DNA from: Bacteroidaceae bacterium | GTDB lineage: Bacteria; Bacteroidota; Bacteroidia; Bacteroidales; Bacteroidaceae | NCBI GenBank assembly: GCA_017617805.1 | Contig: JAFZVN010000061.1 | Location: forward strand, 1-34,713 | Direction: 5' to 3' | DNA: 34,713 nucleotides | In this document: one piece after another, positions 1 to 34,713 of the stretch | Numbering within the stretch: the stretch's first letter is position 1 | Layout: each line of letters begins with the position of its first letter | Translations under genes and position numbers: made by a program | Notes under the pieces: generated by a model | What the model was told of the DNA's origin: nothing | Databases searched by the model: none | What the model saw: only the letters and a program-made list of their open reading frames with translations

Positions 1-83
1 CCAACAGCGGCTCCGGCACCGGCACCATCACTCCTGGCGGTGACAACGGAGGCGACCCAGACGCCGGCGACTTCGGAGGGTAA
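1..83 (+). CDS. HU-like DNA-binding protein, C-terminal tail only (partial)
   Basis: Only the last 26 codons are in the window. They read as a Gly/Asp/Thr-rich tail (GTGTITPGGDNGGD and so on) ending in DFGG and TAA at 81-83. The tail is almost identical to the end of the complete HU-like protein at 21187-21801, so this is a paralogue of that gene. The other copy has four more residues (DSGG), a 12-base repeat-unit difference. The DNA-binding domain itself is off the left edge, so its identity rests on the match between the two tails. A smalltalk gene follows, as is common behind HU-like genes in Bacteroidales. Confidence 0.75.
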   Translation, partial: NSGSGTGTITPGGDNGGDPDAGDFGG

Positions 84-89
84 ACTCTA

Positions 90-182
90 AACCATAACCC
101 TAACCTTAACCCTAACTAGCCATGCGGGGTGCTAAAAACAGTTATCGTTAAGGTTAAGGTTATCGTTAAGGTTAAGGTTAAA
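90..182. repeat. Inverted low-complexity repeat with gccatgcgg core
   Basis: The left arm (90-116) is built of aaccct/aacctt words and the right arm (141-182) of the complementary ggttaa words. They flank a short GC-rich centre with gccatgcgg at 119-127. The right arm is itself a tandem repeat of an 18-base unit (141-158 and 159-176). It resembles telomere repeat words, but lies between two genes in a bacterial context. Arms of a different sequence around the same core occur elsewhere in the window. Confidence 0.7.
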
Positions 183-195
183 AAATTTTTTGATT

Positions 196-300
196 ATGAA
201 GAACAAGGAACTTTGGAAGGCAATCATTCAGATTGCGGTATCAATTCTGACGGCAGCATTGACTGCACTGGGCACCACGAGCTGCATGAGACTCATGTAA
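196..300 (+). CDS. Smalltalk family small protein
   Basis: This 34-residue protein starts MKNKELWKAIIQIAVSI, continues with an Ala/Leu/Thr-rich hydrophobic stretch and ends GTTSCMRLM. That pattern (charged start, one hydrophobic helix, TSCM near the end) is the one I know from the smalltalk family of Bacteroidales, which usually follows an HU-like gene, as it does here. Its function is unknown. The single helix suggests a membrane peptide, and Cys30 after Gly-Thr-Thr-Ser looks like a lipobox but is at the wrong end of the protein. A longer frame at 129-353 overlaps it, but starts inside a repeat and matches nothing I recognise. Confidence 0.8.
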   Translation: MKNKELWKAIIQIAVSILTAALTALGTTSCMRLM

Positions 301-308
301 GTCTTGGA

Positions 309-334
309 CGAGCCAAGCGTGCTAAAGATACGAT
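309..334 (+). repeat. 26-base interspersed repeat, copy 1
   Basis: This is the first of four near-identical copies (also at 1638, 1703 and 6572). All contain gctaaagatacgat and begin cgagccaagc. The sequence just before and into it (cttgg, acgag, ccaag) can form a small hairpin. Confidence 0.75.
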
Positions 335-354
335 GAGAAAAACTAAAAACTAAA

Positions 355-423
355 AGTTAAAAATTTGCTACCGCACGTGTTTGTCAGCTGTTGACTTACT
401 GCTGCGGTAGCAAATTTTTAACT
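355..423. repeat. Perfect 21-bp inverted repeat, candidate gene-less element or hairpin
   Basis: Bases 355-375 and 403-423 are exact reverse complements, with a 27-base loop between. The inner arm (aaatttgctaccgca) is the same as the inner arm flanking the four-helix-bundle gene at 23.2 kb. It lies after the smalltalk gene and could also end its transcript, but the downstream T tract is part of the arm rather than a separate run. Confidence 0.85.
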
Positions 424-551
424 TCGTCGAGCTAAAGGTTCACTTTTCATTTTTCAACTTCATTTTTCACTTTTCACTCATAAAAGCCTTCCCATTTTAC
501 TTCCGAAAGTTGAATTATTCTATTTGAAATGTCACTTTTATTTCCTTCACT

Positions 552-582
552 TTTGCCAATTTCAGAAATATTCTTACCTTTG
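552..582 (+). promoter_or_regulatory. Bacteroidetes-type promoter
   Basis: TTTG at 552-555 and TACCTTTG at 575-582 are 19 bases apart, the classic -33/-7 pair. Transcription would start near 589, which supports the downstream ATG at 611 as the start of the next gene. Confidence 0.75.
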
Positions 583-610
583 CCCCATCAACCAAAACCG
601 TAGGGAAGGA

Positions 611-1303
611 ATGAGCAATAAGGAGAAGGTTCTGCTGTTTGTCGGCACACGCGACTGGGATGGGTTGGAGCGCATGCTGCGGAGTCTGAGCAATATGGAG
701 TTCAGACGGATGGAGTGTGTGATGCGTGAGGAGGTGTTGACGGAACTGGAGAATGAGGTGTTTTGGGACACGCTCCTACACATTATTATATATAAAAGAG
801 CGGCTTTCATCAGTGGAGCGACGGCTGTGGGACATTTAGCCCAAAACGGTTCGCTGGACTTTGAGGTGGAGAGCGTGAGACGGCTGTACGGGCACCTGCA
901 GGAGACGGACGAGGCATCGATTGTGAAGATGTGCAACATGATGTTGCCTGAACTGCTGACGGAGGCACAAATCATGGGGATGTGGCAGGCGTTTCATGTG
1001 GAAAATGAGGTGACGAGGCTGACCATGCTGCTGAAGGTGGACTCTCCCCTATCCTATTACCTTATCTTCAAGACACTCAAACTGATAGAGGACAAGGTGG
1101 TGGCTCGGAAATGTAGCATGAGCCTCATCAAGAGGATGGATGACAGAGCGTTCAATGCGGTGTGCATCATCAAGACGTACTTTGGGCTGGATGACTTGCC
1201 TGGACGTTTCTCGATGAAGATTGAGCCGTATGAGCTGAGCCATATCGACCGAAACTTCGATACGTTTGTGCATGTGCTGAACGGAAAACGCCCGAAGGTG
1301 TGA
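611..1303 (+). CDS. Conserved-looking protein of unknown function
   Basis: I do not recognise this 230-residue protein. It starts MSNKEKVLLFVGTRDWDGLE. The frame is open further upstream to 524, but a good promoter at 552-582 places transcription after that point, and agggaagga lies directly before ATG 611. The sequence is rich in Leu, Met and charged residues, with no signal peptide, membrane segment or Cys cluster, and looks all-helical and cytoplasmic. It is followed by a 450-base repeat-filled spacer, so it is probably transcribed alone. Confidence 0.7.
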   Translation: MSNKEKVLLFVGTRDWDGLERMLRSLSNMEFRRMECVMREEVLTELENEVFWDTLLHIIIYKRAAFISGATAVGHLAQNGSLDFEVESVRRLYGHLQETDEASIVKMCNMMLPELLTEAQIMGMWQAFHVENEVTRLTMLLKVDSPLSYYLIFKTLKLIEDKVVARKCSMSLIKRMDDRAFNAVCIIKTYFGLDDLPGRFSMKIEPYELSHIDRNFDTFVHVLNGKRPKV

Positions 1304-1347
1304 GGGGAAAGTGAAAAGTGAAAAATTGAAGAATTCAAGTTTCGTAT

Positions 1348-1568
1348 GTTCATTTTAACACAAATTTCACGAAAGAAACGAAGCCATGCGGACAGATTTT
1401 CTTATTGCTCGAAGCCGCAAGCGGCTACTAATTTGGCTACGCCGAGCTAAAGGTTCACGAACCGTCCGGATGGCCTTCGTGAAATTCGTAGCACAGAAGG
1501 TGCTTTGTGTGATAGATTCTTGCTGCTTAGTTTTGTGAAATTTCGTGTCATTCGTGTTGAAATGAACA
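1348..1568. repeat. Composite palindromic element, 221 bp
   Basis: Outer arms 1348-1362 and 1554-1568 are reverse complements at 14 of 15 positions. Inside are gccatgcgg (1383-1391), a small agccgc/gcggct hairpin near 1411-1424, and tccggatgg (1465-1473) flanked by ttcacgaa (1454-1461) and ttcgtgaa (1476-1483). No open frame of note runs through it. The word cgagctaaaggttcac at 1443-1458 also occurs at 428-443 and, inverted, at 1598-1611. Confidence 0.65.
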
Positions 1569-1749
1569 AGTTGAACACTTGCGAAAGTTGAGTTGAAGAA
1601 CCTTTAGCTCGACGTTAGTCAATTGAAGAATTCTTGGCGAGCCAAGCGTGCTAAAGATACGATAAGAAGAATTGAAGAGTTGAAAAATTGAAGAATTCTT
1701 GGCGAGCCAAGCGTGCTAAAGATACGATAAGAAGAATGAAGAGTGAAAA
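1569..1749. repeat. Repeat-filled spacer before xseA (copies 2 and 3 of the 26-base repeat)
   Basis: This stretch is made of gaagaatt and gaaaaatt words, an inverted copy of the gagctaaaggttc word (1598-1611), and two copies of the 26-base repeat at 1638-1663 and 1703-1728, 65 bases apart. No TAnnTTTG promoter is seen. Confidence 0.7.
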
Positions 1750-3045
1750 GTGAAAAATAACTTGACATTATATGAATTGAATGGGCTGGTGAGGCAGACG
1801 TTGGAGCTGACCTTGGACAGCAGTTATTGGGTGCAGGCGGAAATCAGCGAACTGCGCGTGAACCGTCATTGCTACCTGGAACTGGTGCAGAAGGAGGAAC
1901 GAGGAGGTGGATTGCTGGCCAAGGCCCGTGCACAGATATGGGCGAACCGATGGGCATTCATCAAGGCCATGTTTGAGCAGACTACTGGACAGGTCTTAGC
2001 GGCTGGTATGCAGGTGCTGGTGGAGGTAGAGGTGACGTTCCATGAACTGTATGGCTACTCGTTGAACGTGGTGGACATCGACCCTACCTACACGTTGGGC
2101 GACATCGCCAAAAGACGGCAGGAGATCTTGCGGCAATTGGAGGAGGAGGGCATCAGCACGATGAACAAGGAACTGCCCCTGCCACGATTGTTGCAACGTG
2201 TCGCCGTCATCTCGTCGGCCTCAGCAGCTGGCTATGGCGACTTCTGTAACCAATTGATGCACAACAAACGAGGTCTGGCATTCAAGACGGAGCTGTTTCC
2301 TGCCACGATGCAGGGAAATGAGGTGGAACACAGCGTGATTGCAGCCCTCAACCGCATTGCCAAACAGCTGGACGAGTGGGATGCGGTGGTCATCATCCGA
2401 GGCGGTGGAGCCACGTCTGACCTGCAAGGATTCGACTCGTTGGCACTGGCTGAGAATGTGGCACAATTCCCCCTGCCCATCATCACAGGCATCGGACATG
2501 AACGGGATGATACGGTGATAGACCTGATTGCCCACACGAGGGTGAAGACCCCAACGGCTGCGGCTGAATTTCTGATTCATCATCAGGAGGAGGAATTGGA
2601 CACGCTGGAGGACTTGGCGGCTCGACTGACGGAGAGTGTGAGGGACACGCTGCAAGAGGAAACCACCCGTCTGAAACTCCTGTCGAGCAAGATTCCCCTA
2701 CTCTTCTCTGAGGTGAAAGCAAGGGAGGGAGTGCGCATCCAGCGACTGACGAACCTATTGGCAAACAGCAGCATACAGTATATCGAGCAGGCGAAAGGAA
2801 AGGTGGATTTGCTGCATCAACAACTGATGCTCCATGCCCCTATGCTGGTAAGGAATGAGCAGAAACGCATGGAACTGATCGAGAGCAAACTGAGGAGCGC
2901 TCAACCAGACCATATCCTAAGATTGGGCTTCAGCATCGCTCGTGTGAACGGAAAGGCCATCAAGGATGCGAGCGAGGTGAAGGAGGGGGATGAGATAGAG
3001 ACCACGCTGGCTGTGGGAAAGGTGAAGTCGGTGGTGAAAAGTTAA
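1750..3045 (+). CDS. xseA: Exodeoxyribonuclease VII large subunit
   Basis: The catalytic subunit of exonuclease VII degrades single-stranded DNA from both ends, together with XseB encoded 33 bases downstream. The 431-residue protein has the N-terminal OB-fold (YWVQAEISELR, about residues 26-36), the catalytic-domain signature RGGGATSDLQGFDS in the middle, TGIGHERDDTVIDL after it, and a long helical C-terminal half, as expected for the family. The best start is GTG at 1750, which puts LTLYELNGLVRQ near the N-terminus as usual. That GTG lies inside a gtgaaaa-type repeat, and the stop codon (3043-3045) is likewise in a run of gttaaaa/gtgaaaa words. Confidence 0.92.
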   Translation: MKNNLTLYELNGLVRQTLELTLDSSYWVQAEISELRVNRHCYLELVQKEERGGGLLAKARAQIWANRWAFIKAMFEQTTGQVLAAGMQVLVEVEVTFHELYGYSLNVVDIDPTYTLGDIAKRRQEILRQLEEEGISTMNKELPLPRLLQRVAVISSASAAGYGDFCNQLMHNKRGLAFKTELFPATMQGNEVEHSVIAALNRIAKQLDEWDAVVIIRGGGATSDLQGFDSLALAENVAQFPLPIITGIGHERDDTVIDLIAHTRVKTPTAAAEFLIHHQEEELDTLEDLAARLTESVRDTLQEETTRLKLLSSKIPLLFSEVKAREGVRIQRLTNLLANSSIQYIEQAKGKVDLLHQQLMLHAPMLVRNEQKRMELIESKLRSAQPDHILRLGFSIARVNGKAIKDASEVKEGDEIETTLAVGKVKSVVKS

Positions 3046-3078
3046 AAGTTAAAAGTGAAAAGTGAAAAATGACAAAAT

Positions 3079-3267
3079 ATGGAGAAGAAAATGACTTATG
3101 AGGAGGCGATGAAGCGCCTTGAAGAGATTGTGAAGAAAATCGAAAGTGGGGAGATGGACATCGACCTGCTGGCCCAGCATCTAAAGGAAGCCAAAAGTTT
3201 GGTGGAATTTTGCAAAGAGAAGTTGACAAATGTGGAGGAAGAGGTGAAGAAATGCCTCGATATGTGA
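3079..3267 (+). CDS. xseB: Exodeoxyribonuclease VII small subunit
   Basis: This 62-residue helical protein contains the family hallmark MTYEEAMKRLEEIVKKIESG followed by MDIDLLAQHLKEAKSLVEFC. It is the non-catalytic subunit that binds several-fold to XseA. Its length is normal for the family. It follows xseA by 33 bases on the same strand, and the two are presumably co-transcribed. ATG 3079 is followed by a second Met at codon 5 that could also serve as the start. Confidence 0.92.
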   Translation: MEKKMTYEEAMKRLEEIVKKIESGEMDIDLLAQHLKEAKSLVEFCKEKLTNVEEEVKKCLDM

Positions 3268-3293
3268 AAAAAGTGTAATTTTGCGCCCAGATG

Positions 3294-3325
3294 CTTGTAT
3301 GACCCATTTTTTTTTCTTACCTTTG
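3294..3325 (+). promoter_or_regulatory. Promoter of ndk
   Basis: CTTG at 3294-3297 and TACCTTTG at 3318-3325 are 20 bases apart. The predicted start near 3332 leaves a leader of about 90 bases before ndk. I see no riboswitch-like structure in that leader. Confidence 0.7.
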
Positions 3326-3420
3326 CATCGAATTTTTGGAATTCAGCACGTTGTGCCATGTGCATGACGGTTCAATCCAAACATTAGTTCGTAAATTTTA
3401 GGAGAATATCGGAAACAACA

Positions 3421-3882
3421 ATGGAGAAAACTCTCGTAATCTTGAAGCCAGGTGCAGTACAGCGCGCACTCGTCGGCGAAGTAACAGCCCGTTTTGAGCG
3501 CAAAGGTCTGCGTTTGGCAGGTATGAAAATGATGCAGTTGACAGATGAACTGCTGAACGAGCACTACGCTCACTTGGCAGGCAAGCCTTTCTTCCAGCGT
3601 ATCAAGAACTCGATGATGGCTTCTCCCGTTGTTTGCTGCTGCTATGAAGGTGTTGACGCTGTGGAAACAGTACGTTCGATGACAGGCAGCACAAACTCAA
3701 GAAAAGCCGCCCCTGGCACCATCCGTGGTGACTTCGGTATGAGCTTCCAGGAAAACATCATCCACACTTCCGACTCGCCTGAGAATGCAGTGATTGAGCT
3801 GAACCGATTCTTCAAGCCAGAGGAAATCTTTGATTACACCCCTGGCGTGTTCCAGTACTTGTATGCAAACGACGAGTACTAA
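3421..3882 (+). CDS. ndk: Nucleoside diphosphate kinase
   Basis: Transfers the terminal phosphate between nucleoside triphosphates and diphosphates through a phosphohistidine. The 153-residue protein begins EKTLVILKPGAVQRALVGE. It carries the active-site histidine, His115, in NIIHTSDSPENA, and Arg/Thr residues of the nucleotide pocket in TNSRKAAPGTIRGDF. Full length. It has its own promoter at 3294-3325. The M23 peptidase gene follows after 42 bases and may share the transcript. Confidence 0.96.
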   Translation: MEKTLVILKPGAVQRALVGEVTARFERKGLRLAGMKMMQLTDELLNEHYAHLAGKPFFQRIKNSMMASPVVCCCYEGVDAVETVRSMTGSTNSRKAAPGTIRGDFGMSFQENIIHTSDSPENAVIELNRFFKPEEIFDYTPGVFQYLYANDEY

Positions 3883-3924
3883 ACCTTTCTATTATTTTAT
3901 CAACCACCAAAAAACTAACAACTC

Positions 3925-4629
3925 GTGAAATTATCAGCACTTAAAAAGACATTCGGCATTGCCCTGCTTTCATTGGTATCCATCAACAGCTTCGCTCAGG
4001 ACATCATCGCAAGACAGGCTCCATCCGACAGAAGACTCAAAGACATCCACAACGTAAAACTCAACAATACAGTGGCACTCTCAGCCGACCTGAAAGACCC
4101 TGCAGCCAATATCTACACAGACTGGACAGACAACCTCCGCAGCTGCACAGGCGCAGTGCCCGCCAACTATAAGATTGACCTCCGTGGCTTCTGCATGCCA
4201 ACGCCAAGCCGCAAAATCAACTCACCATTCGGTCCTCGTTGGGGACGCCAGCATGAAGGCCTTGACATCAAGGTCTATATCGGCGACACGATCCGCGCTG
4301 CTTTCGACGGCAAGGTACGTATCTGCAAGTATAATGGTGGTGGTTATGGCTACTATGTCGTGATTCGTCACCCCAATGGTCTTGAGACCCTCTACGGTCA
4401 CTTGAGCAAACAAATCGTGAAGAAAGATCAGATTGTACGCGCTGGCGAACCTATCGGTTTGGGTGGTAACACAGGTAAGTCAAACGGTTCTCACCTGCAC
4501 TTCGAGACTCGCGTGCTGGGTCAGCCCATCAATCCTGCTCTCTTGTTCGACTTTGAGAACCAAGACGTGACTGGCGACTACTTCGTGCTGAAAGATGGTA
4601 TCTCGAAAGACAAAGTGGCCAAGAAATAA
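3925..4629 (+). CDS. M23 family metallopeptidase (LytM-like), exported
   Basis: A secreted peptidoglycan endopeptidase or cell-division-type LytM protein of 234 residues. A signal peptide is clear (basic MKLSALKKT, then a hydrophobic core to about NSFAQ at 21-25). The LytM zinc ligands are all present: His110 and Asp114 in HEGLD, and His190-Leu-His192 in GSHLHFE, with His159 in YGHL. The start is GTG 3925; no ATG is available upstream of the signal peptide. The enzyme looks active rather than a degenerate activator. The strong terminator at 4660 ends this unit. Confidence 0.9.
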   Translation: MKLSALKKTFGIALLSLVSINSFAQDIIARQAPSDRRLKDIHNVKLNNTVALSADLKDPAANIYTDWTDNLRSCTGAVPANYKIDLRGFCMPTPSRKINSPFGPRWGRQHEGLDIKVYIGDTIRAAFDGKVRICKYNGGGYGYYVVIRHPNGLETLYGHLSKQIVKKDQIVRAGEPIGLGGNTGKSNGSHLHFETRVLGQPINPALLFDFENQDVTGDYFVLKDGISKDKVAKK

Positions 4630-4659
4630 GGAACGTTGAAAAGAAACAACTTCACACAT

Positions 4660-4697
4660 AAGACGCTAAGCAATGCTCGTTGCTTAGCGTCTTTTTT
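4660..4697 (+). terminator. Rho-independent terminator
   Basis: A perfect 14-bp stem (4660-4673 with 4680-4693, aagacgctaagcaa and its complement), a 6-base loop and a T run. It lies 30 bases after the M23 gene stop. Confidence 0.92.
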
Positions 4698-4781
4698 GTA
4701 TTGTGCTCCCTTATTTGATAAATTTTTCCCTTTAGGGAAAGAAAACAAGCTTTCTTTTCCTTCACTTAACCAAATAATTCG

Positions 4782-4789
4782 TACCTTTG
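4782..4789 (+). promoter_or_regulatory. -7 element for the DUF1599-dnaG gene run
   Basis: TACCTTTG at 4782-4789 follows the terminator of the previous unit. The -33 region is weak (no exact TTTG near 4760). Transcription would start near 4796, so ATG 4811 rather than the TTG at 4787 is the start of the next gene. Confidence 0.65.
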
Positions 4790-4810
4790 CACGCAATTAG
4801 AGAACGGACA

Positions 4811-5365
4811 ATGGATACTCAGCAACAATTCAAACAAGCCATGCAGGGCTGTCGTGACATCTTCAGCAAGAAGTTGCACGATTACGGAGCCGCGTGGCGC
4901 ATCATGCGACCCTCGTCAGTGACTGACCAGATCTTCATCAAGGCCAACCGTATCCGCAGCCTCGAGGTGAAGGGTGTGTCGCTGGTGGGTGAAGGCATCT
5001 ACCCAGAGTTTCAGGCCATCGTCAACTATGGCATCGTGGGACTCATCCAGTTGGAGTTGGGCTATGCTGAGACAGAGGACATGACGGCTGAGACAGCGAT
5101 GGAGTATTACGACAAGTATGCCCAGACCGCCCTCGAACTCATGCTCCGCAAGAATCACGACTACGACGAGGCTTGGCGCTCCATGCGAGTGAGCAGTTAC
5201 ACAGACCTCATCCTCATGAAACTCAACCGCACCAAGCAGATTGAGGGACATGACGGACAGACGCTCATCTCGGAGGGAATCGATGCCAACTACCTCGACA
5301 TGATCAATTATTCCGTGTTCGGACTCATCAAGTTATCCGAAGGGCAAAATGACAAGCAAGGTTAA
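4811..5365 (+). CDS. DUF1599 domain-containing protein
   Basis: This 184-residue cytoplasmic protein is made of two copies of one domain. Each copy has a KxxDY..AWR.MR.SS.TD.I..K.NR signature: KLHDYGAAWRIMRPSSVTDQ in the first half and KNHDYDEAWRSMRVSSYTDL in the second. Each is followed by EGI, then a NY..(F/V)GLI.L stretch. This is the DUF1599 pattern, sometimes listed as a nucleotide-modification-associated domain; its biochemical role is not established. The gene overlaps the next one by 17 bases, which suggests translational coupling. ATG 4811 was chosen because the promoter -7 box covers the earlier TTG. Confidence 0.88.
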   Translation: MDTQQQFKQAMQGCRDIFSKKLHDYGAAWRIMRPSSVTDQIFIKANRIRSLEVKGVSLVGEGIYPEFQAIVNYGIVGLIQLELGYAETEDMTAETAMEYYDKYAQTALELMLRKNHDYDEAWRSMRVSSYTDLILMKLNRTKQIEGHDGQTLISEGIDANYLDMINYSVFGLIKLSEGQNDKQG

Positions 5366-6488
5366 GTCTCTGGGACTCACGATTGCTGTGAATGTGTGTC
5401 GCCTGCTTCTGGCAGCGACCTTCATCTTCAGCGGATTCGTGAAAGCCAATGACCCCCTCGGCACAGTCTATAAGCTGGAGGATTACATCTATGCGATGGC
5501 ATGGTTCACGCTGCCCGATACATTCCTGCTGGGATGTGCAGTGCTGCTCGCCCTGTTCGAGTTCACGTTGGGCATCTACATCCTCTTCGGAATCAGGCGG
5601 AAAACCACCTCGAGCATCACAGTCCTCTTCATGGTGCTGATGACGCTCATGACGGTCTATATAGTCATTGCCAACCCTGTGTCCGACTGCGGATGCTTTG
5701 GCGATGTGCTGATATTGAGCAACGGTGCCACACTGGCGAAAAACATCGTGCTGCTGGCGGCAGCCATTCTGGTGCTTCGCTACTACCGATTGCAGAAGGA
5801 TTTCCTTGGAGAGAACATCAAATGGCTTATCGCCTTCTTGACGCTCTGCTCCATCATCTGTTATGCGATCTACTGCATCATCTGCCTGCCTGTGTTCGAC
5901 TTCAGGCCATACAAGGTGGGCACTAACCTGCGAGAGGCGGTGGTCGGCACTTCCAACCAGCAGTTTGAGGTGAAGATCATCTACGAGAAGGAGGGACAGA
6001 CGCTGGAACTGACGGCTGAGGACGATGATCCAGACTCTACTTGGACGTATGTGGAGACCAAACGCATTTCTAAAGGCGACACGAAGAAACTCGCTGCCAC
6101 AGACTTCTATGTGGAAGATGCGGATGGAGAAGACATCACAGAGGATATCCTGCTGGCCGACGGCTACACCTTCCTGCTCATCATCCCAGACCTGAGAAAC
6201 GCGGACGAGGGATGTGTGGACAAGGTGAATGAGGTGTACGACTATACACAAGACCACGACATCGGCTTCTACTGCCTCACAGCCTCCTCTACCCCACGCG
6301 ACCAGCAATACTGGAACGACCATACAGGAGCTGAATATGGATACAGCCTGGCAGAGGAACGAATGCTGAAGACCGTGGTGAGAGGACAGCCAGGTTTGGT
6401 GCTGCTGAAAGATGGCATCATTGTGAAGAAGTGGAGCAACTACAACCTGCCCGATGAGGAAGAGCTGGAGGGAGAAGTGGAAAATTGA
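5349..6488 (+). CDS. DoxX/MauE-like membrane protein with thioredoxin-like C-terminal part (BT_3928 type)
   Basis: A 379-residue protein whose N-terminal half has four membrane segments of the DoxX/MauE type: about residues 9-28, 48-75, 85-105 and 118-145, with a fifth near 160-180. SDCGCFGD lies between the third and fourth, the Cys-x-Cys loop typical of MauE-like redox proteins. The C-terminal half is soluble (TFLLIIPDLRNADEGCVDKV, then YCLTASS and RGQPGLVLLKDGIIVKKW) and resembles a thioredoxin-fold arm without a CxxC. I know this architecture from Bacteroides as the BT_3928 family, found next to tpiA as here. A role in envelope disulfide or quinone redox is inference. The stop codon is provided by the first unit of the repeat at 6485. 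Confidence 0.85.
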   Translation: MTSKVKSLGLTIAVNVCRLLLAATFIFSGFVKANDPLGTVYKLEDYIYAMAWFTLPDTFLLGCAVLLALFEFTLGIYILFGIRRKTTSSITVLFMVLMTLMTVYIVIANPVSDCGCFGDVLILSNGATLAKNIVLLAAAILVLRYYRLQKDFLGENIKWLIAFLTLCSIICYAIYCIICLPVFDFRPYKVGTNLREAVVGTSNQQFEVKIIYEKEGQTLELTAEDDDPDSTWTYVETKRISKGDTKKLAATDFYVEDADGEDITEDILLADGYTFLLIIPDLRNADEGCVDKVNEVYDYTQDHDIGFYCLTASSTPRDQQYWNDHTGAEYGYSLAEERMLKTVVRGQPGLVLLKDGIIVKKWSNYNLPDEEELEGEVEN

Positions 6489-6564
6489 AGAGTTGAAGAG
6501 TTGAAGAATTGAAGAGTTGAAGAATTGAAAAATTGAAGAATTGAAGAATTGAAGAGTTGAAGAA
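6485..6564 (+). repeat. Ten tandem 8-base units (TTGAAGAR)
   Basis: Ten consecutive ttgaagag/ttgaagaa units (one reads ttgaaaaa) start at the stop codon of the preceding gene. They are a slippage-prone array in the tpiA leader. The same words, less regular, recur at 1620-1740, 24852-24890 and, inverted, 30240-30299. Confidence 0.9.
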
Positions 6565-6571
6565 TTCTTGA

Positions 6572-6597
6572 CGAGCCAAGCGTGCTAAAGATACGAT
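6572..6597 (+). repeat. 26-base interspersed repeat, copy 4
   Basis: The same 26 bases as at 309, 1638 and 1703, again preceded by gaagaattcttg words and followed by aagaag. The rest of the spacer to 6664 is A-rich with no TAnnTTTG box. Confidence 0.75.
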
Positions 6598-6664
6598 AAG
6601 AAGAGTTAAAAGTTAAAAAGGTATAGTAACCAAATAATAACAAACAAATTAAAAACAAACAACT

Positions 6665-7423
6665 ATGGCAAAGAAAATTGTAGCTGGAAACTGGAAGATG
6701 AACAAGAATCTCCAGGAAGGTATTGAGTTGGCAAAGGGTCTTAACGAGGCACTTGCTGCTGATAAGCCCAACTGTGGCGTCGTAATCTGCACTCCTTTCA
6801 TCCACCTCGCAAAGGTGTCTGAAATCATCGACCACAACGTGATTGGTCTGGGTGCTGAGAACTGTGCTGACAAGGCTTCTGGCGCTTACACTGGTGAGGT
6901 TTCTGCTGAAATGGTGAAGTCAACTGGTGCTGAGTACGTGATCCTTGGTCACTCTGAGCGTCGCGAATACTACAACGAGACTCCTGAAATCCTGAAGGAG
7001 AAGGTTGAACTGGCTCTCGCTAACGGTCTGAAGGTGATCTTCTGCATTGGTGAATCATTGGCACAGCGCGAGGCTAATGAGCAGAACGCAGTGGTGAAGG
7101 CTGAACTCGAAGGCAGCGTGTTCCACCTCTCTGCTGAGCAGTTCAAGAACATCGTGATCGCTTACGAACCCATCTGGGCTATCGGCACAGGCAAGACTGC
7201 TACTGCTGACCAGGCTGAGGAGATTCACGCTTACATCCGTTCTGTCATCGCAGAGAAGTATGGCAAGGAGGTAGCTGCTGAGACTTCTATCCTCTATGGT
7301 GGTTCTTGCAAGGCTTCTAACGCTCCTGAGCTCTTCGCTAAGCCTGACATCGACGGTGGCCTCATTGGTGGCGCATCTCTCAAGGTGGCTGACTTCAAGG
7401 GTATCATCGACGCTTGGAAATAA
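6665..7423 (+). CDS. tpiA: Triosephosphate isomerase
   Basis: Interconverts dihydroxyacetone phosphate and glyceraldehyde 3-phosphate in glycolysis. The 252-residue TIM barrel has Asn9 and Lys11 in GNWKMNK, catalytic His96 in ILGHSERR, catalytic Glu168 in [10 protein letters not shown] with the flexible loop after it, and the phosphate-binding GGSCKASN and GLIGGASL segments. It is full length. Codon use is biased towards gct and gaa, as for a highly expressed gene. The position between the DoxX-like and SPOR genes matches the order I know from Bacteroides. Confidence 0.97.
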
Positions 7424-7438
7424 GCATGATAATGAAGC

Positions 7439-7474
7439 GTTGAGAGTAGAGGGTTCCCATCCTCTACTCTCAAC
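7439..7474 (+). terminator. Hairpin after tpiA (possible attenuating terminator)
   Basis: A 14-bp perfect stem (7439-7452 with 7461-7474) and an 8-base loop. No T run follows directly, so it may reduce readthrough into the SPOR and folE genes or protect the tpiA 3' end rather than stop transcription fully. Confidence 0.55.
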
Positions 7475-7520
7475 CTTCAACTCTCATTTTTCTCAACCCT
7501 CTCAATCCAAAGTAACTCAA

Positions 7521-8015
7521 ATGAAACGACTTCTTATTCTTACACTCTCCATTCTTTTGTGTACCATCACCATGTCTGCGCAAAACTTCATTGACCACCT
7601 GCAAAGCAAGGTTCAGGGGCAAGGCACAGTGACAGTACATCAGGACTCTATTCTTGACGACATGGTGAACGGAAAGAAGCAATTCGTCCCTGAAAAGAAG
7701 GAAGAGAGGAAAGAAACCGGCATCGGCACTGTGCTGAGTGGCAAAAAAACCAAGGCACGTGGCTATCGCATCCAAGTTTATTGGGGTGGCAGCACACGTA
7801 CAGACCAGACCAATGCCCAACGTGCTGGCAACAAGGTGAGCACCATCTTCCCAGAACTGCAGGTTTACACCTCGTTCGAGTCCCCTAACTGGCGATGCCG
7901 TGTGGGCGATTTCGTCACTCGACAGGAAGCCAACGACTACCTCAACAAACTGAAAGAAGCGAAACTTGGCCAAGGCGCCATCATCGTCAAGAGTGAGGTG
8001 TACATCCATCAATAA
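7521..8015 (+). CDS. SPOR domain-containing exported protein
   Basis: A 164-residue protein with a signal peptide ([20 protein letters not shown], cleaved before Q). After a charged linker (KKEERKE) it has a C-terminal SPOR domain at about 80-160: [19 protein letters not shown], then [20 protein letters not shown] and [22 protein letters not shown] domains bind denuded peptidoglycan glycans, often at division sites, so a periplasmic septal role is likely. The frame is open upstream into tpiA, but ATG 7521 is the start that gives the signal peptide. Confidence 0.88.
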
Positions 8016-8031
8016 CTTATCAACAAGCGAA

Positions 8032-8598
8032 ATGAATAGAGAAGAACAGATTGAAATACTGAAAGACACCTGCACCAAGAACCTCTTAGCCATCGGCGAA
8101 GACCCCACGAGAGAAGGATTGCAGCGTACGCCTGAACGGTTGGCACGCACCTTCCTCGAACTCACCAAGGGCTATTCGATGGATCCTATTGCTACCCTCA
8201 AATCTGCCATGTTCCATGAGGACTACGACCAGATGGTTGTGGTCAAGGACATCGAGTTCTATTCTCTCTGCGAGCACCACATCCTGCCTTTCTTCGGCAA
8301 GGTTCATGTGGCCTATATCCCCAATGGCAACATTGTGGGTCTCAGCAAGATACCACGCATGGTGGACATCTTCTCTCATCGTCTGCAAGTGCAGGAACAC
8401 CTGACCAAGCAGATTTGTGACTGCCTTCAGCAAGCCCTCAGTCCACTCGGTGCCATCGTAGTGGTCGAAGCACAACACATGTGCATCCAGATGCGTGGTA
8501 TTGAGAAGCAAGGTTCTGTCACCCAAACCATGTACTATACTGGCGTGTTCGAGAACATCGAAAAACGCAAGGAATTCCTCAACCTGATTCGTCATTGA
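8032..8598 (+). CDS. folE: GTP cyclohydrolase I
   Basis: Converts GTP to dihydroneopterin triphosphate, the first step of folate synthesis. The 188-residue protein carries the three zinc ligands: Cys80 and His83 in [12 protein letters not shown] and Cys151 in HMCIQMRG. It also has the substrate-binding [20 protein letters not shown] segment. ATG 8032 gives a normal N-terminus; the longer upstream reading overlaps the SPOR gene. Its stop overlaps the dnaG start, so the two are likely translationally coupled. Confidence 0.96.
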
Positions 8599-10733
8599 TT
8601 CCACAATCCACCATCGACCGCATAGTCGACGCTGCCAACATCGTTGATGTCGTGTCTGACTACGTCACGCTTCGCCGCGCTGGTGCAAGTTACAAAGGAT
8701 TGTGTCCCTTCCACGACGATAAAACTCCATCGTTCTCCGTTTCCCCTGCCCGTGGTGTGTGCAAATGCTTCAGCTGTGGCAAGGGTGGAAACGCTGTTCA
8801 CTTCATCATGGAGATAGAACAGATGAGTTATATCGAAGCGCTCAAGCACTTGGCCAAGAAATATGGCATCCCTGTGGAAGAGGAGGAGATGACTGACGAA
8901 CAGCGGCAACGCATGAACGAACGTGAGAGCATGTTCGCTGTCAACGAGTGGGCTGCCAAGTATTTCAGTCAGACGATGATGAACCACCAAGATGGACGTG
9001 CCATCGGACTTGCCTATTTCCGCAGTCGCGGTTTCCGTGATGACATCATCGCCAAGTTCCGTCTCGGCTTCTGTCTCGACAGCCCCGATGCCATGTTGAA
9101 AGAAGCAAAGGCGAAGGGATATAACGAAAAATATCTGGTGGACACAGGCCTCTGCATCAAACGTGACAACGGCACCCTCTACGACCGATTCAGAGGACGT
9201 GCCATGTTCCCTTGGATAGCCGTCAACGGCAAGGTCGTGGCTTTTGGAGGTCGTGTGTTGGATGCTCGAACCAAAGGTGTGAATCAGAAATATGTCAATT
9301 CGCCTGATTCCCTCATCTATCACAAAGCCAACGAACTCTACGGCATCTTCCAAGCCAAGAAACAGATTGCCAAGGAGGACATGGTCTTTATGGTCGAAGG
9401 CTACACCGATGTGCTGGCCATGCACCAATGTGGCATCGAGAATGTGGTGGCCAACTCAGGTACAGCCCTCAACGAGGCACAAATCCATCTGCTCCATCGC
9501 TTCACCAACAACATCACCCTCCTTTACGATGGTGACGAGGCAGGTATTCATGCCGCCACTCGCAGCACGGATATGCTCTTAGCAGAAGGCATGAATGTGA
9601 AGATTCTCCTGCTGCCCGATGGTGAAGACCCTGACAGTTTCTCTCGTAAGCACAATGCACAAGAGTTCAAGGCTTATGTGGCTGAACACCAGACGGACTT
9701 CATCCTCTTCAAGACCAACCTCTTGCTGAAAGATGCACAACGTGACCCTATCAAACGTGCCCAACTCACAGAGGACATCGTGAAGAGCATCGCCGTCATC
9801 CCAGACGAAATCATCCGCTCCACCTACGTGCATGAATGTGCTGAAATCCTCAACATGGACGAGGCCATCCTCATGCGTGGTGCCAACAAGAACCGTTCTG
9901 CCATCCTCGAAAATCTGAAGAAAGAAGCACAAAGGGAAATAGACAGGCAGGCACGGTTACTGAACAACGGTACGGAAAACGCAGAAGTGAACAATCTTGC
10001 TGCCACCAACACACCCAACCCTTCCACTACCAGCAACACATCTGCTGAGACAGATGATTCTTTTGCCTCCATCACCGCTGAGCAAGAGACAAAGACCCAG
10101 CAACCTGCTGATACAGAGAGGACAGGCTTCGATGTGCAGACCATCATCACCAAACAGCGTCAATCTGAACAACGCTTCTTGGGACTTGAACGCATGATAC
10201 TCACTTTGATCACTCGATATGGCGAACAACCCATCATTTCCAACGAAGGCGAGGAAGAGGGTCAGCCAGAAGCTTCCTCAGAGAGGATGACCTTAGCAGA
10301 ATGTGTACAAAGCGACCTTGAGTACGACAGCATCACCCTCCGTTCGCCGCTCTATGCCAAGATGCTCCGTCTCACTTGTGAACATGTGCATGAAGAGGGT
10401 TTCATTGCCAGCAAGTTCCTCCTCAACAACCAAGACGAGGACATCAGTCGTGAAGCAGCCGACCTCATCAGCGACCGCTACCAACTCAGTTCTGGCAACC
10501 AAATGGAACACAGCGAGGAGGAACTCAAATTCACCTATATCTCCCGTCTCCTCCTCGACTATAAGAATGCCATTGTCGAAGAGGAGCTCAAGCAATGCAA
10601 TGCAGCCCTCACCCTTCCAGAAGTGAAGGACAACCCTACCCGTCTGATGGACACCATGCGCCGTATCAAAGAACTCGGTGAAATCCAACGCCAACTCGCC
10701 AAGATGTTAGGGGATCGCGTGGTGGTGAAATAA
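8595..10733 (+). CDS. dnaG: DNA primase
   Basis: Makes RNA primers at the replication fork. The 712-residue protein has the CHC2 zinc finger (Cys37, His40, Cys58, Cys61), the RNA polymerase basic region, and a TOPRIM domain with Glu268 in MVEGYTD and Asp312/Asp314 in YDGDEAG. A Thr/Asn/Ser/Ala-rich linker of about 60 residues (455-515) leads to the C-terminal helicase-binding region. The start is TTG 8595 ([20 protein letters not shown]), overlapping the folE stop by four bases; the rare start and overlap suggest coupled, low translation. The linker is somewhat longer than in most primases. Confidence 0.95.
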
Positions 10734-10735
10734 CA

Positions 10736-10764
10736 AAAGAGGAATCCGAAGATTCCTCTTTCTT
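10736..10764. terminator. Terminator between dnaG and the opposing tRNA
   Basis: An 11-bp stem (10736-10746 with 10751-10761) with loop cgaa. It has A residues on one side and T residues on the other, so it can work for both converging transcripts. Confidence 0.85.
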
Positions 10765-10775
10765 GTTTTAGCAGG

Positions 10776-10857
10776 TACCCAGAGCCGGGATCGAACCGGC
10801 ACGGATTGCTCCATTGGTGTTTGAGACCAACGCGTCTACCAATTCCGCCATCTGGGC
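10776..10857 (-). tRNA. tRNA-Leu (anticodon CAA)
   Basis: Read on the minus strand, the acceptor stem GCCCAGA pairs with TCTGGGT and the discriminator base is A. The D-arm contains AATTGGTAGACGC. The anticodon stem TTGGT/ACCAA encloses loop CTCAAAC with anticodon CAA. The T-arm is GCCGG-TTCGATC-CCGGC, and the 13-base variable arm fits a class II tRNA. The CCA end is not encoded. Decodes UUG. Confidence 0.95.
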
Positions 10858-10858
10858 T

Positions 10859-10908
10859 GAATAGACGAAGTCAATTCGATTACCCGTCGAATAGACGAAG
10901 TCAATTCC
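10859..10908. repeat. 19-base direct repeat in the tRNA leader
   Basis: gaatagacgaagtcaattc occurs at 10859-10877 and again at 10890-10908, in the roughly 66-base leader between the tRNA promoter and the mature 5' end. It may be a leftover of a local duplication or of processing sites. Confidence 0.7.
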
Positions 10909-10930
10909 CTTAACTTGTCATTAGCGGGTG

Positions 10931-10961
10931 CAAAGGTAGGGCTTTTTTTTGATTCCGCAAA
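10931..10961 (-). promoter_or_regulatory. Promoter of tRNA-Leu
   Basis: On the minus strand, TTTG (10958-10961) and TACCTTTG (10931-10938) are 19 bases apart, an exact match to the Bacteroidetes consensus. Transcription starts near 10924. Confidence 0.8.
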
Positions 10962-11011
10962 AAAAAAGAGTGAAAAAGTAAAAGTGAAAAGTGAAAAATT
11001 TGCTTTCACCA

Positions 11012-11791
11012 TTACTTCAGTCCTGCTTTCAGCGAACGGATGACAGCAGAATTGAAGCCTGCATGGTCAAGTTCGTTGAGTCCTTTGATGGTCACACCAC
11101 CAGGGGTAGTCACCTTGTCGATGGCCTCTTCAGGATGCCAACCTGTGGTCTTGAGCAGTGAGACGGCTCCCTGCATGGTCTGAAGGGCAATCTGCTTTGC
11201 TTGCTGGGGATAGAAGCCCATTTCGCAGCCACCTTCCATCTGGGCACGGATGTAGCGCATCACGTAGGCAATGCCGCAAGAAGCCATCATCATGCCTGGT
11301 CCCACAAGGTTCTCACCCACCACGAGGGTATCGCCATCGATGGCATAGAGTTCTTCAACCGTCTTCAGGTTCTCGTCGGAAGCTGTTGCACCTTGAGCAA
11401 TGAAACTCATGCTGGCATTGAACTCTGCTGCGATGTTGGGAATCACGTAGAAGTACTGACCCTCGGCACCCAGTTCCTCCTGCAACATCGAAGTGGTGAA
11501 GTTGGCTGCATCGGAGATGATGATCTGCTTTTCGAGGTCGAGCACGTGCTTCACCTCAGCAAGAACGAGTTTCATGAGCCAAGGCTTCACAACCAGCACA
11601 ACGATGTCGGCACCCTTCACAGCCTCGACGTTGTCGGTCGTCGTGTTGATGGCAGGATACTCTTTCTTGAACTGTGCCAGAAGTGGCTCATTCTTGTCAG
11701 CAATGGTGATATTGCTGATTTTTCCGCTTTTTGCCCATCCCTTGATGAGCGCGCCGCCCATATTGCCAGCGCCAATGACAGTAAGTTTCAT
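11012..11791 (-). CDS. proC: Pyrroline-5-carboxylate reductase
   Basis: Last step of proline synthesis, reducing pyrroline-5-carboxylate with NAD(P)H. The 259-residue protein begins with the Rossmann motif VIGAGNMGGALIKGW and has VVLVVKPW in the nucleotide domain. The C-terminal dimer domain carries GPGMMMASCGIAYV and the family signature TTPGGVTIKGLNELDHAGF. It is transcribed away from porT from its own promoter. In the Bacteroides order I know, proC sits at the end of the arginine cluster; here it is 10 kb away and on the other strand. Confidence 0.95.
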   Translation of the reverse strand: MKLTVIGAGNMGGALIKGWAKSGKISNITIADKNEPLLAQFKKEYPAINTTTDNVEAVKGADIVVLVVKPWLMKLVLAEVKHVLDLEKQIIISDAANFTTSMLQEELGAEGQYFYVIPNIAAEFNASMSFIAQGATASDENLKTVEELYAIDGDTLVVGENLVGPGMMMASCGIAYVMRYIRAQMEGGCEMGFYPQQAKQIALQTMQGAVSLLKTTGWHPEEAIDKVTTPGGVTIKGLNELDHAGFNSAVIRSLKAGLK

Positions 11792-11821
11792 TTTCTTTGT
11801 GTTACTTTCGATTAAATTCCT

Positions 11822-11863
11822 TAACTTTGCACAAAGTTACGACTAAGCGAGCGAATAAACAAA
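11822..11863. promoter_or_regulatory. Divergent promoter pair between proC and porT
   Basis: TAACTTTG at 11822-11829 (plus) and its mirror at 11832-11839 (minus) lie two bases apart and form one palindrome. The minus copy has a TTTG at 11860-11863, 20 bases away, and fits proC with a leader of about 35 bases. The plus copy has a poor -33 (spacing about 22) and would leave about 130 bases before porT. Confidence 0.6.
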
Positions 11864-11967
11864 TTTATTTGATTTTTTTCGAGCAAAAGTAACTTGCACG
11901 AAGTGAAAGTTGCAGCAATATCCGCTTTCTGCAAAATAAAATGCGGTTTTTCTCGTTTTTATAAGTG

Positions 11968-12699
11968 ATGAAATATACACATTATTATATAATAGGCTGT
12001 TTGTGGGCATTCATGATGCTCCTTCCCTCCCCTTCTGGCGTGGCTCATGCCCAGAAGCGGAAGGTGATGAACCGCCCCTATATCGACCAGCGGAAGTTCC
12101 ACTACGGATTCTTGGCTGGCATGCACTTGCAGGATATTGAGTTGGAACAAAACGGTACGATTGACCCTGCCAACGGCAATCAGTGGTTTGCAGAGACACC
12201 CAACTATGAGCCAGGCTTTTCGGTCGGCATCCTGGGTGAGTTCTTCCTGACCAAGAACCTGGGTTTGCGCATCATCCCCACCATGCACTTCGGCACGAAG
12301 AATGTCACGTTCCGCAACGAGACCAATGGCGACAGGCTGTATCAGACCATCAAATCAACCTACATCACCATCCCTGTGGATGTGAAGTTCTCAGCTGAAC
12401 GCTTCAACAACTACCGGCCCTACATCATGGCAGGTGTCACTCCTGCGCTCGACCTCACGGTGAAGAAGCAGAAGCAGTATCTGTTGAGGAATGCGGACGT
12501 TTATCTGGAGGCAGGCTTCGGCTGTGACTTCTACCTGCCCTTCTTCAAGTTCATCCCAGAGGTGAAGTTCATGTACGGCTTGTCGAATGTCATCAACAAG
12601 AACCGCTCCGACATTACCGACGAGACTCAGCTCATCTTCACCCAGTCAGTCAATCGTGCCAGAAGCAAGATGATTGTCTTCACCTTCTATTTCGAATAA
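11968..12699 (+). CDS. porT: PorT-like outer membrane protein of type IX secretion
   Basis: A 243-residue exported beta-barrel protein. Residues 1-28 form a signal peptide ending HAQ. The mature part starts KRKVMNRPYIDQRKFHYGFLAGMH and alternates short strands typical of the PorT family (GFSVGILGEFFLTKNLGLRI, STYITIPVDVKFS, RPYIMAGVTP, GFGCDFYLPFFKFIPEVKF), ending in an aromatic residue (FTFYFE). PorT is an accessory component of the Bacteroidetes type IX secretion system. GTG 11965 is immediately upstream; ATG 11968 is preferred. A glycosyltransferase gene follows two bases after the stop. Confidence 0.85.
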   Translation: MKYTHYYIIGCLWAFMMLLPSPSGVAHAQKRKVMNRPYIDQRKFHYGFLAGMHLQDIELEQNGTIDPANGNQWFAETPNYEPGFSVGILGEFFLTKNLGLRIIPTMHFGTKNVTFRNETNGDRLYQTIKSTYITIPVDVKFSAERFNNYRPYIMAGVTPALDLTVKKQKQYLLRNADVYLEAGFGCDFYLPFFKFIPEVKFMYGLSNVINKNRSDITDETQLIFTQSVNRARSKMIVFTFYFE

Positions 12700-12701
12700 G
12701 C

Positions 12702-13775
12702 ATGAAATACTCAGTCATCATACCCGTGTACAACCGTCCTGACGAAGTGGACGAACTGCTCGAGAGCCTGACCCATCAACAGGTCAAGGACTTTGAGGTG
12801 GTGGTGGTGGAAGACGGCTCCAGCGTGCCCTGCAAGGAGGTCGTGGAGAAATACTCCCAACTGTCAACTCTCAATATCCAATATCTCACCAAGAAGAATG
12901 GAGGTCCAGGGCCAGCACGCAACTATGGCGTGGAACATTCGAAGGGCGAGTATGTGCTCATCCTCGACAGCGACTGCGTGTTGCCAGAGGGGTATCTCAC
13001 CGCCATCGAGCAGGAACTGGCACAGCATCCCTGCGATGCCTTTGGCGGTCCCGATGCTGCCCATGAGTCGTTCACTAACGTGCAGAAAGCCATCTCCTAC
13101 AGCATGACCTCGTTCTTCACTACAGGAGGTATCCGAGGTGGCAAGAAGAAAGGGGCGTTGGACAAGTTCTATCCCCGTTCCTTCAATATGGGCATTCGTC
13201 GGGATGTCTATCTCAAACTGCACGGATTCAGCAAGATGCGCTTTGGCGAGGACATCGATTTCAGCTACCGCATTGTGGAGGCAGGTTACACCTCCAGACT
13301 CTTCCCCGAAGCTTGGGTGTGGCACAAACGGAGAACCGACATGGACAAGTTCTTCAAGCAGGTGTTCAATTCTGGTATTGCCCGCATCAACCTCACCAAG
13401 CGGCATCCAGGCACCATGAAACTTGTGCATCTGCTGCCGATGGTCTTCACGGTCGGCGTGCTGCTGCTCATTGTGGCGGCTGTGTTCTTCCGCATGTGGG
13501 ACTACTACCAACAGACCGCCACGGGCATCCTGTTGCCCAACGGCGGTTTCATCCCCATGTACGGACTGTGCCTCCTGCCCATCGCTCTCTATATGCTGCT
13601 CATCTTCATCGATTCGAGCATCAAGAACAAGAGCCTCGTGATAGGCTTCCTCAGCGTGGAGGCAGCTTTCGTGCAACTGATGGGTTATGGCTTCGGCTTC
13701 CTCAAGGCATGGTGGTTGCGTTGTGTGCAGGGCAAGGACGAATTCACCGCATTCGAAAAGAACTTCTATGACTAG
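12702..13775 (+). CDS. Family 2 glycosyltransferase with C-terminal membrane segments
   Basis: A 357-residue inverting glycosyltransferase. The GT-A domain has YSVIIPVYNRPDEVDELLES at the start, the nucleotide-sugar Asp in LDSDC (about 86-90), GGPDAAHESF, and the acceptor-side FGEDIDFSYRI (about 186-196). Three hydrophobic stretches follow at about 245-268, 285-305 and 310-335, anchoring it in the inner membrane. The substrate cannot be read from sequence; a lipid-linked or envelope sugar is likely. The gene starts two bases after porT and overlaps radC by eight bases. Confidence 0.9.
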   Translation: MKYSVIIPVYNRPDEVDELLESLTHQQVKDFEVVVVEDGSSVPCKEVVEKYSQLSTLNIQYLTKKNGGPGPARNYGVEHSKGEYVLILDSDCVLPEGYLTAIEQELAQHPCDAFGGPDAAHESFTNVQKAISYSMTSFFTTGGIRGGKKKGALDKFYPRSFNMGIRRDVYLKLHGFSKMRFGEDIDFSYRIVEAGYTSRLFPEAWVWHKRRTDMDKFFKQVFNSGIARINLTKRHPGTMKLVHLLPMVFTVGVLLLIVAAVFFRMWDYYQQTATGILLPNGGFIPMYGLCLLPIALYMLLIFIDSSIKNKSLVIGFLSVEAAFVQLMGYGFGFLKAWWLRCVQGKDEFTAFEKNFYD

Positions 13776-14463
13776 CAACGAACATACCTCCATCAAGCAC
13801 TGGGCTGAAGAAGACCGTCCGCGTGAGAAACTTATGGCGAAGGGAGCAGAGGCGCTGACCAATGCCGAACTCCTTGCCATCCTCATCGGAGGCGGCACGC
13901 CCAAGCAGTCGGCGGTGGAGCTGATGCAGGAGATTCTGAAAGACTGCGGCAACTCGCTCCGCAACCTCAACCACATGACCCTGCAAGACCTCATGCGCTA
14001 CCACGGCATTGGCGAGGCGAAAGGACTCACCATCATCGCCGCTGCGGAAATAGGCAAACGCCGACTGATGGAGAGCGGCAACGACATCCTGCAGATACGC
14101 ACAGGAGCCGATGTGCTGAAGTTCATGAGCCCGTTCATCCAAGACCTCACCCACGAGGAGAGTTGGGCACTGCTGCTCAACAACAACGCACGGCTGCTGC
14201 ATCTGGCGCATCTCAGCACAGGCGGATTGATGGAGACCATCGTCGATGTGCGGATGTTGCTCAAGGAGGCGCTCTTGCATGACGCCACCAGTTTCATCCT
14301 CGTCCACAACCACCCCAGCGGCAACATGCGACCCAGCCGATATGACGAGGAACTGACTCAACGCGTGAGCCGAGCCGCACAGACAGTCAACCTGCGACTG
14401 ATAGACCATGTGATTGTGACCGAAGGGAATTACTACAGTTTCGCTGAAAACGGAAAGATATGA
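13768..14463 (+). CDS. radC: RadC family JAB-domain protein
   Basis: A 231-residue protein with a helix-hairpin-helix segment (YHGIGEAKGLTIIAAAEIG, 78-96) and a JAMM/MPN+ metal site: Glu near 156, His180 and His182 in HNHPSG, and Asp193. Despite the name, a DNA repair role is doubtful; the domain resembles a metal-dependent isopeptidase. The start ATG 13768 lies inside the end of the glycosyltransferase gene, and the stop overlaps the next start by four bases, so all three are tightly coupled. Confidence 0.93.
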   Translation: MTSNEHTSIKHWAEEDRPREKLMAKGAEALTNAELLAILIGGGTPKQSAVELMQEILKDCGNSLRNLNHMTLQDLMRYHGIGEAKGLTIIAAAEIGKRRLMESGNDILQIRTGADVLKFMSPFIQDLTHEESWALLLNNNARLLHLAHLSTGGLMETIVDVRMLLKEALLHDATSFILVHNHPSGNMRPSRYDEELTQRVSRAAQTVNLRLIDHVIVTEGNYYSFAENGKI

Positions 14464-14828
14464 CAAAATACGAAGTAGAAGAAAAGACCGTCGAATACCT
14501 CAAGACCGTGTTCGACCCAGAGATTCCCGTCAACGTGTGGGATCTCGGCATGATATATAAGATAGATGTGAAGGAGAGCTGTCCGGATGGCAACTCATCC
14601 CCCCTTGGGGGGAACGAGGGGGGCTCCGAGGTCTTTTATGACCTCGACATCGACATGACCTTCACAGCCCCCAACTGCCCTGCCGCCGACTTCATCCTTG
14701 AGGACATCCAGCAGAAACTGGAAGGCATCCCCGCTGTGAAGACGGTGAACGTGAACGTGGTCTTCGAACCCGAATGGAACAAGGACATGATGAGCGAAGA
14801 GGCAAAACTCGACTTGGGATTCATGTAG
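14460..14828 (+). CDS. MIP18/DUF59 family Fe-S assembly protein with an in-frame insert
   Basis: Members help deliver iron-sulfur clusters (SufT, Fam96 type). The 122-residue protein has DPEIPVNVWDLGMIYKIDV, then DMTFTAPNCPAADFILEDIQ with the conserved Cys73, and a normal C-terminus EPEWNKDMMSEEAKLDLGFM. Related Bacteroidetes proteins are close to 103 residues. The difference is about 18 residues at 40-58 (CPDGNSSPLGGNEGGSE), between two core strands. This segment is encoded by a GC-rich palindromic repeat that keeps the frame. The insert falls in a hairpin turn, so the fold may be kept. Confidence 0.88.
   Translation: MTKYEVEEKTVEYLKTVFDPEIPVNVWDLGMIYKIDVKESCPDGNSSPLGGNEGGSEVFYDLDIDMTFTAPNCPAADFILEDIQQKLEGIPAVKTVNVNVVFEPEWNKDMMSEEAKLDLGFM
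14576..14633. repeat. GC-rich palindromic repeat inserted in frame
   Basis: Contains tccggatgg (14582-14590), the word found in the spacer elements at 1465 and 31253, then a ccccccttgggggg palindrome near 14599-14612 and a second G6 run. Its edges are approximate, as judged from where the protein departs from and rejoins the family pattern. Confidence 0.65.
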
Positions 14829-14830
14829 AT

Positions 14831-14928
14831 AAAGTTTAAGGGTTAAAGTTTAAGGGTTAAAGACACTGTACGCTGTAATCTGTAAACTGTAAACTGTAAA
14901 CATTAAACTGTAAACTGTAAACATTAAA
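14831..14928. repeat. Tandem low-complexity repeats before lpxH
   Basis: A 14-base unit occurs twice (14831-14844, 14845-14858; aaagtttaagggtt). Then a 21-base unit of gtaaact/cattaaa words occurs twice (14887-14907, 14908-14928). No TAnnTTTG promoter is visible, so lpxH may be read through from upstream. Confidence 0.8.
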
Positions 14929-14938
14929 CTTTACAGCT

Positions 14939-15796
14939 ATGCGAAATATATACTTTATCAGTGATGCCCATCTGGGCAGCCGAGCCATCGAACACCGCCG
15001 CACGCAAGAACGACGCTTGGTCAACTTCCTCGACAAAATCAAGGAGAAGGCAGAAGCCGTCTATATGTTGGGCGACATGTTCGACTTCTGGTTCGAATAC
15101 AAGGAAGTGGTGCCCAAGGGCTACACCCGTTTCTTGGGGAAGCTTAGCGAGCTCACCGACATGGGTGTGGAGATACACTACTTCACAGGCAACCACGACA
15201 TGTGGGCTGAAGACTATCTGGAGAAGGAATGTGGCGTCATCATCCATCACCAACCCTGTGCCGTCGATCTCCGAGGCAAGATCTTCTACCTGGCACATGG
15301 TCATGGACTCTATGACGAAGGCGCCTCCACCCGCCTCCTCTTTTGGTTCTTCGGCAACAAGCCCCTGCGGAAGCTGGCACGCTGGATTCACCCACGCTGG
15401 TTCATCGACTTCGGACTCAACTGGGCCAAGCACTCACGCATGAAACGCATCAAAAACATCCTCCCCACCGACGAGGAAGGACGTGTTTTGACGCCCGACG
15501 GCTTCAAGAACGACACCCGCATTGTCGGCTATGAGAGTGTCCCCAACAACGGAGAGGTACCCTATCAAGGCGAAGACAAGGAAGGCCTTGTGCTCTTTGC
15601 CAAGGAGTATCTCAAGACCCATCCCGACATCAACTACTTCATCTTCGGACATCGTCACATCGAGCTCGACCTCATGCTCAGCCGCGACACCCGTCTCATC
15701 ATCCTCGGCGAATGGATCACCCTCTTCACCTATGCCGTCTGGGATGGCGAATACTTCTTCATGGACAACTTCATCGAAGGAGAGACCGAACTTTGA
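14939..15796 (+). CDS. lpxH: UDP-2,3-diacylglucosamine diphosphatase (LpxH-like)
   Basis: Calcineurin-like phosphoesterase expected to cleave UDP-2,3-diacylglucosamine to lipid X in lipid A synthesis, at the cytoplasmic face. The 285-residue protein shows all metal motifs: Asp9 and His11 in SDAHLGS, Asp46 in LGDMFDFW, Asn85-His86-Asp87 in GNHD, His120 and His122 in LAHGHGL, and GHRH near residue 240. LGDMFDFWFEY and HGHGLYDEG are specific to the LpxH group. It is longer than proteobacterial LpxH (about 240), with an extra C-terminal portion, as I recall for Bacteroidetes forms. A terminator follows. Confidence 0.88.
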   Translation: MRNIYFISDAHLGSRAIEHRRTQERRLVNFLDKIKEKAEAVYMLGDMFDFWFEYKEVVPKGYTRFLGKLSELTDMGVEIHYFTGNHDMWAEDYLEKECGVIIHHQPCAVDLRGKIFYLAHGHGLYDEGASTRLLFWFFGNKPLRKLARWIHPRWFIDFGLNWAKHSRMKRIKNILPTDEEGRVLTPDGFKNDTRIVGYESVPNNGEVPYQGEDKEGLVLFAKEYLKTHPDINYFIFGHRHIELDLMLSRDTRLIILGEWITLFTYAVWDGEYFFMDNFIEGETEL

Positions 15797-15835
15797 CCTT
15801 TGATCTCTTAGACACTTAGACCTCCGATAACAGAG

Positions 15836-15866
15836 AGAAGCCCCTCCCCACGGACGGGCTTCTTTA
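15836..15866 (+). terminator. Rho-independent terminator after lpxH
   Basis: The stem agaagccc (15836-15843) pairs with gggcttct (15856-15863), followed by ttta. It ends the porT-lpxH unit. Confidence 0.8.
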
Positions 15867-16430
15867 TTGTTTTGTAGATGTTATTGCACTTGCAGATTTT
15901 GCGGAACTGTTGAAACAATAATGGACGCTTTCAACATATACAAGAATGCAGCAAAGCCGTCAACCTGGCTGGGGACGAATATGATTTTGAATATCGTGCC
16001 ATAATATAATAAAACGACCTGCAGATTTAAGCATCGTAGAGAGGCTTGGCGGGTTCTCGTACTGCAAAGATTCTACCTTTTTCCCATCTCTGCCCAATAT
16101 TTCCTCTATTATTTCAAAGAACCACAAAAAAATAACTTCCCTTGACCTTTTCATCAATGAAAGTACAGAATGCCTGAATGTTAAGCCTCTCCAGAAAATT
16201 ATATGAATAATCAAATCATGGGAAGGGACACCCAAATGTTTGCTTGATTATTTATGGACTCATGACTTTTTTCTTGTTTTAGAGGGTTCTGAATGATTTT
16301 TATCCATCCGAGCAGCAGACATACGATACCTCTGCCTCCCTCTGCTGGATTGGAGCCAAAACTCACTCCTGTAGGGAAGAAACAAACTACCACGTAAAGC
16401 AGCACGCTAATGGTCACAGCGTAATCTGTT
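15867..16430 (-). pseudogene. Spacer with a possible remnant of a small membrane protein
   Basis: No convincing intact gene lies here. On the minus strand, just after the leucine-rich gene, a frame reads HFETDYAVTISVLLYVVVCF, a Pro/Gly turn, then GRGIVCLLLGWIKIIQNP. It looks like two membrane helices of a small Bacteroidetes membrane protein, but the frame has no good start and then runs into unconvincing sequence ending near 16211. A second minus-strand frame (15960-16235) resembles nothing. A 9-bp inverted repeat (aataatcaa at 16206, ttgattatt at 16244) lies inside. Remnant status is a guess. Confidence 0.3.
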
Positions 16431-18269
16431 TCAAAGTGGATTGGGAATCAAGATGTCGATGCCATCACCTCCACCATGAGTGGGTTTGGTGGGCACTGGT
16501 GTGTAAAGTTTGAGCATATTGTCGGTGAGTTGCTCTATCTTACGGTAAGTCCATTCATCGTCATGTTTCCAAATGATATATTGGCCATGACTTGATTGTC
16601 CCACCTTCTTTTTGTCAAAAGCTTTCGGAAGAGATGTTGACAGATAATAGGGGAAAACCTGAGAAGAAGAACGATAACCTTTCGTTTCCATCTTGTAAGT
16701 GAGTTCCGTTTCTGTAAAGATGAATGAACGTATTATGCCTTGATCCGATGTCTGGTCAAATACGGTAGAGGGTATCCATGATTGTTCCCCTGATATTTCA
16801 TAAACCAATCTCCATTCTTTCCCGACCAGTAGGTCTGCTGTAATATCAGCTTCCTCTTTCACACCCAAAGGTCTGCTGACCGCCCCCAACCTCTTACATC
16901 CCGTAAACATATAAGTATCTATTTCCTTGATGTGCTCTGGCAACACAGCTTCCACCAGCCACTCGCATCCGCCGAATACACCCGTTCCCATTTTCTCCAC
17001 CGACTGAGGGATGCGGATGGTTTTGAGTCCTGTGCGAGCGAAAGCTCCTTGGTCAACAATCACTACTGATGCAGGTATTTCCACCTCCCTCAGCTTCAAG
17101 CACATGCCAAATGAAAGGGCACCTATTCGAAGCAACGATGTTGGCATCGATACGGTTCGCAAGGAGTCGCATTTGAAAAACATGAAATTGCCGATATTTC
17201 TAATACATTCCTCTATCACCACTCGCTTGATGTCTTCACGGTAGAGTGCCCACGGAGCCTCCTCCTCTCGCGTGTAGTTCTTGGTGAACCCACGCCCCTC
17301 CAAGGTAAGCACTCCATTGTGTGCCAACGACCATTTCACGTTTTCCCCCTCATTGCCACACACACCACTTGCCATCACCGCATCAGGTGCAATCACCACT
17401 TCTGGTAAAAGACCTATAGGCAATCCATCCTCGATGGCTTTCACTGCCGCCATTTCCCGATAAAAGCTATGTGCACGATAGTCAGAGAGCAATGTCTTGG
17501 GTACATAAACCGTAGCTCCCAAGAAAGAGTCATCGCTGCCGACCTTCACCACCTGATGGGCATGCAGGACAAGATGCTGCAGCTTCGTGCATCTGTTAAA
17601 GGTATGATTGATCATCGTCACAGAACTAGGCACCGACGCACTTGTGAGATTGGCACAATCTGCAAAGGCACCCATACCCAACTTCGTCAGGCTTCTGGGC
17701 AGTTCCACACGTTGCAGGCCTATGCACCCCTTGAAAGCATACGCCTTAATTTCATTGATCATCGGCGGAAAATCCAATGCAGTGAGACCTTCACACCCCA
17801 TGAATGCTTCAAAGCCAATGGTTCTCAGAGCCAAGGGCCATGTGAGAGAAGTGAGTTTTGAGCACCCCTTGAACGCACGTAGTTCGATGTCCTTCAAATG
17901 GGTGGGCATCTGAATTTCTTCCAGCCCAGAGTTTTCAAAAGCACCCTCTGAAATGATTTGTACTGTAGATGGCAAGACCACACTTTTGAGATGGGGACAA
18001 TTGGCAAAAGCATCACGTCCCACATTCATCACCCCATCATTCATCACGACTTTTACAATCGTCTCGCGATGAGCGTTCCAAGGAGGCAGAAGAACCGTCG
18101 AATAATGCTCCATCAACCCTTTCCCTGATATGGTCAGCGTACCATCATTGGCAAGTATCCATTCCAAAGGATGGTTTTCGTTACTTCCACAGACACCTTT
18201 CGCTATCTGTGCCATTACCTCCAACCCCATCAGGCATAAGAGTATCGTAAAAAATATCTTCCTTATCAT
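16431..18269 (-). CDS. BspA-like leucine-rich repeat protein, exported
   Basis: A 612-residue secreted protein with signal peptide MIRKIFFTILLCLMGLEVMA. It contains two modules. Each starts with a GVCG..ENxxxxWxLAxxGxLTxxGxG(L/F) strap (about 26-52 and 298-325), followed by LRR_5/BspA repeats of about 23 residues (pattern xxAFxxCxxLxxVxLPxSVxxIxxxAF). The last 130 residues (VGKEWRLVYEISG onwards) are not repeats and look like a lipocalin-like sheet. No type IX sorting domain or LPxTG is visible, so its anchoring is unclear. It is the last gene of an operon with a BlaI-type repressor and an M56 peptidase; BspA relatives bind host or bacterial surfaces. Confidence 0.88.
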   Translation of the reverse strand: MIRKIFFTILLCLMGLEVMAQIAKGVCGSNENHPLEWILANDGTLTISGKGLMEHYSTVLLPPWNAHRETIVKVVMNDGVMNVGRDAFANCPHLKSVVLPSTVQIISEGAFENSGLEEIQMPTHLKDIELRAFKGCSKLTSLTWPLALRTIGFEAFMGCEGLTALDFPPMINEIKAYAFKGCIGLQRVELPRSLTKLGMGAFADCANLTSASVPSSVTMINHTFNRCTKLQHLVLHAHQVVKVGSDDSFLGATVYVPKTLLSDYRAHSFYREMAAVKAIEDGLPIGLLPEVVIAPDAVMASGVCGNEGENVKWSLAHNGVLTLEGRGFTKNYTREEEAPWALYREDIKRVVIEECIRNIGNFMFFKCDSLRTVSMPTSLLRIGALSFGMCLKLREVEIPASVVIVDQGAFARTGLKTIRIPQSVEKMGTGVFGGCEWLVEAVLPEHIKEIDTYMFTGCKRLGAVSRPLGVKEEADITADLLVGKEWRLVYEISGEQSWIPSTVFDQTSDQGIIRSFIFTETELTYKMETKGYRSSSQVFPYYLSTSLPKAFDKKKVGQSSHGQYIIWKHDDEWTYRKIEQLTDNMLKLYTPVPTKPTHGGGDGIDILIPNPL

Positions 18270-18299
18270 TTGGTTTGTTGTATTTGCAAGTGAAACATA

Positions 18300-19787
18300 C
18301 TAAGGAATCAAGAAATTGACAGGCAGTATCACCTGGGTGCGAACCGCTTTGCCGTTCAATTCTCCAGGAGTCCACAAAGGCATTTGCTCCACCATCCGTA
18401 CGGCCTCCCGTTCAAGTGCCGTTCTCGATGCCTCAAATTCATCAGGAGTGAGATACCCCTCCGCCTCATCTTTCTCTGTGTAAGAAGTTACGACCTCTCC
18501 TGTTCGTTCACCACGGATGGGCAGTTCTGATGTTGCATGGTTAGCCAGAATGGAGGGAGAGGAAACCGAACCATCTTTCTCCACCACAAGCTTCACCAGC
18601 AGCCGTCCACTCACCTTACATTCACTGGCCAGCTGTGGATAATGGAGCGTAGTACGCATATAATCAAGCAAAGCCCGTTCGCCATCACCAAATACGGGAT
18701 TCTTTTCAAACTGTTCATACACCATCGTGTCAACTTCTTCCATCTCCACCACTGCCACCTTTTGCTCCTTGACCTTTACCTCTTGCTCCTCACTCCTTGC
18801 CCCCTGCTCCATCACTGGAGGAACGACAGGAATCTGCTTCTTCACCAACGAAAGAACCTCCTTGCTTCCTACTGCTTCCAATTGTTTCGTTGTCAGATCC
18901 GCCATTTTCTTCCCCATAGCAGGTTGGGCAAAAATCATCACAGCAAGTAGGGTCAAAGGTATCAGATACACCACCTTCAGCATTGAAGCGGGTGAAGAAG
19001 GCCGACGGAACATCTGCTTCATGCGATGCTTCAATGATGCCTGATTCACACCATTGACAACGACCCCGACAGGACGGCTGGTGGCTTTCTCAATAAGAAG
19101 CTGTTGGTAGTCATGCCTTGTTGTCGCTCCCGACTGAACAACCCATGCATCTGCTTCAAATTCATGTACCGTAAGCAAATCTTTCCGAAGCATCCACACA
19201 AAGGGGTTCCACCATTGCAAACAAGCACAGATATCACACAGCAGTAAGTCAAATGAATGTCCCATCCTTCGATGGGCACGTTCGTGAGCCAAAAGCAACA
19301 CTCCATTTTCTTGAAGGTCATGCTGGTTAATCACAATGTAGCCAAAGCAAGAAAAAGGACTTTCCACCGCATCATTGATGATATAATCATGTTCCCTCCT
19401 ACCACCTTTAATCACGCGAATCACACTCCACACAGCCAAAAGATAGCGCAACAGCACACACACTACTCCCACTTCATAAACCATCAACATGACCACAGCC
19501 CATGTTGGCGATTTGGTGGCCGGCTGTATCGACTGCTTTACCTCTCCACCTGTTGTTGTAGCGGGGCTTTCAGACAATTGTTTGCTGAGCACCATCATGC
19601 CCTTGTTCACCGCTGTCGGATGTTCGGTCACCACATGCACAACAGGCAACACGGCACTGATGAAGAGAATGAAGATGAGCACAGCCCGATTGAATCGGTA
19701 AAAAGTTTCGTGCCGCAACAGCAGTCCAAAGCATGAATACATCAACGTCAATGCGACTGCCCATTTGATGCTGTAAGCTAAAATCAT
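18300..19787 (-). CDS. M56 family (BlaR1-like) metallopeptidase with TonB-type C-terminal domain
   Basis: A 495-residue inner-membrane protein. Membrane segments lie near 5-22, 34-52, 97-122 and 270-290. The M56 zinc site is complete: His168-Glu169-Arg-Ala-His172, with Glu211 in VHEFEADAWV. A charged linker (about 330-385) leads to a periplasmic domain of the energy-transducer TonB type (SGRLLVKLVVEKDGSVSSPS, then MPLWTPGELNGKAVRTQVIL). In BlaR1-like systems such peptidases sense a signal and lead to cleavage of the BlaI repressor. The start overlaps the repressor stop by four bases. No beta-lactamase is nearby; the only partner is the leucine-rich protein. Confidence 0.9.
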   Translation of the reverse strand: MILAYSIKWAVALTLMYSCFGLLLRHETFYRFNRAVLIFILFISAVLPVVHVVTEHPTAVNKGMMVLSKQLSESPATTTGGEVKQSIQPATKSPTWAVVMLMVYEVGVVCVLLRYLLAVWSVIRVIKGGRREHDYIINDAVESPFSCFGYIVINQHDLQENGVLLLAHERAHRRMGHSFDLLLCDICACLQWWNPFVWMLRKDLLTVHEFEADAWVVQSGATTRHDYQQLLIEKATSRPVGVVVNGVNQASLKHRMKQMFRRPSSPASMLKVVYLIPLTLLAVMIFAQPAMGKKMADLTTKQLEAVGSKEVLSLVKKQIPVVPPVMEQGARSEEQEVKVKEQKVAVVEMEEVDTMVYEQFEKNPVFGDGERALLDYMRTTLHYPQLASECKVSGRLLVKLVVEKDGSVSSPSILANHATSELPIRGERTGEVVTSYTEKDEAEGYLTPDEFEASRTALEREAVRMVEQMPLWTPGELNGKAVRTQVILPVNFLIP

Positions 19788-20155
19788 CGTGAGTTCCTTT
19801 CTGATGTTTCCAGTTCTTCTAACAACTGAATCAGTTCTTCACGACTCAGCTCCTCGTCTTGGATGAAAGAATTGACAATTTTCTTGAAACTGCCATCAAA
19901 GTAACGATCCACAAAACTACGGAACTTGCTCTTCCCATAGTCTTCCTGTTTGATAATGGGGATATACAAATATCCACGACCTCGTTGCTCATGGGTCAGA
20001 TATCCCTTACGTTCCAACGACTGAAACGATGCCGCCACCGTGTTGATGTTAGGAATCGGCTTCGTGTAGAGTGCTCGAACATCCTTGGGAGCACAAGGAC
20101 CGATCTTCCAAATCATCTCCATCACCTCTTCTTCCTTTGCAGTCAATTTATACAT
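19784..20155 (-). CDS. BlaI/MecI/CopY family transcriptional repressor
   Basis: A 123-residue winged-helix repressor: MYKLTAKEEEVMEMIWKIGP, NINTVAASFQSLERKGYLTH as recognition helix and wing, GRGYLYIPIIKQEDYGKSKF, and a C-terminal dimerization part with SFIQDEELSREELIQLLEEL. Length and order match the family. It is the first gene of the operon with the M56 peptidase (four-base overlap) and the leucine-rich protein. It probably represses its own promoter until the M56 partner triggers its cleavage; the inducing signal is unknown. Confidence 0.93.
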   Translation of the reverse strand: MYKLTAKEEEVMEMIWKIGPCAPKDVRALYTKPIPNINTVAASFQSLERKGYLTHEQRGRGYLYIPIIKQEDYGKSKFRSFVDRYFDGSFKKIVNSFIQDEELSREELIQLLEELETSERNSR

Positions 20156-20206
20156 CTTTTCTTGTTTATTTTGATTGATTCTTTCAATAATATCTCATTG
20201 ACGCTG

Positions 20207-20273
20207 CAAAGATACAACGAAAGTTTTGGTTGAACAAGTGTCTCACTTCATTTAACAAAATTTTTGGTTGAAT
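20207..20273 (-). promoter_or_regulatory. Promoter and candidate operator of the blaI-type operon
   Basis: TATCTTTG on the minus strand at 20207-20214 is the -7 box, with TTG of the -33 region near 20236-20238. Two direct copies of ttttggttgaa (20225-20235 and 20263-20273, 38 bases apart) overlap and lie upstream of the -33. They could be repressor sites, though they do not show the TACA/TGTA symmetry of classic BlaI boxes. Confidence 0.5.
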
Positions 20274-20333
20274 CAAAAAAGCACAAAAAACTTTCATTGC
20301 CCCCCGTTACATGAATATCACATGATTTAGGTA

Positions 20334-20364
20334 TTGCGCGGCACAAAAAATGTCCGTACCTTTG
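20334..20364 (+). promoter_or_regulatory. Promoter of a predicted small RNA
   Basis: TTG at 20334-20336 and TACCTTTG at 20357-20364, 20 bases apart, give a start near 20371. Confidence 0.7.
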
Positions 20365-20378
20365 CAGCGGATTTGAAA

Positions 20379-20435
20379 ATGGCAAGCAACATGCTTATTC
20401 GGATCTTTACTCATAATAATAAACCCGTGTCGTGA
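20379..20435 (+). CDS. Possible 18-residue leader peptide
   Basis: Reads MASNMLIRIFTHNNKPVS and ends at TGA (20433-20435), which lies in the loop of the 20427-20440 hairpin. It starts about eight bases after the predicted transcript start. Whether it is translated cannot be seen. Confidence 0.3.
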   Translation: MASNMLIRIFTHNNKPVS

Positions 20436-20483
20436 GACACCGCTATTAGAAATTACGTAAACCATAAAATGTTAGAGACTTTA

Positions 20484-20531
20484 AGACCGCTTCTCTTGTC
20501 CGCGAGGAACGAGGGAGGCGGTTTCTCTTTT
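20484..20531 (+). terminator. Terminator-like hairpin
   Basis: 20484-20497 pairs with 20511-20524 over 14 bp, several of them G-U, with a 13-base loop, followed by ctcttttt. It fits an intrinsic terminator or attenuator. Confidence 0.65.
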
Positions 20532-20536
20532 TGCAA

Positions 20537-20748
20537 TCATCCTTTTCAATTCTACCCCAGTAAACAAAAGATATCAGTGAAGTCTAAGCGTCTAAGAGTC
20601 AAAGATGGGTCTTTATGCGCGTGGTTTCCTTTTAGTAAAAATATTGATATACAATATATTGCGCGCGAGAACAGAGAACTTCGACTCTTAGACTTTTTGA
20701 CGTTGCATTTTCTTGGCAACTTTTATACAAGCCTGACGAAAACCGCCG
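20537..20748. repeat. Spacer with an 11-bp inverted repeat (gtctaagagtc)
   Basis: gtctaagagtc at 20590-20600 is mirrored at 20683-20693, and the second arm is followed by ttttt. The same word recurs at 21803-21813, just after the HU-like gene. A frame at 20469-20759 covers this stretch, but its protein looks like translated spacer. Confidence 0.6.
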
Positions 20749-20756
20749 TACCTTTG
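20749..20756 (+). promoter_or_regulatory. -7 element of the holin-HU unit
   Basis: TACCTTTG at 20749-20756, about 40 bases before the ATG at 20796. The -33 region is poor. Confidence 0.55.
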
Positions 20757-20795
20757 TAGCGAAAACTTAAAGGTTTAAGGTCAAAAGTCAAAGAT

Positions 20796-21056
20796 ATGAA
20801 ACATCTTCACGCAAAAGAAATCATCGCCATCTGGTTCGCTGTCGTAGCGGCACTGGTCAGCATCACGGCACTCTGGATTCCTCCACAGGGGGTCATCGAC
20901 GAGACGGTGCTCATCCTCATCGGCCAGTTCCTGCTGTTCATCGCAACCCTGATAGGAGTGCACAGAGAGACCCCTTCTGCCCTTACGAGCATCTTCCCCT
21001 CTATGGGAAGAAAGCCATGCGGCAAGGGGGGAAGCCCTCCGACGGACGCGGTCTGA
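20796..21056 (+). CDS. Small two-helix membrane protein (holin-like)
   Basis: An 86-residue protein: MKHLHAKEIIAIWFAVVAAL continues into a first membrane helix (about 9-27), WIPPQGVIDETV forms a turn, and LILIGQFLLFIATLIGVH a second helix (about 39-56). The layout (helix, PPxGxID turn, helix) is that of small holin-like proteins I know next to HU-like genes in Bacteroidales. The last 25 residues (SIFPSMGRKPCGKGGSPPTD) do not look like protein of this type. They are encoded by a repeat with the gccatgcgg core and run into a 22-base tandem repeat, so the original C-terminus was probably shorter. Function unproven. Confidence 0.7.
   Translation: MKHLHAKEIIAIWFAVVAALVSITALWIPPQGVIDETVLILIGQFLLFIATLIGVHRETPSALTSIFPSMGRKPCGKGGSPPTDAV
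20993..21034. repeat. Palindromic repeat with gccatgcgg core in the 3' end of the holin-like gene
   Basis: Arms cttcccct (20993-21000) and aggggggaag (21025-21034) flank gccatgcgg at 21014-21022. This repeat supplies the C-terminal extension of the protein. Confidence 0.65.
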
Positions 21057-21120
21057 CGAAACGACGTACCGAGACCGACGAAACGGCGGAGGAAAGGGGA
21101 CGAAACGGCGGAGGATTTTT
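21055..21120 (+). repeat. Three 22-base tandem units
   Basis: Units begin gacgaaacg at 21055, 21077 and 21099, exactly 22 bases apart. The second and third are identical over their first 17 bases. They lie in the gap between the holin-like and HU-like genes. Confidence 0.85.
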
Positions 21121-21186
21121 TGAGGAGAAGCTTCCACTCCTGAAAGTTGGGAGCACAACACAAACACAAAATAAACACAAAACAGC

Positions 21187-21801
21187 ATGAGTAAAATCAT
21201 TTATCGCAAAGTGCGTACGGCTCCGGGCCTGAAGACCACGGACGCCAACTGGGAACAGAAGGCGACATATTATGCCAAGGCTGTGTCGCTGGAAACCATG
21301 AGTCTGCGTGACATGGCCAAGCACATCACCAGTCATGGTTCACCCTACACGGTGGATGTAGTAGTGGGTGTGCTCGAAGCGTTCCGCTCCTGCTGCATCG
21401 AGCAGCTGCTCGAGAGCAAGAAGGTGAAAGTGGAGGGACTCGGCACGTTCTACGTGACCATTGCCAACAAGGAAGGCGGTGAGAAGGACATCACCAAGTT
21501 CAACATCGCCACGATGGCAACGGGACTCCGACTCCGTTTCCTGCCCGAGACGACCACCGAGGAGAACCTGAGCTCGCGAGAGTTTCTCAAGAAGGCCAAG
21601 TTCGTGGATGTGGCTTCTCTGGCTGGCGGCAACGTTGACCCTGAGGACGAGGAGACCGACACCACCAACGACAACTCCACCGTGGTGGATGACAACACAG
21701 GTGGCACCAATAGCGGCTCAGGCACTGGCACCATCACTCCTGGCGGTGACAACGGAGGCGACAGTGGAGGCGACCCAGACGCCGGTGACTTCGGAGGTTA
21801 A
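21187..21801 (+). CDS. HU-like DNA-binding protein with Gly/Asp-rich tail
   Basis: A 204-residue protein. Residues 1-125 carry the HU/IHF-like fold of the Bacteroidetes form: IIYRKVRTAPGLK at the start, the dimer helices with MAKHITSHGSPYTVDVVVGV, and the beta-arm around VKVEGLGTFYVTI. From about 145 the sequence becomes a low-complexity Thr/Asp/Gly tail ending DAGDFGG. The tail is near-identical to the one truncated at the window start, with an extra DSGG. It probably binds DNA; no target is known. It follows the holin-like gene by 130 bases. Confidence 0.88.
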   Translation: MSKIIYRKVRTAPGLKTTDANWEQKATYYAKAVSLETMSLRDMAKHITSHGSPYTVDVVVGVLEAFRSCCIEQLLESKKVKVEGLGTFYVTIANKEGGEKDITKFNIATMATGLRLRFLPETTTEENLSSREFLKKAKFVDVASLAGGNVDPEDEETDTTNDNSTVVDDNTGGTNSGSGTGTITPGGDNGGDSGGDPDAGDFGG

Positions 21802-21835
21802 AGTCTAAGAGTCAAAGAGAGTCTAACAAACTTTT

Positions 21836-21900
21836 TATGCACTTTATGCAAAAAAACTTGCATAAAGTGCTTGTTGTATGCAAGAAATGTTGTAACTTTG
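21836..21900 (+). promoter_or_regulatory. argR promoter with candidate ArgR operator
   Basis: TTG (21871-21873) and TAACTTTG (21893-21900), 19 bases apart, form the promoter. Four tatgca/tgcata half-sites (21836, 21845, 21859, 21877) surround the -33, resembling ARG boxes. The 13-bp inverted repeat 21839-21851/21858-21870 could be the operator, and could also terminate the HU transcript. Confidence 0.6.
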
Positions 21901-21929
21901 CAGCCGATTTGTGAATAAATATACAAAAG

Positions 21930-22415
21930 ATGACAGCAAGACAATCGAGACTCGACATCATCAAGGGGATTATCCAGACGCAAGAGATTGGTAGTCAGGA
22001 GGAACTGGCGCAGGCACTCTCGAAGGAGGGGGTGAACATGACGCAGGCCACCCTGTCGAGAGACCTGAAACTGCTGAAGGTGGTGAAGGGTTTCTCACCG
22101 AAGGGACGCTCCATCTATATGTTGCCTGAGAATCCCTACTACCGAAGGGTGAGGGAACATCGGCAGGAAGGAACGGCCATTCAGAACGGATTCATGTCGG
22201 TGCGGTATTCGGGGCAGTTGGCGGTCATCAAATGCCGACCTGGTTATGCCAGCGGATTGGCGAGCGACATCGACAATGCCCATTTCCATGAGGTGATTGG
22301 CACCATTGCTGGCGATGACACCATCTTCCTGGCATTGGAGGAGGGGGTCAACAAGGAAACGCTCGAAGCGAATCTCAGAACAATTGTACCAGTGTATCCG
22401 GGGAGCCAAGGGTAA
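21930..22415 (+). CDS. argR: Arginine repressor
   Basis: A 161-residue ArgR. The N-terminal winged helix has IKGIIQTQEIGSQEELAQAL and the recognition helix TQATLSRDLKLLKVVKG. The C-terminal domain binds arginine and forms hexamers, with SDIDNAHFHEVIGTIAGDDT including the GT.AGDDT motif. Full length. It heads the cluster of arginine genes that follow on the same strand, and half-sites in its own promoter suggest autoregulation. Confidence 0.95.
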   Translation: MTARQSRLDIIKGIIQTQEIGSQEELAQALSKEGVNMTQATLSRDLKLLKVVKGFSPKGRSIYMLPENPYYRRVREHRQEGTAIQNGFMSVRYSGQLAVIKCRPGYASGLASDIDNAHFHEVIGTIAGDDTIFLALEEGVNKETLEANLRTIVPVYPGSQG

Positions 22416-22541
22416 TTTACGATTTGACCATTTACCATTTACAATTTGCCATGCGGCGAGAAAGTAAATCGTTAAATTGTCAAATCATCAAATGGAAAAA
22501 ACAAATTGTAAATTGTAAATCGTAAAATAGTAAATAAGATT
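22416..22541. repeat. AT-rich inverted repeat with gccatgcgg core
   Basis: atttacaatttg at 22437-22448 is mirrored at 22502-22513, with imperfect extension outward. gccatgcgg is at 22448-22456. The element fills the whole argR-GNAT spacer, and the GTG of the next gene lies just after it. Confidence 0.75.
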
Positions 22542-23177
22542 GTGATATACGAAGACGGAATCAAGGTGATTGTAGCCGATGCAAGCCACGAGAAGTATGT
22601 GGACTTGATTATCAATACAATACGCGAGGCAGCAAAGAAGCGTGGCACAGGTATTGCTGAGCGTACACACGAGTATGTGGCCACGAAGATGAAGGAGGGC
22701 AAGGCGGTGCTGGCGCTCGACCCCAGCAAGCAGACAGAACTGGGCGACACGTTCGTGGGCTTCAGCTACATCGAGACGTGGGGCAACAAGTCGTATGTGA
22801 CCACGTCGGGTCTGATTGTGCATCCTGACTATCAGGGCAGGAACATCGCCAAGCGCATCAAGGATCACACCTTCACGTTGGCACGTGTGCGTTGGCCTCA
22901 TGCCAAGATCTTCTCCCTCACGAGCGGCGACGCGGTGATGAAGATGAACACGGCATTGGGATATGTGCCTGTGAGCTTCAAGCAACTGACGGATGACGAT
23001 GCCTTCTGGAGAGGCTGTCGCGGTTGTGTGAACCACCCCATTCTGGAGATGAAGGAGCGCAAGTTCTGCATCTGCACAGGCATGCTGTACGACCCTGCAC
23101 AGCACAAGGGTGAACCCACACCTGTGGAGATCTTCCAAGAAATCATGAAGGAAATGGTGTTAAGGGAAAAGGGATAA
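22542..23177 (+). CDS. GNAT acetyltransferase of the arginine cluster, candidate N-acylglutamate synthase
   Basis: A 211-residue GNAT protein with the acyl-CoA site near TSGLIVHPDYQGRNIAKRIK (V/I-x-P-x-Y-Q-G-R-x-I pattern of motif A) and a late Cys-rich stretch (GCRGCVNHPILE, KFCICTG). Bacteroidetes lack a classical argA, and this gene keeps its place between argR and argG in the genomes I know. A role in making N-acetyl- or N-succinylglutamate, the first step of arginine synthesis, is therefore the likely function; this is context-based. The start is GTG 22542, with no ATG nearby. The stop lies at the edge of the inverted repeat enclosing the next gene. Confidence 0.85.
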   Translation: MIYEDGIKVIVADASHEKYVDLIINTIREAAKKRGTGIAERTHEYVATKMKEGKAVLALDPSKQTELGDTFVGFSYIETWGNKSYVTTSGLIVHPDYQGRNIAKRIKDHTFTLARVRWPHAKIFSLTSGDAVMKMNTALGYVPVSFKQLTDDDAFWRGCRGCVNHPILEMKERKFCICTGMLYDPAQHKGEPTPVEIFQEIMKEMVLREKG

Positions 23178-23178
23178 G

Positions 23179-23621
23179 TGAAAAGTGAAAAATTTGCTAC
23201 CGCAGTCTATGGGATATCTTCAAAATAGTCAATCGCCTCTAACAGTGAAAAGCTATAGCTTTGCTATCAGAATCGTAAACACAGTGAAGAATATCACATG
23301 TAGTCCTAAAGAATACGGAATGATGAATCAAATTTTTCGTTCTGGAACAGCGATAGGAGCATTGGTAAGCGAATCGACTTATGCACAAAGTCCTAAAGAT
23401 TTCATTAGCAAACTTTCCATAGCCCTAAAAGAATGCAATGAAACCCTCTATTGGCTCAATCTTTTGAAAGATACGGGATATTTGCAGACAGAAGATTTTA
23501 CAAGTTTAGAGAAAGATTGTCGAGAATTACTCGCTCTCTTAATTTCATCGATAAAAACAACAAAACAAAATATATAAAAAGAAGTGACGATGGGAAGCGG
23601 AAGCAAATTTTTCACTTTTCA
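23179..23621. repeat. Inverted-repeat element enclosing the four-helix-bundle gene
   Basis: The 25-base arms 23179-23203 and 23597-23621 are reverse complements at 24 positions. The inner part (aaatttgctaccgc) matches the hairpin at 355-423. Between them is only the four-helix-bundle gene. In the mRNA the arms would pair and loop out the gene. No transposase or clear target-site duplication is seen. Confidence 0.8.
23209..23577 (+). CDS. Four-helix-bundle protein, 23S rRNA intervening-sequence (IVP) family
   Basis: A 122-residue all-helical protein: KSYSFAIRIVNTVK, then MNQIFRSGTAIGALVSESTY, SPKDFISKLSIALKECNETL and YWLNLLKDTGYL. This is the clear pattern of the IVP family (S23 type), first known from intervening sequences inside 23S rRNA genes and related to the accessory proteins of diversity-generating retroelements. 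Its function is not settled; an RNA-binding pentamer is likely. ATG 23209 is preferred; GTG 23185 lies within the left repeat arm and GTG 23246 is also possible. It is more AT-rich than its neighbours and interrupts the arginine operon between GNAT and argG. Confidence 0.88.
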   Translation: MGYLQNSQSPLTVKSYSFAIRIVNTVKNITCSPKEYGMMNQIFRSGTAIGALVSESTYAQSPKDFISKLSIALKECNETLYWLNLLKDTGYLQTEDFTSLEKDCRELLALLISSIKTTKQNI

Positions 23622-23645
23622 TTTTTCACTTTTAACTTAAAAATT

Positions 23646-24851
23646 ATGGAATCAAAGAAAAAGGTTGTCGTTGCCTTCAGCGGCGGATTGGATACCAGCT
23701 ACACGGTGATGTATCTGGCAAAGGAAAAAGGTTATGAGGTGCATGCTGCATGTGCCAACACGGGTGGCTTCTCGGCTGAACAGCTGAAGACGAACGAGGA
23801 GAACGCTTACAAATTGGGTGCCACGAAGTATGTGACGCTCGACGTGACACAGGAATACTACGCCAAGTCACTCAAATATATGGTGTTCGGCAATGTGCTG
23901 AGAAACAATTGCTATCCCATTTCGGTATCGTCTGAGCGTATCTTCCAGGCTTTGGCGATTGCACGTTATGCGAAGGAGATCGGTGCCAGCGCCATTGCAC
24001 ATGGTTCGACAGGTGCAGGTAACGACCAGATCCGTTTCGACATGACGTTCCTTGTGATGGCTCCCGGTGTGGAAATCATCACCCTGACCCGCGATGGCAA
24101 CCTGAGCCGTCAGGAGGAGATTGACTACCTGAACAAGAACGGCTTCGCTGCTGACTTCGCGAAGTTGAAGTATTCTTATAATGTGGGCATCTGGGGCACC
24201 AGCATCTGCGGTGGCGAGATTCTCGACTCCACACAGGGTCTGCCTGAGTCTGCCTATCTGAAGCACCCCACGAAGGAAGGTCCCGAACTGCTGAAGTTGG
24301 GCTTTGAGAAGGGTGAGCTCTGCTCGGTGAACGGCGTCAAGTACGATGACAAGATCAAAGCCATCCAGGCTGTGGAGGAGATTGGTGCTGCGTATGGCAT
24401 CGGTCGTGACTGCCACGTGGGTGACACCATCATCGGCATCAAGGGACGTGTGGGCTTTGAGGCTGCGGCTCCGATGCTGATCATCGGTGCACACCGTTTC
24501 TTGGAGAAATACACGCTCTCGAAGTGGCAGCAGTATTGGAAAGACCAGGTGAGCAACTGGTATGGCATGTTCCTGCACGAGAGCCAATATCTGGAGCCTG
24601 TGATGCCCGACATCGAGGCGATGCTGACTTCTTCGCAGCGCAACGTGACTGGCGAGGTGACCCTCGAACTCCGTCCTCTCTGCTTCCAGACCGTAGGTGT
24701 GGATTCGCCCAACGACCTTGTGAAGAACAAGCTGGGTGAGTATGGCGAGACTGCCAAGGCATGGTCATCTGAGGATGCCAAGGGCTTCATCAAGGTGACC
24801 TCTACCCCACTCCGCGCTTATTATCTGGCACATCCAAACGAGGAAAGATAA
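23646..24851 (+). CDS. argG: Argininosuccinate synthase
   Basis: Joins citrulline and aspartate, using ATP, in arginine synthesis. The 401-residue protein has the ATP P-loop-like motif VVVAFSGGLDTSYTVMYLA at the N-terminus, AIAHGSTGAGNDQIRFD in the middle, and NVGIWGTSICGGEILD. The length is normal. The frame is open upstream through the right repeat arm, but ATG 23646 is the natural start. No separate promoter is seen, so expression probably depends on readthrough from argR across the inserted element. Confidence 0.96.
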   Translation: MESKKKVVVAFSGGLDTSYTVMYLAKEKGYEVHAACANTGGFSAEQLKTNEENAYKLGATKYVTLDVTQEYYAKSLKYMVFGNVLRNNCYPISVSSERIFQALAIARYAKEIGASAIAHGSTGAGNDQIRFDMTFLVMAPGVEIITLTRDGNLSRQEEIDYLNKNGFAADFAKLKYSYNVGIWGTSICGGEILDSTQGLPESAYLKHPTKEGPELLKLGFEKGELCSVNGVKYDDKIKAIQAVEEIGAAYGIGRDCHVGDTIIGIKGRVGFEAAAPMLIIGAHRFLEKYTLSKWQQYWKDQVSNWYGMFLHESQYLEPVMPDIEAMLTSSQRNVTGEVTLELRPLCFQTVGVDSPNDLVKNKLGEYGETAKAWSSEDAKGFIKVTSTPLRAYYLAHPNEER

Positions 24852-24894
24852 GAAGAGGATTGAAGAATTGAAAAATTGAAGGATTGAAGATTTC

Positions 24895-25911
24895 ATGGTA
24901 AAGGTAGGTATATTAGGTGCGGCTGGATATACGGGAGGCGAGTTGATTCGCCTGCTGATCAACCATCCGCAGGCAGAGATTGTGTTTGCCAACAGCGAGT
25001 CGAATGCGGGCAACAAGGTGTATGACGTGCATGAGGGCTTGATGGGCGACACGGAACTGGAGTTCACCAGCGAGATGCCGTTCGACCAGGTGGACGTAGT
25101 GTTCTTCTGCTTCGGACATGGGAAGAGTGAGGCGTTCCTGAAGGAACACAGCATCCCAGCGAACGTGAAGATCATCGACATGGCGCAGGACTTCCGCATC
25201 AAAGGCGACCATGATTATGTGTACGGTTTGCCTGAAACACATAAGGAGGAGATTACGAAATGTCAGCATTTGGCAAACCCTGGATGTTTTGCCACGTGCA
25301 TTCAGTTGGGACTGCTGCCATTGGCAAAGGCAGGACTGCTGACGAAGGACATCGCGGTCAATGCCATCACAGGTTCGACGGGAGCAGGACAGAAGCCCAG
25401 CGCCACGACGCACTTCTCTTGGCGTGACAACAACTTCTCTGTGTACAAACTCTTCACGCACCAGCATCTGCATGAGATCTGCCAGACACTGAACGAACTG
25501 AAGCCAGCCGAGGCTCCTCATGTGGTTGACACCTTGGATGAGGGCTATGAGGCAGAGGGCATCACCGTGGATTTCATCCCTTATCGTGGTGACTTCCCAA
25601 GAGGCATCTTCTGCACGGAGGTGGTGACACTAAGCGAAGCCCCCAAAGGGGAGGAGATTGTCGCTCTCTACAAGGACTTCTACAAGGATGCTGCCTTCAC
25701 CCACTACAGCGACAAGGCACTGGATTTGAAGCAGGTGGTGAATACCAACAAGGCATTGGTGCATGTGGAGGTGTTCGGTCGGAAGGTCGTGATCACCTCG
25801 ATGATTGACAACCTGCTGAAGGGTGCCGTCGGTCAGGCAGTACAAAATATGAACATCATGTTCGGCTTGGATGAAAAAGCCGGACTTAACTTGAAAGCAT
25901 CAGCATTCTAA
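24895..25911 (+). CDS. argC: N-acetyl- (or N-succinyl-) glutamyl-phosphate reductase
   Basis: Reduces N-acylglutamyl phosphate to the semialdehyde with NADPH. The 338-residue protein has the Rossmann motif VGILGAAGYTGGELIRLL, the catalytic Cys131 in NPGCFATC, and the GSTGAGQKPSATTHFSWR segment typical of the type I enzyme. Bacteroides uses succinylated intermediates in this pathway, so the natural substrate may carry succinyl instead of acetyl; the sequence alone does not decide. It lies 43 bases after argG, in a spacer of gaagaatt words, and five bases before argD. Confidence 0.95.
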   Translation: MVKVGILGAAGYTGGELIRLLINHPQAEIVFANSESNAGNKVYDVHEGLMGDTELEFTSEMPFDQVDVVFFCFGHGKSEAFLKEHSIPANVKIIDMAQDFRIKGDHDYVYGLPETHKEEITKCQHLANPGCFATCIQLGLLPLAKAGLLTKDIAVNAITGSTGAGQKPSATTHFSWRDNNFSVYKLFTHQHLHEICQTLNELKPAEAPHVVDTLDEGYEAEGITVDFIPYRGDFPRGIFCTEVVTLSEAPKGEEIVALYKDFYKDAAFTHYSDKALDLKQVVNTNKALVHVEVFGRKVVITSMIDNLLKGAVGQAVQNMNIMFGLDEKAGLNLKASAF

Positions 25912-25916
25912 GAATT

Positions 25917-27056
25917 ATGAATTTATTTGACGTATATCCACTTTTCGACATAGCCATCGACCACGGCAAGGGATGCCATGTGTGGGATGACAAGGGACAG
26001 GAATATCTCGACCTCTACGGAGGCCATGCTGTCATCAGCATCGGACACTGCCACCCTCATTATGTCGAGGCCATGACCCAGCAATTGAACAAGTTGGGCT
26101 TTTACAGTAACTCCGTACAGAACCCGCTCCAGAAGGAACTTGCCACCCGTCTCGGCAAGGCATCGGGCTATGAGGACTACCAGCTGTTCCTCATCAACTC
26201 GGGTGCCGAAGCCAATGAGAACGCGCTGAAACTCGCTTCCTTCTACAATGGCAGAACCCGTGTGCTGTCGATGGAGAAGGCCTTTCATGGCAGAACTTCG
26301 TTGGCGGTCGAGGTGACCAACAACCCCAAGATCATCGCTCCCATCAACAACAATGGACACGTGACTTATCTGCCCATCAACGACATCCAGCCTTGGAAGA
26401 CCGAGATTGAGAAGGGTGATGTGTGCGCTGTCATCATCGAGTGCATCCAGGGTGTGGGTGGCATCCGCATGGTCACCAAGACGTTCATGCAGGAACTGCG
26501 TACCCTCTGCGACCAGCACAACACCGTGCTGATCTGCGACGAAATCCAGTGTGGTTACGGACGAAGCGGTAAGTTCTTTGCTCATCAACACCTCGGCGTG
26601 CAGCCCGACCTCATCACGGTGGCGAAGGGCATCTGCAATGGCTTCCCGATGGGTGGCGTGCTGATCTCGCCCAAGTTCACGCCTGTCTATGGTCAGTTGG
26701 GCACCACGTTCGGTGGCAATCACCTCGGATGTGCAGGCGCCATTGCCGTGCTCGACGTGATTGAACAGGAGCATCTGGTGGAGAATGCCGCCAAGGTGGG
26801 TGAATATCTCATCGACACGCTCAAGGCAGAACAGGCATCGGGCCATCTGCCACACGTGGTGGATGTCCGTGGCGAGGGTCTGATGATTGGCATCGAGCTG
26901 GACATCCCCTACAAGGAGCCACGCACACGCCTCATCAAGGAAGAGCACTGCTTCACGGGCTGTTCAGGCACCAACGTTATCCGTCTGTTGCCACCGCTCT
27001 GTCTGTCGATGGACGATGCCAAACTGTTTATCGAGAAATTCAAGAAAGTTTTATGA
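25917..27056 (+). CDS. argD: Acetylornithine (or succinylornithine) aminotransferase
   Basis: PLP-dependent class III transaminase making N-acylornithine from the semialdehyde. The 379-residue protein has the NSGAEANENALKLA phosphate-binding segment (about 94-107), the PLP-ring Asp in ICDEIQCGYGRSG (206-218), and the Schiff-base Lys237 in TVAKGICNGFPMGG. Slightly shorter than many ArgD proteins (about 390-400) but complete. As with argC, a succinylated substrate is plausible in this group. The last 17 bases overlap the end of the opposing GH95 gene. Confidence 0.93.
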   Translation: MNLFDVYPLFDIAIDHGKGCHVWDDKGQEYLDLYGGHAVISIGHCHPHYVEAMTQQLNKLGFYSNSVQNPLQKELATRLGKASGYEDYQLFLINSGAEANENALKLASFYNGRTRVLSMEKAFHGRTSLAVEVTNNPKIIAPINNNGHVTYLPINDIQPWKTEIEKGDVCAVIIECIQGVGGIRMVTKTFMQELRTLCDQHNTVLICDEIQCGYGRSGKFFAHQHLGVQPDLITVAKGICNGFPMGGVLISPKFTPVYGQLGTTFGGNHLGCAGAIAVLDVIEQEHLVENAAKVGEYLIDTLKAEQASGHLPHVVDVRGEGLMIGIELDIPYKEPRTRLIKEEHCFTGCSGTNVIRLLPPLCLSMDDAKLFIEKFKKVL

Positions 27057-29571
27057 CGTTCCGTCCTTTCTTCAACTTCAACTGCTTCAGCTCGCCATTT
27101 ACGGTGAGCTGAATTTTTTGTGCCTGCAGAGCCGTGAGGGTGAGCTTGGTGACGCGGCTATTTTTCCAAGTCATATCGACAGCGATGCCGCCACGGGCAC
27201 GGATGCCAGAGACGGAACCATCCTTCCAGTTGTCGGGGAGGGCTGGCAAAAGCTCGATGGAAAGTGAGGGTCTTCCCTCCACTAAATCGAACTCGCTCTG
27301 CATCAGCATCTCAATCACACCAGCACAGCCACCGAAGTTTCCGTCTATCTGGAAGGGCGAGTGGGCATCCAACAAATTGGGATAAGTGCCGCCACCACGA
27401 CGTGCATCGGGACCCTTATAGCCATCGGGACTGACGTATGAAAGGAGTTTGCGGTAGATATGATAAGCGTTCTTGGCATCGTGCAGACGAGCATAGAGAT
27501 TCACACGCCAACCCGTGCTCCAACCCGTGGTCTTGTCGCCTTTCAGTTCGAGGGTCTTGGAGGCGGCACGAAGCAGACCCTCTCTGTCCTGACGGACATC
27601 TCCCCCATAATGGGGAGAGCCATCCGGCTTGTTCCCTAATGACGAAGACCCCGCATGGGCTCCCTCCCCATTACGGGAGAGGGTTGGGGAGAGGGTCTTT
27701 TGATGCCCTGGATACACGCCAAACAGATGGCTCTGATGACGGTGGTGAGGGTCTTCATCCTCCCAATCGTAGAACCATTCCTGGAGATTCCCTTTCTTAC
27801 CAATCTTATAGGGCTGCAGTTTTGCCAGTGCTGCGTCAGCCTCGGCGATGAAGTCCTTGTCCTGTCCAAGAATGAGAGCGGCATTGCGAGCATCGGTGAG
27901 ACACTCGCGAATCATGGCGAGATCGGCAAAACCGCCGTAGCAAGTGCGTCCGTGATAGCCTTGGTCGGTGATGAAGACATTCTCGGGCGAGGTGGAAGGA
28001 GCGGTGATGAGATACTCAGGGCCATCCACACCCATGTCCTTGGTCGAGACGAGCCAACCGAGGCAGAAGTCCGCAGCACCCTTGAGGACGGGATAGTATT
28101 CACGCAGGAAATCCTTGTCGAGCGAGAAGGTGTAGTGCTCCCAGATGTGGGTGCTGATCCAAGCGCCACCCATGTTCCAGTTGGCCCACATGGGGTCACC
28201 AGTGTGGAGACCCACAGGACAAGTCATCGCCCAGATGTCGGTGTTGTGGGCAAGGCACCAACCCTTATCCACTCCGTAGTAAGCCTTGGCAGTCAGTTCG
28301 CCAGAGCCTTGCAGTTCCTTCATATAGGTGAAGAGCGATTGGTGCATCTCAGGCAGGGCAGCGGTCTCAGCAGGCCAATAGTTCTCCTCCACATTGATGT
28401 TGCTGGTATAGTTGCACGACCACGGCGGCAGGATGCTCTCGTTCCAGAGTCCTTGCAGATTGGCAGGGACATTCGGAGTGCGCGAACAGGAGATGAGCAG
28501 ATAGCGGCCATACTGGAAGTAGAGGGCTTCGAGGGCAGGATTGAAGACGGATTCGTTGACATATTCCTTCAGCACCTCATCGGTGGGGCGGGCATCCTCC
28601 TTGGCTTCTCCTAATGAGAGTTTCACCCTATCATATATATTCTTATAGTCATTCATGTGGCGGTTCAGAAGGTCGTTGTAATTCTTCGATGCGAGTCTGT
28701 CTAAACGTTCATCAGCGATTTGCTTGTAAGGCTTTCCCTCCTTCACGGGGTCTTTGTCATAGCCATTGAACGAGGTGGCATTGACCACATAAATCATCAC
28801 TTCCTTGTTTCCATTCACCTCAATCACTTCGTCGCCAAAGCCCACGTCAGCCGAAGCCACCTTCACCTTCGTGCGGAAGTGGATGCCCCGATTGGGGTCG
28901 TAGGCGAACTTATCCTTCGCATCGTAATAGCTCGGCAGGGAGGCATAGCCCGCATAGCCGTCCATCGTCATCATGCCATCATTCATTGCCGACGTCAAGT
29001 GTGGCAGTTGGCTACCAACTGACACTCTGGCACGGATGCCCTGAGGATTGTCGGTCGTGAGGCGGATGACGATGCCCTCGTCGGGATGGGTGGCGAAGTA
29101 CTCCACCGCATACTGATAGGCTCCGCGATGCCAAACCGTGTGGGCTGTGGCATTGCCAATGTCGAGCCAGCGCTTATAATTACTCACCTGCTCCAGCGTG
29201 TCCAGATACTCGATGCTGAGTTCGCCCAGCGGCTGATAGTTCTGCGAGAAGTGTCCCTGCACATCGTGCTGCAACGAGTCTGCTTTGCGATAGTCGCCAT
29301 TGCGAAGTGCCTCGCGGATGGTGGGGATGGTCTTGTGGGCATCGGGCGAATAGACATTCATGTTGCAGGGCTCACCCGTCCAGAGCGTGATGTCGTTCAG
29401 CGAAATCCGTTCGCGGTTGGGGTTGCCATAGACGATGCCGCCCATCGTGCCATTGCCGATGACGAGCGCCTCCTCAAAGTAGTCCGCAGGGCGGTTGTAG
29501 TGCAACACTTGCGCCTGGACCATCTGAGCGGTCTGCACACACAGCGCAATCAAAAGAATGATTCTCTTCAT
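27040..29571 (-). CDS. GH95 family alpha-L-fucosidase, exported
   Basis: An 843-residue secreted glycosidase with signal peptide MKRIILLIALCVQTAQMVQA. GH95 marks are clear: RPADYFEEALVIGNGTMGG at the start, the catalytic-site Asn pair in NYTSNINVEENYWPAE, WISTHIWEHYTFSLD with the general-acid region, HRHQSHLFGVYPGH, and FQIDGNFGGCAGVIEML near the end. Members cleave alpha-1,2-fucose (some, alpha-L-galactose) from glycans, in the periplasm or outside. About 41 residues at 625-666 (TLSPTLSRNGEGAHAGSSSL and on) are an in-frame repeat insert in a loop between two core segments. ATG 29571 was chosen because the signal peptide and promoter (29598) fit; the frame is open further upstream. No SusC/SusD pair is next to it. 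Confidence 0.92.
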   Translation of the reverse strand: MKRIILLIALCVQTAQMVQAQVLHYNRPADYFEEALVIGNGTMGGIVYGNPNRERISLNDITLWTGEPCNMNVYSPDAHKTIPTIREALRNGDYRKADSLQHDVQGHFSQNYQPLGELSIEYLDTLEQVSNYKRWLDIGNATAHTVWHRGAYQYAVEYFATHPDEGIVIRLTTDNPQGIRARVSVGSQLPHLTSAMNDGMMTMDGYAGYASLPSYYDAKDKFAYDPNRGIHFRTKVKVASADVGFGDEVIEVNGNKEVMIYVVNATSFNGYDKDPVKEGKPYKQIADERLDRLASKNYNDLLNRHMNDYKNIYDRVKLSLGEAKEDARPTDEVLKEYVNESVFNPALEALYFQYGRYLLISCSRTPNVPANLQGLWNESILPPWSCNYTSNINVEENYWPAETAALPEMHQSLFTYMKELQGSGELTAKAYYGVDKGWCLAHNTDIWAMTCPVGLHTGDPMWANWNMGGAWISTHIWEHYTFSLDKDFLREYYPVLKGAADFCLGWLVSTKDMGVDGPEYLITAPSTSPENVFITDQGYHGRTCYGGFADLAMIRECLTDARNAALILGQDKDFIAEADAALAKLQPYKIGKKGNLQEWFYDWEDEDPHHRHQSHLFGVYPGHQKTLSPTLSRNGEGAHAGSSSLGNKPDGSPHYGGDVRQDREGLLRAASKTLELKGDKTTGWSTGWRVNLYARLHDAKNAYHIYRKLLSYVSPDGYKGPDARRGGGTYPNLLDAHSPFQIDGNFGGCAGVIEMLMQSEFDLVEGRPSLSIELLPALPDNWKDGSVSGIRARGGIAVDMTWKNSRVTKLTLTALQAQKIQLTVNGELKQLKLKKGRNVIKLS
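27575..27698. repeat. Palindromic repeat inserted in frame in the GH95 gene
   Basis: Bounded by perfect 10-bp inverted ends (27575-27584 agaccctctc and 27689-27698). It contains ccatccgg (27620-27627), ccgcatgggc (27651-27660) and two ctcccc/ggggag near-palindromes. The two words match the cores of the spacer element at 1348-1568. Confidence 0.75.
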
Positions 29572-29597
29572 AGTTAGTAGTGGATTAGTTTTCGCCT

Positions 29598-29629
29598 CAA
29601 AGGTACGACGAAAAAACGAGACCCGCAAA
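29598..29629 (-). promoter_or_regulatory. Promoter of the GH95 gene
   Basis: Minus-strand TACCTTTG (29598-29605) and TTTG (29626-29629), 20 bases apart. The transcript would start near 29591, about 20 bases before ATG 29571. Confidence 0.75.
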
Positions 29630-29709
29630 CATCCTCCCGATTTTTTCTCATCCTTCATAATATCTACCCTCCCCATTCGTTATTAAAGATAAGAATTGAC
29701 CGCAGAAAG

Positions 29710-30237
29710 ATGAACAAGATCAACATAAGACCAGCCGTGGCTGCCGATGCCGAAGCCGTGCAGCGCATCTATGCCCCCTACGTGGAGGAGACCGCCATCA
29801 CGTTCGAGTATGACGTGCCCTCCATCCAGGAGATGGCGCGCCGCATCATCGAAGTGGAGCAGAAATATCCGTGGCTCGTGGCAGAGGAAGACGGACGCAT
29901 CGTGGGCTATGCCTACGCCAGCCCCTTCAAGCAGCGAGCCGCCTACCAGTGGGCCGTCGAGACCTCCATCTACATCGACCGCACCGAGCATCGCAAAGGC
30001 ATCGGACACCTCCTCCACGATGCGCTCGAAGCCCAGCTCAAGGCCCAAGGCATCCTCAACATGAACGCCTGCATCTCCTACATCGAGCCCGAGGACGAGT
30101 ACCTCTCCCTCTCCAGCGTCCACTTCCACCAGCGCATGGGCTACACCCAAGTCGCCCACTTCCACCAGTGCGGACGCAAGTTCGGCCGCTGGTACGACAT
30201 GATCTGGATGGAGAAGCTCATCGGCGAGCATCTCTAA
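29710..30237 (+). CDS. GNAT acetyltransferase, phosphinothricin acetyltransferase-like (Pat/MnaT)
   Basis: A 175-residue GNAT protein of the Pat group: INIRPAVAADAEAVQRIYAP, VEETAITFEYDVPSIQEMAR, the acetyl-CoA loop HRKGIGHLLHDALEAQLKAQ (Arg/Gly-x-Gly pattern), and HFHQRMGYTQVAHFHQCGRK. In other bacteria such enzymes acetylate methionine sulfoximine, phosphinothricin or amino acid amine groups. The native substrate here is unknown. No typical promoter is seen in the 50 bases upstream. An AEC transporter follows after a repeat. Confidence 0.9.
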   Translation: MNKINIRPAVAADAEAVQRIYAPYVEETAITFEYDVPSIQEMARRIIEVEQKYPWLVAEEDGRIVGYAYASPFKQRAAYQWAVETSIYIDRTEHRKGIGHLLHDALEAQLKAQGILNMNACISYIEPEDEYLSLSSVHFHQRMGYTQVAHFHQCGRKFGRWYDMIWMEKLIGEHL

Positions 30238-30239
30238 AC

Positions 30240-30299
30240 TTCAATTCTTCAATCCTTCAATCCTTCAATTCTTCAATTCTTCAATCCTTCAATTCTTCA
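30240..30299 (+). repeat. Low-complexity ttcaatyctt array
   Basis: Repeats of ttcaattc/ttcaatcc (the complement of the gaagaatt words at 6485 and 1620) fill the whole gap between the two genes. They end directly at the ATG of the AEC transporter. Confidence 0.85.
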
Positions 30300-31211
30300 A
30301 TGATAGCACAAGTAATGCTCACCCTGTTTGCCATCGTCGTCGTGGGCTACGTGGCAGGCAAGAAAGAATACATGGGCGGCACGTTCGACAAGCGGCTCTC
30401 CAAGCTCGTCATCGACATCAGCTGCCCAGCCCTCATCCTCTCCTCAGCCATGACCGGCGAGCTCCCCGACCGCAGCTACATCCTGCCGCTCCTCGGCATC
30501 AGCGCCATCACCTACGTGCTGCTCACCGCCGTGGCCTTCTGGCTTCCACGCCTGCTCACCAAGCAGAAAGCCGACGAAGGCCCCATCGGATTCGCCCTCA
30601 TGTTCGGCAACGTCGGCTTCATGGGCTATCCCATCGTCGCCAGCATCTTCGGTCACGAAGCTGTGTTCTATGCTGCTGTGCTCAATGTGGTCAACACCTT
30701 CGCCGTCTTCACCGTCGGCACCATCCTCATCACGGGCAAGACCGTCAATGGCCCCAAGTTCCAGAAGAAAGTCCTCTGGTCCACGCCCATGATCTCCGCC
30801 TATCTCACCATGCTCATCGTAGCCCTGCGCATCGAAGGAATCCCCCAGTGGATCAGCCAGCCCCTCACCATGATCGGCAACATCACCGTGCCAGCCGCCC
30901 TGCTCATCATCGGCTCGTCGATGTCGCAGCTCCCCCTGCGGGCCATGCTCGGCACCCCCTCCATCTATGCCACCACCCTCCTTCGCCTCGCCGTCCTGCC
31001 CATCGCCATCCACTACCTGATGCAGCTCCTCGGCTTCTCCCCCTTCGTCGTAGGCATCAACACCGTGGTCATCGCCATGCCCGTCGCCACCTACGGCACC
31101 ATCCTCTGCCTGCGCCACGGCAAAGACACCACCCTCATCACCCAAGTCACCTTCATCACCACCCTCCTCTCCATGCTCAGCATCCCACTGCTGGTCACAT
31201 ACATTATTTGA
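30300..31211 (+). CDS. AEC family transporter
   Basis: A 303-residue inner-membrane protein with about ten hydrophobic segments. It has the family look: MIAQVMLTLFAIVVVGYVAG, LVIDISCPALILSSAM, GFALMFGNVGFMGYPIVASI (the conserved N-x-G-F-x-G-x-P motif) and GINTVVIAMPVATYGTI in the second half. AEC proteins export auxin-like or dicarboxylic compounds, or act as malate permeases. The substrate here cannot be told. ATG 30300 is the last base of a repeat plus TG; the frame extends upstream only as an overlap with the acetyltransferase. Confidence 0.9.
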   Translation: MIAQVMLTLFAIVVVGYVAGKKEYMGGTFDKRLSKLVIDISCPALILSSAMTGELPDRSYILPLLGISAITYVLLTAVAFWLPRLLTKQKADEGPIGFALMFGNVGFMGYPIVASIFGHEAVFYAAVLNVVNTFAVFTVGTILITGKTVNGPKFQKKVLWSTPMISAYLTMLIVALRIEGIPQWISQPLTMIGNITVPAALLIIGSSMSQLPLRAMLGTPSIYATTLLRLAVLPIAIHYLMQLLGFSPFVVGINTVVIAMPVATYGTILCLRHGKDTTLITQVTFITTLLSMLSIPLLVTYII

Positions 31212-31214
31212 TAA

Positions 31215-31297
31215 GTGAAAAGTGAAAAGTGAAAAATCCAAGTTACAAACCATCCGGATGGCAGTAAAATAGATTTTTCACTCTTCAATTTTCACTT
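31215..31297. repeat. Inverted repeat with ccatccggatgg core between convergent genes
   Basis: The left arm (31215-31238) is made of gtgaaaa words and the right arm (31272-31297) of their complement; the inner 11 bp pair perfectly. The centre holds the palindrome ccatccggatgg (31250-31261). It separates the AEC and GH106 genes and probably ends both transcripts. Confidence 0.75.
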
Positions 31298-31303
31298 TAA
31301 GTC

Positions 31304-33991
31304 CTACTCAACCTTGCAGGGAATGAGGCGGACGGGACTGTTGAGACCGGAGGGGACAGTGTCCCAGCGGTCGTAGAGGGTCTTCTTGTAGTTGAGATCG
31401 ACGACGTTGATTTCCTTGAAGCGGCGCCACTGGATGCCCTGGCGGTCGAGCTGGGCAATGCGGTTGGCTGGCAGGTTGGCCACCTCGATGCGGAGGGTGT
31501 TGTCGGTGTCGGGCTTGAGGTAGGACGTGATGTCCACCTGATAGGGAACGGCGAAGAGCATGCCTGCATCCTGTCCGTTGACGTAGACATGGGCGGTCTC
31601 GCGGACATCGCCGAGGTCGAGCAGATAGGCCATGCTGGGCGACCACTGGGCCTTGGGGATGCGGATGGTGGCGGAGTATATGCCCGTCGCCATGGTGGTG
31701 TTGAGGATGCTGTCGCCGAGAGATGTCCACGCCTTGGCTGCACCCGGCATCTGGTAGGTCTTCTGGATGGGCACTGGAGCGGCATCGCGGAAGGTGAGCG
31801 TCCATTGCTCGACGGGCTGGATGGCGGCGGTGGGCTTGAGGTATCGGTGGGGAGCGATGGATGCGGTGGATGGCTGGGTGAAAGTGCGGAGGATGATGCT
31901 CTCGCCGCTCTTGAGCTGGAGCCTCACCCTACCCTTCGCGTCGGTCTTGGCCTGGGTAATCTGTCCGTTCATGGGATTGTAGAACACGACGCTCTTGGCC
32001 TGAACGCCCAATGAGACGTAGGCATCCACGTCGTTGGGCTGGAGATTGGAGACGAAATAGTGGTGGCCCGTGGGATTCTTGCGACGGATGCAGCTGAGTC
32101 CCTGCTCGGTGCGCATGGCCTCGGGATGTGCCGCCGTGAACTGGAGCCCGTCGGCATAGTGGGGCGTGGTGATGATGGAGCCCTTGCCCCAGCGCGTGGC
32201 CATGGCCTGCTCGGGATGGAAGGTGACGCGGCTCTGGAGCTCGCTCATGAGTTGGGCAAAGACACGACGCTCCTCATCCTTGCCATAGCCTGGCACGGAC
32301 TGTGGGAATGAGCCGACGAACACGACCTGTCCGCCCCGGTCGGCGAAGTCCAGAAGGCGTTGCAATGTGGCAGCAGGCATGAAGCGGACATCGGGCACGA
32401 GCACAGCGGAATAGGAGGATGTGGAGTCGAGGCGCAGGAGGTAGCGGTCGGAGATGTAATCGACGTCGTAGCCGTTGCGGATGATGGTCTGCACCGCCTC
32501 GATGAACTTGGGAGCCCGCTTCTCCATCGAATGGATGTCGAAGAGCGCGACCGTGCCGGGCTGGTCAAAGAGCATGTCGTAGTAAGGCAGATAGACCAGC
32601 AGGTCGTTGTCGGGCTCGCCCCACTGGAGGAACGACTGGCATCGCTGGATGTAGGCGGAGAAAGCGGGCATGGCCGACCACCAATTGTTGTTGGGCGTCA
32701 TATCGACGGAGGCATAGAACCGCCAGCCCGGCCACTCGGCATCCTCGGGAGAATAGCAGGAGCCATGGAAGACGACGTGGTTGACACCGGCCACGAACAT
32801 GAGATCGAGGTCGGGCTTGCACTGCGAAAGGGAGGTGCGGAAGTGCTCGGTCAGCCACGTGAAGGTCTCGGAGGAGGTGTATCGCTTGCCGGAGATATGC
32901 GCGGCGGAGGAGGCATACTTGAGCATGGAGATGTCGGAGTCGTTCTTCTTGGTGAATCCGGAGTCGCGGCGAAGTCCACGGATGCCGAAGTCGCTGAGTC
33001 CGAAGCCTTCGCACTCGGGAATATCGACGGCGGCATAGATGTCGAGCAGATTGGCAGGACTGCCGTGCGCCTGGTTGCGGGTCATGGCTCCGTGGCGATG
33101 CGCCCAGTCGGTCCATTGGGTGGTGAAGTTCTCAAGCAGGAGGTCGCCGAGGGTCTCGCGGTAGTCGCTCACGATGAGACGGTCAGCCACGGTGCGGATG
33201 GAGTCGGGCTTGGCGAGAATGTAGGTGAACGGTTGCAGGTCGTAGCCACGTCGAGCCTCAAACTCCTGATATAATGTAGGTGTCCAGTCTGCCCCATACA
33301 CCTCGTAGGAGTCGTTGAACATGACGCGAGGAAACGCCACCTGCTGATGGGCAAAGGCAGTGTCGAAACGTGCCAAGTAATGCGCCACTGCATCGCGGTC
33401 GAAGTGGTCAATCACATAGCCCTCACCCCCAGGAGCCGCACGCTTCACCTTCTGCTTGGTCAGACCGAGGTGAGCCATTCCCGCTTCGTGAGACTGCTTG
33501 ACGATAGTCCCATCGAGATTGAGTGTCAACTCGAACTCAATCCGCTTGGCTGCATCGTCCTCAGTCACCAACGGCCCACCGAACGGCCAACCCGTGCCAG
33601 TCGCCATATTCGTCTCAATGCCCAACTGGGCACCACGCTCCTCCACGTATTTCAGCATGCGCATCCATCGGGGAGAAAGGTATGGGATGTCGTTTCGGTC
33701 ATTTCCCTGCACACCATAGATGGGCGTAATCTCCACGCCACCTATGCCAGCCTTGGCAAGCGCCGTGAGATTGTAGTCCAACCCCGCAGAATCGACCGCA
33801 CTGCCCAACCACCACCATCGGGTGTAGGGTTTAGCCTCCTGCGGCATGGGAACAGCCAACTCTGCAGGACCAGTCCACTGCTGGGCATCAACAGAAACCC
33901 GCTGCTGGGCATCAACAGAAATGGAAATCAGAGAGAGACAAAGCGTCAGGAACGACGTCTTCAGCCCGAAATAGGTCGTCAGTTTATTCAT
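31304..33991 (-). CDS. GH106-like alpha-L-rhamnosidase, exported
   Basis: An 895-residue secreted glycosidase. A signal peptide (MNKLTTYFGLKTSFLTLCLS, cleaved near VDA-QQ) precedes KPYTRWWWLGSAVDSAGLDY, GIGGVEITPIYGVQGND and TNMATGTGWPFGGP. These are segments of the GH106 (BT0986-type) rhamnosidases that act on pectin side chains. Later parts read NDSYEVYGADWTPTLYQEF, a beta-galactosidase-like NH...HGSCY region and a C-terminal jelly-roll (VRETAHVYVNGQDAGMLFAV). The cleavage-site region is duplicated (ISVDAQQRVSVDAQQ) by a 24-base tandem repeat at 33878-33921. It has no neighbouring SusC/SusD genes; with the GH95 enzyme it suggests foraging on deoxyhexose-bearing glycans. Confidence 0.88.
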   Translation of the reverse strand: MNKLTTYFGLKTSFLTLCLSLISISVDAQQRVSVDAQQWTGPAELAVPMPQEAKPYTRWWWLGSAVDSAGLDYNLTALAKAGIGGVEITPIYGVQGNDRNDIPYLSPRWMRMLKYVEERGAQLGIETNMATGTGWPFGGPLVTEDDAAKRIEFELTLNLDGTIVKQSHEAGMAHLGLTKQKVKRAAPGGEGYVIDHFDRDAVAHYLARFDTAFAHQQVAFPRVMFNDSYEVYGADWTPTLYQEFEARRGYDLQPFTYILAKPDSIRTVADRLIVSDYRETLGDLLLENFTTQWTDWAHRHGAMTRNQAHGSPANLLDIYAAVDIPECEGFGLSDFGIRGLRRDSGFTKKNDSDISMLKYASSAAHISGKRYTSSETFTWLTEHFRTSLSQCKPDLDLMFVAGVNHVVFHGSCYSPEDAEWPGWRFYASVDMTPNNNWWSAMPAFSAYIQRCQSFLQWGEPDNDLLVYLPYYDMLFDQPGTVALFDIHSMEKRAPKFIEAVQTIIRNGYDVDYISDRYLLRLDSTSSYSAVLVPDVRFMPAATLQRLLDFADRGGQVVFVGSFPQSVPGYGKDEERRVFAQLMSELQSRVTFHPEQAMATRWGKGSIITTPHYADGLQFTAAHPEAMRTEQGLSCIRRKNPTGHHYFVSNLQPNDVDAYVSLGVQAKSVVFYNPMNGQITQAKTDAKGRVRLQLKSGESIILRTFTQPSTASIAPHRYLKPTAAIQPVEQWTLTFRDAAPVPIQKTYQMPGAAKAWTSLGDSILNTTMATGIYSATIRIPKAQWSPSMAYLLDLGDVRETAHVYVNGQDAGMLFAVPYQVDITSYLKPDTDNTLRIEVANLPANRIAQLDRQGIQWRRFKEINVVDLNYKKTLYDRWDTVPSGLNSPVRLIPCKVE

Positions 33992-34020
33992 CTTGTCGTT
34001 GGATTAGTCAGTTTCTTCGG

Positions 34021-34059
34021 CAAAGTTAGGACTTTTCCATAAAAAAAGCACTATCTTTG
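34021..34059. promoter_or_regulatory. Divergent -7 elements for GH106 and upxY
   Basis: TAACTTTG on the minus strand (34021-34028) lies 30 bases from the GH106 start. TATCTTTG on the plus strand (34052-34059) lies 26 bases from the upxY start. Neither has a good TTTG at the usual spacing. Confidence 0.55.
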
Positions 34060-34084
34060 CACGGATTTTACCGAAAACGGACAC

Positions 34085-34651
34085 ATGGAAGCCTCAACGG
34101 AAACAAAAACACTCACTCCGAGCCTACAGGACGAGCCCAAATGGTTCGCCCTCAAGGTGAGCCGCAAGGAAGCACTCGCCATCAAAGTGATGGAGGATGC
34201 AGGCGTGCGCACCTACTGCCCCATGGCTGCCACGGACACAACCATCCACGGCAAAAAGATGATTGTGGAACGTCCGATCATCCCCAACACCGTCTTCGTC
34301 TTCGCTCCCTTCCGCAAAGTGAACGCGCTGAAGAACCAACACCCCTTCATCACCTACTGCTACAAGAAGTTGGACGGCAAATTCAAAATTCTCCAAGTGC
34401 CCACCCGCGAGATGGAACGCTTCATCGACTCCTCTACCAAGATGAAGAACGACATCACCTACTTCAGTCCCGATGAAGTGGAACTGAAACAAGGCGACCG
34501 CGTCAAGATTGTCGGCGGCCTCTTCGACGGCTACGAAGGCACCCTCCTCAAAGCCAAAGGCCGTGCCAAACGCATGTTCCTCATCAACTTCGAAATGCTC
34601 GGCGCATTGGGCACACACATTGAGCCTCAATACATCAGGGTCATCAAATAA
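34085..34651 (+). CDS. UpxY family transcription antiterminator (NusG-like)
   Basis: A 188-residue specialized NusG paralogue. The N-terminal NGN domain has KWFALKVSRKEALAIKVMED and a polymerase-facing surface (VRTYCPM, ERPIIPNTVFVFAPF). The C-terminal KOW motif is at about 140-170 (ELKQGDRVKIVGGLFDGYEG). In Bacteroides such proteins prevent early termination in the leader of the capsule operon they head, so a polysaccharide locus may follow outside the window. No UpxZ-like gene is seen before the end. After the stop there is only a purine-rich repeat. Confidence 0.9.
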   Translation: MEASTETKTLTPSLQDEPKWFALKVSRKEALAIKVMEDAGVRTYCPMAATDTTIHGKKMIVERPIIPNTVFVFAPFRKVNALKNQHPFITYCYKKLDGKFKILQVPTREMERFIDSSTKMKNDITYFSPDEVELKQGDRVKIVGGLFDGYEGTLLKAKGRAKRMFLINFEMLGALGTHIEPQYIRVIK

Positions 34652-34652
34652 G

Positions 34653-34713
34653 AAGTAGCAAGGTGGAAGGGAGAAGAAAGGGAGTAGGAAGGGAGAAGGA
34701 AGGGAGAAGGAAG
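34653..34713 (+). repeat. Purine-rich tandem repeat at window end
   Basis: Repeats of gggagaaggaag and variants, nearly all A and G on this strand, run off the right edge directly behind the upxY stop. Confidence 0.8.

Follow-up and report, generated by a model that had tools for sequence, protein, structure and literature searches.

The locus analysed here raises the question of why a short gene for a four-helix-bundle protein of the IVP family should lie inside long inverted repeats between a GNAT gene and argG of a Bacteroidaceae bacterium. To our knowledge, neither IVP genes nor the GxxExxY genes considered below, both of which are widespread, have an accepted function. In the window, which is the whole stretch of 34,713 nucleotides that was analysed, the IVP gene (23212..23577, + strand) codes for 121 amino acids from an ATG. 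Its frame opens upstream with a GTG at 23185, and because this codon falls within the left arm, the ATG at 23212, located 8 nt inside the stem, is the likely start. Both neighbours are co-directional with it, the GNAT gene (22542..23177, +) upstream and argG (23646..24851, +) downstream. The left arm (23160..23203, +) consists of outer degenerate heptamers and an inner handle, GTGAAAAATTTGCTACCGC (handle A; 23185-23203), and the right arm (23597..23640, +) is its inverted copy, with one mismatch in the handle match at 23597-23615. These 44-nt arms are 86% complementary and have 393 nt between them. A sequence-only reading had noticed arms of 25 bases (23179-23203 and 23597-23621) matching at 24 positions; the count was reproduced (24/25), and this pair is the inner portion of the 44-nt arms. 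That reading let the left arm start at the GNAT stop codon and placed the right arm 25 bases before argG, which holds for the shorter arms but not for the extended ones. The extended left arm contains the 3' end of the GNAT gene and supplies its last codons and stop (23175-23177), and the extended right arm ends 5 nt before the argG ATG at 23646.

The proposed family of the enclosed gene was borne out by profile searches, in which the window ORF exceeded the curated cut-offs of both TIGR02436 (2.4e-29; 101.8 bits, cut-off 24) and PF05635 (2.1e-25; 89.5 bits, cut-off 33.8). The ORF matched IVP-type models only, and the searches revealed neither a catalytic domain nor a known transposase in the window element. 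The IVP gene is under purifying selection: dN/dS amounts to 0.07-0.19 in three pairs among the copies of G011, G012, and the window genome G000 (an assembly of 66% completeness with a single full-length IVP gene and a weak, partial match), and to 0.04-0.19 in those nine of 18 IVP pairs that gave a value, the others being saturated (eight) or returning no result (one). Five chains are listed for each of the solved relatives 2rld and 2gsc, and the Xanthomonas IVP protein is, according to PMC4990558, a homopentamer whose subunits are four-helix bundles. Its homology to Avd, a DGR accessory protein of related fold that is essential to retrohoming, is discussed in PMC10053308.

ORFs of the S23/IVP type are also found in intervening sequences (IVSs) of 23S rRNA, for example in Coxiella and Leptospira, where they are described as sporadic and regarded as selfish (PMC4990558). 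Like these IVSs, the window element has an ORF of this protein family within a long complementary stem, and a predicted RNA fold of 23150-23650 is closed by the arms (z = -5.4; 0 of 100 shuffles equally stable). The window element differs from the IVSs in that it lies between protein genes, has arms composed of heptamer arrays, and is accompanied by dispersed gene-less copies. It is not located within an rRNA gene: its neighbours are the GNAT gene and argG, and no rRNA match was found in 20 sources with 118,944 bases. At gathering scores, Rfam recognised no known RNA in the arms or hairpins. Elsewhere in the window, at 16017-16053 (- strand), an Rfam abiF RNA was found (RF03085; 46.3 bits, gathering 37), and this match suggests an AbiF-type defence locus nearby. 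IVP ORFs have further been reported from rRNA insertions of CPR bacteria (PMC11270868) and IVP genes from cas loci, such as between cmr3 and cmr2 (PMC3936711). The accessible text of PMC8934634 and PMC10910872 contains passing mentions only of GxxExxY or IVP. No link of either family to inverted heptamer arrays was found among the titles and abstract openings listed in searches of the open-access literature.

Arms like those of the window element surround most IVP genes of the genus. Among 92 IVP loci (250-nt flanks, match score of at least 40), the flanks form inverted arms in 68 cases and direct repeats in five, compared with matches in 27 of 1095 cross-paired flanks, and 24 of the 92 stay under the threshold. 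After collapsing sites by their flanking genes, the arms are inverted at 37 and direct at three of 52. These genus-wide controls exclude a chance origin of the arms. Most IVP arms are tandem heptamers; the best period is 7 or 14 nt in 54 of the 68 inverted-arm loci, and among 41 collapsed arms a significant period of 7 or 14 nt was obtained in 27, another period in ten, and none in four. It could be argued that such arms are no more than common spacer or terminator hairpins of low complexity and that IVP genes merely survive in these gaps. Heptamer arrays are indeed common (73 in 435 kb); for 52 of them no inverted partner lies within 900 nt, and direct heptamer repeats without a gene are present at the same sites. 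However, only four of the 342 predicted genes in 435 kb reach the threshold with inverted arms (five with direct ones), also when matched flank windows are used, and these four are two IVP genes and two genes beside the element in the arg cluster of G012. The excess of inverted over direct and cross-paired matches in IVP flanks, an arm unit that tracks the IVP clade, and the position of most elements in gaps flanked by genes of the same strand, a setting in which a terminator would come at a cost, also contradict this explanation. On the counts of 68/92 inverted versus 5/92 direct and 4/342 predicted genes, the interpretation of the arms as ordinary spacer words was rejected, and we regard an origin of the pattern by mere survival in such gaps as very improbable.

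The repeat unit follows the phylogeny of the protein. The arm is tied to IVP genes in that IVP clades share arm units even at unrelated sites, and seven of the eight arms with a period of 9 or 10 nt fall into one IVP clade of a tree that is based on few columns, has many unresolved forks, and leaves out seven of the 92 loci (partial or odd frames). Among locus pairs with unrelated flanks, similar arms occur in 0.2% of those below 30% protein identity, in 43% of those at 60-70%, and in seven of 11 at 70-85%. With one locus per site, arm similarity and IVP identity are positively correlated across 41 sites (Spearman 0.35, a value reached in 0 of 1000 permutations). These sites come from 72 loci, as 20 of the 92 with weak arms or partial sequences were left out. 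One exception to this coupling is the pair L084/L097, with 78% identical proteins and unrelated arms.

A comparison of orthologous spacers illustrates how unevenly the elements are distributed. The GNAT gene is present in 41 of 45 genus genomes at 42 places, and of the 30 loci read (12 of the 42 matches were left out) only four, in G000, G010, G011, and G012, have the IVP unit between GNAT and argG. The other 26 spacers, 23-205 nt in length, lack it. Empty sites with exact ends had been suggested as a check, and empty sites do exist, but none of the 26 resembles an occupied site so closely that exact ends could be read from it. Some of these spacers contain gene-less hairpins of other kinds: in G015 and G016 they match arms that surround a GxxExxY gene in G015 (score 105), and in G014 the best match is to another IVP clade (score 55). 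Between pta and ackA, an IVP element of the sister family B is absent from 24 of 30 spacers; six contain it, three contain a GxxExxY element, and 21 contain neither. When species genomes were scanned with the window protein and the best 80 of 100 relatives were kept, the A-family IVP was found in at least eight site clusters among the 24 closest loci (L307-L330), which belong to Prevotella-type genomes. The handle is present in the aligned arms of 23 of these 24 loci, and L330 has the outer heptamers only. The sites include spots before argG and argC, and other genes that follow the A-family IVP presumably encode LutC, LutA, IF-2, an XRE/cupin regulator, and acetyl-CoA synthetase, as well as an aldehyde dehydrogenase and an ABC ATPase. 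Because the same IVP family is found with the same arms in at least eight site clusters, gene and arms together are, judged by their distribution, a mobile unit. This is in line with the earlier idea of a mobile unit that brings its own stem and needs no transposase, as no recognisable transposase is encoded in it. Among 17 A-IVP copies, the left outer end contains TAAGGG in ten and the right end ACCTT in nine. No clear target duplication was recognised in these 17 copies, which lack a close empty site and in which the longest shared words of 5-8 nt have no consistent place.

The orientation of the IVP genes points to a connection with transcription of the host operon. At 37 of 40 scored distinct sites the IVP gene is co-directional with both neighbours, whose strands were taken from crude longest-ORF calls, and no reversed IVP gene between two same-strand genes was seen among the 40. 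Since only 72% of gaps (253/351) lie between same-strand genes, the IVP gene probably depends on read-through transcription or is tolerated only with it. The same bias lends indirect support to the earlier view of an element that lives in mRNA. Alternatively, the structure might be primarily an mRNA-level device, in which the stem provides RNase III or translation control for the arginine operon, the IVP protein autoregulates by binding the stem, and mobility is incidental. The co-directional sites, the stable stem with the start codon 8 nt inside it, and the cleavage of 23S IVS stems by RNase III, as reported in PMC4990558, would fit such a device. However, a function of this kind is difficult to reconcile with the 26 of 30 GNAT-argG spacers that lack the unit, and the occurrence of the unit upstream of several unrelated genes implies that it is not tied to arginine. 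Control of the arginine operon is thus a quite improbable explanation of the element.

Besides the gene-bearing elements, many hairpins with the same ends contain no gene. In G000, handle A occurs in 51 copies with up to three mismatches (26 forward and 25 reverse), compared with 0 for the reversed-letter control. Thirty-six of these copies form 18 pairs spaced 37-49 nt apart, which are gene-less hairpins; another two, separated by 412 nt, belong to the arms of the window element, and the remaining 13 have no partner. In 13 of 15 short A hairpins examined in this genome the two words are 48 nt apart. Handle A was found in 24 of 45 genus genomes (up to two mismatches), and handle B, GTGAAAAATCTAAGTTAC, taken from the pta-ackA IVP elements, in 38 of 45 with up to 89 copies, the control for handle B being 0 across the 45 genomes except for one count in G011. 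The window itself contains one gene-less hairpin of family A (345..440, handles at 356-374 on the + and 404-422 on the - strand) and two of other IVP arm families: an inverted heptamer pair in the gap between argR and GNAT (22415..22535), whose arms are closest to the IVP elements L116 and L111, and a hairpin of family B (31203..31300) with the handle of the pta-ackA elements. The latter is an element of about 90 nt that recurs at many places among the matches listed and is missing from all 11 readable orthologous spacers, that is, those of the 30 loci given in which both flanks were found. Other hairpin families were compared through the arm similarity of single hairpins only. Of the 73 heptamer arrays, 21 have an inverted partner within 900 nt. 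The gap to it measures 26-53 nt in the hairpins and 409-456 nt where an IVP gene is enclosed, with one exception of 653 nt in the arg cluster of G012. In short hairpins, an arm resembles its own partner hardly more than it resembles arms from other copies of the family, and co-variation of the arms within single short hairpins (43 A, 16 B) received support in the first heptamer only (20 and 21 of 1000 shuffles).

Several repeat arrangements depart from the simple hairpin. A CTGTAAA-like heptamer array in the window (14862-14936), which lacks a strong inverted partner, best matches the arms of the IVP element L051 (score 46), and locus L123 contains a 209-nt solo array of the GATGTAC type (2438-2646) with no inverted partner within 900 nt. 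Family A handles are arranged head to tail at a spacing of about 46 nt in G010 (G010:C44:40063-40314), five on one strand followed by one reversed, and G011 contains a shorter tandem series (G011:C1:21617-21801).

A second gene family occupies comparable structures. The inverted-arm elements at pta-ackA of G007, G026, and G030 enclose a GxxExxY gene; all three copies match PF13366, and that of G026 also matches TIGR04256 (E 1.5e-35). From the PF13366 matches listed, 70 were taken and one was dropped, leaving 69 genus loci. Inverted arms are present at 35 of these, compared with 17 of 1019 cross-paired flanks, with best periods of 8-11 nt and none of 7 nt. A period of 7 or 14 nt thus distinguishes IVP arms (54/68) from GxxExxY arms (0/35; Fisher 2e-16, uncorrected for relatedness), also after collapsing (27/41 versus 0/27). 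A uniform GxxExxY architecture was rejected: strong direct flanking repeats, with scores up to 239, occur at 18 of the 69 loci, and a significant period (9, 10, or 11 nt) was obtained for 11 of 27 collapsed arms and not for the other 16. Direct repeats were noted at L447, L455, L462, L465, L467, L476, and other GxxExxY loci, in some cases alongside inverted arms. In G007, a partial IVP element downstream of ackA and the GxxExxY element upstream of it (G007:C57:9383-11541) suggest an insertion hot spot.

The combination of one gene, inverted repeats at its flanks, and gene-less hairpins resembles two known systems. In REPIN/RAYT systems (REPtrons), a single gene is flanked by inverted palindromic repeats and many gene-less hairpins are found elsewhere in the genome. 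Dispersed hairpins that share the gene-flank sequence were likewise found for families A and B. However, the window ORF is not a Y1 HUH transposase gene, the repeats of the IVP unit are tandem heptamers, and some genomes contain several arm families. With IS/MITE pairs the IVP unit shares inverted ends common to gene-bearing and gene-less copies as well as site polymorphism, and it differs in having no known transposase, no fixed target duplication in the copies seen, and ends made of tandem arrays whose unit varies by clade. By analogy, the IVP unit may work like a REPIN/RAYT or IS/MITE pair without a known transposase, and the gene in its hairpin appears to represent a minimal mobile element of a new kind. 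We favour this reading, in which the IVP gene and the inverted, family-specific heptamer arrays around it form a minimal mobile element that is accompanied by a larger population of gene-less hairpins with the same ends, with a probability of about 65%.

It is also conceivable that something else, such as a RAYT/HUH transposase, a reverse transcriptase, or replication slippage, mobilises the hairpins and that the IVP gene is a passenger that has repeatedly landed in their loops. Handle A is abundant in genomes in which no A-family IVP was found (74 copies in G035, 56 in G015, 35 in G043, and 30 in G016, with assemblies that are 81-98% complete), and G015 has no TIGR02436 match at all. These genomes count against the IVP protein as the mobiliser, and the lack of a recognised catalytic domain in IVP and the occupation of comparable arms by GxxExxY genes agree with a passenger role. 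However, each IVP clade is accompanied by its own arm unit at unrelated sites as well, and at pta-ackA the 21 of 30 spacers without either gene have no B hairpin into which a passenger could have moved; a pre-existing hairpin as the target was rejected for this site, although B words are present elsewhere in the locus in three of the 21. A RAYT as the mobiliser was rejected as well, because Y1_Tnp, which reaches the cut-off in 14 of 45 genomes, does not co-occur with hairpin-rich genomes (no match, for example, in G007, G011, G012, G014, G035, G041, and G043). A passenger IVP gene is therefore rather unlikely.

Inverted arms at IVP genes recur in Cyanobacteria and other phyla. Among the best 80 of 100 relatives of the window protein, 55 loci have inverted and four direct arms (25/49 and 4/49, respectively, for rows not labelled Prevotella), with a cross-pairing control of 107 of 955 that is high because 24 rows share one arm family. 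In 12 named genomes, 29 of 44 listed matches were taken and one was dropped for its short flank; the arms are inverted at 14 and direct at four of the 28 loci scored. Inverted arms were observed in Leyella, Parabacteroides, Parapedobacter, Phascolarctobacterium, Thiotrichaceae, Halobeggiatoa, Chamaesiphon, and Clostridium, and at one of four loci in Algibacter. At two Halobeggiatoa loci and the Clostridium locus the direct score exceeds the inverted one, and the Carboxylicivirga, Prolixibacteraceae, and Marinicella loci of this set are under the arm threshold. In the cyanobacterial order of Chamaesiphon the IVP family occurs in 43 of 60 genomes, and among 29 new loci, the best-scoring ones of the matches, 20 have inverted and three direct arms (cross-paired, 16/812), with nine under the threshold. 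The period is 7 or 14 nt in 19 of these 20 inverted arms. The STRR sequences of cyanobacteria are also heptamer repeats. TAACTGA direct repeats have been described from Beggiatoaceae, Cyanobacteria, and Bacteroidetes, for whose horizontal spread "no mechanism is evident" (PMC4679880). As far as that description goes, they share with IVP arms the period of 7 nt, the intergenic location, and the same three bacterial groups; they were reported as direct repeats, whereas the IVP heptamers form inverted pairs around the gene. The terms "s23", "four helix", and "intervening" are absent from the main text of PMC4679880.

If the minimal mobile element is the correct reading, the IVP gene and its heptamer-array arms would be transferred as one unit, and the gene-less hairpins would retain the ends of the element as MITEs do for an IS and REPINs for a RAYT. 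The IVP protein might bind its own heptamer hairpin, either in DNA or in the read-through RNA, and recognition of its own array could direct copying or insertion with the help of host or other functions. Judging from the orientation bias, expression of the gene would rely on read-through from the host operon, where the stem may render the element tolerable, much as rRNA helix tips tolerate 23S IVSs. More tentatively, and at somewhat less than even odds, IVP and GxxExxY elements could belong to a single class of minimal mobile elements that spans phyla, with an array spacing determined by the protein family (7 nt in most IVPs and about 9-11 nt in GxxExxY). Heptamer repeats of Cyanobacteria, Beggiatoaceae, and Bacteroidota would then be footprints of this class, and 23S IVSs would be members that landed in rRNA helix tips. 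The placement of IVP genes inside repeat-bounded mobile units gives this protein family a testable role, and the rRNA intervening sequences gain a family of relatives outside rRNA. IVP units also offer a possible origin for the heptamer repeats whose horizontal spread had appeared, in the account of PMC4679880, to have no evident mechanism. Should IVP indeed read its own heptamer, the family would offer a very small protein for the recognition of repeats, with many specificities already present in nature.
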